DNA of 64,000 nucleotides, from NCBI RefSeq assembly GCF_030362855.1, contig NZ_JAUCBP010000001.1, positions 1 through 64,000 on the forward strand, read 5' to 3'. Source of the DNA: Neoalteromonas arenosi. GTDB taxonomy: Bacteria > Pseudomonadota > Gammaproteobacteria > Enterobacterales > Alteromonadaceae. Each line of letters begins with the position of its first letter. Within the stretch, counting starts at the first letter, position 1. Positions 1 to 64,000 of this stretch are shown here, one piece after another. The notes beneath the pieces were generated by a model. The model saw nothing but the letters and a program-made list of their open reading frames with translations, was not told where the DNA came from and made no database searches. The position numbers were made by a program, and so were the translations under genes.

Positions 1-194
<194 letters not shown>

Positions 195-234
195 CTAAAT
201 TAAAGTCCGACCCAACATAGACCGGACCGAACTT

Positions 235-2337
235 TTACAGTCTCGCCTCAATAATCGCTTTGGCCACGTTATTTGGCGCCTCTGCGTAATTGAAAAACTC
301 CATTGAATACGACGCTCGCCCTTGCGTAGCAGAACGTAAATCTGTCGCATAACCAAACATTTCCGACAGTGGTACTTTCGCGCGAACGATCTTAACGCCC
401 GCGACACCGTCCTCCATGCCTTCGATAATGCCGCGACGACGGTTTAAGTCACCTACAACATCACCCATCCAGTCTTCCGGTGTAGTTACCTCAACCTTCA
501 TTACAGGTTCAAGTAAGACCGGATCTGCTTGTTCAGCTCCATTCTTGAAGCCCATTGAACCCGCAATCTTAAACGCCATTTCTGAAGAGTCAACATCATG
601 GTAGGAACCATCGAATAATGTGACCTTCACATCTAGCACCGGATAGCCTGCAACCACACCGTTGCGCATCTGTTCTTCGATGCCTTTATCAACAGCAGGT
701 ATAAATTCTTTTGGTACAACACCACCTACAATTTCGTTTACGAATTCGTAGCCTGAGCCCTCTTCTTGCGGCTCAATACGCAACCATACGTGACCAAACT
801 GACCACGACCGCCTGACTGGCGCACAAACTTACCTTCGACTTCCACTGACTTACGCAGCGTTTCACGGTAAGACACTTGTGGGTTACCCACGCTACATGC
901 AACACCGAATTCACGCTTCATGCGATCAACGATGATGTCTAAGTGTAGCTCGCCCATACCAGAAATGATCGTTTGACCCGTTTCTTCATCGGTATGTACG
1001 CGGAACGATGGGTCTTCTGCGGCGAGTTTGCTCAAGGCAATACCCATTTTCTCTTGGTCAGCGGTAGATTTTGGCTCTACTGCGATTGAGATAACCGGCT
1101 CAGGGAACTCCATGCGCTCCAGCGTAATCACATGACCCGGGTCACATAAGGTGTCACCCGTGGTTACGTCTTTCATGCCAATTGCAGCGGCAATATCACC
1201 GGCACGAACTTCTTTTAATTCTTCTCGATCTTTTGAGTGCATTTGCACAATACGGCCAAAGCGCTCACGCTTGCCTTTAACCGGGTTAAACACAGTATCG
1301 CCGGTTTTTATTACACCTGAATAACAACGGAAGAACGTTAGCGTACCCACAAACGGGTCAGTGGCAATTTTAAATGCCAACGCAGAAAATGGTTCGTTGT
1401 CATCAGCATGACGCTCAGCCGGTGTTTCATTACCGTCTTCGAGTACGCCATTAATTGCTGGGATATCGATAGGTGCTGGGAGGAATTCAATTACAGCGTC
1501 GAGTACTGCTTGAACACCTTTGTTTTTGAATGCAGAGCCACAGGTCGCCAGTACAATCTCATTGTTGAGAGTGCGAATGCGCAGACCTTGTTTGATCTCT
1601 TGCTCGGTAAGCTCCTCACCTTCGAGGTACTTATCCATTAATTCTTCAGACGCTTCCGCAGCTGCTTCAATCATCTCTGTGCGCAGTAGCTCTGCTTGCT
1701 CGAGACAATCAGCGGGGATATCGCCATACGAAAACGTCATACCTAAGTCAGATTCATTCCAATTAATGGCTTTCATCTTGAATAGGTCAATCACGCCTTC
1801 AAAATTCTCTTCGGCACCGATGTTCATTTGAATCGGTACACAATTTGCGCCGAGGCGGTTGCGAATTTGCTCCACCACGCGCATAAAGTCTGCACCGGCA
1901 CGGTCCATCTTATTGACGAAGACCATACGCGGTACAGAATATTTATTGGCTTGACGCCAAACGGTTTCAGACTGAGGCTCTACGCCTGACGAACCGCAAA
2001 ACACTACGACTGCACCATCGAGTACCCGCAACGAACGTTCAACTTCAATAGTGAAGTCAACGTGCCCAGGAGTGTCGATGATATTGATTCGATGTTGATC
2101 AAATTGCTGTTGCATACCTGACCAGAAACAAGTCGTCGCAGCAGAGGTGATTGTAATCCCTCGCTCCTGCTCTTGTTCCATCCAATCCATTGTTGCTGCA
2201 CCGTCGTGCACCTCACCAATTTTGTGAGACAGACCGGTGTAGAACAATACGCGCTCAGTCGTCGTGGTTTTACCCGCGTCGACGTGAGCGACGATACCAA
2301 TATTGCGATACCGCTCAATAGGTGTTTTACGCGCCAT
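235..2337 (-). CDS. fusA: Elongation factor G
   Basis: This 700-residue translational GTPase drives tRNA-mRNA translocation and, with RRF, ribosome recycling in the cytoplasm. The G domain shows the P-loop AHVDAGKTT (residues 17-25), DTPGHVDF and the NKMD guanine-specificity motif; domains II to V follow at the normal length for a bacterial EF-G. The start [15 protein letters not shown] is the family's usual N-terminus. It lies between rpsG (24 bp upstream) and tuf (52 bp downstream) in the canonical str operon order, so it is expected to be co-transcribed with the ribosomal proteins S12 and S7. No anomalies were seen. Confidence 0.98.
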
Positions 2338-2361
2338 GAATCGCTCTCAGTTAGACCGTGA

Positions 2362-2832
2362 TTACCAGCGGTAGTGAGCGAATGCTTTGTTCGCTTCAGC
2401 CATGCGGTGAACATCTTCACGTTTCTTCACTGCAGAGCCTTTATTCTCTGATGCATCAAGCATTTCAGCTGCTAGACGCGCCGCCATCGATTTCTCACCA
2501 CGCTTACGTGCAGCTTCTACCATCCAACGCATGCCTAGTGCATTGCGACGAACTGGACGAACTTCTACCGGTACCTGGTAAGTTGAACCACCAACACGGC
2601 GTGATTTAACTTCCACAGTAGGGCGAATGTTATCTAGTGCATCTTCAAATACATCTAAGTGTGCTTTGCCGGTTTTTTCAGCAACAATATCAAGTGCACC
2701 GTAAACGATTTTTTCAGCGGTTGATTTCTTGCCGTCGAGCATAACGACATTCATGAACTTAGCTAGTAATTGTGATCCGAACTTAGGATCAGGTAGGATT
2801 TTACGTTGACCTACGACTCTTCTTCTTGGCAT
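2362..2832 (-). CDS. rpsG: 30S ribosomal protein S7
   Basis: S7 is the primary assembly protein of the 30S head and contacts the 3' major domain of 16S rRNA near the E site. The 156-residue protein begins [20 protein letters not shown] and is rich in Arg and Lys, as in the family. It is the second gene of the str operon, 72 bp after rpsL and 24 bp before fusA. In E. coli S7 represses its own operon from the rpsL-rpsG spacer; the 72-bp spacer here (2833-2904) could hold an equivalent site, but I did not verify a structure. Confidence 0.98.
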
Positions 2833-2904
2833 CTTAATTCTCCGTGGAATTCAGGGATTACCCAAAACTCAAATTTACAGTTTGGCCTTACTAACGGAGT
2901 ACCG

Positions 2905-3279
2905 TTAAGACTTAGGCTTCTTCGCGCCGTATTTAGAACGGGCTTGTTTACGATCGTTTACACCTGCGCAGTCCAAAGTACCGCGAACAGTGTGATAACG
3001 AACACCTGGTAGATCTTTAACACGACCACCGCGAATCAAAACAACGCTGTGCTCTTGTAGATTGTGACCTTCACCACCGATGTATGAAGAAACTTCAAAA
3101 CCGTTGGTTAAACGAACACGGCATACTTTACGCAATGCAGAGTTCGGCTTCTTAGGCGTAGTTGTATATACGCGAGTACATACACCACGACGTTGTGGGC
3201 AAGCTTGCAAAGCCGCTACGTTGCTCTTGGCAGCGGGCTTTTGACGTGGCTTACGCACTAACTGGTTAACTGTTGCCAT
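2905..3279 (-). CDS. rpsL: 30S ribosomal protein S12
   Basis: S12 is the decoding-centre protein of the small subunit and the classical site of streptomycin resistance. The 124-residue protein starts [14 protein letters not shown] and contains the streptomycin-loop segment [13 protein letters not shown] (Lys of PKKPNS) and the second loop GVRYHTVRG. Both keep the drug-sensitive, wild-type residues. It is the first gene of the str operon. Upstream, the rpoC terminator (3345-3375) separates it from the rpoBC transcript, so it needs its own promoter within about 65 bp; I did not find a convincing -35/-10 pair there. Confidence 0.98.
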
Positions 3280-3344
3280 TAACTAGCTCCTGATTAAAAA
3301 ACAAAAAACCTTGAACCACTGTTTAAGGTAGCTCGCGGTCATAC

Positions 3345-3375
3345 AAAAAAACCGCGCCCAATTTTTGGGACGCGG
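3345..3375 (-). terminator. Rho-independent terminator after rpoC
   Basis: Read on the minus strand, CCGCG(T)CCC pairs with GGGCGCGG around an AAAAATT loop and is followed at once by seven T residues (complement of 3345-3351). The stem is GC-rich with one bulged T. It lies about 70 bp past the rpoC stop and before rpsL, so it ends the rpoBC transcript and isolates the str operon. Confidence 0.85.
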
Positions 3376-3402
3376 AATAATAAAGATCAATTATTGAACT
3401 GT

Positions 3403-3431
3403 CAAGCCAACGAAGCGTATTCGTTGGCTTG
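3403..3431 (-). other. Perfect 12-bp hairpin just after the rpoC stop
   Basis: CAAGCCAACGAA (3403-3414) and TTCGTTGGCTTG (3420-3431) form a perfect inverted repeat around a 5-nt loop, 14 bp past the rpoC stop. No T-tract follows on either side, so it is not a classical terminator. A real terminator sits 28 bp further on. An RNA 3'-end stabiliser or processing site is an inference. Confidence 0.6.
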
Positions 3432-3445
3432 CAGACTACTGAGAA

Positions 3446-6400
3446 TTACTCTTCAGCAGAACCTTGATCTGTAGTCTCAGCATTTAGTGCTTCGCTCAAT
3501 GCCGCTTCAGCTTCAGACGCTGAAACCGATGGCTCTTCAACTACGCCAGCCATTTTGCTTGCTGCGCGTTTTTGATGGTATGCGAAACCAGTACCTGCTG
3601 GGATTAGGCGACCAACGATAACGTTCTCTTTCAAGCCACGTAAATCGTCTTCTTTACCTTGAACCGCCGCTTCAGTCAGTACGCGAGTTGTTTCCTGGAA
3701 CGATGCCGCAGAAATGAATGACTCGGTAGATAGTGAAGCTTTAGTAATACCTAGTAATTGCGTCTCGAATAGAGCTGGCAATTTACCCTGGCGCTCAAGT
3801 TCACGGTTAGCAATCTTCACTTGTGATACTTCTAGCTGTTCACCTTCTAGGAACTGGCTATCACCTGGTGCTGTAATGATACATTTACGTAGCATTTGGC
3901 GGATCACAACTTCGATGTGCTTATCGTTAATTTTTACACCCTGGAGGCGGTAAACTTCTTGCACTTCGTTAACGATGTAGTTAGCTACAGCGCTGATACC
4001 ACGTAGACGTAAAATATCATGTGGAGACTCAGGACCGTCAGCAATAACTTCACCTTTCTCAACTGACTCACCTTCGAACACGTTAAGCTGACGCCATTTT
4101 GGAATCATCTCTTCGTAGTGCTCGCCTTGTGGGCCAGTGATAACTAGGCGCTTCTTACCTTTAGTTTCTTTACCGAAACCAATGGTACCGCTTGTTTCTG
4201 CAAGGATTGCTGGCTCTTTCGGCTTACGCGCTTCGAACAAGTCAGCAACACGCGGCAGACCACCGGTGATGTCACGAGTTTTCGAAGACTCTTGCGGGAT
4301 ACGTGCTAGCACGTCACCGGCATTAGCCACTTTACCTTCCGATGCTTCGATCGTGGTAAAGCTTGGCAAGCGAATCTCTTGTAGGCCAGTCTCGTCTGAC
4401 TCAAGGATTAGCTTAGGCTCTTTGGCGTTAACCTTAGCAAGGTCTTTAACTACGATACGCGTTAGACCAGTAAGCTCATCCTGTTGCATTTCAGTGTTTG
4501 AGTCATCGATGTCAGCAAATGTGATTTTCGACGCACGCTCAACGATAATTGGGTGACTATGCGGATCCCAGTTAGCAACGATATCGCCAGCATTAACGCT
4601 CGCACCATCATCAACTGACAAGATTGCACCGTAAGGCACTTTATAGCGCTCTTTCTCACGACCTTGGTCATCGATCATAGTGATTTCAGTTGAGCGCGAT
4701 ACGATAACCACTTTGTCATCTGTATTGCGAACATACTTCGCGTTGTGTAGCTTCAAGCTACCGCTAGTCTTAACTTGTACGCTGTTTTCAGCAGACGCTC
4801 GAGATGCTGCACCACCGATGTGGAAGGTACGCATCGTTAACTGTGTACCTGGCTCACCGATTGATTGTGCTGCAATAACACCAACAGCTTCACCGTGACC
4901 AACCATGTGACCACGTGCAAGGTCACGACCGTAACACTTAGCACAAACACCGAAGTCGTTGTCACACGTGATTACTGAACGAACCATAACTTGGTCAACA
5001 CTGTTAGCTTCTAACATGTCTACCAATTGCTCATCGAGCATTACGTTACGCTCAACCAATACTTCGTCAGTACCTGGCTTGTATACATCTTCCGCAACAA
5101 CACGACCCAATACGCGCTCGCGCAATGGTTCAACAACGTCACCACCTTCGATAAGTGGTGTCATCATAACACCCTCGAAAGTGCCACAATCGTCGTTGGT
5201 AATTACCAAGTCTTGCGCTACGTCAACCAAACGACGGGTTAGATAACCCGAGTTAGCCGTCTTCAATGCGGTATCGGCTAGACCTTTACGCGCACCGTGC
5301 GTCGAGATGAAGTACTGAAGTACGTTCAGACCTTCGCGGAAGTTAGCGGTAATTGGCGTCTCGATGATTGAGCCATCTGGCTTAGCCATCAGACCACGCA
5401 TACCCGCTAGCTGACGAATCTGTGCAGCACTACCACGAGCACCTGAGTCGGCCATCATGTAAACAGAGTTAAATGATTGCTGCTCTTCGTCTTCGCCATC
5501 GCGATTTTTAACGGTTTCAGTTTTCAAGTTATCCATCATCGCCTTAGCCACTTTTTCGTTGGCGTTTGACCAGATATCGATAACTTTGTTGTAACGCTCA
5601 CCAGCGGTTACAAGACCCGATTGGAACTGCTCCTGGATCTCAATAACTTCCGCTTCAGCCGCGTCGATAATGTCTTTCTTAGCATCTGGGATAACCATGT
5701 CATCAATACCTACTGACGCACCCGCAATCATTGCGTAGTGGAAACCGGTATACATGATTTGGTCAGCAGCGATAACTGTATCTTTCAAACCCAGTGAACG
5801 GTAACACGCGTTCAGTAGTTTTGAGATCTGCTTTTTGCCCATAGGCTGGTTGATTAGATCGAACGGCAATCCCTTAGGCAAAATGCCAGAGAACAAAGCA
5901 CGACCAACAGTGGTATCTGTTAGGGTAACTTTTTCAACTTTAGAGCCGTCTTCAGCAACATCGTATTCAGTAATACGTACTTTTACGCGAGCGTGTAGCT
6001 CAGCGTTACCTGTACGGTACGCTTTTTCTGCTTCAGCTGGTGATTTAAACACCATGCCTTCGCCCAAGCCGTTTACTTTGTCGCGCGTTAGGTAGTACAA
6101 GCCCAATACAACGTCCTGTGAAGGTACGATAATTGGCTCACCATTCGCAGGTGACAAGATGTTGTTAGTTGACATCATTAGCGCACGCGCTTCTAGCTGT
6201 GCTTCGATAGTCAAAGGTACGTGAACCGCCATTTGGTCACCGTCGAAGTCAGCGTTGTACGCCGCACACACCAATGGGTGCAACTGAATCGCTTTACCTT
6301 CGATTAGGGTAGGTTCAAACGCTTGAATACCCAAACGGTGAAGTGTTGGTGCACGGTTAAGCAACACTGGGTGTTCGCGGATTACGTCATCAAGAACGTC

Positions 6401-7627
6401 CCAAACTTCAGGTGCTTCGCGCTCAACTAATTTCTTAGCCGCTTTGATCGTAGTTGCAAGACCACGACCTTCTAATTTGCCGTAAATGAATGGCTTGAAC
6501 AATTCCAATGCCATTTTCTTCGGAAGACCACACTGGTGTAGACGCAATGTAGGACCAACCGTGATTACAGAACGGCCAGAATAGTCAACACGCTTACCAA
6601 GGAGGTTCTGACGGAAACGACCTTGCTTACCTTTGATCATATCTGCCAAAGACTTCAGAGGACGCTTGTTAGAGCCGGTAATCGCACGACCGCGACGGCC
6701 GTTATCAAGTAGCGCATCAACCGCTTCTTGTAACATACGTTTTTCGTTGCGCACGATGATATCGGGTGCAGCGAGGTCCAAAAGACGCTTCAAACGGTTG
6801 TTACGGTTGATAACACGACGGTATAAGTCGTTCAAATCAGACGTTGCGAAACGACCGCCATCTAGCGGTACTAGAGGACGCAAATCAGGTGGCAATACAG
6901 GTAGTACTGTCATGATCATCCACTCAGGCTTGTTGCCTGATTGCTGGAATGATTCAAGTAGTTTCAAACGCTTAGTAATTTTCTTACGCTTGGTTTCCGA
7001 GTTAATGCTCGGCAACTCTTCACGCATTGCCGTAACGTCAGCATCAACATCTAGGTGCTTGAGCAATTCAAAAACTGCTTCTGCGCCCATCTTCGCTTCG
7101 AACTCGTCACCGTGCTCTTCCAAAGAGTCTAAGTACTCTTCTTCACCTAGCAGCTGTCCGCGCTCAAGCGTAGTCATGCCTGGCTCAGTAACTACATAGC
7201 TTTCGAAGTAAAGTACGCGCTCGATGTCACGCAATGTCATGTCTAGCATCAAGCCGATACGTGACGGCAATGACTTCAAGAACCAGATGTGTGCAACTGG
7301 GCTAGCTAGTTCAATGTGACCCATGCGCTCACGACGCACTTTAGTCAAAGTAACTTCAACACCACACTTCTCACAGATAACACCACGGTGCTTAAGGCGC
7401 TTGTACTTACCACACAAGCACTCGTAGTCTTTTACTGGACCAAAGATACGGGCACAGAAAAGGCCGTCGCGCTCTGGTTTAAAAGTACGGTAATTAATGG
7501 TTTCTGGCTTTTTCACCTCACCAAATGACCAGCTGCGGATCATATCAGGTGACGCAAGACCGATACGAATGTTATCGAATTCTTCTGTCTTATTCTGTTG
7601 CTTCAGAAACTTAAGTAAATCTTTCAC
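3446..7627 (-). CDS. rpoC: RNA polymerase subunit beta'
   Basis: This is the 1393-residue catalytic subunit of RNA polymerase. The N-terminal zinc site has Cys70, Cys72, Cys85 and Cys88, and the active-site loop [10 protein letters not shown] places the three Mg-binding aspartates at 460, 462 and 464. These numbers equal the E. coli ones, so the N-terminal half has no net insertions. The rudder, bridge-helix and trigger-loop regions are intact by length, and the C-terminal zinc cysteines lie near [19 protein letters not shown]. The last about 30 residues are an acidic, alanine-rich tail. It follows rpoB by 99 bp on the same strand and ends at a terminator. Confidence 0.99.
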
Positions 7628-7659
7628 ATTTTTCTCCCGACGGAGTCAGTCCTAACAGA

Positions 7660-7724
7660 CCCGGCTCGAAAACCGGGCCTCACTCAAACAATTGCCTGTC
7701 AGAAACAGGCCAGGTCGTGACCTG
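7660..7724 (-). other. Three small hairpins in the rpoB-rpoC spacer
   Basis: Between the rpoB stop and the rpoC start are three consecutive short inverted repeats: CCCGG/CCGGG (7660-7677), GCCTGT/ACAGGC (7694-7710) and CAGGTC-GT-GACCTG (7711-7724, whose arms also pair with the neighbouring CAGG). None has a T-tract. They may act in RNA processing or in tuning beta/beta' expression; this is seen in sequence only and its function is unknown. Confidence 0.45.
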
Positions 7725-7726
7725 TT

Positions 7727-10700
7727 TTAGTTCTCTTCTAGCTCGATATTGATACCGAGTGAACGGATTTCCTTCAACAGTACGTTGAACGACTCAGGCA
7801 TACCTGGCTCCATTCTGTGATCACCATCAACGATGTTCTTATACATCTTCGTACGACCATTAACGTCATCCGATTTGACAGTAAGCATTTCTTGCAAGGT
7901 GTAAGCAGCACCATAAGCTTCAAGTGCCCACACTTCCATCTCACCGAAACGCTGACCACCGAACTGTGCTTTACCACCCAACGGCTGCTGAGTAACCAAG
8001 CTGTAAGAACCGGTTGAACGAGCGTGCATCTTGTCATCAACCAAGTGGTTGAGTTTCAACATGTACATGTAACCAACAGTAACTGGACGCTCAAATGCGC
8101 GACCGGTACGACCGTCAAACAAGGTAATCTGACCGCTCTCAGGAATATCTGCCAACTTCAGCAAGTCTTTGATCTCGTCTTCACGAGCACCATCGAATAC
8201 TGGCGTAGCTACAGGTAAACCTTTGCGTAAGTTGTCAGCTAGGCGCTTAATTTCGTCATCAGTAAAGCTGTCAATATCAACTTCCTGGTGCGAATCACCG
8301 AGCTCGTACACTTCTTTGATGAAGGCACGTAACTTAGCCATTTCTTCATGCTCTTTGAGCATGCGATCAATCTTCGCACCGATGCCGTGTGCAGCCATAC
8401 CCAAGTGAGTTTCAAGGATCTGACCGATGTTCATACGCGATGGTACACCTAGCGGGTTAAGCACGATATCTACCGGCGTACCCTGCTCGTCATACGGCAT
8501 GTCTTCTACTGGTTGGATAGTCGAGATAACACCTTTGTTACCGTGACGACCGGCCATCTTGTCACCCGGTTGGATGTGACGTTTAACCGCAAGATAAACT
8601 TTAACGATCTTCAATACACCTGGTGCTAGGTCATCGCCTTGAGTGATCTTGCGACGCTTAGCTTCAAATTTCTTATCGAAATCTTCTTTAGTGTTAGTGT
8701 ACTGTTCAGCTGTTTGGTCTAGCTCGTTTTGCGCATCTTCGTCTTTCAGTGGTAAATCAAACCACTTCTCACGCGGAACGCTGTCTAGCTTAGCTTGGTC
8801 GATACCATTCTTAAGCAATAGGTTTTGTGCACGAGCAAAAATACCGTCAGCAAGGATGTTAAATTCGTCAGACAAGTCTTTCTTCACCTGACGCAACTGC
8901 ATGTCTTCGATTTCAAGCGCACGCTTGTCTTTCTCAACACCGTCGCGGGTGAATACTTGTACGTCGATTACGGTACCGTGAACACTGTTAGGTACGCGTA
9001 GTGACGTGTCTTTAACGTCTGACGCTTTCTCACCGAAGATAGCTCTCAAGAGCTTTTCTTCTGGCGTTAATTGTGTTTCGCCTTTCGGTGTTACTTTACC
9101 GACTAGGATATCGCCGCCTTTAACTTCAGCACCGATGTAAACAACACCTGACTCATCCAATTTACCTAGCGCTGATTCACCGACGTTCGGGATATCAGAA
9201 CTGATTTCTTCAGGCCCTAGCTTAGTATCACGAGCGATACAGCTAAGTTCTTGAATGTGGATAGTCGTGAAACGGTCTTCTTGCGCTACGCGCTCAGAGA
9301 TAAGGATTGAATCCTCAAAGTTGTAGCCGTTCCAAGGCATGAATGCGATACGCATATTCTGACCAAGTGCCAATTCACCAAGGTCTGTTGAAGGACCATC
9401 GGCAAGCACATCACCAGCTACAATTGGGTCACCGACGTTACACGTTGGCTTCTGGTTGATACAGGTGTTTTGGTTAGAACGCGTGTATTTAGTCAAGTTG
9501 TAGATATCAATACCTGCTTCACCAGCAACCATCTCTTCTTCGTTAACTTTAACTACGATACGACTCGCATCGACGTAATCGATAGTACCACCACGCTTAG
9601 CAACAACAGTTACACCAGAGTCAACGGCTACCGTTTTCTCCATACCCGTTCCAACTAGCGGCTTATCAGCACGCAAAGTAGGAACTGCTTGACGTTGCAT
9701 GTTCGATCCCATCAATGCACGGTTGGCGTCATCGTGCTCTAGGAATGGGATGATGCTAGCTGCGATTGAAACGATCTGCTGTGGAGAAACGTCCATGTAC
9801 TTGATGTCTTCTTTCGACATCAACGTCGTTTCACCACGGTGACGACAAGGGATCAAATCATCCGCTAGCTTACCGTCTTTCAATTCAACGTTTGCCTGTG
9901 CAATCGCGAACTGGCCTTCTTCAATCGCTGATAAGTAATCAATCTCGTCAGTCACAACACCGTCAACAATGCGGCGATACGGGGTTTCTAGGAAACCAAA
10001 ATCGTTAGTGCGCGCAAAGCTCGACAATGAGTTGATCAAACCGATATTTGGACCTTCCGGCGTTTCGATAGGACATACACGACCGTAGTGAGTAGGGTGT
10101 ACGTCACGTACTTCGAAGCCTGCACGCTCACGCGTTAGACCGCCTGGACCAAGGGCAGAAATACGACGCTTGTGCGTAACTTCTGACAATGGGTTGTTTT
10201 GATCCATGAACTGTGACAACTGGCTTGAACCAAAGAACTCTTTAACCGCTGCCGAGATAGGCTTAGCGTTGATCAAGTCTTGTGGCATAACCGCATCAAG
10301 GTCGCCCAAGCTCAAACGTTCTTTAACAGCACGCTCAACACGAACAAGACCTACGCGGAATTGGTTTTCTGCCATTTCACCCACAGAACGGATACGACGG
10401 TTACCTAAGTGATCGATATCATCCACATCATCTTTACCATCACGGATAGTGATAAGCTGCTTCATTACAGCGATGATGTCTTCGTTTTGTAGTGTGCCAG
10501 AACCGGTTAGCTCTTCACGACCCAAACGACGGTTGAACTTCATTCGACCGACAGAAGAAAGGTCATAACGGTCGTCTGAGAAGAACAAGTTCTCAAATAA
10601 GGTTTCTGCAGCGTCTTTTGTTGGCGGCTCACCAGGACGCATCATGCGGTAGATTTCAACTAACGCGTCTAAACGCGATTCGGCTGAGTCAATACGCAAG

Positions 10701-11752
10701 GTATCTGAGATATAAGAACCGTGGTCAAGTTCATTGATGTACAAGGTTTGTACTTCAGTAATACCAGCTTCTTTAAGCGCCGTCATGTTTTCCAACGTCG
10801 CCTCGTCATTGGCATTAACAATGACTTCACCGGTTGACTCGTCAACATAGGTCTTTGCGAACACTTTACCGACCAAGTACTCCATAGGTACTTCAAGTTC
10901 AGTGATCTTGGCTTTCTCAAGAGCGCGAGTGTGACGCGCTGAGATACGACGGCCAGTTTCAACTAAAACATTGCCATCGTTGTCGATAATATCAAACTGA
11001 GCAGTTTCACCACGCAAGCGGTCTGGCACAACTTCCATCATCGTACGCTCGTCTTCAAAGCGAACTTGTGCTGACTCGAAGAATTCTTCAAGGATCTGCT
11101 CGGTGCTCATATCTAGTGCACGCAGAATGATAGACGCTGGTAACTTACGACGACGGTCAATACGCACGAACAAGTTATCTTTCGGATCGAATTCGAAGTC
11201 TAACCACGAACCGCGATATGGGATAACGCGTGCGTTGTATAATACTTTACCTGAGCTGTGTGTTTTGCCTTTATCGTGGTCGAAGAACACACCCGGAGAA
11301 CGGTGTAATTGCGATACGATTACACGCTCGGTACCGTTGATAACGAAAGTACCATTCTCAGTCATCAACGGGATTTCACCCATGTAGACTTCTTGTTCTT
11401 TGATATCTTTTACCGTGCCCGGAGCTGCTTCTTTATCGAACAACACTAACCGTAGCTTAACTCTTAGCGGTGCAGAAAAGGTTACGCCGCGAATTTGACA
11501 TTCTTTAACATCAAATACGGGTTCACCTAAACGGTAACTCACATACTGTAGTTCTGAGTTACCCGAATAACTTTTTATTGGGAATACGGAACGAAATGCT
11601 GCTTCCAAGCCATATTGACCATCTGGATCGATATCAATAAACTTTTTAAAGGAATCAAGCTGGATTGAAAGAAGGTATGGAATTTCCAATACCTGTGGGC
11701 GTTTGCCAAAATCCTTACGGATACGTTTCTTTTCGCTATAAGAGTAAACCAT
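7727..11752 (-). CDS. rpoB: RNA polymerase subunit beta
   Basis: This core polymerase subunit forms the upper pincer and part of the active site. The open frame reaches 11803, but the family start [19 protein letters not shown] lies 17 codons inside. That ATG (complement of 11750-11752) has GAGG seven bases upstream, so I start there, giving 1341 aa against 1342 in E. coli. The rifampicin cluster region around [18 protein letters not shown] is present with the sensitive, wild-type residues. The gene lies 285 bp after rplL, behind a partial terminator, and 99 bp before rpoC. Confidence 0.98.
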
Positions 11753-11971
11753 TGGTCCCTCAGCCTGCTGATTTTTGACCCGACCTGCTACATCAGTGCG
11801 CACTGTTGTAACAAACTTCCAGTACCCTAATTCAGGGCAATCCTACAAGCTTACACCAAAAACTGTGCCAAATGACAGTTAACATCTTGGTTTTTTTAAA
11901 CTATTTTTAGGATCCCATGGCGCTTAAACAGTAGAGACATTAGGGTAATAAAACTGCAATCTCTACAGCGC

Positions 11972-12002
11972 AAAAAGGCTGGTGATCAAATAATCACCAG
12001 CC
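11972..12002 (-). terminator. Attenuator-type terminator between rplL and rpoB
   Basis: On the minus strand GGCTGGTGAT (complement of 11993-12002) pairs perfectly with ATCACCAGCC (complement of 11977-11986) around a 6-nt loop and is followed by five T residues. The site is 35 bp past the rplL stop. In E. coli the rplL-rpoB spacer contains a leaky terminator that lowers rpoBC expression below the ribosomal proteins; the same role is inferred here because rpoB has no other obvious separation. Confidence 0.85.
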
Positions 12003-12037
12003 CAAGCCTTTCAGCCAAGTAAAATGGTTAGACCAAA

Positions 12038-12412
12038 TTACTTGATTTCAACTTCTGCACCAGCTTCTTCAAGCTCTTTCTTCAGTGCTTCAGCTTCTTC
12101 TTTCGAAACGCCTTCTTTGATAGCTTTAGGAGCAGACTCAACTACTTCTTTAGCTTCTTTAAGGCCTAGGCCTGTAGCGCCACGAACAGCTTTGATTACT
12201 GCAACCTTGTTGCCACCGAATGAAGTCATAACAACGTCGAATTCAGTCTTTTCTTCTACAGCTTCAGCAGCTGCAGCAGGACCAGCAGCTACTGCAACAG
12301 CAGCAGATGCGTCAACGCCGAATTTTTCTTCAGCTGCTTCGATTAGCTCAACCAGTTCCATAACTGGCATTTCAGCAATCGCGTTTAAGATATCTTCTTT
12401 GGTTAGAGCCAT
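12038..12412 (-). CDS. rplL: 50S ribosomal protein L7/L12
   Basis: This 124-residue acidic stalk protein recruits and activates translation factors. It has the typical three-part layout: N-terminal dimerisation helix ([20 protein letters not shown]), an Ala/Val-rich hinge around residues 38-52, and a C-terminal globular domain with the conserved segment [12 protein letters not shown] that contacts EF-Tu and EF-G. It follows rplJ by 54 bp, and the two subunits bind each other in the L10(L12)n stalk. The gene ends 35 bp before the attenuator that precedes rpoB. Confidence 0.98.
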
Positions 12413-12466
12413 GTCTCTAAACTCCTGGGTTTAATGTTAAAAAAATTACTATGCCAAAAACGGGAA

Positions 12467-12985
12467 TTACTTCTCGTCTTTGATCGCCGCCAATACGCGC
12501 ACAAATTTGGATGGTACTTCGTTGATAGTGCGAACGAATTTGCCAACCGGTGCTTTGAAGGTTGCAAGAAGTTTTGCAAGCGCTTCGTCGCGAGTAGGTA
12601 GTGAAGCCACAGAATCCAATTTTTCAGGACCCAATAGACCGCTACCTAAAGAAAGAGCTGTGACCTTTAACTTGTCATTCGACTTCGCGTAGTCTTTAAA
12701 CAAACGCGCTGCACCACCTGGTGCCTCGATTGAGAAGCCATAGATTAGCGGGCCTGTTAAGGCGCTATCTAGGTCTGCAAACTTACTGTCTGCTAGAGCA
12801 CGCTTTGCAAGAGTGTTACGTACAACACGCAAGTACACACCTTGTTCACGAGCTTTAACACGCAGGTCAGTCAGTTCAGCAACTTCCATCCCACGGTATT
12901 CAGCGACGGCAACGGATAGAGCTCGAGATGCAACGTCATTAATTTCCGCTACGATCTCTTTTTTTGCTGCTAAGCCTAGTGCCAC
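12467..12985 (-). CDS. rplJ: 50S ribosomal protein L10
   Basis: L10 anchors the L7/L12 dimers to 23S rRNA and autoregulates the rplJL mRNA. The frame opens with a GTG at 12994, but that codon overlaps the Shine-Dalgarno sequence AGAGGTG. The next in-frame GTG (complement of 12983-12985) lies about six bases after it and yields the family N-terminus [14 protein letters not shown], so I use it (172 aa). The C-terminal helix that binds L12 ends at [13 protein letters not shown]. It is preceded by a long structured leader of 271 bp and followed by rplL. Confidence 0.96.
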
Positions 12986-13256
12986 TGAGTTCACCTCTTT
13001 GTATCTGATAAACGCACTTACGTTTGTTTATCAGGGTTCACAGATTGATACCTAGATAATTGCTTATCGTCGGTACCGCTCTACGGTGTTCGTTACCCCA
13101 GAGAGTCTGAGTCGAAACCACCGTCTGCGCAGGCAATTAATTAAGTGGGCGTTAATGTAGAAGTTCTCTTACCTCTTCTACCGCACCGCACCTGCGGTCT
13201 TGGACGGGAGCCACAATTTTAGCTGCGGCTCCAACCCATATTTTTTACAGAGAAAT
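12986..13256 (-). promoter_or_regulatory. rplJ leader, probable L10-binding autoregulatory RNA
   Basis: The 271-bp interval between rplA and rplJ contains several inverted repeats on the minus strand: GGAGCC/GGCTCC (about 13207-13230), ACCGCA-GG-TGCGGT next to it, and CTGATAAAC/GTTTATCAG (13005-13034) just before the Shine-Dalgarno sequence. Its position matches the L10 leader of enterobacteria, where the L10-L12 complex binds and represses translation. The interval may also hold a promoter. The assignment rests on position and structure, not on a covariance search. Confidence 0.65.
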
Positions 13257-13949
13257 TTAGCTTAGTGTTGACTGGTCAAGCTGAACGCCTGCACCCATTG
13301 TCGTGCTTAAGCTAACTTTTTTGATGTATGTACCTTTAGCTGAAGAAGGCTTAGCTTTCTTCAATGCTTCAAGCAATGCTTCAAGGTTTTCTTTGATCTG
13401 GTTTTCTTCAAACGCAATCTTACCGATTGACGCGTGAATGATACCGTTCTTATCGTTACGGTAACGAACCTGACCAGCCTTGGCATTTTTAACAGCCGTT
13501 GCAACATCTGGTGTTACTGTGCCAGTTTTAGGGTTGGGCATTAGGCCGCGTGGACCTAAGATTTGACCTAATTGACCAACAACGCGCATCGCGTCTGGGC
13601 TAGCAACTACAACGTCAAAGTTCATTTCGCCTTTTTTAACTTGCTCTGCCAAGTCGTCCATACCAACGATGTCTGCACCTGCTTCTTTAGCAGCTTCAGC
13701 GTTAGCGCCTTGAGTGAACACTGCAACGCGTACATCTTTACCAGTACCGTTAGGTAGTACAGTTGCACCACGTACGTTTTGGTCAGATTTCTTTGCGTCG
13801 ATACCAAGGTTAACAGCAACGTCAACACTTTCAGCGAACTTAGCAGTCGCTAGTTCTTTTAACAAAGCAACAGCTTCAGTAATTGGGTATTCTTTAGTTG
13901 CGTCTACTTTTTCTGCGATTAGACGAGCGCGCTTAGATAACTTTGCCAT
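13257..13949 (-). CDS. rplA: 50S ribosomal protein L1
   Basis: L1 is the mobile stalk protein that helps release deacylated tRNA from the E site and represses the rplKA mRNA. It has 230 residues, starts [16 protein letters not shown], and carries the characteristic [14 protein letters not shown] segment and the conserved [14 protein letters not shown] signature of the second domain. It lies 4 bp after rplK, so the two are translationally coupled. It is followed by the rplJ leader. Confidence 0.98.
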
Positions 13950-13953
13950 TCTC

Positions 13954-14382
13954 TTAGCCCTCTACGTTCAAACCCATGCTGCGAGCAGAACCCGCAATGG
14001 TGTTTACTGCTGCGTCTAAGTCAGCCGCTGTTAAGTCAGGCTCTTTAGTTTTCGCAATTTCTTCTAGCTGTGCACGTGTAACAGTACCCACTTTTTCAGT
14101 GTTAGGACGGCCAGAACCGCTCTTGATACCTGCCGCTTTCTTCAATAGGAAAGACGCTGGTGGAGTACGTGTTTCGAACGTGAATGAACGATCTTCGTAA
14201 ACAGTGATAACGACTGGAACTGGAGCGCCTTTTTCGATGCTCTCTGTCTTCGCGTTAAACGCTTTACAGAATTCCATGATGTTTACGCCGTGTTGACCCA
14301 ACGCAGGACCAACTGGAGGACTTGGGTTTGCAGCACCTGCACCCACTTGTAGCTTGATATAGCCAGTTACTTTTTTAGCCAT
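13954..14382 (-). CDS. rplK: 50S ribosomal protein L11
   Basis: L11 forms the GTPase-associated centre with 23S rRNA and is needed for RelA activation by idle ribosomes. The 142-residue protein has the N-terminal proline-rich motif [19 protein letters not shown] and the C-terminal RNA-binding domain ending [12 protein letters not shown]. It normally follows nusG directly, but here 3.3 kb of other genes intervene, and the gene is read from its own promoter at 14471-14499. The leader contains sequence resembling the L1 target (see separate entry). Confidence 0.98.
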
Positions 14383-14385
14383 TTG

Positions 14386-14455
14386 TATTTACTCTCAGTT
14401 TGGGTAAAACGCCTCGCAAGTATTGAGATTACCTGCTCAATCGGCTCCCCGATAA
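14386..14455 (-). promoter_or_regulatory. rplK leader, possible L1 translational operator
   Basis: The untranslated leader between promoter and rplK start reads GGGGAGCCGAT ... GAGGCGTTTTACCC on the minus strand, upstream of a short AGAG ribosome site. The GGGGAGCC...GAGGCG arrangement recalls the E. coli rplKA leader where L1 binds as it does on 23S rRNA. This is a resemblance from memory and position; no structure prediction was run. Confidence 0.4.
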
Positions 14456-14470
14456 AATTTAGGGTCGCGA

Positions 14471-14499
14471 AGTATAGGTGATGATTACTAATTGTGCAA
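14471..14499 (-). promoter_or_regulatory. Sigma70 promoter of rplKA
   Basis: On the minus strand TTGCAC (-35, complement of 14494-14499) is separated by 17 bp from TATACT (-10, complement of 14471-14476), followed by a GC-rich discriminator (TCGCGACCC) typical of stringently controlled ribosomal promoters. It lies about 90 bp upstream of rplK and just after the MFS gene, which explains how rplKA is expressed after being detached from nusG. Confidence 0.8.
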
Positions 14500-14544
14500 G
14501 ATTAAATGTAGGGTAAATGTTCAAAAAACTGACTTTTTACTTCG

Positions 14545-15807
14545 TCACTTCTTCTTTTTCTGTGCTTCCACTGTTTGGCGCTCAGCAATCGTTTCATCAA
14601 TACGCGGATCAAGTGAGGCGACCATCGGTGATTGTGTGATGTCTGAACCCGCTAGTGCGTAGTCAGTCGATTCGATTTTTTCGGCTTTTTGTTTCGAGTT
14701 TATTACGGATAGCAAAACAAACATGAGTGCCGTTAATGCGCTAATAGTTGCGTATAACGCGGTATGTCCGAACCATGCCATCAACATAGCAAGTGACGCA
14801 GTGCCAATACTCGCGCCAGCGCCAAACGCAAATAAAAGCGCTGCAGATAAACCCACACGCATTTCGTCAGTAACGCGGGAATTAGCCAATGCTGAGCAAA
14901 GTGGATAGAGAGTAAAAGCAAAAAGCCCGAAAATAAACGTTAACCCCAAGGTTATGTCATATCGATTCGGAAGCATCGCCATCAAGAGGCTAGTAACGCC
15001 AATAATCAGCGCGCTAATGCGGATGAGCAAACTCCGTCTTACCCGATCGGATGCAATCCCCATTGGCCATTGAGCCAGGAGACCAGCGATAATAGTTACA
15101 GCCATAAAGGTCGCAATTTCCTTTTTAACAAAACCGACTTCACTTGCATATAGCGGTGCTAAACCGTAAAAACTACCGCTGATAATGCCAGCAAAGAAAA
15201 TTGCCGTGAGTGATTGTGGCGCTGTTCTTAAAAAATTAGTAAAGCTAATCGAAATGAGTTTCAGCGGCTTAGGGTGAATTCGGCGCGTTGTGCTAATCGG
15301 AATAATGCCAATGGCTACCGCAATACAAACAAGAAACATCGGTGCGTAGTCCAGTGTTGTAAAAAGCCCCAACGCAAACTGCCCTGCGATCATACCGATG
15401 TATGAAGTGATCATATAAAAGGAAAAAATACGGCCTCTATTCTCTGGTGCCGCTTGCTCATTTAACCAGCTTTCAAGCACCATATAATTTGACATCATTG
15501 CCATACCAACAATGAAACGCAGGACTAACCACAAATGTAAGTTGTCACTTAAACCGTGAAACGCGACACACACGAGCACTAAGGCTGTGCTTGCCGCAAA
15601 TGTGCGTATGTGACCAACAGACTTGATCCAGAAATAGCCTAATCTCGATCCCATCAGCAGGCCAAAATAATAGCAGGAGGTGAGGAAACCGACCCAAAAA
15701 GTAGACTCGCCTCTTTGCCCCATATATAAGGCAACATACGTCGTTAACAAGCCTGTTCCCGCCACGAGGAAGAGATTGGTTGTGTATAACGATAGAAACG
15801 CATTCAT
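14545..15807 (-). CDS. MFS transporter, YcaD-like
   Basis: This is a 420-residue inner-membrane protein with about 12 hydrophobic segments and the major-facilitator fold. The N-terminal half carries MGQRGESTFWVGFLTS and the pattern SYYMVLESWLN-like ... ENRGRIFSFYMITSY found in the uncharacterised YcaD/UMF2 group of MFS proteins. The C-terminal tail after residue 380 is polar and ends in lysines. The substrate is unknown. It lies between rplK and a divergent GST gene, inside the interrupted nusG-rplK region, and has no functional link to ribosomal genes that I can see. Confidence 0.8.
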   Translation of the reverse strand: MNAFLSLYTTNLFLVAGTGLLTTYVALYMGQRGESTFWVGFLTSCYYFGLLMGSRLGYFWIKSVGHIRTFAASTALVLVCVAFHGLSDNLHLWLVLRFIVGMAMMSNYMVLESWLNEQAAPENRGRIFSFYMITSYIGMIAGQFALGLFTTLDYAPMFLVCIAVAIGIIPISTTRRIHPKPLKLISISFTNFLRTAPQSLTAIFFAGIISGSFYGLAPLYASEVGFVKKEIATFMAVTIIAGLLAQWPMGIASDRVRRSLLIRISALIIGVTSLLMAMLPNRYDITLGLTFIFGLFAFTLYPLCSALANSRVTDEMRVGLSAALLFAFGAGASIGTASLAMLMAWFGHTALYATISALTALMFVLLSVINSKQKAEKIESTDYALAGSDITQSPMVASLDPRIDETIAERQTVEAQKKKK

Positions 15808-15946
15808 ACAATCACTTTACCACTCGGTTGAAGAGGCTCTTGAACAATGCAGCAAGATACACATTGGCGATACTAATCGCAATTGAAAAGCCGGTAGTTT
15901 TGTGTCACAACTGGGCTGATTGAGTTAAACATAGGCCAATATATCG

Positions 15947-16576
15947 ATGATCTCCATATACAGTTTCCCGGGCACTCGAGGCGTTCGAGTTACATGGGCC
16001 GCAGAGGAATTGGGCACAGCTTACGAATACAAAATTATCAATTTGTATCAAGGCGAACATAAGCAACCGGAATATTTAGCCATATCGCCGACGGCAAAAG
16101 TCCCTGTGATTAAAGACGGTAACACGGTAATAGCCGAGTCGGGAGCGATTTTGACCTACTTGGCTGATTGTGCTGGCAAATTGATCCCACCAACAGCGAC
16201 TCCGGAGCGCGCATGTTACGAACAAATGATGTATTTCGTAATGACAGAGTTAGAGCAACCGCTATGGACCATGGGTAAGCACAAGTTTGCGCTTCCCGAA
16301 GTTAAGCGCATTGCTGCCAACCTCGAATTGGGTGCTTGGGAATTCCAACAAGCGCTTGCGATCTTTGCCCAGCTACTTGGTGATCGTCAATATGTGTTAG
16401 GCGACGAGTTTTCTGTTGCCGATATCGCCGCAGGGCACACTTTATCTTGGGCGCAGGGTTTTAAACAGCCACTGACTCATGACAATGTAATTGCCTATGC
16501 TGATCGAGTACTGGCACGGCCAGCTTTGGCCAAAGCCCGCGAAGTTGAAGCACAAGCCAAGGCGTCGTTGGCTTAG
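15947..16576 (+). CDS. Glutathione S-transferase family protein
   Basis: This 209-residue cytosolic protein has an N-terminal thioredoxin-like domain beginning [17 protein letters not shown]; the glutathione-binding segment is TAKVPVI followed by the ESGAIL motif (cis-Pro and Glu-Ser pair). The C-terminal all-helical domain contains the capping motif [12 protein letters not shown] near residue 160. It probably conjugates or reduces electrophiles, but the substrate is not predictable. It runs divergently from the MFS gene and convergently with upp; the two stop codons overlap (16573-16576). Confidence 0.85.
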
Positions 16577-17202
16577 CGAGTACCGAAAATTTTATCGCCT
16601 GCGTCACCCAAGCCTGGCAAAATATAGCCCTTGTCGTTGAGACAACGGTCGACGCCGGCGACATAGATATCTATCTCAGGATGTTTAGCAGCTACCGCGG
16701 CTATGCCCTCGGGTGCCGCAACTAAACACAACGCCATGATGTGTTTGCAGCCTTTTTGCTTGAGCAAATCAATGGTAGCAACCAAGGTGCCGCCAGTCGC
16801 AAGCATCGGGTCGATGATAAGAGCTGTGCGTTTATCAACATCTTTAACCACTTTGTCAAAATATGCGACAGGCTGTAAAGTCTCTTCATCGCGATACAAA
16901 CCTACCACACTGATTTTAGCGTTAGGGATCAAGTTCATGACACCATCGAGCATCCCAAGGCCGGCACGCAGAATGGGCACAACCGTCATTTTTTTGCCTT
17001 TGATGCGTTGAACTTCAATCGGCTCTCCGGCCCACCCCTCAATCATGGTTGACTCTGTGGCCATAGCCCGGGTCGCTTCGTAGGTGAGAAGAGTACCCAG
17101 TTCATTGGTCAATTCGCGAAATTGCTTACTACTCACGCCTTCTTTGCGCATTAAACCTAGTTTGTGCTGAATGAGCGGATGTTGAATGTGTTGGACTGGC
17201 AC
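16573..17202 (-). CDS. upp: Uracil phosphoribosyltransferase
   Basis: Converts uracil and PRPP to UMP in pyrimidine salvage. The 209-residue protein carries the PRPP-binding loop [10 protein letters not shown] (Asp at residue 131) and the C-terminal uracil-recognition segment [17 protein letters not shown], both typical of Upp. The start is GTG ([16 protein letters not shown]), a normal N-terminus for the family. It is convergent with the GST gene with overlapping stops. It is often paired with a uracil permease (uraA); here the neighbour upstream is instead a PspB-like small gene. Confidence 0.96.
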
Positions 17203-17266
17203 GACGAACTCGCTGAAAAAATTGAAGTTTATTCAGTATAATTCGAGGCTTACAGATTAAAAGCCT

Positions 17267-17527
17267 TTATTGTACGCGATCCGACTTTTGCAGTTCGGCG
17301 ATTTCACTGTCAAGCTGATAGCGCTTGTCAGTCACAATGGCTTCCAACACTTCCAAACGCTTTTTTATCGAAGCAATTTCGTTCTCGTAGTTGGCTTTCT
17401 CAGAAGTTGATAACTGGCCATTCAGCTTCAGCATATCCCTTTTATGACTGGTCCATATACCGACAAATGTAATCGGTAAAACAAACAAAAATAGAATGGT
17501 TAAGACGAAAATCATACCTTCATCCAT
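17267..17527 (-). CDS. PspB-like small membrane protein
   Basis: This 86-residue protein has one N-terminal transmembrane segment (about residues 5-24) followed by a charged coiled-coil-like region, including ENEIASIKKRLEVLEAIVTD near residues 49-68. The order of membrane anchor, RLEVLE(A/S)I motif and acidic tail matches the phage-shock protein B family, whose members act with PspC at the inner membrane. No pspA, pspC or pspF is nearby, so it may be a stand-alone relative rather than part of a Psp operon. It lies between upp and the nusG terminator. Confidence 0.6.
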   Translation of the reverse strand: MDEGMIFVLTILFLFVLPITFVGIWTSHKRDMLKLNGQLSTSEKANYENEIASIKKRLEVLEAIVTDKRYQLDSEIAELQKSDRVQ

Positions 17528-17617
17528 AGCAGCGCTCCTTTTTACATTGCTGTAACGTTAGCCTACGCCGCTTTGCAGAAACTGCAAATTAGAGATGTAA
17601 CAAAAACTATCAGGCAT

Positions 17618-17647
17618 AAAAAACCCGACGTTTTGTGTCGGGTTTTT
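17618..17647 (-). terminator. Rho-independent terminator after nusG
   Basis: CCCGAC (17624-17629) pairs with GTCGGG (17637-17642) and the stem is flanked by A6 on the left and T5 on the right, so it can act on either strand. It follows the nusG stop by 16 bp on the minus strand and ends the tRNA-Trp-secE-nusG transcript. Confidence 0.85.
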
Positions 17648-17663
17648 GTGGGTTATTTTAAGC

Positions 17664-18200
17664 TTAGCCTTTTTCGACCTGACTGAACTCCAAATCGACC
17701 GGAGTAGAGCGGCCGAAAATAAGGACCGATACTTTGACGCGGTTCTTTTCGTAATCGACTTCTTCGACCACACCATTGAAGTCGGCAAACGGCCCATCGG
17801 TAACGCGTACCACTTCGCCCGGCTCGAACAATGTCTTTGGTTTTGGCTTATCAACCGACTCTTCAAGGCGGTTGAGAATGTTGTCGGCTTCACGCTGTGT
17901 AATTGGCATTGGACGATCAGATGTGCCACCAATAAAGCCCAACACGCGAGGCACGCTTTTCACTAAGTGCCAAGACTTTTCGTTCATATCCATTTCAACT
18001 AGTACGTAACCTGGATAAAACTTACGCTCAGACTTGCGCTTTTGACCTGCACGCATTTCAACAACTTCTTCAGTGGGTACAAGGATCTGACCGAAGTAGT
18101 CTTCCATGCCGTGCATCTTGATATATTCTTCAAGTGTCTTTTTTACGCGCCCTTCATACTGTGAATAGGCCTGAACAACGTACCATCTTTTCTCTGACAT
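17664..18200 (-). CDS. nusG: Transcription termination/antitermination factor NusG
   Basis: NusG binds RNA polymerase and links it to Rho or to ribosomal protein S10. The 178-residue protein has the NGN domain starting [20 protein letters not shown] and the C-terminal KOW domain with [20 protein letters not shown] near residues 126-145. It starts 2 bp after the secE stop, as in other gammaproteobacteria. Unusually, it is followed by a strong terminator and not by rplK. Confidence 0.98.
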
Positions 18201-18202
18201 GC

Positions 18203-18583
18203 TTATAGTCCTATTCCGGTGATGAAACCAACAACGCGAACAATGATGCCGTCAAGGCCCCATAAAAGTAGACCGACGATGACAGTTGCGACTAGCACGA
18301 TCAAGGTCGTTTGCGTTGCCTCTTGACGCGAAGGCCAAACGACCTTACGCACTTCAATGCGCGATTCTTTTGCATAGTTCAAGAACGTGCTGCCTTTTAC
18401 GGTAGATGCCGCAATAAATCCAGCAATAACCACACCAGCAACGGCTGCAAGCGCGCGATATAAGACCGACACGTCACCGTAAGCTGAGTTCCCTGCGATG
18501 ATGCCGGCAAGAATTGCGAACACAACCAACCACTTGATTGTGTCTAATGCACCACCTGATGTATTTTCTACTTTCTCGCTCAT
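18203..18583 (-). CDS. secE: Protein translocase subunit SecE
   Basis: SecE is the essential clamp of the SecYEG inner-membrane channel. The 126-residue protein has three hydrophobic segments (about residues 15-32, 42-60 and 95-120), as in the long enterobacterial form, with the conserved amphipathic helix and hinge [20 protein letters not shown] (residues 75-94) before the last, functional segment. It is directly upstream of nusG and 60 bp downstream of tRNA-Trp. Confidence 0.97.
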
Positions 18584-18643
18584 TACCCAATTATCCTAAA
18601 ACGTTGACAACAACTCCAAGTCGCCAACTAGCATTTATCAGTT

Positions 18644-18720
18644 TGGCAGGGGTGGAGGGACTCGAACCCCCAACCATCGGTTTTGGAGACCGCTGTTCTA
18701 CCAATTCGAACTACACCCCT
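18644..18720 (-). tRNA. trnW: tRNA-Trp (anticodon CCA)
   Basis: The minus strand folds as a tRNA: acceptor stem AGGGGTG/CACCCCT, anticodon loop CTCCAAA with CCA anticodon, T arm GGGGGTTCGAGTCCCTC, discriminator G and an encoded CCA 3' end. It lies upstream of secE-nusG, where gammaproteobacteria commonly have tRNA-Trp, but no tufB intervenes. It has its own promoter at 18821-18848. Confidence 0.97.
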
Positions 18721-18820
18721 ATCTATGGGGACTGCACGTGCAATCTCCAAGTAATAGTTACACTTACCTTGTGAAGTCTCTGGTTTAGGGAATCAGGGGC
18801 ATCGCAAGGAAGGGACACGC

Positions 18821-18848
18821 ATTATACTTATTCCCAAATGGGTTACAA
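18821..18848 (-). promoter_or_regulatory. Promoter of tRNA-Trp-secE-nusG
   Basis: On the minus strand TTGTAA (-35, complement of 18843-18848), 16 bp spacer, then a perfect TATAAT (-10, complement of 18821-18826) and a G/C-rich discriminator GCGTGTCCC. These features fit a stable-RNA promoter under stringent control. It begins 19 bp inside the gap after the ABC transporter's last codons and is about 100 bp upstream of the tRNA. Confidence 0.75.
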
Positions 18849-18867
18849 GCAAGATTTCGATCCCTTT

Positions 18868-20718
18868 TTACTCCAAGCCAATGAATCCGCCTGTTTGATG
18901 AGCCCATAATTTGGCATAAATACCATTCTGCTCAAGCAGTTCCGCATGAGTCCCTGACTCAACAATTTGCCCTTTGTCCAAGACCAATAAACGATCCATT
19001 TGGGCAATAGTTGAAAGGCGGTGAGCAATGGCTAACACGGTTTTGTTTTCCATCATCTGATTAAGGCAGCCTTGAATCGCCACTTCAACCTCAGAATCCA
19101 ATGCTGAAGTCGCTTCATCCAAAATTAAAATGGGTGCGTCCTTTAGCATCACCCGTGCAATAGCTATGCGCTGACGCTGACCACCCGAAAGCTTAACCCC
19201 GCGCTCACCGACGTGTGCATCATAGCCGCGACGGTTGCTGGCATCCGACAGTAATTGAATAAAGTCGTGCGCCTCAGCTTGTTGTGCAGCGTTGATCATA
19301 GCCTCTTCAGTTGCGTCCTCTCGGCCATAGACAATATTGTCGCGCACAGACCGATGCAGAAGTGATGTATCCTGAGTGACCATACTGATTTGCGCACGTA
19401 AGCTCTCTTGGCTGACTTGCTGTATATTTTGACCATCAATTTGTACGCTGCCACCTTGGATGTCATAAAAGCGCAGCAATAAATTGACCAGGGTAGATTT
19501 ACCCGCACCACTGCGCCCCACAAGCCCAATTTTTTCTCCGGGTTTGATGGTCAAGTTGAGTTTTTCAAATACCGGGATTTTCGGCACATCGGGTTGCGCG
19601 GTGTCTTGATATGAAAAGTCCACATCTTTGAAAGTAATTCCGCCACCTCTAACAGCAAGCGGCTCCGCCTGCTTAACATCCGTGACACTTACCGGGCGCG
19701 ACAGCGTATTAATCCCATCTTGCACGGTACCGATGTTTTCAAACAGCGATGACACCTCCCACATTATCCAATGTGAAATACCGTTTAGGCGCAAGCACAG
19801 CGCAATAGCAATAGCGATATCACCCGGTGTGGCGATTTGTTCCAACCATAAATAAACCGATAGTGCCCCCATCACAAATATCAACGAGCCATTAAGGAAT
19901 TCGATACAGGCTTCTAATACCGTAACCAAACGCATCTGTGGATAAACAGTATGCAAAAAGCCGTGCATAGCTTCTTTGGCATAATCCGATTCCCGCTGAC
20001 TATGGGAGAACAGTTTTACCGTCATCATATTGGTATAACTATCAACAATTCGACCGGTCATCATTGAACGGGCATCAGCTTGGCGCTCTGATATGGCTTT
20101 CAACTTCGGCACTAATACACGCAAAATTACGATATACACAACCAGCCACACCAGCAGCGGGATACTCAAGCGCCAATCCGTCGTGAATACCAGCGCAACT
20201 ACGCTGAAAAAATACACAGCGACATAGACCATTAAGTCGAGTAATTTCATCACCGTCTCACGCACAGCCAACGCCGTTTGCATAACTTTAGTCGCTACTC
20301 GGCCAGCAAACTCATTTTGGAAAAAACTCAAACTTTGACCAATTAAATAGCGATGCGCCAACCAGCGGATCCGCATGGGATAGTTGCCCATTAGCGATTG
20401 ATGCTTGAGCATTGAATGACAGAATATCAAGCCTGGGATCAACAATAGAACGACTACGCCATAGATGATAAGCGTATCGCCTTCCTCAGCCATGAATGTC
20501 TCTGGATCGCGCTGTGAAAACCAGTCGACTAGCTGCCCCATAAAACCGAATAGCGCAACTTCCAATACGGCAATCGCTGCGCTCAATACCGAAACCAGCA
20601 GAATAACTGGCCACATGCCTTGAGTGTAATAGCGGCAAAATGCCCAAATAGTCTTAGGCGGTTGAGCCGGAGCCTCTTTCGGAAACGCCTCGGTCAAACG
20701 TTCAAAAAACGAAAACAT
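18868..20718 (-). CDS. ABC transporter, fused permease and ATPase
   Basis: This 616-residue half-transporter of the exporter type has six hydrophobic helices in residues about 35-330 and a C-terminal ATPase. Visible motifs are Walker A GRSGAGKST (about 401-409), signature LSGGQRQRIAIARVML, Walker B ILILDEATSALDSE and the H-loop IAHRLSTIAQMD. It would work as a homodimer in the inner membrane; multidrug or lipid-like export is the family's usual role, but the substrate cannot be read. It is a monocistronic-looking gene upstream of the tRNA-Trp promoter. Confidence 0.9.
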   Translation of the reverse strand: MFSFFERLTEAFPKEAPAQPPKTIWAFCRYYTQGMWPVILLVSVLSAAIAVLEVALFGFMGQLVDWFSQRDPETFMAEEGDTLIIYGVVVLLLIPGLIFCHSMLKHQSLMGNYPMRIRWLAHRYLIGQSLSFFQNEFAGRVATKVMQTALAVRETVMKLLDLMVYVAVYFFSVVALVFTTDWRLSIPLLVWLVVYIVILRVLVPKLKAISERQADARSMMTGRIVDSYTNMMTVKLFSHSQRESDYAKEAMHGFLHTVYPQMRLVTVLEACIEFLNGSLIFVMGALSVYLWLEQIATPGDIAIAIALCLRLNGISHWIMWEVSSLFENIGTVQDGINTLSRPVSVTDVKQAEPLAVRGGGITFKDVDFSYQDTAQPDVPKIPVFEKLNLTIKPGEKIGLVGRSGAGKSTLVNLLLRFYDIQGGSVQIDGQNIQQVSQESLRAQISMVTQDTSLLHRSVRDNIVYGREDATEEAMINAAQQAEAHDFIQLLSDASNRRGYDAHVGERGVKLSGGQRQRIAIARVMLKDAPILILDEATSALDSEVEVAIQGCLNQMMENKTVLAIAHRLSTIAQMDRLLVLDKGQIVESGTHAELLEQNGIYAKLWAHQTGGFIGLE

Positions 20719-20794
20719 GATGTGTAAAACCTAAAAATTGAATTGTCGCCCGAGACTTCGTCTGCGATTTAGTCTGGGACTTCGTTGGTTTACC

Positions 20795-21412
20795 TTAATA
20801 ACCTAGCTTTTCTAGCGCCGTTTTTACTGTAGCAATATGTTGCTCGCGCCATTGCTCAATGGGCGTACTGGCATCTTTTTGCGCTCGCGCGGTAGCTTTT
20901 TCTAGCGCTTGTTCAACGGTGTTTTGCGGGATCACTGCTATGCCTTCCTCGTCAGCGATAATATAGTCACCTTGCACAACTGTGACACCACCACAGACTA
21001 TTGGCCCGCGCAGCGTTCCCAACTGCTTTTTTGCGCCTGGTTTTGGTATCACGCCACGGGCGAATACCGGAAACTGCATCTCACGAATTTCGGCTAGGTC
21101 GCGGACCCGCCCATCAATAACGCAACCAGCAATACCATTCTGTTGCGCAATCGCACACACATTCCCACCGGCTAAGGCAAACTTGGGATCGCCTTGCGCA
21201 ACAATCACATCACCGGGTTGAGCTTCGTAAATTGCAGCATGAAACATCAAATGGTCACCGGGCGGACAAAACACGGTAAAAGCACGCCCAACGAGTTTTG
21301 GCGTGGGCAACCACAGTGACTGGATGGCGGGGTCGACAAACTGTTCGATCGACAACGCGTCGGCGAAATCACAGGGGGATAAGGATTTTATTTGTGCAAC
21401 TAGGCTATCCAT
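20795..21412 (-). CDS. RraA-like / 4-hydroxy-4-methyl-2-oxoglutarate aldolase family protein
   Basis: This 205-residue protein is of the RraA/HMG-CHA aldolase fold. The central segment GGNVCAIAQQNGIAGCVIDG followed by RVRD contains the Gly-rich loop and the Arg-Asp pair that bind oxo-acid and Mg in the aldolases; RNase E inhibitor RraA proteins are shorter (about 160 aa). Aldolase or oxaloacetate decarboxylase activity is therefore more likely, with the substrate open. It lies 12 bp before... the stop of the MAPEG gene upstream, so MAPEG and this gene probably share a transcript. Confidence 0.8.
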   Translation of the reverse strand: MDSLVAQIKSLSPCDFADALSIEQFVDPAIQSLWLPTPKLVGRAFTVFCPPGDHLMFHAAIYEAQPGDVIVAQGDPKFALAGGNVCAIAQQNGIAGCVIDGRVRDLAEIREMQFPVFARGVIPKPGAKKQLGTLRGPIVCGGVTVVQGDYIIADEEGIAVIPQNTVEQALEKATARAQKDASTPIEQWREQHIATVKTALEKLGY

Positions 21413-21424
21413 AACGGCTCACAC

Positions 21425-21835
21425 TTAGCTGGTAAACTTAACAAATAACATAAATAACCAGTACCCGCATAGGCCAAACTGAACCAAAAAGAGTACGAAA
21501 CGAATTTGAATAGCCAGATTACTGGTCGAAATCATATGCACAATTGATTGCGCTAACCGAGCTGCCAGCAAAACGTAAGCAAGGCCATCCGTGATTGCTG
21601 TGCTACTTGTCGCAATGGCTAACAATAATGTACCGCCAATAATCGCAAAGCTCTCACTACAGTTTGCCTGAGCCCGAGTGATCCTGTGGCCAACATCAGG
21701 CACATCAGAGCCATCTGCTGCGAATTTCAACGTCTTCATTTGCTTTGATAACACGGTTCGATACCCCGCGAGTACCAGTAATAGCAACATAGTCCAACCA
21801 ATATAACCGATCAGCGTGATGTAAGTTGCAGACAT
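21425..21835 (-). CDS. MAPEG family membrane protein
   Basis: This 136-residue integral membrane protein has four hydrophobic helices. The motif HRITRAQANCSESFAIIGG (about residues 51-69) contains the RAQxNxxE signature of MAPEG (membrane-associated proteins in eicosanoid and glutathione metabolism). Bacterial members are often glutathione-dependent but most are uncharacterised. It lies 21 bp after dbpA and 12 bp before the RraA-like gene on the same strand, suggesting one transcript. Confidence 0.85.
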   Translation of the reverse strand: MSATYITLIGYIGWTMLLLLVLAGYRTVLSKQMKTLKFAADGSDVPDVGHRITRAQANCSESFAIIGGTLLLAIATSSTAITDGLAYVLLAARLAQSIVHMISTSNLAIQIRFVLFLVQFGLCGYWLFMLFVKFTS

Positions 21836-21856
21836 AAATGTCTCCTTTTGCAGTTA

Positions 21857-23248
21857 TTATTTTGCCGAAATGGTAGCGACTTTCTTTGCTCTTAAACGCT
21901 TGCCTTTAACGCGCCCATCGCGAAAGAATTGCAACGCCCGTTTTACACTGCGCAATTTAATCGCTACATGACTGTGCGTCGCCGTAATCTTTATCTTACC
22001 TATATCTTCGTTGGGTAAGCCAGCATCTTGTGTGAGACTGCCGAGAATATCGCCCGGACGCAATTTGTCGCGTTTGCCACCGCTTAATACCAGCATTGTG
22101 TAGCTAGGTAAGACGATGCGATTGCGATGAAAACGCAAATTTTGCGCGCCTTTTTTCGGCAGCGTTTGATTCATCACCTCTTCAATGCGCGCGATAAAGA
22201 TTTCCTCGTCCGGCGCCATTAAGGTAATTGCCACGCCGGTATTCCCTGCTCGGCCAGTGCGGCCAATCCGATGAATATGCGTATCGGCATCTTCGCTAAC
22301 TTGATAATTGATCACTAATGGCACGTCATCAATATCTAATCCGCGTGCTGCTACATCAGTTGCCACTAAGACGCGCGCGCAGTTAGCACTGAACATCGCT
22401 AGCATGTCGTTGCGCTCGCGCTGCTCTAAATCACCGTGAAGTGCAACCACTGCAAAGCCATCACTAGCGAGTGATTGCGCAACCTGCTGAGTCGCCTTTT
22501 TGGTGGTGCAAAAGACAATACAGCGCTCGGGCTGAATGTCAGTGATTAGGCCTTTCAGTGCATTCTCGCGCGTATGTGATTCAATCTTATAGACCTGTTG
22601 AGTAATATTTAGTGCAACCGTCTCATCAGCACCTTTTACCCTGCTAGGTGAGCGAGTCACATCGCTAACCACCTGCTCAACTGAGTCAGGGAACGTTGCC
22701 GAAAACAGTAAGGTTTGGGCCGCATCAGGCAAGCGTTCAAATACAGCATTTAATTCATCGGCAAATCCCATATCAAGCATGCGATCCGCTTCATCTAAAA
22801 CAAAATGCATGACCTGACTTAAATCGAGTCGTCGTTTGAGCAGATGATCCATTACCCGACCGGGTGTACCGACAATAATATTTGCGCCGTGACTCAATGA
22901 AGCAATTTGCGGTGGCATGGGTGTACCACCGCACAACGTCAGTACTTTAACATTACTGATGTATTGTGCTGCGCTGCGGATTTGTTCGGCCACCTGTTCA
23001 GCTAGCTCGCGCGTAGGACATAACACTAAGGCTTTTGGTTTGCGCTCACTGGCATCAAGCTGATTTAGAATGGGCAGCGCAAATGCCAATGTTTTACCTG
23101 ACCCTGTTTTCGCTTGAGCGACAACATCACCACCCGCTAACGCGACCGGAATTGCTGCAGCTTGGATTGGGGTTAATTGCGTGAAACCCAAAACGCTGAG
23201 TGCTTTTTGGGTTTCCGGACGCAAGTATTTACTAATGTCATTACTCAT
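21857..23248 (-). CDS. dbpA: ATP-dependent RNA helicase DbpA
   Basis: DbpA is a DEAD-box helicase that remodels helix 92 of 23S rRNA during 50S assembly. The 463 residues show the Q motif, motif I AQAKTGSGKT (about 44-53), DEAD box VLDEADRML, SAT and HRIGRTGRAG. The C-terminal domain after about 380 has the RRM-like fold of DbpA, ending in the basic RVKGKRLRAKKV. That tail distinguishes it from SrmB, RhlE and CsdA. Its ATG overlaps the stop of the upstream solute-binding gene by 4 bp (ATGA), so the two are translationally coupled, although their roles look unrelated. Confidence 0.93.
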   Translation of the reverse strand: MSNDISKYLRPETQKALSVLGFTQLTPIQAAAIPVALAGGDVVAQAKTGSGKTLAFALPILNQLDASERKPKALVLCPTRELAEQVAEQIRSAAQYISNVKVLTLCGGTPMPPQIASLSHGANIIVGTPGRVMDHLLKRRLDLSQVMHFVLDEADRMLDMGFADELNAVFERLPDAAQTLLFSATFPDSVEQVVSDVTRSPSRVKGADETVALNITQQVYKIESHTRENALKGLITDIQPERCIVFCTTKKATQQVAQSLASDGFAVVALHGDLEQRERNDMLAMFSANCARVLVATDVAARGLDIDDVPLVINYQVSEDADTHIHRIGRTGRAGNTGVAITLMAPDEEIFIARIEEVMNQTLPKKGAQNLRFHRNRIVLPSYTMLVLSGGKRDKLRPGDILGSLTQDAGLPNEDIGKIKITATHSHVAIKLRSVKRALQFFRDGRVKGKRLRAKKVATISAK

Positions 23249-24825
23249 TGCAATGAGTCCTTACTGTCACTCCATAAGCGGATCACGCCTTCGTGTTCAT
23301 GCATATTGAGTGCTGATTTTTGTCGATAATCCGCCAGCCAATAATCAACTAATCGCTGGTATTGAGCAGATGCTTTAAATGTTTTTGCAGCGTCTGTCAG
23401 GCGTTCGATTAAGGTATCTGTCGTACCTTGCTTTGATATTGCCAAATAGGTAGTTCCCAATTGGTAGGTAAATGACTTCACAACACCCGAGCAATCGAGT
23501 TCCGAGGAACTACAAAGTACCTCGATACCGCCATCGGAAAGAAACAAATAGTCGCCGTCCCTATCGATAAACCGTTGCATAACATCTGCCCAGCTCTCGC
23601 CCGCCACTAACGTATGACCGGCTTGCTCTATCAAATCTGCTCGAAAATCGCCTTTGAGAGTAACGATCTTTGATTTATCTGGAAGCTCACTGAGATTACT
23701 CGCTTCAGTCTGAACATCCCCATGCTGAAAAACCGAATACGCATTTTGCGTAATCGGGGTCAACCAATGGAAGTTGTCTTCGCGTTCAGCCGTGCGCGCT
23801 AGGGAAAACACTAAAACGTCCGATTTCATTTCACTCTCGACCAATATCCGCTGCCAAGGAGCACTCAATATTTCAGTTTGCATGCCCGCTTCAAGTAAAA
23901 TTGAACGAACTAACTCCACCGCATATCCGGTCAGTTGGCCACGTTCATCGCGCACACTGAACAAGGGCTCTAAATTTGTGATCACCCACAACGGGTTACT
24001 CGCACGCAATGCCGTACCTATTTTACCTAAAACAACAACACCTTCCGTCACTTGGACTTCAGATGAAATCAGCTGTAATTGGGGAACCCAACGATTTGCT
24101 ACTCGCAAAAAATCTCGACTTTTAACAAACTCAGCAGCAGCTTTGGACAAACGATTTGCAACGTCGCGATTGCTATCGGTTTTCAGCATTGCCATATAGC
24201 TAATCAGTACATCGTGGGTATAAATCTTTTCCAGCGCTGAGCAATCAAAATTATTATTCTTGCAGGTAATGGCAATGCCAAGGTCAGAAAAGAAAATCGC
24301 ATCAACGCGATCTTTAAGCACTGCACCGAGAGCCTGCTCCCAAGTGTTAAACTCAGCAAGATTGACCATTTCATTGCCACTGAGTAGTTCCGAACGGTAG
24401 TCTCCACGCAAAACCGCAACTGATATCGGTTGAGTCAGTTCATCAAAACTGATAATTGTGCGACGCTGCTTCGAGTACAGGCCAATTACATTAGCAGTCA
24501 TCGGTGCTAACCAATAGAACTTGTCTTCGCGCTCTGGTGTGCGTCCCACGCCCGTCGCGACCGCTAGCTCACCTTCTTCCATGCGGCGCATCAAGCGCGC
24601 AAAGGGCAATGGTGTTATATCGGGCTGAAAACCGGCAATCGCCAACACCTCGCGGGCATACTCAACCGAATAGCCCGTCATTCGGCCATTGTCTCGCTCT
24701 TCACTGAATACCGGTAAAGGGCTGGTTAGCACAGGTAAGACTGCTTGTTCTTGCGCTGCTGCACTGAGATGCAGCAACCCATAGATACTGAGTCCGAACC
24801 ACACCCACCGACGAAATACTCTCAA
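23245..24825 (-). CDS. Periplasmic protein with two tandem family-3 solute-binding domains
   Basis: A 526-residue secreted protein with a signal peptide (residues 1-24, LHLSAAAQ) and two consecutive SBP_bac_3-like domains, about 25-258 and 270-500. Each repeat contains the phrases TGY(S/A)VE(Y/L), (A/S)xxRTxEREDxFxWLxP and DxIFFSD/DYLFLSD at matching places, so it arose by internal duplication. No membrane segment or kinase domain follows, and no permease is nearby. The start is TTG with AAGG upstream. It is coupled to dbpA by an ATGA overlap. Function unknown; ligand capture or sensing is inferred. Confidence 0.8.
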   Translation of the reverse strand: MRVFRRWVWFGLSIYGLLHLSAAAQEQAVLPVLTSPLPVFSEERDNGRMTGYSVEYAREVLAIAGFQPDITPLPFARLMRRMEEGELAVATGVGRTPEREDKFYWLAPMTANVIGLYSKQRRTIISFDELTQPISVAVLRGDYRSELLSGNEMVNLAEFNTWEQALGAVLKDRVDAIFFSDLGIAITCKNNNFDCSALEKIYTHDVLISYMAMLKTDSNRDVANRLSKAAAEFVKSRDFLRVANRWVPQLQLISSEVQVTEGVVVLGKIGTALRASNPLWVITNLEPLFSVRDERGQLTGYAVELVRSILLEAGMQTEILSAPWQRILVESEMKSDVLVFSLARTAEREDNFHWLTPITQNAYSVFQHGDVQTEASNLSELPDKSKIVTLKGDFRADLIEQAGHTLVAGESWADVMQRFIDRDGDYLFLSDGGIEVLCSSSELDCSGVVKSFTYQLGTTYLAISKQGTTDTLIERLTDAAKTFKASAQYQRLVDYWLADYRQKSALNMHEHEGVIRLWSDSKDSLQ

Positions 24826-24837
24826 CCTACACTACCT

Positions 24838-25875
24838 TTATTTTGCTAGTCGCCAATTAACCTGGCTGCCTGCCATGAAAGGCACGATTGAATCACCCGT
24901 TGGCAATGCAATTACTTCTGGAATGCGCCACGGTTCGCGCTTCAATGTGATGTGACCAGTGTTGCGCGGCAAACCGTAAAAATCAGGGCCGTGGAAACTC
25001 GCGAAGCCTTCGAACTTGTCTAAAGCGTCAAGTTCCTCGAATACTTGGGCGTACAATTCAATCGCGCTCCAAGCACTGTAACAACCAGCACAGCCGCATG
25101 CTGACTCCTTCTTATGCTTTTCATGAGGCGCTGAATCTGTACCTAAGAAGAATTTGGAGGACCCCGATTGCACTACCTTACGCAAGGCCTGCTGATGGGT
25201 ATTGCGCTTTAACACAGGCAGGCAATAGTTGTGCGGGCGTACACCACCGACTAATAAATCGTTGCGATTAAGCATCAAATGCTGGGGAGTTATTGTGGCT
25301 GCCACGTTGTCTGAACTAGCCAATACAAAATCCGCCGCATCTGCTGTGGTGATATGTTCAAATACCACTTTGAGCTCTGGAAAGTCGCTGACGATATTAT
25401 TCAAATGACGGTCAATGAACTCTTTCTCGCGGTCAAAAATATCGATGTGGTTATCCGTCACTTCACCGTGGATCAATAACAACATGCCTTCTTTTTGCAT
25501 GGCTTCGAATACTGGATAAAGTGACTGAATACCTTTAACAGCGGCATCGGAGTTAGTAGTAGCGCCCGCTGGATACAGTTTACTAGCGACTATACCCGCC
25601 GCTCTAGCTGAGCGAATATCGTCAGCTGTGGTATCGTTGGTTAAGTAGAGCGTTACCAAAGGTTCGAAATCAGTAAACTCACCGCGAGCGGCCATAATGC
25701 GCTCTTTATACGCCATCGCCATTTGGGTATTAACGACTGGAGGCACTAAATTAGGCATGGCTATAGCACGACGAAAACAGCGTGCTGTAGCAGGAACTGT
25801 CTCCTGTAGCATCGCATCGTCACGAAAATGTAAATGCCAATCATCAGGCGTGGTAATGGTTATTGACTGGGTCAT
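24838..25875 (-). CDS. pyrC: Dihydroorotase
   Basis: PyrC cyclises N-carbamoyl-L-aspartate to dihydroorotate in de novo UMP synthesis. The zinc ligands HLH sit at residues 14-16 ([10 protein letters not shown]); the carbamylated lysine lies in [10 protein letters not shown] and further ligand His in LLIHGEV and VFEHITT. The frame extends six codons upstream to a TTG, but the ATG at 25875 gives the normal N-terminus and 345 aa (348 in E. coli). It lies 12 bp upstream of the double solute-binding gene. A 13-bp palindrome near the likely -10 is listed separately. Confidence 0.96.
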
Positions 25876-25914
25876 AAACGTTAGATCTTCCAAGCTGTGT
25901 CATTGCGCATATTA

Positions 25915-25927
25915 TGCCTTAAAGGCA
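25915..25927. promoter_or_regulatory. Palindrome TGCCTTAAAGGCA upstream of pyrC
   Basis: A perfect 6-1-6 palindrome about 40 bp upstream of the pyrC start, adjoining CATAAT on the minus strand, which may be the -10 of pyrC. Placement suggests an operator or a start-region hairpin, but the sequence does not match the PurR box (ACGCAAACGTTTTCGT-like), so the cognate factor is unknown. Confidence 0.35.
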
Positions 25928-26036
25928 ATGTCGAAGCAGCAAATCTTCGCCCGGAGCGGAAATTTTCGCTGACGTAAGAAATTAAATCTGCTCTACTAAG
26001 GTCGATTTAGCCAGTAGTCAAAACTCTAAACCGTGC

Positions 26037-27770
26037 ATGCAGAAACGAATTAGTCTTCACAACCTCATTGAGCCAAACCGCCTTAACTTCTTCGTCAAAG
26101 GGCTTGTCAGCGCGATTGATATTGTACTTGGCATTCGCAAAATGAACCGGCTTTATCAACAGCACAAAATGCAAGGACTGACAAAAGAAGCCTTCGCTGA
26201 TCGCCTGCTCGAAATCTTAAATATTCGCATTGAGGGCGAAGATGAGCTGCTGGCTAAAATTCCCCGCCAAGGACCTGTCGTCATTGCCAGTAATCATCCT
26301 TTTGGAGGTATAGAAGGTGTAATTTTAGCGCGAGTAGTCAGCAAAGTCCGACCGGACCTCAAGGTGCTGGCCAATCAAGGGTTGCGCATTTTCAGCGAAC
26401 TCCAAGATTATTTTATTTTTACCAACCCGCTATCTGAGAAAGACCCGCGCAATGCGCCTTCGTTACGTCATTGCTTAGGTCACGTCAAAGCAGGTAGTGC
26501 CCTTTTGATGTTTCCTGCGGGACGCGTGAGTTATTACCGCAAAGACAAACAACGCATCGCAGAACACGAGTGGAATCGCATTGTTGCGCGCCTGTGCAAG
26601 ACGGAAGGTTGCCACTATTTACCGGTATTTGTTAGCGGTACTAATAGCAAATGGTTTTATCGATTAGGACGCGTTTATTATCGCTTGCGCATGTTAATGC
26701 TCGCGCGCGAGTTGCTGAATAAGCAAAATGCGATAGTAAGACTGGATGCTGGTTATCCAGTGCCCGGCAAGTTGATTGAGTCACCTGCGCAATGCCGCAT
26801 TTTGAGCTACGCACAAAGCCAAGCATGGCAGGAAAGATGGCCACCTGACACGGTGACCGAAATGAAGCCATTGGCTGCACCTGTTGCTCCAGCACTTGTC
26901 ACAGCAGAGCTTAATGCACTGCCTGCTGAGCAACACCTGTTGGCGCATAAGCAATACGATATCTATTTCGGCTTCCAAGCGCAGATGCCGAATGTGGTTA
27001 TGGAAATAGCGCGTCTGCGCGAGTTAGTATTTCGCGAACACAACGAAGGTAGCGGCGAGCCAATTGATACCGACGGCTTTGATGCAACCTACACGCATTT
27101 GCTCGTATTTGATCGTGAAAATAATGAAATTGTCGGTGCCTACAGGATGGGACAAACTGATAGGTTAATCGCTGAGTCGGGAATCGATGGGCTATACTTG
27201 CACCGGATGTTTGACTTTAAACCGGGGTTTATTAATCGCACAGAACCCTGTTTAGAGATGGGGCGCTCGTTTTTGGTGCCCCGGATGCAGCGCTCGCACG
27301 TCGGCTTGTTTTTGCTATGGCGCGGCATCGGTGCTTTTGTGTGTAAACATCCTCAATACCGAACGTTATACGGTACCGTATCGATCAGTAAACTTTACGA
27401 TCCGCGCAGCGTGCAGTTAATCCAACAGGCGTATGTGACCCCCACCGAGCACGTGACCGCGCGTTTGCCCTTTACCAAGCTGCCACACCCTGAAATCACT
27501 GATTTTGCCGACGGGATGAAACTACAGCCGCAGATTAAAGCGCTTTTGGCAAGCCTTGAGCACGACAGTAAAGATATTCCAATTCTGATGAAGCAATATC
27601 ACAAACTCGGCGCAAAGTTTCACTGTTTGGGCATTGACGGAAGCTTTAACCACACGCCAGGTCTGCTGTTAAGCGTCGATTTGCCTGCCGCGCCTGAAAA
27701 GCTTTTAAAGCTATATCTCAGTGACGGCGCTGCAGACTACTTAGCTTACTCGTCGCGACCACTTAAATAA
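26037..27770 (+). CDS. olsF: OlsF-like bifunctional acyltransferase (ornithine lipid synthesis)
   Basis: This 577-residue two-domain protein starts with a PlsC/hemolysin-like O-acyltransferase having NHPFGGIEG with His87, and a later GxxSYYRKDK stretch, then an N-acyltransferase of the GNAT type from about residue 320 (RELVFREHNEG; CLEMGRSFLVPRMQR). The order O-acyltransferase then N-acyltransferase is that of OlsF, which makes ornithine lipid from ornithine alone without separate OlsA and OlsB. Activity is inferred from domain order. It stands alone, ending convergently with a DinB-like gene (25-bp overlap). Confidence 0.75.
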   Translation: MQKRISLHNLIEPNRLNFFVKGLVSAIDIVLGIRKMNRLYQQHKMQGLTKEAFADRLLEILNIRIEGEDELLAKIPRQGPVVIASNHPFGGIEGVILARVVSKVRPDLKVLANQGLRIFSELQDYFIFTNPLSEKDPRNAPSLRHCLGHVKAGSALLMFPAGRVSYYRKDKQRIAEHEWNRIVARLCKTEGCHYLPVFVSGTNSKWFYRLGRVYYRLRMLMLARELLNKQNAIVRLDAGYPVPGKLIESPAQCRILSYAQSQAWQERWPPDTVTEMKPLAAPVAPALVTAELNALPAEQHLLAHKQYDIYFGFQAQMPNVVMEIARLRELVFREHNEGSGEPIDTDGFDATYTHLLVFDRENNEIVGAYRMGQTDRLIAESGIDGLYLHRMFDFKPGFINRTEPCLEMGRSFLVPRMQRSHVGLFLLWRGIGAFVCKHPQYRTLYGTVSISKLYDPRSVQLIQQAYVTPTEHVTARLPFTKLPHPEITDFADGMKLQPQIKALLASLEHDSKDIPILMKQYHKLGAKFHCLGIDGSFNHTPGLLLSVDLPAAPEKLLKLYLSDGAADYLAYSSRPLK

Positions 27771-28252
27771 GTGATAGTTGCGGGTGCGTAACCAAAGAAC
27801 TCTGGCACTGATGCCCCCTGAAGTGAGCGGATAATGCCGATTAAGGAAAAGTGATGGATGGCATGGCTAGAAGCAAAGACGATTTCTCTGGCGAGTGTGG
27901 AACTGCAGTCTACACTCATCGTTTGCGATATAGACACTTCACTGTGCACCTCTACCGGTTTGGCCAAATCTGCCTCTGTTAGCGTGGCAAGCCACTTTTG
28001 AATAGCCGCAATAGTGTCACGCGCGGCACCAACAGAAACTTCAATATTGGCTTCGCGATTGCGCTGATTATAGTCAACCACACCGCTGGCAAATCCTTGC
28101 TCTAATGCCAAATAATGATCGATAACGTGACGCAGATGTTGACCGATGGAACCCGAGAGATGTGGGCGAATAACGTCACAAAACTCTTCGTTGGTCATTG
28201 GTTCGAGTAACTCGACCGCTTGTTGCAATACATCGATCTGGCATTGAAGCAT
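27746..28252 (-). CDS. DinB-like domain protein
   Basis: A 168-residue helical-bundle protein. The metal-binding His residues of DinB-type bundles are suggested by GQHLRHVIDHY near residue 38-48 and SHAIHHFSLIG near 127-137. The family is diverse (thiol transferases, hydrolases), so no reaction is claimed. Its 3' end overlaps the 3' end of the OlsF-like gene by 25 bp in convergent orientation. Its ATG is preceded by GGAAAG. Confidence 0.7.
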   Translation of the reverse strand: MLQCQIDVLQQAVELLEPMTNEEFCDVIRPHLSGSIGQHLRHVIDHYLALEQGFASGVVDYNQRNREANIEVSVGAARDTIAAIQKWLATLTEADLAKPVEVHSEVSISQTMSVDCSSTLAREIVFASSHAIHHFSLIGIIRSLQGASVPEFFGYAPATITYLSGRDE

Positions 28253-28373
28253 AAAAAAGGCTTTCCTTTAGCACCGGAGTGGCGGACAAATTTTCACCAC
28301 ATGAATTAGACTATCAGAAATTGTTGACCAGCCAAACCTAAGTTTTATTTCGTTTTCTTGGCACAATTTAGCA

Positions 28374-28925
28374 TTAGCGTTCTTGGGTGTGTTCGACCCA
28401 AATGAATTTCTCGGTGTCGTAGCCACTCTGTTGCGCAAAGTCGAGTAACGCATCCAAGGTCTGTTGGGGCACATTGGGCTGACGGGCTAGGATCCACAAG
28501 TAATCGCGGTCTGGTCCAGTAACTAAAGAGTATTGATAATCTTCATCATCAAGCGCAATAACTACATAGCTGGCATAGAAAGGGCCAAAAAATGATACTT
28601 TCAAATGCCCTGTAGTCGGTTCATTCACGAAATATGCCTTACCTTCAGCTTGTTCCCACTCTTGCTCTGCGGTGTTATAACCGCGGTTGAGTACCGCAAT
28701 ACCGCCATCCTCTCGCAGCGCGTAAGTTGCAGTAACATTGTTTAAACCGCGCTCAAAGCTGTGATCAAATCGTGCGATTTCATACCAAGTCCCTAAATAT
28801 TTTTGCACATCGAAGTTAGTCACTGGATCTAAGCCTTCGGGTACACTGGTGCACCCTTGCAGAACCATCGCTGCAAAAGCAATCCCAAGGTAACGCAACT
28901 TTATCGTTACTTTCCGTGCAATCAT
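28374..28925 (-). CDS. blc: Lipocalin, outer-membrane lipoprotein Blc
   Basis: Bacterial lipocalins bind lipids such as lysophospholipids at the outer membrane. The frame runs upstream to 28961, but the ATG at 28925 has GAGGA seven bases before it and opens a lipoprotein signal peptide with Cys25 in MVLQGCTSVP. The lipocalin first motif GTWYEIARFDHSFERG follows, then the strands SxxTGPDRDYLWILAR and the C-terminal signature. The mature part fits the normal Blc length of about 155-160 aa. It is a single gene divergent from the aldo/keto reductase. Confidence 0.92.
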   Translation of the reverse strand: MIARKVTIKLRYLGIAFAAMVLQGCTSVPEGLDPVTNFDVQKYLGTWYEIARFDHSFERGLNNVTATYALREDGGIAVLNRGYNTAEQEWEQAEGKAYFVNEPTTGHLKVSFFGPFYASYVVIALDDEDYQYSLVTGPDRDYLWILARQPNVPQQTLDALLDFAQQSGYDTEKFIWVEHTQER

Positions 28926-29019
28926 CAGAATATCCTCATTATTGGCGGTAAAATGTGTCAAGCTAAACTACAAACGTATTCATTACGCATCAACTGTCAA
29001 ATTTGATTAAGCTCAGCAT

Positions 29020-29994
29020 ATGCAAAAAAACAACATACCATTAACATCTCAATACTCGCAGGCCAGCCAACTCGTCTATGGTTGCATGGGCTTGGGTGGT
29101 AGCTGGAATGCCAATCCAATCAGCGCAGCAGATATTGCTCAAGCGCAAGACGTAACAGAAACCGCGTTAGAATGCGGTATCACGGTGTTTGATCACGCTG
29201 ATATCTATACCTTAAACAAAGCCGAACAAGTGTTTGGTGAAGTGCTAAAAAATCAACCGCAGCTGCGCGAGCGCATGGTTATCCAGTCGAAATGTGCGAT
29301 TCGTTTTGCCGATGAATATGGCCCTAAGCGTTATGATTTTTCTGCCGCTTGGATTGGAGAGTCGGTAGAAAATATTCTTCGGCGTTTGCATATCGAACAA
29401 CTGGACATTCTATTACTTCATCGTCCCGACCCATTGATGGAATTAGACGAGACCTCAACAGTTTTAAATCAACTAACAGCCAGCGGTAAAGTAGCGGAAA
29501 TTGGCGTATCTAACATGCACAGTGGTCAAATAGCACTACTACAAAGTCAACTGGATAAACCCATAGTAGCTAATCAGATTGAAATGAGTTTAGTGCAATT
29601 TGATTGGCTTGAAGAAGGTATGACAACAGGCAGTTCGTTAGCACGGGAAAATAGCTTCGATAGTCATTTGCTTAGCTATTGCCAGTTAAACAATGTTCAA
29701 CTTCAGGCATGGGGTAGCCTTGCGCAGGGCAAGGTTACCGACCTTAGCCGCGCGCAGACGCCACAAGAACAACGTATTGCTGCTGCGGTTGCAGCTATGG
29801 CAGCGGAATATCAAACGTCTGCGGAAGCGATTGCTTTGGCGTGGTTAATGCGCCTTCCTATGGGTATTCAACCCATTATTGGTACGACCAACCCCGACAG
29901 AATTCGCGCATGTGCGCAAGCCTCTTCATTAACTTTAAGCCGCGAGCATTGGTATACATTACTCGAAGCTGCACGTGGCGCTGATGTGCCCTAA
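29020..29994 (+). CDS. Aldo/keto reductase, YdhF-like
   Basis: A 324-residue TIM-barrel NADPH oxidoreductase. The catalytic Asp-Tyr pair is in FDHADIYTLNKAE (about residues 66-78), the Lys in IQSKCAIRF and the His in LLLHRPDP; the C-terminal cofactor region is PIIGTTNPDRIRACAQA. These features resemble E. coli YdhF. The natural substrate is unknown. It is 21 bp upstream of the alpha-amylase gene on the same strand, so co-transcription is likely. Confidence 0.9.
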   Translation: MQKNNIPLTSQYSQASQLVYGCMGLGGSWNANPISAADIAQAQDVTETALECGITVFDHADIYTLNKAEQVFGEVLKNQPQLRERMVIQSKCAIRFADEYGPKRYDFSAAWIGESVENILRRLHIEQLDILLLHRPDPLMELDETSTVLNQLTASGKVAEIGVSNMHSGQIALLQSQLDKPIVANQIEMSLVQFDWLEEGMTTGSSLARENSFDSHLLSYCQLNNVQLQAWGSLAQGKVTDLSRAQTPQEQRIAAAVAAMAAEYQTSAEAIALAWLMRLPMGIQPIIGTTNPDRIRACAQASSLTLSREHWYTLLEAARGADVP

Positions 29995-30015
29995 TCAAAT
30001 ACACAGGAACTTGTT

Positions 30016-32136
30016 ATGCGATTTGTTCGTTCTTCTCTCACTCTAGCTCTATTAGCATCTCTTTCGCTAACTGGCTGCGCGCCGCAGCCAGAGTCTGCTG
30101 ACACGAAGCAAACCAGTGCTCCAGCAGAAGTGGCTAAGGTCGTAGACCCAATTGTCTATGCCACTCACGAGCACGATGTACGAGATGACGTATTTTACTT
30201 TGTGCTGCCTGATCGCTTTAACAATGCTGATCCCGCCAATGACAATGGCTCAACAGAACTCGAAATTTCTCAAGGCGGTTTGGATGTAACCTCTAAGTGG
30301 GCGTTTCACGGTGGTGACATGCAAGGCATCGAAGAGAAGCTCGATTACTTGCAAAATCTCGGCGTTACGGCCATTTGGATGACGCCAATCTTGCGCAATC
30401 AAGCGATTCAAAACACCGGTTTTGCCCACCACGGCTACTGGATCCTGGATTTCACTCAAATTGACCCACACTTCGGTAGTAACGACGATTTACGTAGCCT
30501 AATTGATGCTGCGCATAAGCGCGGAATGAAAATCTTCTTTGATATCATCACCAATCACACAGCTGACGTAATTCGCTTCGAAGAATGCCACAATCCAGAT
30601 GGCAGTTTTAAAGAGGGCTTAAATGGCTGTGAGTACAAAAGTACCGAACAGCTTGTAGCGGGTGATACCTACTCAACTTTTATCCCAGATGGTCTAGAAA
30701 ACGTTAAAACCCCAGCGTGGTTGAATGACCCAAAGTACTATCACAATCAAGGCGACAGCTTTTGGCAAGGTGAAAGTGCTCTAAACGGCGATTTTGTGGG
30801 CCTCGATGATTTGCGCACCTCTGACCCATTTGTCGTGCAAGGTATGATTGATATTTACCGCGATATCATTACTGAATTCAAGCCTGACGGTTTTCGAATC
30901 GATACGGTAAAGCACGTTGATCTGTCGTTTTGGGAGGCTTTTTCACCTGCCATAGTGAAGCATGCAAAGTCATTAGGCATTGAACACTTCCACATCTTTG
31001 GTGAAGTCTATGACGGTAATCCTGCCGTATTAAGCCGCTATACAACCCTTGGTCAAATGCCCTCAGTATTAGATTTCGGTATCCAATATGCAACGGCTGA
31101 CTTTTTCTTCAAGGACCAAGCATCCGATAGTTTGGCTCGTCTGATTCAAAATGACGACTACTACAACGATGCCGACAGTGATCCAACCCTGTTAATGAAC
31201 TTCCTCGGCAACCACGATATGGGTCGTGTAGGCATGTTTATTCAGCAAGCCCAGCCAGAGGCGAGTGAGTCTGAACAACTGGCGAGAAATGTATTGGCTC
31301 ACAGTTTTATGTACTTATCGCGTGGGATCCCCGTTATTTACTATGGCGACGAGCAGGGCTTTACGGGTGACGCAGGTGATGTTGACGCGCGCGAAAATAT
31401 GTTTGCTTCGCAGGTGGCAAGCTATAACGACAATGACTTGATCGGTACTGACGCCACCACTGCAGATAACAACTTCGATCGCCAGCACCCTTTGTATATG
31501 AGTTTTGCCGAGTTAAGTAAGTTGCGACTGGAACACCCCACGTTGCGTTACGGCTTCCAACAATTACGCAACGCAGAGTCGATGACGACTGAGATTAGCA
31601 ACGATCGAGTACTGGCGTTTTCTCGGGTTAACCCAGCAGATATGCAGGAATACTTGGCCGTGTTCAACCCAAATGACACTGCGGTAACCGTAGCGGTGCA
31701 ATCCTATGGCACCTATCAACCAGTTTTTGCCGCAAGCGGGTTTGCTCAAACAGCCGATACAGTTACATTGGATATTGCGCCATTCGGCTATGCGTTGTAT
31801 CGCACTGAAGCCCCAATCCTTGCTGCGCAGCCAACGGCCATAGCCCTCGCGTCTCAGTACGCCGACAATCAACGGATTAAGTTTGTATACGATGTTAAGT
31901 TGGCCCAGATGGCAGATTTACCCGCTTTAAAAGTATCGACGTATCTTGTCGATGAACGCGGCAATAAGTCGCTGGCAGCAGAAGATTACACATCGACTTA
32001 TCAAGCTATTGTTCCACCGCGTTTATTGCTTAACACAGCAGCGCTGGAAGTAGTTGTTGAGAGCCCGTCAGGCACTCTGTTAACCGAACAGTTCGAGTTT
32101 GACCGCACGCTTCTCGATGCCATTGAAGTAGAGTAA
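30016..32136 (+). CDS. Lipoprotein alpha-amylase family glycoside hydrolase (GH13)
   Basis: A 706-residue secreted hydrolase of alpha-1,4 glucans. The signal peptide ends at a lipobox (SLTGCAPQP), so it is anchored in the outer or inner membrane. GH13 regions: I DIITNH (Asp176), II GFRIDTVKH with nucleophile Asp296, III FGEVYDG with acid Glu330, IV LGNHDMGR with Asp401. A C-terminal beta-sandwich from about 540 carries no recognised module. Together with the upstream AKR (21 bp) it forms a small operon. It may degrade external starch or glycogen; substrate specificity is not readable. Confidence 0.9.
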   Translation: MRFVRSSLTLALLASLSLTGCAPQPESADTKQTSAPAEVAKVVDPIVYATHEHDVRDDVFYFVLPDRFNNADPANDNGSTELEISQGGLDVTSKWAFHGGDMQGIEEKLDYLQNLGVTAIWMTPILRNQAIQNTGFAHHGYWILDFTQIDPHFGSNDDLRSLIDAAHKRGMKIFFDIITNHTADVIRFEECHNPDGSFKEGLNGCEYKSTEQLVAGDTYSTFIPDGLENVKTPAWLNDPKYYHNQGDSFWQGESALNGDFVGLDDLRTSDPFVVQGMIDIYRDIITEFKPDGFRIDTVKHVDLSFWEAFSPAIVKHAKSLGIEHFHIFGEVYDGNPAVLSRYTTLGQMPSVLDFGIQYATADFFFKDQASDSLARLIQNDDYYNDADSDPTLLMNFLGNHDMGRVGMFIQQAQPEASESEQLARNVLAHSFMYLSRGIPVIYYGDEQGFTGDAGDVDARENMFASQVASYNDNDLIGTDATTADNNFDRQHPLYMSFAELSKLRLEHPTLRYGFQQLRNAESMTTEISNDRVLAFSRVNPADMQEYLAVFNPNDTAVTVAVQSYGTYQPVFAASGFAQTADTVTLDIAPFGYALYRTEAPILAAQPTAIALASQYADNQRIKFVYDVKLAQMADLPALKVSTYLVDERGNKSLAAEDYTSTYQAIVPPRLLLNTAALEVVVESPSGTLLTEQFEFDRTLLDAIEVE

Positions 32137-32141
32137 CTATA

Positions 32142-32546
32142 ATGCTTGCTGGTATTCATCATGTGGCAATCATTGCGAGTGACTACCAGCGCTCCAAACG
32201 TTTCTATACCCATGTGCTTGGCTGTCAGATTGTCGATGAAAACTATCGGCCCGAGCGTGATTCCTACAAGCTTGATTTGGCTATCCCCGGCGGTGGTCAA
32301 ATCGAATTGTTTTCGTTTCCGGATGCGCCCGAGAGGCCATCGCGGCCTGAAGCACAAGGCTTACGGCACTTATCGTTCAAAGTTGAAAACCTCGAAACCG
32401 CAATTTCGCAGCTCAAAAGCCATCATATTGAAGTCGAGCCTATTCGCATAGATCCCTACACCCAGTGCCGCTTTACTTTCTTTCAAGACCCCGACGGTTT
32501 GCCGCTTGAGCTTTATGAAATAGGCAAATCCGACACCTCCGCATAG
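32142..32546 (+). CDS. yaeR: VOC family protein YaeR
   Basis: A 134-residue glyoxalase I-like metalloprotein close to E. coli YaeR. Shared blocks are IHHVAIIASDYQRSKRFY, IELFSFPDAPERPSRPEAQG, LRHLSFKV and DPYTQCRFTFFQDPDGLPLE. A metal site is likely at His7 and Glu of LELYE. The activity of YaeR is not established. It begins 5 bp after the amylase stop and may be in the same transcript. Confidence 0.88.
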   Translation: MLAGIHHVAIIASDYQRSKRFYTHVLGCQIVDENYRPERDSYKLDLAIPGGGQIELFSFPDAPERPSRPEAQGLRHLSFKVENLETAISQLKSHHIEVEPIRIDPYTQCRFTFFQDPDGLPLELYEIGKSDTSA

Positions 32547-32670
32547 AGCATCACCTAAAATTCACCAAACTTTAGCTAATCATTCAGCAGTTAAATAGCA
32601 GCCCACCCAAAGTTGACTATAATTTAACCAATCTAGGGGATTTTTAACACAAGCATTCATGGAGAAGCTT

Positions 32671-32889
32671 ATGCAAATGAAACACGATCCAAGGCCAGCG
32701 GAGTATCTGTGCCCAGATTGCGGGCACATAAATATAGTGTCTTCACATTTACTGCGCGATAAATACTGCGAGCACGAAACCCACTGTGCACGCTGTAATC
32801 ACTTACTTGAGATTGTGGTCACCGATGGGTTAGGTGATTCAATGAATATTATTGCCAGTAGTCTCAACTACGAGGATCCCGCTGCGTAA
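32671..32889 (+). CDS. Small zinc-ribbon protein, unknown function
   Basis: A 72-residue protein with two CxxC pairs, CPDCG near residue 15 and CARC near 40, plus an intervening Cys, arranged as a zinc ribbon. The frame also has an ATG at 32659, but that codon overlaps the GGAG Shine-Dalgarno of the ATG at 32671, so the latter is preferred. No named family is recognised. It is convergent with a TPR lipoprotein gene 11 bp away and has an about 120-bp upstream gap. Confidence 0.6.
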   Translation: MQMKHDPRPAEYLCPDCGHINIVSSHLLRDKYCEHETHCARCNHLLEIVVTDGLGDSMNIIASSLNYEDPAA

Positions 32890-32900
32890 GTTCGCCTTAT

Positions 32901-34073
32901 TTATTCGACTAAGGCTAACACTCTGCGCTTGGCTTCGTACAAGCGCTCTGTGTCTGGCAAATAAGCGAGCTCTGAGGCTTTCCGCAGGGCTTTATCCGCT
33001 TGCTCGATATCTTGTGTTAAGTAATAGCTTTGCGCCAAGGCGAAGTATGCCTCATGCATGTAGGGCGCTCGCTCTAAGGTTTTTTCTAACATGGTCCGCG
33101 CAAGGAAGTGTTTGTTTTCGCGAATGGCGCGGTGGGCATTGTCTAGCCATTGATATGGGTTGTCATCGTTTGAATAACGCATTTGCTTTTTAATCATTTC
33201 TGACTTTTCTAGCTCTCCATTATCAGACAGTAGCTGGGCATAATTGCCAATCAAATTAAGCGATGCTTCGGTTTGTTCGATGCCGTAGCTGTACAACGCT
33301 AGTGCACGGTCTGTTAATCCCATATTACGTAAAACAACCGCCATGGTATTGATATTTTCTGGATCATCTGGCGCTTGCTCAATGGCCATTCGCATTGCTG
33401 CGTAAGCAAACTCAAACTGCCCCAAAATAATCGCATCGCTGGCTAGATTCCGATAATACATGGCAAAAAACTCACCGTCAGTGAGCATGTCGCCTTTGAT
33501 ATTGCTGCGTTGTGGATAATAATCGATGATTAAACGTGACCTTATTACCGTTATCTCATTTGGATTGTCCTCAGCCTCTGCGTACAAATGAGTGCGCACA
33601 TGCGTCGAAAGGGTCATTACGTTATTAAAGCGTTGATAAATTGGCGCGACATTCACGCGTTGGTAGTCCACCTCAAGACCGGCAAGTTGGGCTAATGCCG
33701 ATGTCAAAATAGCCAACGACATGCAATTGCCTTTTTTCTCTCGAAATGCCGTTTCAGCATTTAGTGTTTCGCCGAGATAATCAAAATCAACATATAAATT
33801 ATCGATGTAACGATACAGTCTTCGGTGCTTAGCTATGTTGGCGCGGACGGGGGCATTGAAAAAGTCTAGGAATTGCTGCTTTTGATTATTGGTTAGGGCT
33901 AAGATCTGCGAAGGACTTTGCAGGGTATATTCATTGCTCTGCAACTCCAGTGCGATTAATTGTGTCAGCTCATTATTGACTAACGGCGCTTGGTTATCGA
34001 CTTGCTTCGCCGTTGACTGACAACCTACAACGAGTAAACACCCCAAACCCAACAATACCGATCGCAACTGCAT
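32901..34073 (-). CDS. Lipoprotein with transglutaminase-like and TPR domains
   Basis: A 390-residue envelope lipoprotein. The frame reaches 34118, but the ATG at 34073 follows AAGGAAG and opens the signal MQLRSVLLGLGCLLVVGCQS. Residues about 85-200 resemble a transglutaminase-like core with a Cys in the phrase KKGNCMSLAILTSALA and His in STHVRTHLYA; residues about 205-385 form TPR-like helical repeats (NINTMAVVLRNMG, NLIGNYAQLLSDNGE, AYFALAQSYYLTQD). A proteolysis or assembly role is possible. It lies downstream of the folE terminator. Confidence 0.75.
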   Translation of the reverse strand: MQLRSVLLGLGCLLVVGCQSTAKQVDNQAPLVNNELTQLIALELQSNEYTLQSPSQILALTNNQKQQFLDFFNAPVRANIAKHRRLYRYIDNLYVDFDYLGETLNAETAFREKKGNCMSLAILTSALAQLAGLEVDYQRVNVAPIYQRFNNVMTLSTHVRTHLYAEAEDNPNEITVIRSRLIIDYYPQRSNIKGDMLTDGEFFAMYYRNLASDAIILGQFEFAYAAMRMAIEQAPDDPENINTMAVVLRNMGLTDRALALYSYGIEQTEASLNLIGNYAQLLSDNGELEKSEMIKKQMRYSNDDNPYQWLDNAHRAIRENKHFLARTMLEKTLERAPYMHEAYFALAQSYYLTQDIEQADKALRKASELAYLPDTERLYEAKRRVLALVE

Positions 34074-34088
34074 AAACTTCCTTGGCAA

Positions 34089-34125
34089 TAAAAAACCCTT
34101 TGAGCAGCTTACGCACAAAGGGTTT
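34089..34125 (-). terminator. Rho-independent terminator after folE
   Basis: AAACCCTTTG (34093-34102) and CAAAGGGTTT (34116-34125) form a 10-bp stem with a 13-nt loop, followed on the minus strand by a run of T (complement of the A-tract ending 34095). It starts 25 bp past the folE stop and ends just before the ribosome site of the TPR lipoprotein. Confidence 0.8.
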
Positions 34126-34150
34126 ATCTTGCAATCTTGGACAAGCTGAT

Positions 34151-34834
34151 TTAGCGGAAGAATTCGTCGCGTAATGTCTTATCAGTCAAGAACTTGCCAC
34201 CTAAAGAACTGGTTTTTGTGTATGAGTTACTGTCGCGAATACCACGAGCTTTTACGCAATAATGAGTCGCATTAATCGTAACCGCCACATCATCTGTGCC
34301 CGTCAATGCTTGCAGAGCTACCATGACTTGTTGAGTAAGTCGCTCTTGCACTTGCGGACGCTGCGCAAAAAAACCGACTAAACGGTTGATTTTAGATAAG
34401 CCAATCACAGTGTCCTTAGGAATATAAGCAACCGTGGCTGTACCGTCGATCGTTACAAAGTGATGTTCGCAAGTACTTGTAACGCTGATGTCACTCACCT
34501 GGACTGGCTGGTCAATCTGCATTTTGTTTTCGATCTGGGTGATCTTAGGAAACTTGCGATAATCTAAGCCCGCGAAAATTTCATCCACATACATTTTAGC
34601 GATTCGCTTTGGCGTGTCGCACAAACTGTCGTCGGTTAAATCCAGACCAAGGGTCTCCATAACCGTTCGCATTGCATCTTGAATCGCTTCGCGTTTCTGT
34701 TCATCAGTTAACCGATTTGCCGTCATCGGCGTTTCCAATCCTTTGGCTTCGAGTGCCTTTCTGACTAGCGAGGCTTCTCGGGATATTCTTGGCTCCAATG
34801 CATCACGCACGACCACTGCTTCGTTTGTTAACAT
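34151..34834 (-). CDS. folE: GTP cyclohydrolase I
   Basis: FolE opens GTP to 7,8-dihydroneopterin triphosphate, the first step of folate and tetrahydromonapterin synthesis. The zinc site is STCEHHF with the second Cys in HYCVKARGI; the GTP-binding phrase is [16 protein letters not shown] use the ATG at 34834 (227 aa); a TTG four codons upstream is the open-frame limit. It is divergent from folM, 155 bp away, which suggests coordinated control of monapterin synthesis. Confidence 0.96.
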
Positions 34835-34989
34835 AGTGTTTTCCAATACTTAAGTTGACCTCTTATACGCACTCAAATACCAATAAGGTTTAGTTGACCG
34901 GTAAAAAAACCAATGTCACCCTTTTAAACGTAGAACGATTATTACGAGTTAATCGCACTAACGGTTTTCACTCAAATAAGGATACCCAT

Positions 34990-35697
34990 TTGCAATCACC
35001 TATTTTAATTACCGGCGGCGCACAACGCCTTGGCCTGGCAATCGCAGAACACTTACTCGAGCAACATCATTCGGTGATTATAACATACCGCAGCCAAAAG
35101 CCAGCAATAGAAAGCTTAGTCGCAAAAGGTGCTGTTGCAATTCATGCCGATTTTGCCACACAAGAGGGTATTGACGCTGCAATTCAAGCCATACAAGTGA
35201 GCACCACTAGTTTGCGCGCGATTATCCATAACGCTTCCGACTGGGATAGCGAAAAAAGTAACGAGAACTATGGACAACTGATGCATAAGATGATGCAAGT
35301 CCATGCTTCAGCCCCTTACCAACTTAACTTACAGTTGGCCGCTTTACTCGCCGCATGTGAAGGTGTGACAGATATAATCCACATGACGGATTACGTGCAG
35401 GGTAAAGGCAGTGACAAGCACATTGCTTATGCTGCGAGTAAAGCGGCTTTGCATAATCTGACACTATCATTTGCGAAAAAACTCGCCCCCGATGTCAAGG
35501 TCAACAGTATTGCCCCGGCACTGGTCATGTTTAACGACCATGATTCTGCTGAATATCGCGCTCAAGCACTGAAAAAGTCAGTACTTGAGATTTGTCCAGG
35601 TCCACAGGAAGCCGTACATGCGGTGAACTACTTGCTTAACAGCCGTTTTGTCACTGGACAGACTTTACACCTTGATGGCGGACGGCATTTGAAATAA
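34990..35697 (+). CDS. folM: Dihydromonapterin reductase FolM
   Basis: A short-chain dehydrogenase that reduces dihydromonapterin to tetrahydromonapterin with NADPH. Family features: ILITGGAQRLGLAIA nucleotide loop, HNASDW, active-site Tyr and Lys in YAASKAALHNL, and the FolM-type end TLHLDGGRH. The open frame extends to a TTG at 34894, but a TTG at 34990 preceded by AAGGA (seven bases) gives 235 aa, against 240 in E. coli, and starts MQSPILITGG. The divergent neighbour is folE. The strong resemblance to E. coli FolM distinguishes it from FabG-type SDRs. Confidence 0.92.
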   Translation: MQSPILITGGAQRLGLAIAEHLLEQHHSVIITYRSQKPAIESLVAKGAVAIHADFATQEGIDAAIQAIQVSTTSLRAIIHNASDWDSEKSNENYGQLMHKMMQVHASAPYQLNLQLAALLAACEGVTDIIHMTDYVQGKGSDKHIAYAASKAALHNLTLSFAKKLAPDVKVNSIAPALVMFNDHDSAEYRAQALKKSVLEICPGPQEAVHAVNYLLNSRFVTGQTLHLDGGRHLK

Positions 35698-35739
35698 TGT
35701 GCGCTATATTTTATTGACCAATCGCTACGTAAAAATATT

Positions 35740-36792
35740 GTGACGACTCGATTATTACCTGAATGGCACCCCGCTGAAGCCATCGTGCTGGCTTGGCCTG
35801 CCGCCCATACGGATTGGGCGCCATGGCTTGATGATGCACAAAACACCTATGTTAATCTCATCACCGCTATTAATAACGCGGGGGCCGGTGTATTGCTGCT
35901 ATGCCGCCATCAAGATATCAGCGCTGTAAAGCAGCGGATACCAGCCGACGCGAGAGTTCTTCTGATACCAGCTCAATACAACGATACTTGGGCGCGAGAT
36001 TATGCATTTTTGACCTGTTCTGACGGCCAGAAACATTACCCTGTGGAATTTGTTTTTAATGGCTGGGGACAAAAATTCGATGCCAGCTTGGATAATCAGG
36101 TTAATCAAACCTACTTAGCCAACTTGTGCCGCGAGAAACTGACCAGCATTGATTGTGTGTGCGAAGGCGGAGCACTCGAAATTGACGCTGCCGGGCACTT
36201 ACTCTCTACAACGTTATGTTTGACTAACCCACTGCGCAATGGCGAACTATCTAAAGCTGATTATGCGACTTTGTTTATCGATAGCCTTGGCGTGAGTAAA
36301 ACCACGCTGTTGGATGAAGGCCATCTAGAAGGTGACGATACTGATGGGCACATTGATACCCTAGCGCGTTTTACGCCCACTAACGGATTGGTTGTACAGT
36401 CTGCATACAATCGCCCAGAAGACAGTCACTTTGCAGGCTTGTCAGCATTAGTTGAAGAGTGTCGCAAGTGTTTACCAGAGCATGAAATATTTGAACTACC
36501 GTTACCGGCTATGTTCAACACAGACCAAGAGCGACTGCCCGCTTCATATGCCAATTTCTTAATTTGTAATGATACCGTGTTGTGCCCTGTTTATGGCCAG
36601 CCGGAAGACGATATTGCTATTGCTATCATTACCAGTGCTTATCCACGCTATCAGATTGTTGCTGTAGATTGTGCGGTATTAGTTCAGCAGTTTGGTAGCT
36701 TGCATTGTGTTACTATGCAAATCCCCAAAGGCACCTTACGAGATGCTGTGATCGACCAACTTAATCGCGGAGTTTCAGAATATGCAAGATAA
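35740..36792 (+). CDS. aguA: Agmatine deiminase
   Basis: Converts agmatine to N-carbamoylputrescine and ammonia. Of the PAD-porph family with 350 aa: TWARDYAF, FNGWGQKF, HLEGDDTDGHIDTLARF with the catalytic Glu/His/Asp set, and the nucleophile in GSLHCVTMQIP (Cys323). The start is GTG at 35740, not a strong ribosome site but the only in-frame start near. The gene overlaps aguB by 11 bp, so the two proteins are made together to give putrescine from arginine via agmatine. No speA is in the window. Confidence 0.93.
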   Translation: MTTRLLPEWHPAEAIVLAWPAAHTDWAPWLDDAQNTYVNLITAINNAGAGVLLLCRHQDISAVKQRIPADARVLLIPAQYNDTWARDYAFLTCSDGQKHYPVEFVFNGWGQKFDASLDNQVNQTYLANLCREKLTSIDCVCEGGALEIDAAGHLLSTTLCLTNPLRNGELSKADYATLFIDSLGVSKTTLLDEGHLEGDDTDGHIDTLARFTPTNGLVVQSAYNRPEDSHFAGLSALVEECRKCLPEHEIFELPLPAMFNTDQERLPASYANFLICNDTVLCPVYGQPEDDIAIAIITSAYPRYQIVAVDCAVLVQQFGSLHCVTMQIPKGTLRDAVIDQLNRGVSEYAR

Positions 36793-37693
36793 ACCCAATC
36801 AATTAAAAGTGGGTCTTGTGCAACAGGCAGTGAGCTCAAACAACAAAGCCGAAAATTGGCAAAAAAGTGCGGACTTTGTGCGCCAATTGGCGGCCCAAGG
36901 CTGTGAATGCGTTCTACTGCAAGAACTGCATAGCACTCTGTATTTTTGTCAAAACGAAGATACTAATGCGTTTGATTTAGCTGAGACGATACCTGGGCCT
37001 GCAACGGAGTATTTTGGCCAGCTTGCTGCCGAACTCAACATTGTGCTGATTACTTCATTATTTGAAAAGCGCGCCTCTGGGCTTTATCACAACACCGCCG
37101 TGGTGTTCGATCGCAGCGCAGATATTGCCGGGCAGTATCGAAAAATGCATATCCCAGATGATCCAGGTTTTTATGAGAAGTTTTATTTTACCCCTGGCGA
37201 TATGGGTTTTAACCCGATTGAAACTTCGGTAGGTAAGCTCGGCGTTTTGGTATGTTGGGATCAGTGGTATCCAGAGGCCGCCCGCCTGATGGCAATGGCT
37301 GGTGCCGACATTCTATTTTACCCAACGGCAATTGGGTGGGATTTACATGATGATAACGCTGAACAGCAACGCCAACACGATGCTTGGCATACCATTCAAC
37401 GCGCTCATGCGGTGGCCAACTCAGTGCCCGTAATCGTAGCTAATCGCACCGGTTACGAAGCTTCACCAGATGCCTCCGAAAGTGATGACAAACACGGCAT
37501 TCAGTTTTGGGGACAAAGCTTTATCGCTGGGCCACAGGGTGAAGTTTTGGCTCATGCTGAGGTCGATAAAGAGCAAACGTTAATGGTCGCATTAGATATG
37601 TCGCGCACTGAGTCGGTAAAGCGTATTTGGCCGTACTTTAGAGACCGCCGTATCGATGCTTACGACGAACTGACTAAACGCTGGCGCAGCTAA
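36782..37693 (+). CDS. aguB: N-carbamoylputrescine amidase
   Basis: A nitrilase-superfamily hydrolase that releases putrescine from N-carbamoylputrescine. The catalytic triad is Glu48 in LLQELHS, Lys121 in YRKMHIPDDP and Cys158 in VLVCWDQWYPEAARL. Length 303 aa is normal. It overlaps aguA by 11 bp and forms a two-gene pathway. The 3' end overlaps the convergent GNAT gene by 20 bp. Confidence 0.94.
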   Translation: MQDKPNQLKVGLVQQAVSSNNKAENWQKSADFVRQLAAQGCECVLLQELHSTLYFCQNEDTNAFDLAETIPGPATEYFGQLAAELNIVLITSLFEKRASGLYHNTAVVFDRSADIAGQYRKMHIPDDPGFYEKFYFTPGDMGFNPIETSVGKLGVLVCWDQWYPEAARLMAMAGADILFYPTAIGWDLHDDNAEQQRQHDAWHTIQRAHAVANSVPVIVANRTGYEASPDASESDDKHGIQFWGQSFIAGPQGEVLAHAEVDKEQTLMVALDMSRTESVKRIWPYFRDRRIDAYDELTKRWRS

Positions 37694-38192
37694 TTATATA
37701 GCGCGCCACAACCTGTTTGCCGGCGTTTACCAGTGAGTCTAACTGGCCGCCGCAGGCCTCAATCATCGCCTTTGAAGCAGCGTTATCGTTGTAGCAATGC
37801 ACGCTAACCTTTTGCAAGCCTTGCTCTGCCGCTATACCTAATAAAGCGGTAAGCAACATTTTACTGCAGCCTCGCCCTCGCGCTGACGGTCTTACACCTA
37901 TGCCAATATGTCCGCCAATATTAGCTATCTCCGGGCTTAACTGAGGACGTAAATTAGCTACTGCGAGTAACTCATCGTCTTCAACTAACCAATAAGTTTG
38001 ATTAGCAACTGCGCCCTCGGGTACATCAATACCCTCTGCCAAATCTTCAAGCCGAGTTAACAACTGAGTGAATGGCTGATGAGCAAAATCCATCACAAAA
38101 GGATAGCGCTCTTCAGTGCCTAATTCTTCGATATAGGCACAGTAGCTGCTCTCATATTGGGCGCTGGGGGTAATTACTTTGCGGTCAATCAT
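37674..38192 (-). CDS. GNAT family N-acetyltransferase
   Basis: A 172-residue acetyltransferase. The acetyl-CoA pyrophosphate loop is GIGVRPSARGRGCSKMLL (about residues 96-113), and NDNAASKAMIEACGG (about 135-149) is the usual GNAT C-terminal helix region. The substrate is not predictable. The 3' end overlaps aguB convergently by 20 bp; no polyamine link is implied by that alone. Confidence 0.8.
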   Translation of the reverse strand: MIDRKVITPSAQYESSYCAYIEELGTEERYPFVMDFAHQPFTQLLTRLEDLAEGIDVPEGAVANQTYWLVEDDELLAVANLRPQLSPEIANIGGHIGIGVRPSARGRGCSKMLLTALLGIAAEQGLQKVSVHCYNDNAASKAMIEACGGQLDSLVNAGKQVVARYIISCASV

Positions 38193-38321
38193 CAGAGCTG
38201 TTTACTCAACTTTTCAATTGTGTTTCAGGTATCTAAAGACTCAACGTTATCACGATGCATTCACACAAACGACACAGATAGACTAAAATTGATATCGAAG
38301 GTCAAGGCTGACAACAAAAGC

Positions 38322-38440
38322 GTTATTGCCGTGTCGGAAATTTCAATTTGCTGAATAAGTCCCGAAAGCCCGCTATAAACCATCAGTTTATTCAACAAGC
38401 TAATGTCGAAATTCGCGAATGGCTTGCGGCGATCAAATAA
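38322..38440 (+). pseudogene. Remnant of a solute-binding protein gene, paralogue of the next gene
   Basis: Two short stretches match the downstream gene (38488-39165). IAVSEI (around 38325-38342) matches the N-terminal IAVSEI at about 38571, and NHQFIQQANVEIREWL followed by a stop at 38440 matches the C-terminal QAFIRQVNDSIKQWL at the same distance from the stop codon. The two pieces are in different frames and the roughly 170 codons between them are missing. This is a decayed duplicate. The alignment is by eye; nucleotide identity in IAVSEI is high. Confidence 0.65.
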
Positions 38441-38487
38441 CATACAATTTTACAAGGAAAGCTTAATCCCTTCAGTGGAGATAACGA

Positions 38488-39165
38488 GTGAAAATCAAAT
38501 TTACGCTTTGCGGTTTCTGGCTGATTTACTTAGGGTTAGGCTCATTTGTGTACGCCAGTGAGCGCTACACTATCGCTGTGTCAGAAATTGCGAATACACT
38601 GACTAAACCACCGGCACCTCCTGGTCGGTACAACCGCTTTTTGGCTACACTGGACAATATCGACTTGGTATTTATGCCGCCCGGCAGAGTAGAAGTTGAG
38701 TTTACCAAAGACTATCTGAACTGTATTTTCCCCGCCAGCACAGAAACGATGTCAAATAGGCATCAATTGTTAGAAAGCTATCCTCTCGAAGTGACTTACG
38801 CATATATTTTCACTCGCGATGAACAAACGTTTGCAGCGCTTAATGCTGGCTCAAATATCGCGATTCGCCGTGGTTTTACCTATGGGGGCGTTCGTCAAAC
38901 ACTGCCGGCAAGATATGTAGAGCTCGACGATGATGAGACCGTTTTGCAGTTTCTTCATTTAGGACGTGTCGATGCGATCATCAGTTATCTAGTCGATACT
39001 CAGGGTGCCGCAGAAAGTTTGCAACTGCCAGTACCGCACTTTCAACAAGACACACCGATTCACACCGCTCGTGAAACCTTTGTTTGTCAGAAGAGCACTC
39101 AAAACCAAGCATTTATCCGGCAAGTGAATGACTCCATCAAACAATGGCTGAAAAGCACTGACTAA
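38488..39165 (+). CDS. Periplasmic solute-binding family 3-like protein
   Basis: A 225-residue secreted protein with signal peptide cleaved near VYASERYT and one SBP_bac_3-type domain (small for the family). Phrases typical of such sensors-binding proteins are NAGSNIAIRRG, YGGVRQTL and RVDAIISYL. The start is GTG with GGAG seven bases before. No permease or ATPase is adjacent, so it may bind a ligand for a non-ABC purpose. A degraded paralogue lies directly upstream, and another double-domain relative is at 23245-24825. Confidence 0.7.
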   Translation: MKIKFTLCGFWLIYLGLGSFVYASERYTIAVSEIANTLTKPPAPPGRYNRFLATLDNIDLVFMPPGRVEVEFTKDYLNCIFPASTETMSNRHQLLESYPLEVTYAYIFTRDEQTFAALNAGSNIAIRRGFTYGGVRQTLPARYVELDDDETVLQFLHLGRVDAIISYLVDTQGAAESLQLPVPHFQQDTPIHTARETFVCQKSTQNQAFIRQVNDSIKQWLKSTD

Positions 39166-39249
39166 AGAAATCGCTATCCGTTAAATTCAGTTGAATTCTG
39201 TATCACAGGTATGAAACCATCGAGGTTTTGAATCAGGGCTTTACCCAAT

Positions 39250-39972
39250 ATGGACTTTTCTGACGTTTTGCATTCTCGGCGTAGTATTCGCGCATTTGCC
39301 GATAAACCCGTACCACAAGCTATCATTGATAGTATTTTAACCGACGCAATAGAATCGCCGTCGAGCTCAAACACTCAGCCCTACAAAGTCGCCGTAGCTA
39401 CAGGTAAAACCTGTCAACAACTGGGTCAGGAACTGTTAGAGAAATACCGTAAAATCAACGTTATTCAGCGCCAACCTTTGCCACTCAAGCTGTTTAATGC
39501 AGCCACGAGCAACGCTATGCCTGACGGTGACTACAAGCCGATTTTGGGTAAGTACCCAGGTATATTTCAAGACCGTCGCATGCACACAGGTAAAGGTTTG
39601 TACGAAATCATGGGGATCCAGCGTGGCGATAAGAAAGCGCGTGATGCAGCAATGGCTCGCAACTTCACCTTCTTTGATGCACCCGTTGCAATATTTGTTT
39701 TTATTCACCCCGGTATGAAATTTACCGCCTTAGTTGATGCCGGCATAATGATGCAGTCGCTTATGTTATCAGCAACTGACAAAGGCCTTGGCACATGCCC
39801 ACAAGGCGCGTTGGGTATGTGGCGCTCACCACTTGAAAAACACTTTGATATTCCCAAGGGTTACAACTTGGTGTGTGGCCTAGCACTGGGCTACCCCAAA
39901 GAAGATGAAGAAGTCAATAGTTATCGCCCCAGAAAAATCTCCCTAGACGAGTTACTGATCCCAACCAAATAA
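39250..39972 (+). CDS. Nitroreductase family protein
   Basis: A 240-residue FMN-dependent oxidoreductase. The FMN-binding SRRSIRAFADKPV (about residues 9-21) and SPSSSNTQPY (about 37-46) are typical, with the C-terminal GLGTCPQGAL and LALGYPKED as the rest of the flavin site. The function could be nitro or quinone reduction. It is convergent with pdeM (6 bp apart) and separated by about 85 bp from the solute-binding gene. Confidence 0.85.
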   Translation: MDFSDVLHSRRSIRAFADKPVPQAIIDSILTDAIESPSSSNTQPYKVAVATGKTCQQLGQELLEKYRKINVIQRQPLPLKLFNAATSNAMPDGDYKPILGKYPGIFQDRRMHTGKGLYEIMGIQRGDKKARDAAMARNFTFFDAPVAIFVFIHPGMKFTALVDAGIMMQSLMLSATDKGLGTCPQGALGMWRSPLEKHFDIPKGYNLVCGLALGYPKEDEEVNSYRPRKISLDELLIPTK

Positions 39973-39978
39973 GCGCGC

Positions 39979-40683
39979 TTAAAACGCAAATATTTTGCCT
40001 TGATAGAGCAGATGTTTGCGTGCAGTTTTGTGCTTGAATAGCGATGAAAATGCATCGTCTTCGATGCTTAAACCACCGGTATAAGCACCGAATGATGGCA
40101 TCACTAACTGCTTGGTGTCATGCATAAAACAGCGGCCAGTCATTTGTTGACGGGCCACACGCTTGCGCATTTTGGGGTGGAAGTGCCCGTAAACCTGCGC
40201 TTGCATCTCGTCAATGCTTTCTGGCTCGTGCACAAATACGATATCGTCGATGACAAAACGCGCAGCTTGCTCACCGGGCAACTCATTGGGTAGCTCAGGA
40301 TCGTGGTTACCGAGCACCCAAATCCACTGTGGCACTTGCTGAACCAGAGTGGTTAAGTCTTGTGCTGCTTGCTGAGGAAGTCGGTGCCAAGCGTTGCAGT
40401 CGTGGAAGCTATCCCCCAATGCAATAACGGTTTGGGGTTGATAGTCATCGATCAAGATAGCCAAGGCGTCTAAATTACACAGTGAGTCATATTGGGGCAG
40501 TAAACTTCCTTGCTGCGCGAAAAAGCTACCTTTTTCAAAGTGTAAGTCAGACACAACCATGAGTTTGTGCTTGGGCCAAAGTAGAGCGCCGCGCGCATCA
40601 AATATCCATTGATGTCCCGCAAATTCACTCAGTACTGCGGTTTTCACTTGGATCTTAGCAACTAATAAATCGGGCTTTATCAT
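39979..40683 (-). CDS. pdeM: Ligase-associated DNA damage response endonuclease PdeM
   Basis: A 234-residue calcineurin-like metallophosphoesterase. Metal ligands are visible in VVSDLHFEKGS, IALGDSFHD, VLGNHDPEL and VYGHFHPK. In four-gene repair clusters this enzyme (also MPE) accompanies an Lhr-like helicase, an exonuclease and a ligase; here the helicase is 9 bp upstream on the same strand. The role is DNA-end or cross-link processing, inferred from that context. Confidence 0.85.
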   Translation of the reverse strand: MIKPDLLVAKIQVKTAVLSEFAGHQWIFDARGALLWPKHKLMVVSDLHFEKGSFFAQQGSLLPQYDSLCNLDALAILIDDYQPQTVIALGDSFHDCNAWHRLPQQAAQDLTTLVQQVPQWIWVLGNHDPELPNELPGEQAARFVIDDIVFVHEPESIDEMQAQVYGHFHPKMRKRVARQQMTGRCFMHDTKQLVMPSFGAYTGGLSIEDDAFSSLFKHKTARKHLLYQGKIFAF

Positions 40684-40692
40684 AGTGTGTAG

Positions 40693-43152
40693 TTATTGCT
40701 CAGCTAATAGTGCTCTTACGTCATCCATCATTTGTTCCGCTTCAGCGTAAAGACTAGCTTGTTCGAGTAATGCCTCACGGCCAGCCCCTTTAACAGCTTC
40801 ACTGCGTACATCTAATACAATGGGTATTGCCATGGGTGATACTTTTTCCAAAGCGACAAATTGGGTGCGCCCCACATAGCGGATCAATAAATCGCCTAAA
40901 CGACTGAGATCCAACAGCTCTCGCTCTGCATCTTCGCGAGTTACTTTTAGTAAAATATGGTCAGGGTCGTATTCACGTAAGGTGTCGTAAATTAAATCGG
41001 TTGAAAAGGTGACTTGGCGCATACTTTTTCGCTGGCCGTGGTATTGCTGTTCGATTAAACCACTGACCATTGCAACACGGCGAAAAGAGCGTTTTAGCAT
41101 TGGCGATTCCAACATCCAGTTTTCCAATTCGTCGCCGAGAATGTCCGGGCTAAATAGCTGGTCAATATGTGCGGCAGTAACCGGTTCAACTGAGCAAATC
41201 GACAAACCATAATCGGTGATACTAAAGCTCAGTGGCTTAAGCTTTAGCTTTTCCATCCGGCGCGTAAGCAGCATGCCCAATGTTTGATGGGCCTTGCGGC
41301 CATCAAAAGTATAGAACAGCGTAAACTGCGTTTGGCGATGTGGAAATTGCTCTATCAGTATCGTGTCGCGACTTGGGATATGGGAAAACTGTGCTTGCAG
41401 CGACAACCACTCCTGCACATCAGTCGGTAAACGAGGCCAGTCTTGCGGATTGTCTAATAAGCGCTTTACGCCTTCAGCCAAAAAGGTCGACAATGGCATT
41501 TGCCCGCCCACATAACTAGGGATCTTGGGCTCGCCCGCTTTGCTCGGTCGGGCTTCAAGAAACATATCGCGGATACATTCGAACTGCAGCATTTCGCCGG
41601 CAAACAAGAAAGTATCGCCTTTGACTAATTGCTGGGCGAAGTACTCCTCGACTTCACCGATTACCTTGCCTTGGTGCGCGCGGCGCAGTCGCTTTACTTT
41701 TAATCTCCCCGCCTCAACTATGGTGCCGACATTCTGTCGATGGCGCTGGATAATGCGTTTTGACGCCGGCCGGTAGAGGCCATCTTCACCCAGCTCCAGC
41801 CGCCGGTAGCGCTCATAAGCTTGCAGAGCATAGCCACCGTCTTCGGTGAATTGCCACAAGGCTTTGAACAGTTCCTCTTCCAAGTCAGCATAAGGTGGTG
41901 CGGTGCGTACCATCTTGTATATAGTTTCAGGCCGTGATGCTTGGCTGCACAAACAGTTGACGATAAATTGTGGGATAACGTCGAGCGCGCCACTGTAAAA
42001 AGGCTCACCATCCAGTTGTTGCTCGGCGATAGCCTTGATCGCTGAGTCACATTCCAACGCTTCAAATCGATTGGCTGGCACTAATAAGGCTTCTGATGGC
42101 TCATCCATTCGGTGATTACTGCGACCAATGCGTTGCAGCAGGCGGCTCACGCCTTTGGGGGCACCGACTTGAATTACCAGCTGAATATCGCCCCAGTCAA
42201 TCCCGAGCTCTAATGCCGATGTAGAAACCACGGCACGGATCTTACCCGCCGCCATCAGTGATTCGGTTTTACGACGTTGTTCTTTGGAGAGCGAACCGTG
42301 ATATATCGCAATAGGTAGTGCTTTGTCATTCGCTTCCCACAGAAATTGAAACAGCAATTCCGCTTGAGCGCGTGTATTGACGAATACCAGCGCTGTTTTG
42401 ACCGTTTGGATGGCAGCATAAATCTCAGGCACTGCGTACTTTGCCATAAATCCACCAAAAGGAATTCGGTTTTTACTGTCTAAGATCCGTACGTTTGGCA
42501 ACACATGAGATTTTACCTGTTGAATGGCCACCGGCTGCTCAGTTGGACCTAGCCAGCGCGCCAGTTTATCCGGCTCAGCCACTGTCGCTGACAGACCAAA
42601 GGTTAATAACTGCGGTGAAAGCTGGCGTAACTGTGCGATCGCCAAAGCGGTGAAATCGCCGCGCTTTCCCGCGGCAAATGCGTGAACTTCGTCAACTACA
42701 ATGGTTTTTAACTTGCCAAAAATCCGTTCGGCGTCCGCATAGGACAGCATCAACATCAGCGATTCTGGTGTGGTTAAAAAGATATTCGGTGGTTTCTTGC
42801 GCTGCCTTTGACGTTTGTGACTTGGGGTGTCACCCGTGCGCGTTTCAATCGTAATGTCCAACCCCATTTCTGCAACCGGTTGGAGTAAATTGCGCTCGAT
42901 ATCGTGGGTCAATGCTTTCAACGGTGAGATATATAAGGTATGCATCCCAGATTGCGGATTAGCGCTCAAATCTACCAATGATGGTAACAGACCGCTTAAG
43001 GTTTTACCTGCACCAGTAGGTGCAATTAGTAGTGTCGATTGACGCTGTTCAAACGCGTCCAACATTGCCTGTTGGTATTCGCGCAGCTGCCAGCCACGGC
43101 TATCAAACCATTGTTGAAATTGAGTCGGTAAATTGGGCGATTTTTGCTTCAT
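40693..43152 (-). CDS. Ligase-associated DEXH-box helicase (Lhr core type)
   Basis: A helicase of about 819 aa with RecA domains near 30-430: motif I APTGAGKT, DEVHAFA (DEVH box), LGLSATVAEPD-like motif III and QRIGRSNHR motif VI, then the Lhr-core winged-helix and scaffold part. Bacterial Lhr-core enzymes unwind RNA:DNA or DNA 3'-5' and work with ligase and exonuclease. I use the ATG at 43152; the frame opens five codons earlier at a GTG. It is transcribed with pdeM, opposite to exonuclease and ligase. Confidence 0.88.
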   Translation of the reverse strand: MKQKSPNLPTQFQQWFDSRGWQLREYQQAMLDAFEQRQSTLLIAPTGAGKTLSGLLPSLVDLSANPQSGMHTLYISPLKALTHDIERNLLQPVAEMGLDITIETRTGDTPSHKRQRQRKKPPNIFLTTPESLMLMLSYADAERIFGKLKTIVVDEVHAFAAGKRGDFTALAIAQLRQLSPQLLTFGLSATVAEPDKLARWLGPTEQPVAIQQVKSHVLPNVRILDSKNRIPFGGFMAKYAVPEIYAAIQTVKTALVFVNTRAQAELLFQFLWEANDKALPIAIYHGSLSKEQRRKTESLMAAGKIRAVVSTSALELGIDWGDIQLVIQVGAPKGVSRLLQRIGRSNHRMDEPSEALLVPANRFEALECDSAIKAIAEQQLDGEPFYSGALDVIPQFIVNCLCSQASRPETIYKMVRTAPPYADLEEELFKALWQFTEDGGYALQAYERYRRLELGEDGLYRPASKRIIQRHRQNVGTIVEAGRLKVKRLRRAHQGKVIGEVEEYFAQQLVKGDTFLFAGEMLQFECIRDMFLEARPSKAGEPKIPSYVGGQMPLSTFLAEGVKRLLDNPQDWPRLPTDVQEWLSLQAQFSHIPSRDTILIEQFPHRQTQFTLFYTFDGRKAHQTLGMLLTRRMEKLKLKPLSFSITDYGLSICSVEPVTAAHIDQLFSPDILGDELENWMLESPMLKRSFRRVAMVSGLIEQQYHGQRKSMRQVTFSTDLIYDTLREYDPDHILLKVTREDAERELLDLSRLGDLLIRYVGRTQFVALEKVSPMAIPIVLDVRSEAVKGAGREALLEQASLYAEAEQMMDDVRALLAEQ

Positions 43153-43187
43153 CTGACAAAAACGCACTTACCAGACAGTCGGATCAA

Positions 43188-43688
43188 CTACTTAAGCGCT
43201 TTTTCCCAAAACATTGCATGGCCTGAATTATCATCCAGGGCATAACCTGAAAAGCCAAATTTTTCGTAGGCATTTTGCGCGCGCTTATTGCCTTCCAAAA
43301 CTTCGAGCGTAATTTTGCAACAGCCGTGTTGGCGAGCAAACGACTCTATCGCCTGCAATAATTGTTGCCCGACGTGTTGTCCACGTAGGCCGTCAGCGAC
43401 GTAGCAATCGTGAATATTCAACAAGGGACGCGCTTTAAACGTCGAGAAGCCCATAAAACAGTTAGCGAGCGCTACCGGTTTCTTTTGACCATCACCTTCG
43501 CATTGATAGCCAATAAACGAATAAGCGTAAGGTAAAACGCGCAGGCGCTCAATTAATCGTTGCTTCACCTCTTGGTCAAGCCCTTGATTGCCCCCCATAG
43601 GGTCAGACGCGTAGGCGTCTAGTAACATGACAACATCATTGGCGTGGATAGGATTATTGTAATCGGCAAGACAAAATTCGATGGTCAT
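43188..43688 (-). CDS. GNAT family N-acetyltransferase
   Basis: A 166-residue acetyltransferase: loop CYVADGLRGQHVGQQLLQAIES (acetyl-CoA site near residues 91-112; quoted in part) and EGNKRAQNAYEKFGF. I start at the ATG 43688 because the upstream frame to 43868 overlaps the exonuclease gene on the opposite strand. It sits inside the ligase-associated repair cluster, upstream of the helicase; whether it belongs to the repair system is unknown. Confidence 0.8.
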   Translation of the reverse strand: MTIEFCLADYNNPIHANDVVMLLDAYASDPMGGNQGLDQEVKQRLIERLRVLPYAYSFIGYQCEGDGQKKPVALANCFMGFSTFKARPLLNIHDCYVADGLRGQHVGQQLLQAIESFARQHGCCKITLEVLEGNKRAQNAYEKFGFSGYALDDNSGHAMFWEKALK

Positions 43689-43820
43689 AGCGCAGGTCTT
43701 ATTAAAACTAAAAGTGCAATATGCCATAACTATCCTTGATTTCGAACCCACAATTAACGAGTGCATCCAAAAGTGGGTTGTAGTCGTAGCAGAGATAATC
43801 TTTTGCAATTTATAAGTAGC

Positions 43821-44861
43821 GTGCTGAACACCCAACATCCTCGCGATTGGATTGAAACGCGTCCGCAAGGCCTATATTGCCGACCTGCGGGCTGTTTTAT
43901 TGATCCACACAAACCCGTTGCGCGTGCAATTATCACCCATGGTCACGCCGACCATGCGCGGCCGGGTAATCAATGGGTTGTTGCCACACCGGCGACGTTG
44001 GATATTATGCAGCTACGCTACGCTGAACAAGCCTGGCAAGACCACGTCGCGTTAGCGTACGCCCAGCCACTGTGTTTAAACCCTGAGGCGGTAGAGGCAG
44101 AGCAAGTTACGCTAACTTTTCAACCCGCAGGGCATATTCTTGGCTCTGCACAAGCCCTGCTCGAATACGCCGGCAGTCGGCTGGTGATCTCCGGTGATTA
44201 CAAGCGCCGCCACGACCCAACCTGTGAAGCTTTCGAGGTAACGCCTTGCGATGTTTTTATCACTGAAGCCACCTTCGGTCTGCCGGTGTTTAAACACCCT
44301 CCAATTGATCAAGAAATCGAAAAATTGCTCGAGTCCATGCGGGTATTCCCCGATCGCTGCCACTTAGTCGGCGTTTATGCGTTAGGTAAATGTCAGCGCG
44401 TGATTCTAGCGCTGCGCGAGCTAGGTTATGACGAGCCCATTTTCATGCATGGTGCGTTAATAAAGATGTGTGAGCTGTATCAATCCCATGGTATCGAGCT
44501 TGGGTCATTAATAGCAGTCAATGATGTGAAAGATAAACGTTCACTGGCAGGCAAAATTGTGCTTGCACCGCCGTCAGCGCTAAATGATCGCTGGAGCCGC
44601 AAATTACCGAATGTGCGCACCGCGATGGCGTCAGGCTGGATGCAGATACGAGCCCGCAGTAAGCAGCGCAACGCTGAGTTGCCCTTGGTGATATCAGACC
44701 ATTGTGATTGGCCTGAATTGCTGCAAACCCTCACCGACGTTAACGCACCGGACGTATGGGTTACTCACGGACGTGAAGAAGCACTGGTCTATCAAGCGAC
44801 GAATATGGGCTTTCGGGCACAAGCTCTGTCGCTACTTGGTTACGAAGAGGAAGACGACTAG
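43821..44861 (+). CDS. Ligase-associated DNA damage response exonuclease (beta-CASP metallo-beta-lactamase)
   Basis: A metallo-beta-lactamase-fold nuclease of about 346 aa. The zinc motif is ITHGHADHARPG (HxHxDH), and ISGDYKRRHDP, LVGVYALGKCQR and VISDHCDWPE supply the rest of the beta-CASP domain. The frame opens at GTG 43761; a GTG at 43821 (VLNTQHPRDW) is the likelier start by comparison with other members, though the ribosome site is weak. Its stop overlaps the ligase GTG by 1 nt, so translation is coupled. Confidence 0.85.
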   Translation: MLNTQHPRDWIETRPQGLYCRPAGCFIDPHKPVARAIITHGHADHARPGNQWVVATPATLDIMQLRYAEQAWQDHVALAYAQPLCLNPEAVEAEQVTLTFQPAGHILGSAQALLEYAGSRLVISGDYKRRHDPTCEAFEVTPCDVFITEATFGLPVFKHPPIDQEIEKLLESMRVFPDRCHLVGVYALGKCQRVILALRELGYDEPIFMHGALIKMCELYQSHGIELGSLIAVNDVKDKRSLAGKIVLAPPSALNDRWSRKLPNVRTAMASGWMQIRARSKQRNAELPLVISDHCDWPELLQTLTDVNAPDVWVTHGREEALVYQATNMGFRAQALSLLGYEEEDD

Positions 44862-46465
44862 TGGAAGCCTTCGCCAAGTTACTGGAGCTGCTGTACTTTA
44901 CCAATAGTAAGTTGACTAAAACTGCCGTTATTCACGATTATTTGCGCAATACGCCTGATCCCGATCGTGGCTGGGCGATTGCAGCCATTGCTGGCACCCT
45001 CAAGTTTGATATGTTCAAGCGCGCTCTGATTAAGAAGCTTATTTTGGAACGCGTTGATGAAACACTGTTCGCACTGAGTTACGACTACGTGGGTGAAATG
45101 AGTGAAACGGTCGCCCATTTATGGCCGAATAGTGCCGACAAAACAGCGATTCAATTACCTTCTCTAAGCGAGGTTGTAGAACATTTTCAACAGGCTAAAA
45201 AAGCCGATGTTGAACACTACTTAGTTGAGCTCCTTGATAACATGACGCCGGCCCAGCGCTGGGCTTTGGTTAAGCTCGGCACCCGCGGGTTGCGCGTCGG
45301 AGTTTCTGCGCGCTTGCTGAAGCGAATCCTCGCGGAATATGGCAATACCAATATAGATGAAATCGAAGCACTTTGGCATGGGTTAGAGCCGCCGTATCTT
45401 GACCTTCTGGGCTGGCTTGAGGGTAAAGAAGAAAAACCGGATGTCAGCCAACGAGTTACCTTCAATCCCGTCATGCTTGCCCATCCCCTGGATGAAGAAA
45501 AGCTGCAAGGCCATCAAGCAGACTATATCAATCTGTGTGACTGGCAAACAGAGTGGAAATACGACGGCATTCGCGTGCAGTTAGTCAGTACACCCAATGG
45601 TAAAGCGCTGTTTAGTCGCACCGGTGACGACATTAGCCATAGCTTTCCGGATCTCCTGGCAAAAATCGATTTTGAAGCGGTCTTAGATGGTGAATTGCTG
45701 GTGATCCGCGACGGTCAGATTGGTAGTTTTAATCAGCTCCAGCAACGCCTCAACAAGAAGAAGCCCTCCAAGAAACTACAGGCCGAGACACCGGTTGGCA
45801 TAGTGGTCTATGATGCGCTGAACATAAATGGGGAATCTGTGACAGCGCAACCATTGCAACAACGCCGCGCGCTTTTAGAGCAGTGGTATGCCGACCTTAA
45901 CGTCGAAAGCTTGTTACTTTCCAGCGTATTGTCCCCAACCGATATTGCTGACTTAACTGCGCTGCGCCAGCAAGCGACCGATACACAACACAATGCAGTT
46001 GAAGGATTAATGCTCAAGCGCTTGGATTCAACTTACGTATCAGGTAGGCCTGCCAATCAGTGGCTGAAATGGAAGCGCGATCCTATGCAGTTGGACGCTG
46101 TGATGATGTATGCCCAGCGCGGCAGCGGGAAACGCTCATCATTTTACTCAGACTATACATTTGGCGTGTGGGATGATGGTCAGCTTGTACCGATTGGCAA
46201 GGCATACTCGGGGTTTACCGATGCGGAACTGAAGGAGCTCGACCGCTGGGTAAGGCGCAATACCATTGCCCGTTTTGGTCCAGTCAAAGAAGTAAAAAAG
46301 GCGCTAGTGTTAGAAGTTGCATTTGACTCCGCCCACCATTCAAATCGCCATAAATCTGGTATTGCATTGCGTTTCCCGCGGATCCACAGGATCCGCTGGG
46401 ATAAACCGGCTAACGAGGCTGATATTTTAGCAACAGTGAAAAAACTAATTCCAGATCAAGCGTGA
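44861..46465 (+). CDS. ATP-dependent DNA ligase (cisplatin-response type)
   Basis: A 534-residue DNA ligase. The adenylylated lysine is K233 in WKYDGIRVQ (motif I); further motifs are FSRTGDDISHSFPDLL (Ia/III), LDGELLVI, VEGLMLKRLDSTY (IV) and WLKWKRDP (V). The N-terminal about 180 residues form a DNA-binding domain as in replicative-like ligases. The start is GTG overlapping the exonuclease stop. It seals nicks in the four-gene repair set. The 3' end overlaps the GST gene by 10 bp. Confidence 0.93.
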   Translation: MEAFAKLLELLYFTNSKLTKTAVIHDYLRNTPDPDRGWAIAAIAGTLKFDMFKRALIKKLILERVDETLFALSYDYVGEMSETVAHLWPNSADKTAIQLPSLSEVVEHFQQAKKADVEHYLVELLDNMTPAQRWALVKLGTRGLRVGVSARLLKRILAEYGNTNIDEIEALWHGLEPPYLDLLGWLEGKEEKPDVSQRVTFNPVMLAHPLDEEKLQGHQADYINLCDWQTEWKYDGIRVQLVSTPNGKALFSRTGDDISHSFPDLLAKIDFEAVLDGELLVIRDGQIGSFNQLQQRLNKKKPSKKLQAETPVGIVVYDALNINGESVTAQPLQQRRALLEQWYADLNVESLLLSSVLSPTDIADLTALRQQATDTQHNAVEGLMLKRLDSTYVSGRPANQWLKWKRDPMQLDAVMMYAQRGSGKRSSFYSDYTFGVWDDGQLVPIGKAYSGFTDAELKELDRWVRRNTIARFGPVKEVKKALVLEVAFDSAHHSNRHKSGIALRFPRIHRIRWDKPANEADILATVKKLIPDQA

Positions 46466-47064
46466 GCACTCGGCCGGGTGCTAACAGCCTCATACCAACG
46501 CTTTAAGTTAGTTTGTTCGTCTTGCATACGCACATCAATAACACGAGCAAAGTCGATAGCACAAAGTGCAGTGATATCCGGCAAGGTAAACGTGTCACCT
46601 GCGATAAACTCGGTTTCGCCTAAGCGGCGGTCTAACAAACGCAGAAACTTAGTGGCGTTTTTACCTGCTTCAACGCCAAACTCAGGGACCGGCGTCATGC
46701 GATCTTTGAAATAACCGGTGGAATGCTGAAAACACAAACCAACTTGCATGAACAAACCGAATTCAACTTGTCTTGCCCATTGCATGACTATGCCTTTTTC
46801 CACCGCTCCAGTTCCCATTAATGGCGGCTCTGGGTGCAAGGTTTCAAAGTAGGTACAAATAGCATCTGATTCACTGATACAAGTGCCATCATCGAGTTCC
46901 AACACCGGAATTTTGCCCAGCGGATTTTTTGCCCGCATCTCTTTTGATAAATTCTCACCCGCTTGCAAATCAATTTGCTTGGTAGGCACCTCAATGCCCT
47001 TTTCGGCGAGGAAAATTCTTACTCGACGTGGCGTTGGCGCAGTTTTCGTATCGTACAGCAACAT
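46456..47064 (-). CDS. Glutathione S-transferase family protein
   Basis: A 202-residue GST with thioredoxin-like N-terminus (MLLYDTKTAPTPRRVRIFLA), GKIPVLEL and the ESDAIC segment for glutathione binding, and a helical C-terminal domain with TFTLPDITAL. The Ser/Thr/Tyr near the start needed for catalysis cannot be assigned by eye. It is convergent with the ligase (10-bp overlap) and is the second GST in the window; the first is at 15947-16576. Confidence 0.85.
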   Translation of the reverse strand: MLLYDTKTAPTPRRVRIFLAEKGIEVPTKQIDLQAGENLSKEMRAKNPLGKIPVLELDDGTCISESDAICTYFETLHPEPPLMGTGAVEKGIVMQWARQVEFGLFMQVGLCFQHSTGYFKDRMTPVPEFGVEAGKNATKFLRLLDRRLGETEFIAGDTFTLPDITALCAIDFARVIDVRMQDEQTNLKRWYEAVSTRPSAHA

Positions 47065-47134
47065 AATTAAAGCCTCTTGGTAATTGCAATTATTAGCCTA
47101 TAAAGCAGCGGCTTAAAAAACCAATTATGAACAC

Positions 47135-47165
47135 TAGGGCGTGTTGATCTTTGCGGCACGCCCTA
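47135..47165 (+). repeat. Small hairpin TAGGGCGTG...CACGCCCTA
   Basis: A perfect 9-bp inverted repeat (47135-47143 and 47157-47165) with a 13-nt loop beginning TTGATCTTT. It lies in the gap between the GST and the thioredoxin-like gene. The arm plus loop GGGCGTGTTGATC looks like ends of some insertion sequences, but no transposase or second end is present, so a remnant or a plain hairpin remains open. Confidence 0.4.
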
Positions 47166-47229
47166 ATATCCGTTTATAAGTAAACGGTGTTAAGCTAACA
47201 AGATTAGTTCAATAAGGAAATCTACACCA

Positions 47230-48021
47230 ATGCAATTCAAGCACTTAGCCTTGCTCGTCCTGCTGTTCATTGGCACCTCAATCAGCGCTTGTGCCGTTGA
47301 TAATAAAACAGCCGTTTTACCTCAGTACGAATACCAATACAGCGACGAACTCGCAGACACAGTGACACAAACTACTGAGCGAGCGATTGCGAATGACAAA
47401 CTGTTGTTACTCGTATTAGGTGCCCATTGGTGTCATGACAGTCGGGGACTAGCAAGCTCAATGTCGACCCCCGAGGTGAATGAAGTTGTCCAAACTCGCT
47501 TTGAAACCTTGTTTATTGATGTGGCGTACTATCGCGATGTGCGTTGGTTGACTGAGCAATACCGCTATCCCGGTTATTTTGCCACGCCGAGTGTGATGGT
47601 GATTGATCCGAAGACGAATCAACTACTCAACATGCAAACTATGCCGATGTGGAATACCGCACACGACGTTGCCGTAGAGGATGTTGAAGCGTACTTCGCT
47701 ACTATCGGCGATAATCCTGTTAATGCGCAGCGCGATGCTAAAAAGGACCACTTGTACCAGCAAGTGGAAGCTTTTGCTAAACGCGAAACTGATCGTTTAT
47801 TTGCCGCATTTCGGATCATTGGTCCGTTGATGCAGCAAGCTATTGAAGACGAACTTGAAGACGAGACATATTTAGTCGAAGTCGCCGAAGCTGCCTATGA
47901 CTTTAGGATGCAGCTGCAAAAAGATATTCATGCACTTTATGCGCAAGTCGATCAGAATGACGAAGATGTTGAATTAAGCTTTCCACAATACCCTGCAATG
48001 GTGTGGGAATCGGCAGATTAG
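47230..48021 (+). CDS. Thioredoxin-like lipoprotein (thioredoxin-7 type)
   Basis: A 263-residue lipoprotein with lipobox SISAC (Cys21). A thioredoxin-like domain at about 50-150 contains GAHWCHDSRG, where only the first Cys (68) of the CxxC is present (WCHDS), suggesting reduction or chaperone function other than dithiol exchange. The remaining about 100 residues are helical and acidic. It is followed by the bidirectional terminator at 48036-48067, and convergent with the subtilase. Function unknown. Confidence 0.65.
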   Translation: MQFKHLALLVLLFIGTSISACAVDNKTAVLPQYEYQYSDELADTVTQTTERAIANDKLLLLVLGAHWCHDSRGLASSMSTPEVNEVVQTRFETLFIDVAYYRDVRWLTEQYRYPGYFATPSVMVIDPKTNQLLNMQTMPMWNTAHDVAVEDVEAYFATIGDNPVNAQRDAKKDHLYQQVEAFAKRETDRLFAAFRIIGPLMQQAIEDELEDETYLVEVAEAAYDFRMQLQKDIHALYAQVDQNDEDVELSFPQYPAMVWESAD

Positions 48022-48035
48022 TCCGTTTTCTGGGC

Positions 48036-48067
48036 AAAAAAAAGCGAGCTTAAGAGCTCGCTTTTTT
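48036..48067. terminator. Bidirectional Rho-independent terminator
   Basis: GCGAGCT (48044-48050) pairs with AGCTCGC (48055-48061) around TAAG, flanked by an A-run on the left and T6 on the right, so it stops transcripts from the thioredoxin-like gene (plus) and the subtilase (minus). Confidence 0.85.
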
Positions 48068-48083
48068 GTTCATTCTGGCTAGT

Positions 48084-49913
48084 TTAGAAAACTACCTGAA
48101 CCATTGCCGAACAAGTGCTTGAAGCTTCTTCACACACTTGATACAGATACGCACCACCGCCCTTGCGGTTAAGTGCATCGGTGTAAGCACCGTCATTTGC
48201 CGTAGTCGCAATTAACTGACCGTCGCGATAGATATCAACATTAGTAGATGTTGCACCTTCCCAAGTCAAGTTAGTGTACTGTAAGCCCTTGCTCTTGAAA
48301 CCGTTAGCCGAAAGCGTTAGGTCACCTGACGGCGGTGGTGGTGGAGGTGGCTCAACGCTGCCACATGAATTAGCCGTTAAGTATGCATCTGCTGCTGCAG
48401 CTTGAACCATACCGTAACCGAAATACACGTCTTTACCCGGAGCACCACTATCTAGAGCTGTCGCTTTAAGGGCTGAACGGATATCTTCACCTGAACAGCT
48501 TGGGTGATTTGACCATACCAATGCAGCGACACCAGCAACTGTTGGTGTAGCCATTGATGTACCGCTTAAGAAGCCGTAATCGCTCGCGCCAATAGTGATA
48601 TCCATTGTGCTAGCTGTTAATAGCGCGCTGCGGTCTTCTAAAGCTGCACCTACTGCTGGAATGCTAGTAGTATTGGTGTCGCCCAGCGTACCGTAAAGCA
48701 CACCCGGTTCGTTGTTGATGATAACCGCACCAACACCGCCTGATTGCTCACAGTTGTTCACTTTGTCGAAGAAAGAGATAACACCACGGTCTATCACACA
48801 CACTTTACCATTTGCACCGCTATCAACAGCTTCTGCAGTACCCATGAAATAAGTACTACCCGACGCATTGCCAACGTTTTCCATTGCTGCAGAAACGTAA
48901 GCACTGCCGTCAGCATTTAAACCTGAAGAAGTCGCAAGACCCGCTGGGAAAGTTGAAAGTGTATCAACACCACCTGCCGTTACTTCCACACAGATAGTTT
49001 CGTCTGTAGAAGTGCGCTTACCGCGACCTGTTGTACAGCTAGGGAATTGTGAGAATGTAGCAATGTCGTTATTGGCATCGTTAGCACCAATCATCATTAC
49101 GGCTGGGTAACCAGCAGGGTATGAACGTACAGAGTTTCCGTCGTTACCAGCTGCAGCTACGATTAAACCACCGTCAGCTACGAATGAATTGAATGCATTT
49201 TCTTCAGTGCTGTTGGCACCGCCGCCACCGAGGCTCATATTAATGATGTTAGCGCCAGCTGCTGAACACAACTGAGTCGCTTTGGCTAGGTCAGATGAAT
49301 AACCCCAACCTTCTGCGTTAAACACTTTGATGATGTGCATATCAACACCCGGTGCCATACCAATAACACCAAATGTGTTATCCGCTGCACCTACAGTGCC
49401 CGCTACGTGAGTACCGTGCTCCCCACCAGCGTCAAACCAGTTTCCTGTGCCTGGATCGTTGTCACCCGTGATTCTGTCCCAAAGGAAATCTGGGTTAGAT
49501 GAATCTAAGCCTGAGTCGATAACACAAACTTTCATGCCTGCATTAGGGTCAAAAGTCACTTGGTCAGACTGTGACTGGTAGTAACCGTATGGCGTAATTT
49601 GTTGTGCCATTGGATCGCCGAGATCGTCGCTGAATGACATCAAGCGACGAACTTGGTCAACTTCTACCAATTTTACGTGAGGGTTATTGAGTAGACCTTT
49701 AATTTGGTCAAGATTCTTACCGGCAAACTCAAGTGCGATAAAGCCATCACCTTCAACTTTAAGCTCACCGCCTGCTTGGCGGGCTAAGTTTTTAACAATG
49801 CCTTTTCCTGGATTATCAACTTGAACGATAACACGCTCAGACGCTTGCGCTGCAGTGGCTGTTAAAGCCAAGAGCGTAGCCGTTACGAGCGGCTTTAATT
49901 TTAAATTTTTCAT
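48084..49913 (-). CDS. Secreted subtilisin-like serine protease (S8) with PA domain
   Basis: A 609-residue exported protease: Sec signal peptide (1-24, AQAS), an inhibitor-like propeptide to about residue 115, then catalytic Asp133 (VIDSGLD), His166 (GEHGTHVAG) and Ser453 (GTSMATP). The oxyanion Asn is in AAAGNDGNS. A PA-type insertion (about 330-440, with VCVIDRGVISF and GAVIINNEPG) sits between His and Ser. After a proline-rich linker (about 515) a fibronectin-like C-terminal module follows. It is an extracellular nutrient-scavenging enzyme by inference. Confidence 0.92.
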   Translation of the reverse strand: MKNLKLKPLVTATLLALTATAAQASERVIVQVDNPGKGIVKNLARQAGGELKVEGDGFIALEFAGKNLDQIKGLLNNPHVKLVEVDQVRRLMSFSDDLGDPMAQQITPYGYYQSQSDQVTFDPNAGMKVCVIDSGLDSSNPDFLWDRITGDNDPGTGNWFDAGGEHGTHVAGTVGAADNTFGVIGMAPGVDMHIIKVFNAEGWGYSSDLAKATQLCSAAGANIINMSLGGGGANSTEENAFNSFVADGGLIVAAAGNDGNSVRSYPAGYPAVMMIGANDANNDIATFSQFPSCTTGRGKRTSTDETICVEVTAGGVDTLSTFPAGLATSSGLNADGSAYVSAAMENVGNASGSTYFMGTAEAVDSGANGKVCVIDRGVISFFDKVNNCEQSGGVGAVIINNEPGVLYGTLGDTNTTSIPAVGAALEDRSALLTASTMDITIGASDYGFLSGTSMATPTVAGVAALVWSNHPSCSGEDIRSALKATALDSGAPGKDVYFGYGMVQAAAADAYLTANSCGSVEPPPPPPPSGDLTLSANGFKSKGLQYTNLTWEGATSTNVDIYRDGQLIATTANDGAYTDALNRKGGGAYLYQVCEEASSTCSAMVQVVF

Positions 49914-50265
49914 AGGATGAGGTCCTAACTACTTGTTGTTGTTTTGAGTATTTACGCTGCTTAGGCAACAAACTCTTATTGTTATAATTATCGTTTATAA
50001 AGACTCATTCAAAGGATGAATCGCTTGGCACCATACGACAAGCGCGACGAATTAACAATATGAAGCGATAAACTGCATTAACTCATTTTTTACAAACCAA
50101 TGTTTTTAAAGGTGATTTTTTTCAGAAGAATATTCGGCTATACGTCTTTTGGTTGAATTTTAAACATTTATCGACGAAGAAATAGTCGATGCTTTGCTCC
50201 CTCGCCCATTATTGGTTAATCTGCCCGCACACTTTTAATCACTCACAGCTGTGCTACAAACACCA
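49914..50265. other. Intergenic region between protease and YfcC-type gene
   Basis: A 352-bp, AT-rich divergent region with no convincing coding frame. It must hold both promoters; ATTATAAC/TTTATAAA-like boxes occur on the minus strand around 49975-50000, but spacing to a -35 is not clear. ATCGAC-N9-GTCGAT (50170-50190) is a possible operator for the plus-strand gene. No RNA gene was recognised. Confidence 0.35.
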
Positions 50266-51714
50266 ATGACAGAAAAATTTCGCGTTCCGCATACGTTAAT
50301 CTTATTACTTGGCATGATGTTGGTTGCCTACATCGCCACCTGGCTTGTACCACAAGGCTTTTTCGATACTGTCACATTAGACAATGGTCGTCAGGCCGTA
50401 GTTGCAGGCACTTATAGCCTATCCGATGAGCAAGTTCGTTTATCACCAATGGACTTCTTAGTCGCAATACCTCGTGCGCTCGCTGCTGCACAAGACGTGA
50501 TCTTCTTTGTGTTTATTGTTGGTGGAGTGCTTTCTATTGCGCGTGCAACGGGCACCATTGACGCCCTTATCGGTCGATTACTTGAGCGCTTTGGCAAAAA
50601 TCCTCACCTGCTAATATTTATGGTAATTTTTTGTTTCGCACTTGCATCTGGTGCGATAGGGACAGCAGGAGAATACATACCTTTTGTTCTGATCCTAGTT
50701 GGACTGTGCAAGGCGATGCGGCTAGACGCCATGACTGCGGTGGGCATGGTTGTGGTTGGATACGGTATTGGATACGGTGTATCGGCATTTAGTCCATTTA
50801 CCGTGATGGTTGCCCAACAAGTCGCTGATGTGCCTTTATATTCGGGCATTGAGCTGCGCTTAGCGATTTTTGTGCCGTTTGTACTGATTGGCTTTCATCA
50901 TGTGTGGCGCTATGCCAAGTCTGTCCAAGCTGACCCCAACAATTCAATGACGGCATCACTACCTTGCCCATTAGGCGGTAATGACAACACTGACTACCCT
51001 GCTCTAAACTTGCGTCACAAGATCATTTTGTTTGGCCTCGTAACTGCCATTGCTGCCGCAGTGTGGGGCATTTCCCAGCGCGGTTGGTATTTGTATGAGC
51101 TCGGCGCGATCTTTATCCTCTGGGGAGCAGTTACAGCAATCGTTGGCCAGCTTGGGGCCGATGAAGCTGCTGAGCGCTTCATTGATGGTGTCAAAGATTT
51201 AGCCACTACCGCAATACTCATTGGTATCGCACGGGGTATTGCTCTGATAATGGAAGACGGCCAAATATTGCATACCCTAGTGCACGCGATGTCGATGCCA
51301 CTTTCTCACTTAGGTGCAGAATTGGCAGCCGTCGGCATGTTTATTATGCAAACCATCCTAAATCTATTCATTCCTTCAGGCAGTGGCCAGGCTTATGTGA
51401 CCATGCCGTTAATGGCTCCCGTAGGTGACTTAATCGGCGTAAACCGTCAAATAGCTGTCTTGGCCTATCAGTTTGGAGACGGTTTCTCGAACATGATTAT
51501 CCCAACCAATGCGGTATTGATGGGGATTATTGGCATGGCAGGCGTTCCCTATCACCTTTGGTTTAAGTTCTGCTTTCCGCTAATCCTTAAACTAATGTTC
51601 GCTGCGTCCATTGTTTTAGTATTAGCTGTTGTGTTTGATTACGGTGCAGATGTTCAGCCACAAATATCAGCGCTTCATGGGTTAACGCAGGTGGTTACAA
51701 GTCAGCTGAGTTAA
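50266..51714 (+). CDS. YfcC family anion carrier
   Basis: A 482-residue inner-membrane protein with about 11-12 hydrophobic segments (from residue 10). The motifs GGVLSIARATGTIDALIGRL and GTAGEYIPFVLIL, and the C-terminal IPSGSGQAYVTMPLMAPVGD with GDGFSNMIIPTNAVLMG, are those of the YfcC/DcuC-like superfamily carriers for dicarboxylates or peptides-like anions. The substrate is unknown. The frame starts at GTG 50251; the ATG at 50266 gives MTEKFRVPH. The stop overlaps the LytTR gene by 4 bp convergently. Confidence 0.8.
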   Translation: MTEKFRVPHTLILLLGMMLVAYIATWLVPQGFFDTVTLDNGRQAVVAGTYSLSDEQVRLSPMDFLVAIPRALAAAQDVIFFVFIVGGVLSIARATGTIDALIGRLLERFGKNPHLLIFMVIFCFALASGAIGTAGEYIPFVLILVGLCKAMRLDAMTAVGMVVVGYGIGYGVSAFSPFTVMVAQQVADVPLYSGIELRLAIFVPFVLIGFHHVWRYAKSVQADPNNSMTASLPCPLGGNDNTDYPALNLRHKIILFGLVTAIAAAVWGISQRGWYLYELGAIFILWGAVTAIVGQLGADEAAERFIDGVKDLATTAILIGIARGIALIMEDGQILHTLVHAMSMPLSHLGAELAAVGMFIMQTILNLFIPSGSGQAYVTMPLMAPVGDLIGVNRQIAVLAYQFGDGFSNMIIPTNAVLMGIIGMAGVPYHLWFKFCFPLILKLMFAASIVLVLAVVFDYGADVQPQISALHGLTQVVTSQLS

Positions 51715-52655
51715 ACCGACAGCTTGTGTTTTAGCTGGTCTTTATAGCGGCGTGATACCGGTAGTGTCACGCCACTTTTTAATGTCACTTCACCATCGCC
51801 ACTAGAGCTATATTGAATATGCTCAATCGCTTTGTGGTTAACTGCATGAGAACGATGGATTCGGGTAAACTGACTATTCAACTTAGTGGTTAATTGACTC
51901 AAGGTACTGCGCAGTGGATAGATACGCTCGCCCACGTATAAATTGACATAATTGCCCGACGCTTCTAACCAATCAACCTCATTGATTTTAACTAAAAACT
52001 CCTTGTCGAGTTTCTTAACCAGTAAATGCTCTGGTAACGCACTAGGCGCAGTTACTTCTTCGGCTTCGCTATTGGCAATAATATTGGCTTCACCGGCAAT
52101 CCTGCTCAAGACCCGATGATAAATATTAAATACTAGTAGAAAGAAGACATATCCCCACACATCCTTACGGTACTCGTAAAAAAACTCGCGTAATACCGGC
52201 CCGAAATCATAATTGCCACCCGCCAATGAATAAACCCCTTCACGCATTGCGACCATTAGTGATACATGGCCGATGGCATATAACAGACTAACGCCTGCAT
52301 GCATTAACAACTGTCGATAGGGGTATGAAAAGCGCAAGGGATACCGTTGCCATACCCAGAATATCAGTGGCAATAACAAAAAATTAGCGAGGAGGCTGGA
52401 ATATTCCCAAACAAACAACTCCCACAAGGCAAATTCGGGTTGGCCATCGCGCGTGATCTCCATCCACACCGACGTTGCATTAATGGTGTTGTTGATCACC
52501 ATGTAGATCAGCAGAGCTAGCAACAGGAAACGATTCGGCGCGGCGGTAATTTTTTTCAACCAACGCTGTAAGCGTGGTGAATTTTCATCCCTGCTATCCA
52601 CCGCTTGTCCCTGAACACCATCAACACCGCTATTTTGAGCTGTTTTCATGTGCAT
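51711..52655 (-). CDS. Membrane LytTR-type transcriptional regulator
   Basis: A 314-residue regulator with four hydrophobic segments (about 43-60, 84-104, 115-135, 165-185) and a C-terminal LytTR DNA-binding domain (about 210-314): DWLEASGNYVNLYVGERIYP, TKLNSQFTRIHRSHAVNHKAI-type recognition stretch (quoted in part) and SRRYKDQLK. No phosphoacceptor receiver domain is present, so it acts as a one-component membrane regulator. It is divergent from the acyltransferase-3 gene with only 46 bp between, containing the palindrome at 52663-52675. Confidence 0.85.
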   Translation of the reverse strand: MHMKTAQNSGVDGVQGQAVDSRDENSPRLQRWLKKITAAPNRFLLLALLIYMVINNTINATSVWMEITRDGQPEFALWELFVWEYSSLLANFLLLPLIFWVWQRYPLRFSYPYRQLLMHAGVSLLYAIGHVSLMVAMREGVYSLAGGNYDFGPVLREFFYEYRKDVWGYVFFLLVFNIYHRVLSRIAGEANIIANSEAEEVTAPSALPEHLLVKKLDKEFLVKINEVDWLEASGNYVNLYVGERIYPLRSTLSQLTTKLNSQFTRIHRSHAVNHKAIEHIQYSSSGDGEVTLKSGVTLPVSRRYKDQLKHKLSV

Positions 52656-52662
52656 GAATCAT

Positions 52663-52675
52663 CCATTGTCAATGG
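52663..52675. promoter_or_regulatory. Palindrome CCATTGTCAATGG, candidate operator
   Basis: A perfect 6-1-6 palindrome in the 46-bp interval between the divergent LytTR regulator and the acyltransferase. Its location makes it the natural operator for either gene; LytTR proteins usually bind imperfect direct repeats, so another factor or self-binding has to be tested. Confidence 0.45.
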
Positions 52676-52701
52676 CCTAAAAGTAAAGGAGATCGACTTT
52701 A

Positions 52702-53850
52702 ATGACAACACAACAGCGACGTTACGATATCGATTGGTTACGCACCTTGGCTTTTTTTATCTTAATCGCTTACCACATTGGTATGTATTACGTGTTCGAA
52801 TGGGGCTGGCATATTAAGAGCGAGCATCAGAGTATTTGGCTGCAAGATGTGATGATATTAAGTAATCAGTGGCGTATGTCATTGCTGTTTTTTATTTCTG
52901 CAATGGCTCTGAGCTTGTACCAGCTGCACAATCCCCACCAAGGCGTTATTGGCTTGCGCAGTAAACGCTTACTGATACCGCTAGTCTTAGGGATGCTGGT
53001 CATTGTTCCACCGCAACTTTATGTTGAGCTGCATGAGATTTCTGACTACAGCGCCAGCTACCGGTCTTTTTTAAGCGATTATTACAATCTCAACACAACG
53101 TTAGCACCTGAGCGTCACTCACCGCTGGGATTACTCACGTGGAACCATTTGTGGTTTCTTCCCTATGTATTTGTGTATTCAGTTATCACCGTTGCGTTGC
53201 GTCCTTTACTTGTGAAAATATGCCAACTGGCATTACTGCAAGGCGCTTCGTTATGGTCATTTATCGCTGTATTAGTAGGGGTGATGTCAATTATTTGGTT
53301 AAACCTGCGTCGCGAGTTTCCGGTGACTCATGATTTAGTCAATGACTGGTATAGCCATGCTAAATATTTTTGGGTATTTATCGTAGGCTACTGTTTACCC
53401 CATTTGAATGGTGTGTGGCGCGCCCTTATTCGGCGCCGTTGGTATTTACTGGCTATTGCCATTGCCTGCTACGCCTTCTTGATTGCAGATAGACACGGGG
53501 CTTGGTCACTGCTTGCCGATCAGTTTGAACATAACTTAGCCGTGCGTAGCTTCTACGCAATCGTTGTAACTTTAAATCATTGGGCCTGGATAATCTGCCT
53601 GGTTGGGTTAGCGGGTGCTTACTTGCGGTTTTCTAATGCCTTTTTAGTCTACGCTAATCGGGCCTTGTTGCCGTGGTACATCATGCATCAAACGCTAATT
53701 GTAGTGGCGGCCGCGTGGTTAAAACCGCAATCAATCCCTGTAGGTATCGAGTTTGGGATGATCGTGGCATTTACTCTAGTGGGTTGCACGCTAACTTACG
53801 AAATAGTGAAGCGCTTTACGATCGGGCGTTGGTTATTCGGGTTGAAATAG
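52702..53850 (+). CDS. Acyltransferase family 3 membrane protein
   Basis: A 382-residue polytopic protein with about ten hydrophobic segments. The N-terminal RRYDIDWLRTLAFFILIAYHIGMYY (quoted in part: IDWLRTLAFF, AYHIG) includes the conserved Arg and His of the acyltransferase-3 (OafA/MdoC-like) family, and the later WNHLWFLPYVF adds the second motif. These enzymes O-acylate polysaccharides or lipids of the envelope; substrate unknown. GGAG lies about ten bases before the ATG. Divergently expressed with the LytTR regulator, which probably controls it. Confidence 0.85.
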   Translation: MTTQQRRYDIDWLRTLAFFILIAYHIGMYYVFEWGWHIKSEHQSIWLQDVMILSNQWRMSLLFFISAMALSLYQLHNPHQGVIGLRSKRLLIPLVLGMLVIVPPQLYVELHEISDYSASYRSFLSDYYNLNTTLAPERHSPLGLLTWNHLWFLPYVFVYSVITVALRPLLVKICQLALLQGASLWSFIAVLVGVMSIIWLNLRREFPVTHDLVNDWYSHAKYFWVFIVGYCLPHLNGVWRALIRRRWYLLAIAIACYAFLIADRHGAWSLLADQFEHNLAVRSFYAIVVTLNHWAWIICLVGLAGAYLRFSNAFLVYANRALLPWYIMHQTLIVVAAAWLKPQSIPVGIEFGMIVAFTLVGCTLTYEIVKRFTIGRWLFGLK

Positions 53851-53891
53851 TTACGGGTACGTACCTAGGCAGTTAACGGTGTCTGGCTGCC

Positions 53892-54656
53892 TTAGGCTTT
53901 CATGTACGCCTGAATGTAATTGACTGCTTCACTGCTTACGCAGCGCCATTGCTGAGAGAAAGGGTTGTATTGCATACCTGTGCTATCAACAAAATCTAAT
54001 CCATGCTGAGCAGTCCATTGGCGCAACTCGGAGGGTTTGACAAATAAGCGCCAATCATGAGTCCCTTTGGGCAGGTAACGCATGACATATTCAGCACCTA
54101 GAATCGCAATGATGTAGCTTTTTATCGACCGGTTCAGTGTGGCTAACAACAATTGACCACCGGGCGCGACTAGCTGACAACACTCTTTAATCAATTGTGG
54201 TTGGTCGGGTACGTGCTCCACAACTTCGGCATTAATAACCACGTCGAACTGTTCACCTTGTGCAACCAATTGGTCGCTTAACATGTGTCTATAGTCAACT
54301 GCTACACCTGACGACTGAGCATGTCGACGCGCTATTTCGACACTGACGGCACTTGCATCAATACCTGTCACATCAGCGCCCAATATCGCCAGAGATTCGG
54401 CAATTAAACCACCACCGGAACCCACATCCAAAATCCGAAGGCCCGACAAGTCTGGTCCATCAACGCTGCGGTTTGCATGGGCAGCAATAGTAGGAACAAT
54501 CCAGCTTAAACGCTCTTGGTTAAACGCCAAAGCCGTTTTGAATTTACCCTCTGGATCCCACCATTCTTTAGCCATTTCATCAAATTTGGCCACTTCATCA
54601 GGCGCAAGAGTTGAATTGTTATTTAACTTCGGACTAAGCTGACTTTTGTCTAACAT
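53892..54656 (-). CDS. ubiG: Ubiquinone biosynthesis O-methyltransferase UbiG
   Basis: Performs both O-methylations in ubiquinone synthesis. The SAM motif is RILDVGSGGGLIAESLA (about 74-90 of the mature numbering), followed by GADVTGIDAS, FDVVINAEVVEHVPD and the C-terminal PKGTHDWRLFVKPSEL. The frame extends to 54782, but MLDKSQLSP at 54656 is the family-like start (254 aa, E. coli 240). The upstream region carries a 19-bp palindrome. The gene is convergent with the acyltransferase. Confidence 0.93.
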   Translation of the reverse strand: MLDKSQLSPKLNNNSTLAPDEVAKFDEMAKEWWDPEGKFKTALAFNQERLSWIVPTIAAHANRSVDGPDLSGLRILDVGSGGGLIAESLAILGADVTGIDASAVSVEIARRHAQSSGVAVDYRHMLSDQLVAQGEQFDVVINAEVVEHVPDQPQLIKECCQLVAPGGQLLLATLNRSIKSYIIAILGAEYVMRYLPKGTHDWRLFVKPSELRQWTAQHGLDFVDSTGMQYNPFSQQWRCVSSEAVNYIQAYMKA

Positions 54657-54676
54657 CGTATAGTGCTCATAGCTAT

Positions 54677-54695
54677 TGTGTGATTGCATCACACA
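54677..54695. promoter_or_regulatory. 19-bp palindrome between ubiG and DUF2237 gene
   Basis: TGTGTGAT-TGC-ATCACACA is a perfect 8-3-8 inverted repeat in the divergent gap between ubiG (start 54656) and the DUF2237 gene (start 54727). It contains TGTGA...TCACA, the CRP half-sites, but separated by 5 rather than 6 bp; so a CRP-like or other repressor/activator is possible. Confidence 0.5.
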
Positions 54696-54726
54696 TTTAT
54701 ACGTTAAAACAACCAAAGAGATTACC

Positions 54727-55086
54727 ATGCCAAACGCTCGAAATGTTCTAGGTGAACCATTACAGTTATGCTGTGGCAACACAGGATTTACGCGCGAAGG
54801 GTTTTGTTATGTTCCTACCAGCGACGTAGGCAATCACAGTGTATGTGCCATAATGACCGACGAGTTTTTGACCTTTTCCCAAAGTCGCGGTAATGATCTT
54901 AGTACGCCAAATCCAATGTACGACTTTCCCGGTTTAAAGGCGGGTGATCGTTGGTGTTTATGTGCCGGTCGCTGGCTAGAGGCACACCAAGCCGGGGTTG
55001 CACCTAAAGTTATATTAGCCGCTGTTAATGAGGCGGCACTAAGTGTCATACCACTGGAAGTTTTGCAGCAATACGCCTTTGAATAA
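54727..55086 (+). CDS. DUF2237 family protein
   Basis: A 119-residue cytosolic protein of unknown function. It starts MPNARNVLGEPLQLCCGN (GAGA seven bases before; an upstream frame to 54676 is read-through). Conserved features: CCGNTGFTREGFC, the VCAIMTDEFL stretch, and GDRWCLCAGRWLEA with a Cys-rich arrangement. DUF2237 proteins often neighbour stress genes, but no activity is known. It shares a divergent promoter region with ubiG. Confidence 0.8.
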   Translation: MPNARNVLGEPLQLCCGNTGFTREGFCYVPTSDVGNHSVCAIMTDEFLTFSQSRGNDLSTPNPMYDFPGLKAGDRWCLCAGRWLEAHQAGVAPKVILAAVNEAALSVIPLEVLQQYAFE

Positions 55087-55092
55087 TGACCC

Positions 55093-55113
55093 GCTATTGG
55101 CCAAACCAATAGC
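55093..55113 (+). terminator. Possible terminator after DUF2237
   Basis: GCTATTGG (55093-55100) pairs perfectly with CCAATAGC (55106-55113) around CCAAA, 7 bp past the stop. The following T-run is short (CGTTTATC), so termination may be weak. Confidence 0.5.
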
Positions 55114-55192
55114 CGTTTATCATTAAATTAGATTGGGCAAACGCGCCCAAATCGGTACAGTGAACGTCACTTTATTGAAATAAGGACACGTT

Positions 55193-55576
55193 ATGTTTAG
55201 TCACATTATGTTGGGCGCCAACGATATTGAAGAATCGAAACGGTTTTACGATGCGACTTTAGGCGCTTTAGGCTACAAGCCAGGGGTTATCGATCCCAAA
55301 GGCCGCTGTTTCTATTACACCGACACGGGTGTCTTTGCGTTAAGCAAACCCATTGATGGCGCCCCCGCGTGTCATGGTAATGGCAGCACCGTAGGTTTCG
55401 CTGCAGCAACACCAGAGCTAGCTGATGCGTGGCATGCTGCGGGTTTAGCCAACGGCGGTACAGCTTGTGAAGAGCCTCCGGGAATGCGCGATAATGGCAT
55501 AATGAAATTATACCTTGCCTATTTACGCGATCCGTCAGGCAACAAAATCTGCGCATTACACCGGCCAAAACAATAA
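55193..55576 (+). CDS. VOC family protein (glyoxalase/bleomycin-resistance-like)
   Basis: A 127-residue single-domain vicinal-oxygen-chelate protein: MFSHIMLGANDIEESKRFYD, a central FALSKPIDG and a C-terminal LRDPSGNKICALHR with metal-binding His and Glu-like sites. No specific activity. It is 8 bp upstream of the YqaA gene on the same strand. Confidence 0.8.
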   Translation: MFSHIMLGANDIEESKRFYDATLGALGYKPGVIDPKGRCFYYTDTGVFALSKPIDGAPACHGNGSTVGFAAATPELADAWHAAGLANGGTACEEPPGMRDNGIMKLYLAYLRDPSGNKICALHRPKQ

Positions 55577-55584
55577 TACTTTAA

Positions 55585-56031
55585 TTGTTAGGTTTAGAGC
55601 ACGCCGGGATTCTCGGCTTAGGTGTGGCTGCCTTTCTCGCAGCCACTCTATTACCCTTAAGTAGTGAAGTTGTTTTAACTGCACTGATCGTTCAAGGCGA
55701 TCCGGTTGTTACATTGGTCATCGTCGCATCTATAGGCAACGTATTAGGCTCACTCACCAACTATGCACTTGGTTTATACGCCGGCCGACCGCTGGCTCAA
55801 CGCTGGTTGTCAATCTCAGATAAAACACTCAATGAAGCTGAGGGCCGCTTTAGGCGCTATGGTTTGTGGTCATTAACAATGTGTTGGGTGCCTGTAATTG
55901 GTGACCCACTCACTGTGGTTGCCGGGCTTATACGCGTTCCCGTAATCTGGTTTGTATTCATTGTCAGTATCGCCAAAACCACCCGGTATATAATCCTTAG
56001 TCAGATGGTATTGGCAACTTTGTCAGCCTGA
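55585..56031 (+). CDS. YqaA family membrane protein
   Basis: A 148-residue inner-membrane protein of the YqaA/DedA-related group: ATLLPLSSEVVLTALIVQGD, IGNVLGSLTNYALGLY and FRRYGLWSLTMCWVPVIGDP with the reentrant-loop proline and glycine. It starts with TTG at 55585, a weak choice (no ATG nearby). DedA-type proteins flip membrane phospholipids or affect proton homeostasis; the YqaA role is unknown. Confidence 0.8.
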   Translation: MLGLEHAGILGLGVAAFLAATLLPLSSEVVLTALIVQGDPVVTLVIVASIGNVLGSLTNYALGLYAGRPLAQRWLSISDKTLNEAEGRFRRYGLWSLTMCWVPVIGDPLTVVAGLIRVPVIWFVFIVSIAKTTRYIILSQMVLATLSA

Positions 56032-56076
56032 AAAGCGCGCTTAACAGCGATTTAGGTGCTTCCTCAATGCCCTGTA

Positions 56077-57069
56077 CTAATCCCCAGCAACAGCGACGCC
56101 GTGACGCTCCAACAATTTGTAAGTTTCATCGATTAAGCCTTGCATCCGCTCGCGTTCATCGCTAAACGAGGCTTTTATGTCGTCGCTAGCACATTCGTCC
56201 AGCCGCAAATATTCTGATATTAAATAACTGATCATTGGCGACATATCGTTGGCTTCTGTTCCATCGGTGCGCAATTCTGCAGTCATCCTCGATAGATATT
56301 TGGTAGTCGTATTAACCTGCTCTTGGTATTTAACCTCTGTAATTGAAAATACTTGACAGCTTGAATCCGTGCTAACTTGTGATTCAGCATCTTGATCATC
56401 AACCATCATCGCAATTATTTGCGTAATAGCTTCAAGGGTAGAGACATCTTCTACGTCTTTATAACCCGAAATCATCTCTTTCAGGTTGAATAAAATTGAA
56501 GTAGATACTGCAACCCAAAACAAAATAAACAATAACAACCCGATACTTAAAATACCGGTAAAGACTTTTAATAAAGACCCAATGCGAAGATGGCGCTTAA
56601 GTCGAGCTTGACTGTGACCTGTCATAATCGATGCAATTTCGATTTTTAGATCATTCATACCGCTTGCAGTATGCTCGTATTTTAATGTCGTCGACTGCTG
56701 GATTAACCGTGTAATAATATGATTGCGGTGCTCTTGGTGCTGATATGCATCGTCTAACGTTACAAAGATCAGTTTATCTTGGGGATTGTGAACCGAAAAA
56801 AATTCGACCTCTTTTGCTACCCAAGATGAAGCCAAAGACTTTTCGCTGACAATAACAATGAGATAGGTTGAGTTTGCCAATGCCAGATTTAATGAGTCAG
56901 CTAGATTTGCCGAAGTAGGCAACTCATCTGCGTCGCGAAAAATTGGAAACAAGCGCTTTTGGCTGTTACCAAACAGAGGCACTCGCATGTTCTCGAGCAC
57001 ATGATGCAGCTTATCGACGAGCTTTACATCGGCATGTGCATAACTGATAAATGCTTGATAAATAGCCAT
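56077..57069 (-). CDS. TIR-domain membrane protein with C-terminal extracytoplasmic region
   Basis: A 330-residue protein. Residues 1-150 are a canonical bacterial TIR domain: FISYAHAD, FRDADELPTSANLADSL and SSWVAKEVEFF, with Glu87 at the position of the catalytic Glu of TIR NADases. One transmembrane helix at 166-190 is followed by a 140-residue tail with just two Cys (in SSCQVF and DECASDD), which may form a disulfide outside the inner membrane. The gene follows the next entry by 15 bp; its AAAGGA site overlaps that gene's stop. Effector-like NAD cleavage on stress or phage infection is an inference. Confidence 0.75.
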   Translation of the reverse strand: MAIYQAFISYAHADVKLVDKLHHVLENMRVPLFGNSQKRLFPIFRDADELPTSANLADSLNLALANSTYLIVIVSEKSLASSWVAKEVEFFSVHNPQDKLIFVTLDDAYQHQEHRNHIITRLIQQSTTLKYEHTASGMNDLKIEIASIMTGHSQARLKRHLRIGSLLKVFTGILSIGLLLFILFWVAVSTSILFNLKEMISGYKDVEDVSTLEAITQIIAMMVDDQDAESQVSTDSSCQVFSITEVKYQEQVNTTTKYLSRMTAELRTDGTEANDMSPMISYLISEYLRLDECASDDIKASFSDERERMQGLIDETYKLLERHGVAVAGD

Positions 57070-57084
57070 CTTGTAACCATTCCT

Positions 57085-57732
57085 TTAGTTGCCCTGGATA
57101 CGAAATTGTTCGTAAAATTTATCCATTGAACTTGATGTGTCGCTCACGCACTGCAGAGTTGAAAGGCTAAGTACTATCAGCACGACTAGAATAACCGCGT
57201 TTTTTACTTTATTTTGACGTTGCGTTAATTCTCGATAAGGAACATCAAAGATAGCTGCCGTAAACTTCTTCACCGCGATACCGCGACTGTGTGCATCTGG
57301 TCCCGCCGCTACTGCAATCGGTTCAGACTTAATCTCAGTTGTGTTGCCCGCCGTATCATAATCAAGCAGCAGCGCTGCTGGAAAGTAGTCGTCAATCTTC
57401 TTTTTTTTGTCTTTCTGCTGCTCGTCGCCTACAACGCTCTGCAGGTCTTCACCTAACACCAATGCAAAGACATTCTTACTGCGCATCTTAAACTCAATGA
57501 GTAATCGATTAAGCGCGACATCGTTTACACTTGACGCCGAACAAATACACAACAGTAAACTGTCAGCTCGAATTAATGACAAGTCAGTAGCGTCTGTCAG
57601 ACGTTGAAAATCAACATCTTCAATGGCCAATTTAGTATTTAATGTTTCTGGGAGGGTCTGTTGATAATATGAACGCTGTATACTATTGACTTCGCTCAAA
57701 TCAAAATCATTGTAAAGTATCCAAACTACCAT
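57085..57732 (-). CDS. Divergent TIR-like protein with C-terminal membrane anchor
   Basis: A 215-residue protein with an N-terminal about 100-residue segment of TIR-like pattern (MVVWILYNDFDLSEVNS, DSLLLCICSASSVNDVALNRLL), but lacking the clear catalytic Glu and SxWxxxE motif of its neighbour. Before the membrane helix (about 178-194) is FDVPYRELTQRQNK, resembling the linker VPxxELxQRxx often found between TIR domains and membrane segments in bacteria. Only about 20 residues follow the helix. AAGGA lies ten bases before the ATG. A non-catalytic partner or sensor for the downstream TIR protein is inferred. Confidence 0.6.
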   Translation of the reverse strand: MVVWILYNDFDLSEVNSIQRSYYQQTLPETLNTKLAIEDVDFQRLTDATDLSLIRADSLLLCICSASSVNDVALNRLLIEFKMRSKNVFALVLGEDLQSVVGDEQQKDKKKKIDDYFPAALLLDYDTAGNTTEIKSEPIAVAAGPDAHSRGIAVKKFTAAIFDVPYRELTQRQNKVKNAVILVVLIVLSLSTLQCVSDTSSSMDKFYEQFRIQGN

Positions 57733-57757
57733 TGCGCCAATGTCCTTATCGGTGGTT

Positions 57758-57803
57758 AAACAGTGCCTGCCTAATGGTGATTAATCATAGACAGCCACTG
57801 TTT
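57758..57803. promoter_or_regulatory. Inverted repeats between aldehyde dehydrogenase and TIR operon
   Basis: AAACAGTG (57758-57765) and CACTGTTT (57796-57803) form an 8-bp inverted repeat with TGATTAATCA (57778-57787), a perfect 10-bp palindrome, in the middle. The 85-bp interval separates the aldehyde dehydrogenase from the TIR pair on the same strand, so it could be a terminator-like stem for the former (T-run short) or an operator for the latter. Confidence 0.4.
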
Positions 57804-57817
57804 TTTCGCAAGTTTTC

Positions 57818-59257
57818 CTACGCGTTAGGATCGCGGATCACCAATAAACGGATTTCTGTCATATCGGCAATGGCATAGCGAATACCTTCGCGCCCCAAAC
57901 CTGACTCTTTAACACCGCCATAAGGCATATTATCGACCCGCCAGCTTGGTACGTCACCAATCACAACACCGCCCACATCGAGCACGTCCCAGGCTTTATG
58001 CGCTTTGTATATATCACGTGTAAAGACCCCAGCTTGTAGACCAAACTGACTGTCATTTACACTTTCTAAAGCGGCATCAAAATCGCTAAAAGAACTGATT
58101 ATAGACACTGGGCCAAAGGCCTCTTCAGCGTTTACCTTAGACTCATGTGGTGCATTTTCGAGGATTGTTGCGTCCAGCATAGCACCATCTCGCTTACCAC
58201 CACAAAGCAATGTCGCACCGCCTGCAACGGCTTCATTAACCCACTCTTCTAAGCGTTTAGCTTCTGATTCAGCAATCATCGGTCCAATAAAGGTATTTTC
58301 ATCGAGTGGATCACCATGAACTAAGTTAGCCACTTTATCGACATAACGCTGTTTAAAATCGGCATAAATACTGTCGTGTACCAAAATCCGTTGCACACTG
58401 ATACAGCTTTGACCGGATTGATAATAGGCACCAAACACAATGCGTTCGATGGCATCGTCTAAATCGGCATCCGCGTCTACGATACAAGCGGCGTTACCCC
58501 CTAACTCGAGAATCACAGGCTTCTTACCGGCTCGTGCTTTTAGGTCCCACCCGACATCAGGCGAGCCTGTGAAACTCAGTAACTTAAAGCGCTCATCGGT
58601 GGTAAACAGATCCGCACCATCACGTGAGCAAGGTAGAATAGAAAATGCACCTTCTGGGAGATCTGTTTCAGCCAGTACCTCACCCATAATAATCGCACCT
58701 AGTGGTGTGCGAGAAGCCGGTTTCAAAACGAAAGTACAACCTGCGGCAATTGCTGGCGCGACTTTGTGTGCTGCCAAATTCAATGGGAAGTTAAATGGAG
58801 AGATGAAAGAGCAAGGACCAATGGGTACATGCTTATACATACCCGTATAACCTTTTGCCCGTTCAGTGACCTCTAAATTAGTAACCTCACCATTTATTCG
58901 CACAGACTCTTCGGCGGCAATCCGGAAGGTATCTATTAGGCGAGTGACTTCGCCGCGCGCATCTTTGATGGGTTTCCCTGCTTCAATACACAGGGCATAA
59001 GCAAGCTCTTCGAAACGCTCAGTAAAGCGAGTGACGCAATGATTGAGCACTTTCTGCCGTTCATAAGGCCGCATTGCCGTCATGGCTGCTTGGCTTTTCT
59101 CTGCTGCATCAATTGCTTGGTCAATTACGCCCGCGTCTGCCATAGCAACCGAGGTCGCCACTTCGCCAGTATATTTATTGGTTACCTTAAGGTCTTGATT
59201 GGCGTATACCGCTTTGCTCGCCAAAAAGTAAGGGTAGGCTTGTTGTAGTGATGACAT
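57818..59257 (-). CDS. Aldehyde dehydrogenase family protein
   Basis: A 479-residue NAD(P) enzyme. The catalytic Cys is in YYQSGQSCISVQRI and the Glu in VILELGGNAAC; FNFPLNLAAHKVAPAIAAG is the cofactor-loop region. Closest relatives by pattern are GapN, lactaldehyde or phospho-/sulfoacetaldehyde dehydrogenases, so the exact aldehyde is open. It begins 9 bp after the acetolactate synthase stop with AAGGA at the right distance, forming a two-gene operon. Confidence 0.9.
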   Translation of the reverse strand: MSSLQQAYPYFLASKAVYANQDLKVTNKYTGEVATSVAMADAGVIDQAIDAAEKSQAAMTAMRPYERQKVLNHCVTRFTERFEELAYALCIEAGKPIKDARGEVTRLIDTFRIAAEESVRINGEVTNLEVTERAKGYTGMYKHVPIGPCSFISPFNFPLNLAAHKVAPAIAAGCTFVLKPASRTPLGAIIMGEVLAETDLPEGAFSILPCSRDGADLFTTDERFKLLSFTGSPDVGWDLKARAGKKPVILELGGNAACIVDADADLDDAIERIVFGAYYQSGQSCISVQRILVHDSIYADFKQRYVDKVANLVHGDPLDENTFIGPMIAESEAKRLEEWVNEAVAGGATLLCGGKRDGAMLDATILENAPHESKVNAEEAFGPVSIISSFSDFDAALESVNDSQFGLQAGVFTRDIYKAHKAWDVLDVGGVVIGDVPSWRVDNMPYGGVKESGLGREGIRYAIADMTEIRLLVIRDPNA

Positions 59258-59266
59258 AAAATATCC

Positions 59267-60907
59267 TTAAAGTTTGCTACTGAGTTCGCGAATCGTCTTG
59301 TTTAACGTTTGGTCGTTGAGGCTATAATCAACCGGCACATCGATTAAATGTACGGCGGGCTCGTTCAGGCATTTTGTGAGCAATGGCCCCAATTCCGCCG
59401 TGCTCTCAATACGCCAACCTTTACCGCCATAAGACTCTATATATTTGACAAAATCCGGGTTGCCATAATCCAAACCAAAGTTTTCAAAATCCATATGAGC
59501 TTGCTTCCATTTGATCATGCCATACGCATCGTCACGCAATATCAACACAACAATGTGTAAGTTCAACCGCACCGCCGTTTCAAGCTCCTGACTGTTCATC
59601 ATAAAGCCGCCATCACCACAAACCGTTATAACGGGTTTTTGTGGATACACCATTTTCGCCGCCATCGCTGATGGCAAGCCGGCCCCCATTGTGGCAAGGG
59701 CATTATCGAGTAGTAAGGTATTTGGAAAATACGCGGGATAATTGCGTGCAAACCAGATTTTATACACCCCATTATCAAGTGTGACGATTCCGTCTTTAGG
59801 CATTGCTTCACGCACAATTTTAACAAAACGTTCAGGCAAAATTGGGAATCGGTCGTCTTGTTCACTGGCCTGCCGATGGGCGACATAGGCGTCATGTACG
59901 TCGCGGTAAAAGTCTAGCTTCCAAGAGCTTTGCGGGCTAATGTTTTCTTTGATTTGCCAAATGCTATTGGCAATATCGCCAATCACTTCGAGTTGTGGGA
60001 AATACACCGGATCAACTGCAGCAGAGTCAAAGTTTACGTGGATCACTTGCTTACCATCCTTATGCATAAAGAAAGGCGGCTTTTCAACAACATCGTGTCC
60101 AACATTAACAATCAGATCCGCGCGACTTATGACTCGGTGGACAAAGTCACCATCCGATAGCGCTGTATTCCCCATAAATAATGGATTTGTTTCATCGATA
60201 ACACCTTTACCCATTTGCGTAGTAATAAATGGGATCCCCGTTTTTGCGACAAACTCGCCTAACATCTTAGACGTCAACTTGCGATTTGCACCTGCGCCGA
60301 TGACCAAAATTGGTGATGTGGCTTGCTCAATCATTTCGACCGCTTTATTTATTGCCTTATATTCGGCAATGGGGCGACGGGCCACTGACGCTTCTAATAA
60401 TGGAGCTGAGGTCATTTCTGCTGCGATATCCTCGGGCAGCTCGATATGCACAGCGCCGGGCCGTTCTTCATGAGCGAGACGAAACGCTTCGCGCACTACC
60501 GACGGAATACGGTCACCACTGACAACTTGCGTTGTGTATTTAGTTATAGGCCGCATCATGTCGACTGCATCAATGACCTGAAAACGGCCCTGTTTACTGG
60601 TTTTAATCGGTTTTTGACCAGTGATCATTAAGATCGGCATCGCGCCAAGCTGCGCATAAGCCGCAGGCGTTACTAAGTTAGTTGCACCAGGGCCCAATGT
60701 GGATAAACACACACCGACCTTGCCGGTTAATCGCCCATAAGTTGCCGCCATAAATCCCGCGCCCTGCTCATGTCGGGTTAAGATTAACTTTATGGAAGAG
60801 CTTCGTAACGACTCCAATAAGTCCAAGTTTTCTTCGCCGGGAATACCAAATACATATTCAACACCTTCGGCTTCCAACGCTTTAACAAACAGATCTGACG
60901 CTTTCAT
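59267..60907 (-). CDS. Acetolactate synthase-like thiamine diphosphate enzyme
   Basis: A 546-residue ThDP enzyme. Motifs: catalytic Glu in FGIPGEENLD, ARHEQ-like TRHEQGAGFMA, the ThDP-binding GDGGFMMNSQELETAVRLN and the C-terminal LRDDAYGMIKWKQ. The ATG at 60907 follows AGGAG by five bases and is preferred over the GTG two codons upstream. The nearby ALS small subunit is absent, as in catabolic AlsS-type enzymes; no acetolactate decarboxylase is near. The partner aldehyde dehydrogenase suggests a pyruvate/aldehyde-linked pathway not identified here. Confidence 0.85.
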   Translation of the reverse strand: MKASDLFVKALEAEGVEYVFGIPGEENLDLLESLRSSSIKLILTRHEQGAGFMAATYGRLTGKVGVCLSTLGPGATNLVTPAAYAQLGAMPILMITGQKPIKTSKQGRFQVIDAVDMMRPITKYTTQVVSGDRIPSVVREAFRLAHEERPGAVHIELPEDIAAEMTSAPLLEASVARRPIAEYKAINKAVEMIEQATSPILVIGAGANRKLTSKMLGEFVAKTGIPFITTQMGKGVIDETNPLFMGNTALSDGDFVHRVISRADLIVNVGHDVVEKPPFFMHKDGKQVIHVNFDSAAVDPVYFPQLEVIGDIANSIWQIKENISPQSSWKLDFYRDVHDAYVAHRQASEQDDRFPILPERFVKIVREAMPKDGIVTLDNGVYKIWFARNYPAYFPNTLLLDNALATMGAGLPSAMAAKMVYPQKPVITVCGDGGFMMNSQELETAVRLNLHIVVLILRDDAYGMIKWKQAHMDFENFGLDYGNPDFVKYIESYGGKGWRIESTAELGPLLTKCLNEPAVHLIDVPVDYSLNDQTLNKTIRELSSKL

Positions 60908-60993
60908 TGACACTCCTAATCACGGTGTTACAAGATTGCAACGCAACTCTCTAGCTCAACGGTAACAACGTATATGGTTATACATATCTATAT

Positions 60994-61016
60994 TTAAATA
61001 ACTTTTGGTTATTTAA
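60994..61016. promoter_or_regulatory. Inverted repeat TTAAATAAC...GTTATTTAA, candidate operator
   Basis: A perfect 9-bp inverted repeat with a 5-nt spacer, in the divergent gap between the acetolactate synthase operon and the solute-binding lipoprotein. AT-rich symmetric sites of this kind are typical for MarR, TetR or GntR type regulators, but no such regulator gene is in the window. Confidence 0.5.
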
Positions 61017-61102
61017 TAAGTTCTGTTTTCCTGTACAAGCCCGTTTGACCGCTATACTTGTGTGTTAAGCTTAGACCAGATTTTTGTAAAGAGATCAGTA
61101 GT

Positions 61103-62020
61103 ATGCGTTTGTGCATGTTATTTCTGTCAATATTGCTCTGTAGTTGTCAGCCCAAAGACCGCCTTGAACCCGTTACTATTGTTATCGGCAGCTGGTACGG
61201 CTTTTATCCTTTCTATTATGCGATAGAGCATGGCATTGATCGGCAGGTCGGCATTCGACTCAAGATAGTTGAACCGAATAACATTGGAAACTTTAGACGC
61301 GGCTACATGCGCCAACAAGTCGATTTTGGTGCAACCTCGATGATTGAATTTACTAATGCGCATCGCATGAGCCAGATCGATATACGTCCTGTGATCTTTA
61401 CCGATTATTCCAACGGTGGCGACGTTATTGTTGCGACCCGCTCGATTCAGTCCTTGGCAGACCTAGAAGGTGCACGCATCGCAGTGCCTTCGCAAGGTAT
61501 CGCAGAATACATACTTTCACTGGTTTTTGATGATCCCGTGCCCAGTAATCATTTTGCCCAGTTCAAGATCCCGGAGGATGAGTGTGCAGATGCGTTTAAA
61601 GAGGATTTAATTGATGCATGTGTGACCTACCCGCCGATGTCGACATTTTTGCTAGAAAATCCAGATTTGCATCAGATTTACACTACCGCTGAGCACCCTC
61701 GTCGAGTGTTTGATGTCGTCTGGGCCAAACCACATGTCAGTGATGATCTTGCCGAGAAAATGCTAAAATTGTGGTTTGTTACTCTAGAGAAGGTTAAGGC
61801 TGACCCTATTAGTTTCTATCAATTTGTTGCCAAGATTGCCGATGTGCCTACTGCTGCTGTTTCAGAATCCATGCAGGGTATTGAGCTACTTGATGAGGGC
61901 AAGCACCGAGAGTTTGTCGAAGATTATGCCGACAAAGTAAAAGATATTGTCACCGCATGCCAAGTGGCTAAGAATCCTAACTGTGCGCAATACGGCGAAA
62001 TGTTTGAGGAACTCAATTAA
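61103..62020 (+). CDS. ABC-type substrate-binding lipoprotein (NMT1/THI5-like)
   Basis: A 305-residue lipoprotein (lipobox LLCSC, Cys15) with a type-2 solute-binding domain: VIGSWYGFYPFYYAIEHG and DFGATSMIEFTNAHR, as in NMT1/THI5 and taurine/nitrate binding proteins. The frame opens at 61058, but the ATG at 61103 has AGAGAT nearby and opens a proper lipoprotein signal. No permease or ATPase is next to it; instead a hybrid kinase follows with a 1-nt stop/start overlap, which implies a sensor role. Confidence 0.85.
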   Translation: MRLCMLFLSILLCSCQPKDRLEPVTIVIGSWYGFYPFYYAIEHGIDRQVGIRLKIVEPNNIGNFRRGYMRQQVDFGATSMIEFTNAHRMSQIDIRPVIFTDYSNGGDVIVATRSIQSLADLEGARIAVPSQGIAEYILSLVFDDPVPSNHFAQFKIPEDECADAFKEDLIDACVTYPPMSTFLLENPDLHQIYTTAEHPRRVFDVVWAKPHVSDDLAEKMLKLWFVTLEKVKADPISFYQFVAKIADVPTAAVSESMQGIELLDEGKHREFVEDYADKVKDIVTACQVAKNPNCAQYGEMFEELN

Positions 62021-63891
62021 TGCGTTTTGGTATAGCGCAAAAGCTGATCATTCCGACGACTTTGGTGTTTATTGTATTGAGCCTACTGGTCACTAATACC
62101 CTTCTGAACCTGTACCGGGAAGAACAGCTCGATACGACCAAACGACACGCGATTGACCTTGCCAGCCAAGCCGCCATGCAATTTGACTTTTCTTTAGGCG
62201 ATGACAGCTTAAAGAAAGTCGTCACGGGTATAGCCCTGAGCGATCATATTCTGCAAGTCGCAGTGGTTGATCCGAGTAACGACAATGTAATAGCTTCGAG
62301 TTTTTATCGTTATGCTGAGCAGTCTGTGGTTGATTTACCGGAGATAATGCAGTCGGTGTATTTTGCCAATCGAAACAGTGTTGTCCCAGTATTCACTGAT
62401 GTGATCGATAAGCAATATGCAATGGCTTATCCAGTAACGGTACTGGCTGCCAATAATACCGATACGCGCCCGCTCATACTGATCATGTACTTCGATACAC
62501 TGGTACTCGACCGCCAGTACGCGGAATACCAATGGCGATTCTCTATCGTTGCGATACTGTTTGTCAGTCTGCTTTTGGCTTTACTATACATTCTTGTGCG
62601 ACAAGTCATTAGACGACCGCTGGCGCGTTTTGAAAATTCTATCCACACCCAAACCGAAACCGGGCATTTAGGTGAAGTTGAGCTTGATACTGGCGACGAA
62701 CTTCAAGATATCGCGGATACCTTTAATCGATTTGTCCGAGCCGAGCAGGCTACCTTTAAAGCTCAACAACAAGCGCTGGTGGCTACCGAACAATTAGCAG
62801 CGAAGAAGACCCAATTTTTAGCCAACATGAGCCACGAGTTGCGCACACCGTTAAATGGTATCACTGGACTTGCGCAACTATGTAAGGACGAAACGGATGA
62901 GGAGAAGCGGCAAAAATACCTGAGCCAGCTACTAAAATCATCAGGTTTATTGATATCACTGGTCAACGACATACTCGATTTTTCCCGAATGAACGATGCT
63001 GAGTTGACTCTTTCACCCACCTGCGGCGCGTTGCGAGAGGTTATATCTGAAATCTACGACCTGACAAAAGTGGTCGCTGACCAGAAAGGGGTACTATTGG
63101 AGTATCAGATCGCCACTACCTGTTCTACTGGCTACCTCCTCGATCAAAAGCGCTTAAAGCAGGTGCTGTTAAATTTATTAAATAACGCCATTAAGTTTAC
63201 TGAACAGGGCAAAGTTACCCTTACCGTTGACTTTCAACAGGGACAATTGGTCTTCCTGGTTCAAGACACTGGCATCGGTATTTCAAAGCGTGACATCCAG
63301 CGCTTATTCGACCCGTTTGAACAAGCTGATAGCAGCATATCGCGCAAATACGGCGGCACGGGCTTAGGCCTCTCAATTTGCCAAAAAATTGTTGAGTCGA
63401 TGCAGGGCAAAATAACCGTATCATCAACACTGGGTCAGGGCAGTAAATTTAAAGTGAGTATTCCAGCTGAGGCTTGTATACCTTTGAATGACCCACCTAG
63501 TGCGCCGCATGTGACTGACGGCGCGAACAAGGGGCTAAAAATTTTGGTCGCCGAAGATAATGATATTAATGCACTGATTATCCAGGATATGTTGGCGTCG
63601 ATGGGCCACAAGGTTGTGGTGGTGGATAATGGTGAAAAAGCCGTAGTCGCATGTCGAGAGAAGCGCTTTGATGTTGTTTTAATGGATATTCAAATGCCAA
63701 TCATGGATGGCCTTAAAGCGACCCAAAATATTCGGGATCTAGGAGATACAACACCTATTGTTGGTTTAAGTGCCAACGTCTTTAAGGAAGATGAAGACGC
63801 TGCGTTGACAGCAGGAATGAATGATTACTTGCATAAACCAGTCGTCAAAGCGACCTTAGAAAAGTGCCTGTCTCAATTTAGTGCTCAGTGA
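62020..63891 (+). CDS. Hybrid sensor histidine kinase
   Basis: A 623-residue kinase: transmembrane helices at about 10-30 and 172-195 enclosing a periplasmic sensor region, HAMP-like linker, HisKA with H272 (NMSHELRTPLN), ATPase boxes NLLNNAIKFTE, DTGIGIS and GGTGLGLSI, and a C-terminal receiver with Asp556 in VVLMDIQMP. No HPt or output domain is attached; the phosphate presumably moves to a separate protein. It overlaps the solute-binding lipoprotein by 1 nt and most likely responds to its ligand. Confidence 0.93.
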   Translation: MRFGIAQKLIIPTTLVFIVLSLLVTNTLLNLYREEQLDTTKRHAIDLASQAAMQFDFSLGDDSLKKVVTGIALSDHILQVAVVDPSNDNVIASSFYRYAEQSVVDLPEIMQSVYFANRNSVVPVFTDVIDKQYAMAYPVTVLAANNTDTRPLILIMYFDTLVLDRQYAEYQWRFSIVAILFVSLLLALLYILVRQVIRRPLARFENSIHTQTETGHLGEVELDTGDELQDIADTFNRFVRAEQATFKAQQQALVATEQLAAKKTQFLANMSHELRTPLNGITGLAQLCKDETDEEKRQKYLSQLLKSSGLLISLVNDILDFSRMNDAELTLSPTCGALREVISEIYDLTKVVADQKGVLLEYQIATTCSTGYLLDQKRLKQVLLNLLNNAIKFTEQGKVTLTVDFQQGQLVFLVQDTGIGISKRDIQRLFDPFEQADSSISRKYGGTGLGLSICQKIVESMQGKITVSSTLGQGSKFKVSIPAEACIPLNDPPSAPHVTDGANKGLKILVAEDNDINALIIQDMLASMGHKVVVVDNGEKAVVACREKRFDVVLMDIQMPIMDGLKATQNIRDLGDTTPIVGLSANVFKEDEDAALTAGMNDYLHKPVVKATLEKCLSQFSAQ

Positions 63892-63943
63892 TTCTGAGTA
63901 CTTTCCTCTTTAAAACTTTACTTTATAAGAACAACTTAACCCC

Positions 63944-64000
63944 ATGCTAATCAATCATTTACGCGAGTTTCAAATAAGTAGACTTGACCATTATTTAGCC
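63944..64000 (+). CDS. Possible start of a further gene, truncated by the window edge
   Basis: ATG at 63944 opens a 19-codon frame (MLINHLREFQISRLDHYLA) to the end of the window. No clear Shine-Dalgarno is present. It follows the kinase by 52 bp on the same strand, so it might encode the kinase's partner, but nothing in these few residues identifies it. Confidence 0.3.
   Translation, partial: MLINHLREFQISRLDHYLA

Follow-up and report, generated by a model that had tools for sequence, protein, structure and literature searches.

TIR domains act as NADases on docking, and in homomeric assemblies the two surfaces that meet are hard to test apart. In TIR-APAZ/Ago, neighboring TIRs meet with the BB loop of one inserted between the DE and CD loops of the other. 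Mutations at this interface reduce or eliminate NAD+ consumption, and a composite active site has been proposed (PMC10474274). In TIR-STING, the other subunit of the dimer contributes D110 to complete the active site (PMC9402430). The two systems agree in that the BB loop of one TIR lies against tail loops of another and the neighbor completes the active site (PMC10474274, PMC9402430). A third precedent is the staphylococcal Thoeris system, in which ThsB1 and ThsB2, two TIR proteins from one operon, are both found in complex with a phage capsid protein, and in which changes to the catalytic site of ThsB2, not of ThsB1, disrupt immunity (PMC12578639). These data reveal that a two-TIR machine, in which one active complex needs the catalytic residues of only one partner, is already known (PMC12578639).

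The locus we investigated lies in a window of 64,000 nucleotides, the whole stretch of DNA analyzed here, and consists of two adjoining minus-strand genes. Gene B (57085..57732, 215 aa) is upstream and is assigned as a tail-only pseudo-TIR with Leu at the catalytic position on the basis of its ORF, a purpose-built HMM and conserved-column counts. Gene A (56077..57069, 330 aa) is predicted to be a catalytic, head-only TIR with a membrane helix, based on its ORF, Pfam and the same counts. The stop of B and the start of A are separated by 15 bases (57070-57084), and AAAGGA (57081..57086, minus strand), the probable ribosome site of gene A read from the sequence, overlaps the TAA stop of B. When coordinates and strand were re-read, this layout agreed with the sequence-only reading that had drawn attention to the locus. 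Hydropathy gives one strongly hydrophobic stretch per protein: residues 170-188 of A (56506..56562, minus strand), taken as its membrane helix, and residues 179-197 of B (57142..57198, minus strand), a membrane stretch called from hydropathy only. The helix is followed by 142 residues in A versus about 18 in B; the part that follows in A (residues 189-330; 56080..56505, minus strand) is probably periplasmic and is predicted from a single-sequence model to form a helical bundle.

That A is a canonical TIR protein, as had been claimed, is supported by its match to Pfam TIR_2 (4e-12, 47.1 bits versus a cut-off of 28). It also matches Pfam ThsB_TIR (1.8e-9, 38.4 bits versus a cut-off of 21.2), the match spanning the TIR only; single-gene TIR-TPR proteins pass this model as well. 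The PADLOC matches, to PDC-S66 (3.8e-7), SAVED_TIR (2.7e-6) and ThsB (5.1e-6; 24.1 bits at best), are weak or confined to the TIR, and those in NCBIfam are far below cut-off. The meaning of PDC-S66 was not found in the main text of the PADLOC paper (PMC8565338). The Glu after strand C is Glu87 (codon at 56809..56811, minus strand), the predicted catalytic residue, which lies within WVAKEV (W83, V84, E87). Residues 38-56, KRLFPIFRDADELPTSANL (56902..56958, minus strand), align with the BB-loop region; this and the other structural names used for the TIR family of A and B are given by analogy. By eye, the head of A is complete and canonical, and its last helix is degenerate but present. In the single-sequence AlphaFold2 model of A, only the membrane helix and the helical end part are predicted with confidence (pLDDT about 90 across most of residues 241-322), and the model of B (pLDDT 42) is too poor to judge a TIR fold. 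Foldseek searches with the single-sequence models returned no match at E<=0.001; two low matches of A are TIRs (BcThsB, E 0.03), neither of them significant.

B has no match in Pfam, PADLOC or NCBIfam at E<=1. We describe it by reference to nine single-gene proteins (637-1156 aa), which were aligned as a parent family. They share one TIR, a conserved tail and a hydrophobic stretch, followed in those that were scanned by TPR or WD40 repeats, and the tail carries the motifs GEPNA, ECFP.AL, EPIAAD.R and K.IAG.LGV..L.QR. A 240-position HMM of these nine TIRs, built with B excluded, detects B with an E value of 8.8e-12 (for a small ORF set). Judged by this profile match, B is homologous to the TIR of the single-gene TIR-membrane helix-TPR/WD40 proteins. 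The earlier description of B as a divergent TIR-like protein that lacks the catalytic Glu and carries a C-terminal anchor is borne out by the Leu at the catalytic position and by the hydrophobic stretch near the C-terminus. However, ELTQRQ, which had been read as a linker, is not private to B: it terminates the last helix, which is conserved throughout the TIR family, and in the alignment it closes the retained tail of B, which runs from strand D to the last helix (residues 87-172; 57217..57474, minus strand). The single-gene proteins (e.g., L029:6674-8902, L074:8859-14138 and L025:11570-14443) resemble the pair in their homologous TIR, in the same head and tail motifs and in a membrane stretch after the TIR. 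They differ in that both halves and the Glu are found in one gene together with long TPR or WD40 parts. The window pair has no such part: neither of its proteins has a TPR or WD40 match in Pfam at E<=1.

A search for the two genes together, which the sequence-only reading had proposed and which would have refuted it had homologs never co-occurred, found A and B side by side in a second genome, from another genus of the same bacterial family (G128; pair L026), and again in the window's own genome (G000; pair L027). The two-gene membrane TIR module, with one canonical member and one without the catalytic Glu, is thus real and recurs, with three tandem pairs in two genomes. The side-by-side recurrence of A and B exceeds chance. 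Over the aligned parts, the G128 proteins are 33% (A) and 24% (B) identical to those of the window, and the gene order is the same. The L027 pair (L027:1461-7913, approximately G000:C7 789.5-795.9 kb) is much longer: A has 1097 aa and B 1048 aa, and each combines a hydrophobic stretch with a large C-terminal part in which no Pfam match passes the cut-off. By eye, these C-terminal parts resemble repeats or propellers. The divergent gene leads in the window and in G128 and follows in L027, whereas the intergenic spacing stays short (15, 4 and 12 bases in the window, G128 and L027, respectively); the genes thus stay adjacent while their order varies. B is an intact ORF in all three pairs, at 22-27% identity to window B, and its length and anchor are similar in the two mini pairs (window and G128). 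B of G128 has no 19-residue stretch with a hydropathy over 1.6, so its anchor is weaker. The QGN at the C-terminal end of B in both mini pairs was set aside as a conserved protein feature because in G128 its codons contain the AAGGA that precedes gene A. The count of exactly two cysteines in window A was correct (238 and 293, both C-terminal of the helix), but these cysteines are not conserved, A of G128 having one, and the idea of a disulfide was rejected.

The two members of each pair retain different parts of the family signature. In the HMM alignment of all three pairs, A covers the model from position 2 or 3 to 119-130, and B mainly from 75-78 onward. With a head/tail boundary that was chosen after the pattern was visible, 38 head and 26 tail columns are conserved in at least 80% of 51 non-identical single-gene members; one identical duplicate (52 reduced to 51), L038, L158 and L169, whose tail is divergent with the last helix present, were left out of these counts. 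The three A proteins keep 86/114 of the conserved head positions and 17/78 of the tail positions, whereas the three B proteins keep 34/114 and 51/78. With sites taken as independent, the pooled contrast has a Fisher p of 5.7e-10, and the individual pairs have p values of 0.013 (window), 3.8e-6 (G128) and 9.1e-4 (L027). The window pair thus shows the weakest contrast of the three, and its B is the most degenerate, with 13/26 conserved tail positions. None of 63 circular shifts reached the head/tail contrast, and column cut-offs of 70% and 90% agree. All 51 single-gene members keep both halves (a fraction of at least 0.79 of the head and at least 0.77 of the tail). Glu occupies the catalytic position in 51/51 single-gene members and in 3/3 A proteins, and Leu, Ala and Trp take its place in the three B proteins. 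Judged by these columns, A is the opposite half to B of one TIR family signature, which the sequence-only reading had missed.

A and B would both reside in the inner membrane with their TIR parts in the cytoplasm. A would supply the head (first strand, BB loop and catalytic Glu), and B, its own head lost, would supply the tail (CD loop, strand D, DE loop, strand E and last helix). A signal would be sensed either via the outer portion of A or through the membrane itself, and the BB loop of A would dock on the tail of B, so that one NAD-cleaving site is completed. NAD+ would then be consumed or converted to a cyclic ADP-ribose, and growth would stop; the most plausible occasion may be phage or envelope damage. 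In TIR-APAZ/Ago and TIR-STING, unlike in the arrangement proposed for the pair, the assembly is homomeric, with head and tail in the same protein, and, as those systems are described in the texts cited above, it is driven by Ago complexes or STING. That A keeps the BB-loop and Glu side and B the CD/DE-loop side suggests a head-to-tail membrane heteromer with one composite NAD site, derived from a divided TIR. Given the column counts and the analogy with the known assemblies, we regard this arrangement as quite possible, if slightly short of probable. A more specific version is put forward only tentatively: a TIR enzyme was split into a head-only catalytic protein and a tail-only pseudo-TIR with a common active site, and activation would end at a defined heteromer rather than in an open filament.

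A may also work alone, as its head is complete, its last helix is present and many TIR families have no EPIAAD-type tail. An alternative explanation, which we consider unlikely, is that A is a self-sufficient TIR NADase and that the dead TIR B caps assemblies of A, which would remain silent until a trigger removes B. Such an antitoxin-like role would agree with the loss of the Glu from B in 3/3 pairs and with the position of B as the first gene in two of the three, where antitoxins are often found, and the retained tail could block the BB loop as well as complete a site. However, A is without the family tail that a self-assembling enzyme would need, and B is the second gene in L027, where both proteins have large C-terminal parts. 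If the division of labor were instead Thoeris-like, A would be catalytic and B would bind the trigger and recognize or recruit, the tail being conserved as a trigger-binding surface rather than as part of an active site. ThsB1 provides a model for this, as it recognizes the phage capsid, recruits ThsB2 and activates it, with only the catalytic residues of ThsB2 being important (PMC12578639). Nevertheless, this explanation is quite improbable for the window pair: beyond its TIR and helix B has about 18 residues to recognize with, and no ThsA-like gene was found among the ten scanned neighbors. A STALD (ThsA) search of the genome also gave 0 matches, but its 14 controls were silent as well, and it carries no weight here. 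That B is a decaying second copy and the pairing a relic of tandem duplication is highly improbable, for although B is the fastest-evolving row (end branch 5.3) and broken TIR copies exist in the group (L038 and L077), it is intact in all three pairs and similar in length and anchor in the two mini pairs, and what it has lost is concentrated in the head, with the tail retained and the opposite half missing from A.

The window pair differs from Thoeris in its membrane anchors, in its divided halves and in that no ThsA was found among the ten neighbors. Thoeris is soluble and capsid-sensing with a ThsA effector, its ThsB1 keeps a putative catalytic Glu, and the sections of PMC12578639 on which we draw mention no membrane part. 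The statement that the pair is not a recognized type holds insofar as no Pfam, PADLOC or NCBIfam model covers it, but it was too strong in view of the precedent of a catalytic ThsB2 and a ThsB1 whose site is dispensable (PMC12578639). No report of a TIR with head and tail divided over two membrane proteins was found in the open literature searched. If the composite head-to-tail site is real, this natural pair would allow each surface to be mutated alone and would represent a minimal membrane-bound TIR machine. It would also provide a sequence rule for finding further pairs, with the Glu and head in one gene and an EPIAAD-type tail without Glu in the next; present models overlook such pairs, as illustrated by window B, which they do not match.

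A and B may go back to a single kind of TIR protein, its tasks now split over two genes. In the phylogeny, the A proteins of the window and G128 are sisters (100/99) and A of L027 is placed elsewhere, but the data do not reject a single clade of A proteins (p-AU 0.527). The three B rows, whose branches are very long, fall together on one side of a branch supported at 22/45. There may have been more than one origin of the split, with the mini pairs and the long pair arising separately.

Within the bacterial family, the A profile (E<=1e-18) matches 23/395 genomes at 32 places, all of which were inspected, five of them on only about 3.4 kb of sequence each. Three are the A genes of the pairs (in two genomes), 27 hold both halves within a frame, one is interrupted (L038) and one is head-only without a partner (L158). 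Six further places in G000 (3.74 Mb, 15 contigs) are matched by A. In the genus of G128, the B profile matches 3/59 genomes, one of which, G128, has the pair. Order-wide, B matches 13/394 genomes, and class-wide A matches 8/369 and B 7/369; the matches listed, pairs aside, are both-half frames or broken single-gene copies, and as these wider searches scored 5 to 7 of up to 17 candidates per genome, weaker members may be missed. A named-organism contig scan with A gave three weak TIR matches and no pair. Among plasmids, B had no match and A matched six records, none of which covers more than 32% of A; phage records gave none for A, and viral contigs gave none with the A and B profiles. This reveals no phage- or plasmid-borne copy in those collections at those sensitivities.

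A stop-to-stop scan of 55 loci found 63 TIR-like frames, of which only ten are partial and the rest hold both halves. Six of the partial frames belong to the pairs, one is L158, and the remaining three derive from two single-gene copies that are broken (L038 and L077). L158 is head-only, belongs to another TIR type and has no B nearby, which argues against a strict pairing rule for head-only TIRs. L038:3714-5840 (G000:C6) is a copy in the window's own genome that is interrupted by TAA. A 259-residue frame at L077:6254-7030 (G345) was considered as a B gene and rejected, as it is a broken single-gene copy (model 28-239) in which the BB loop and Glu motif are present. At L165:6538-7713 (G894), a 391-aa single-gene TIR with head and tail is a possible compact relative of the pair. 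In four genomes, a protein starting with GITGHR or GVTGHR is encoded near a single-gene TIR-TPR protein (L028:2622-4391, L029:9959-11731, L030:3792-5516 and L077:7857-9665). These proteins appear SLOG-like by eye, and the one in L029 has hints of DNA_processg_A and SLATT_3 below the Pfam cut-off; together with the TIR-TPR protein they possibly form a separate TIR-linked system. In two sister species, a TIR-TPR gene lies beside an HTH plus metallopeptidase-like gene, recognized by eye (L035:342-4092 in G094 and L039:2374-6845 in G000), and the proteins are near-identical as far as compared, which suggests a recent cassette transfer.

The pair is missing from three of three sister species, which have no TIR between the flanking genes. 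There, 39-88 bases separate the aldehyde dehydrogenase gene from a gene recognized by eye as VTT/DedA-like; in the window, the stretch between the flanking genes, which the pair fills, is 56032..57817. The GC content of the pair is 41.5%, compared with a mean of 46.7% (sd 1.6) in 312 overlapping windows of the same length, only one of which is lower. Sporadic presence and low GC would fit a transferred defense gene; the defense or stress system suggested by the sequence-only reading is a candidate role only. The ten neighboring proteins that were scanned belong to metabolic, regulatory and transport families, and the locus is thus not an evident defense island. Further along the window (61058-63891), a gene for an NMT1/THI5-like binding protein is directly followed by one for a histidine kinase that carries a receiver domain (this kinase was recognized by eye), an apparent sensor operon.
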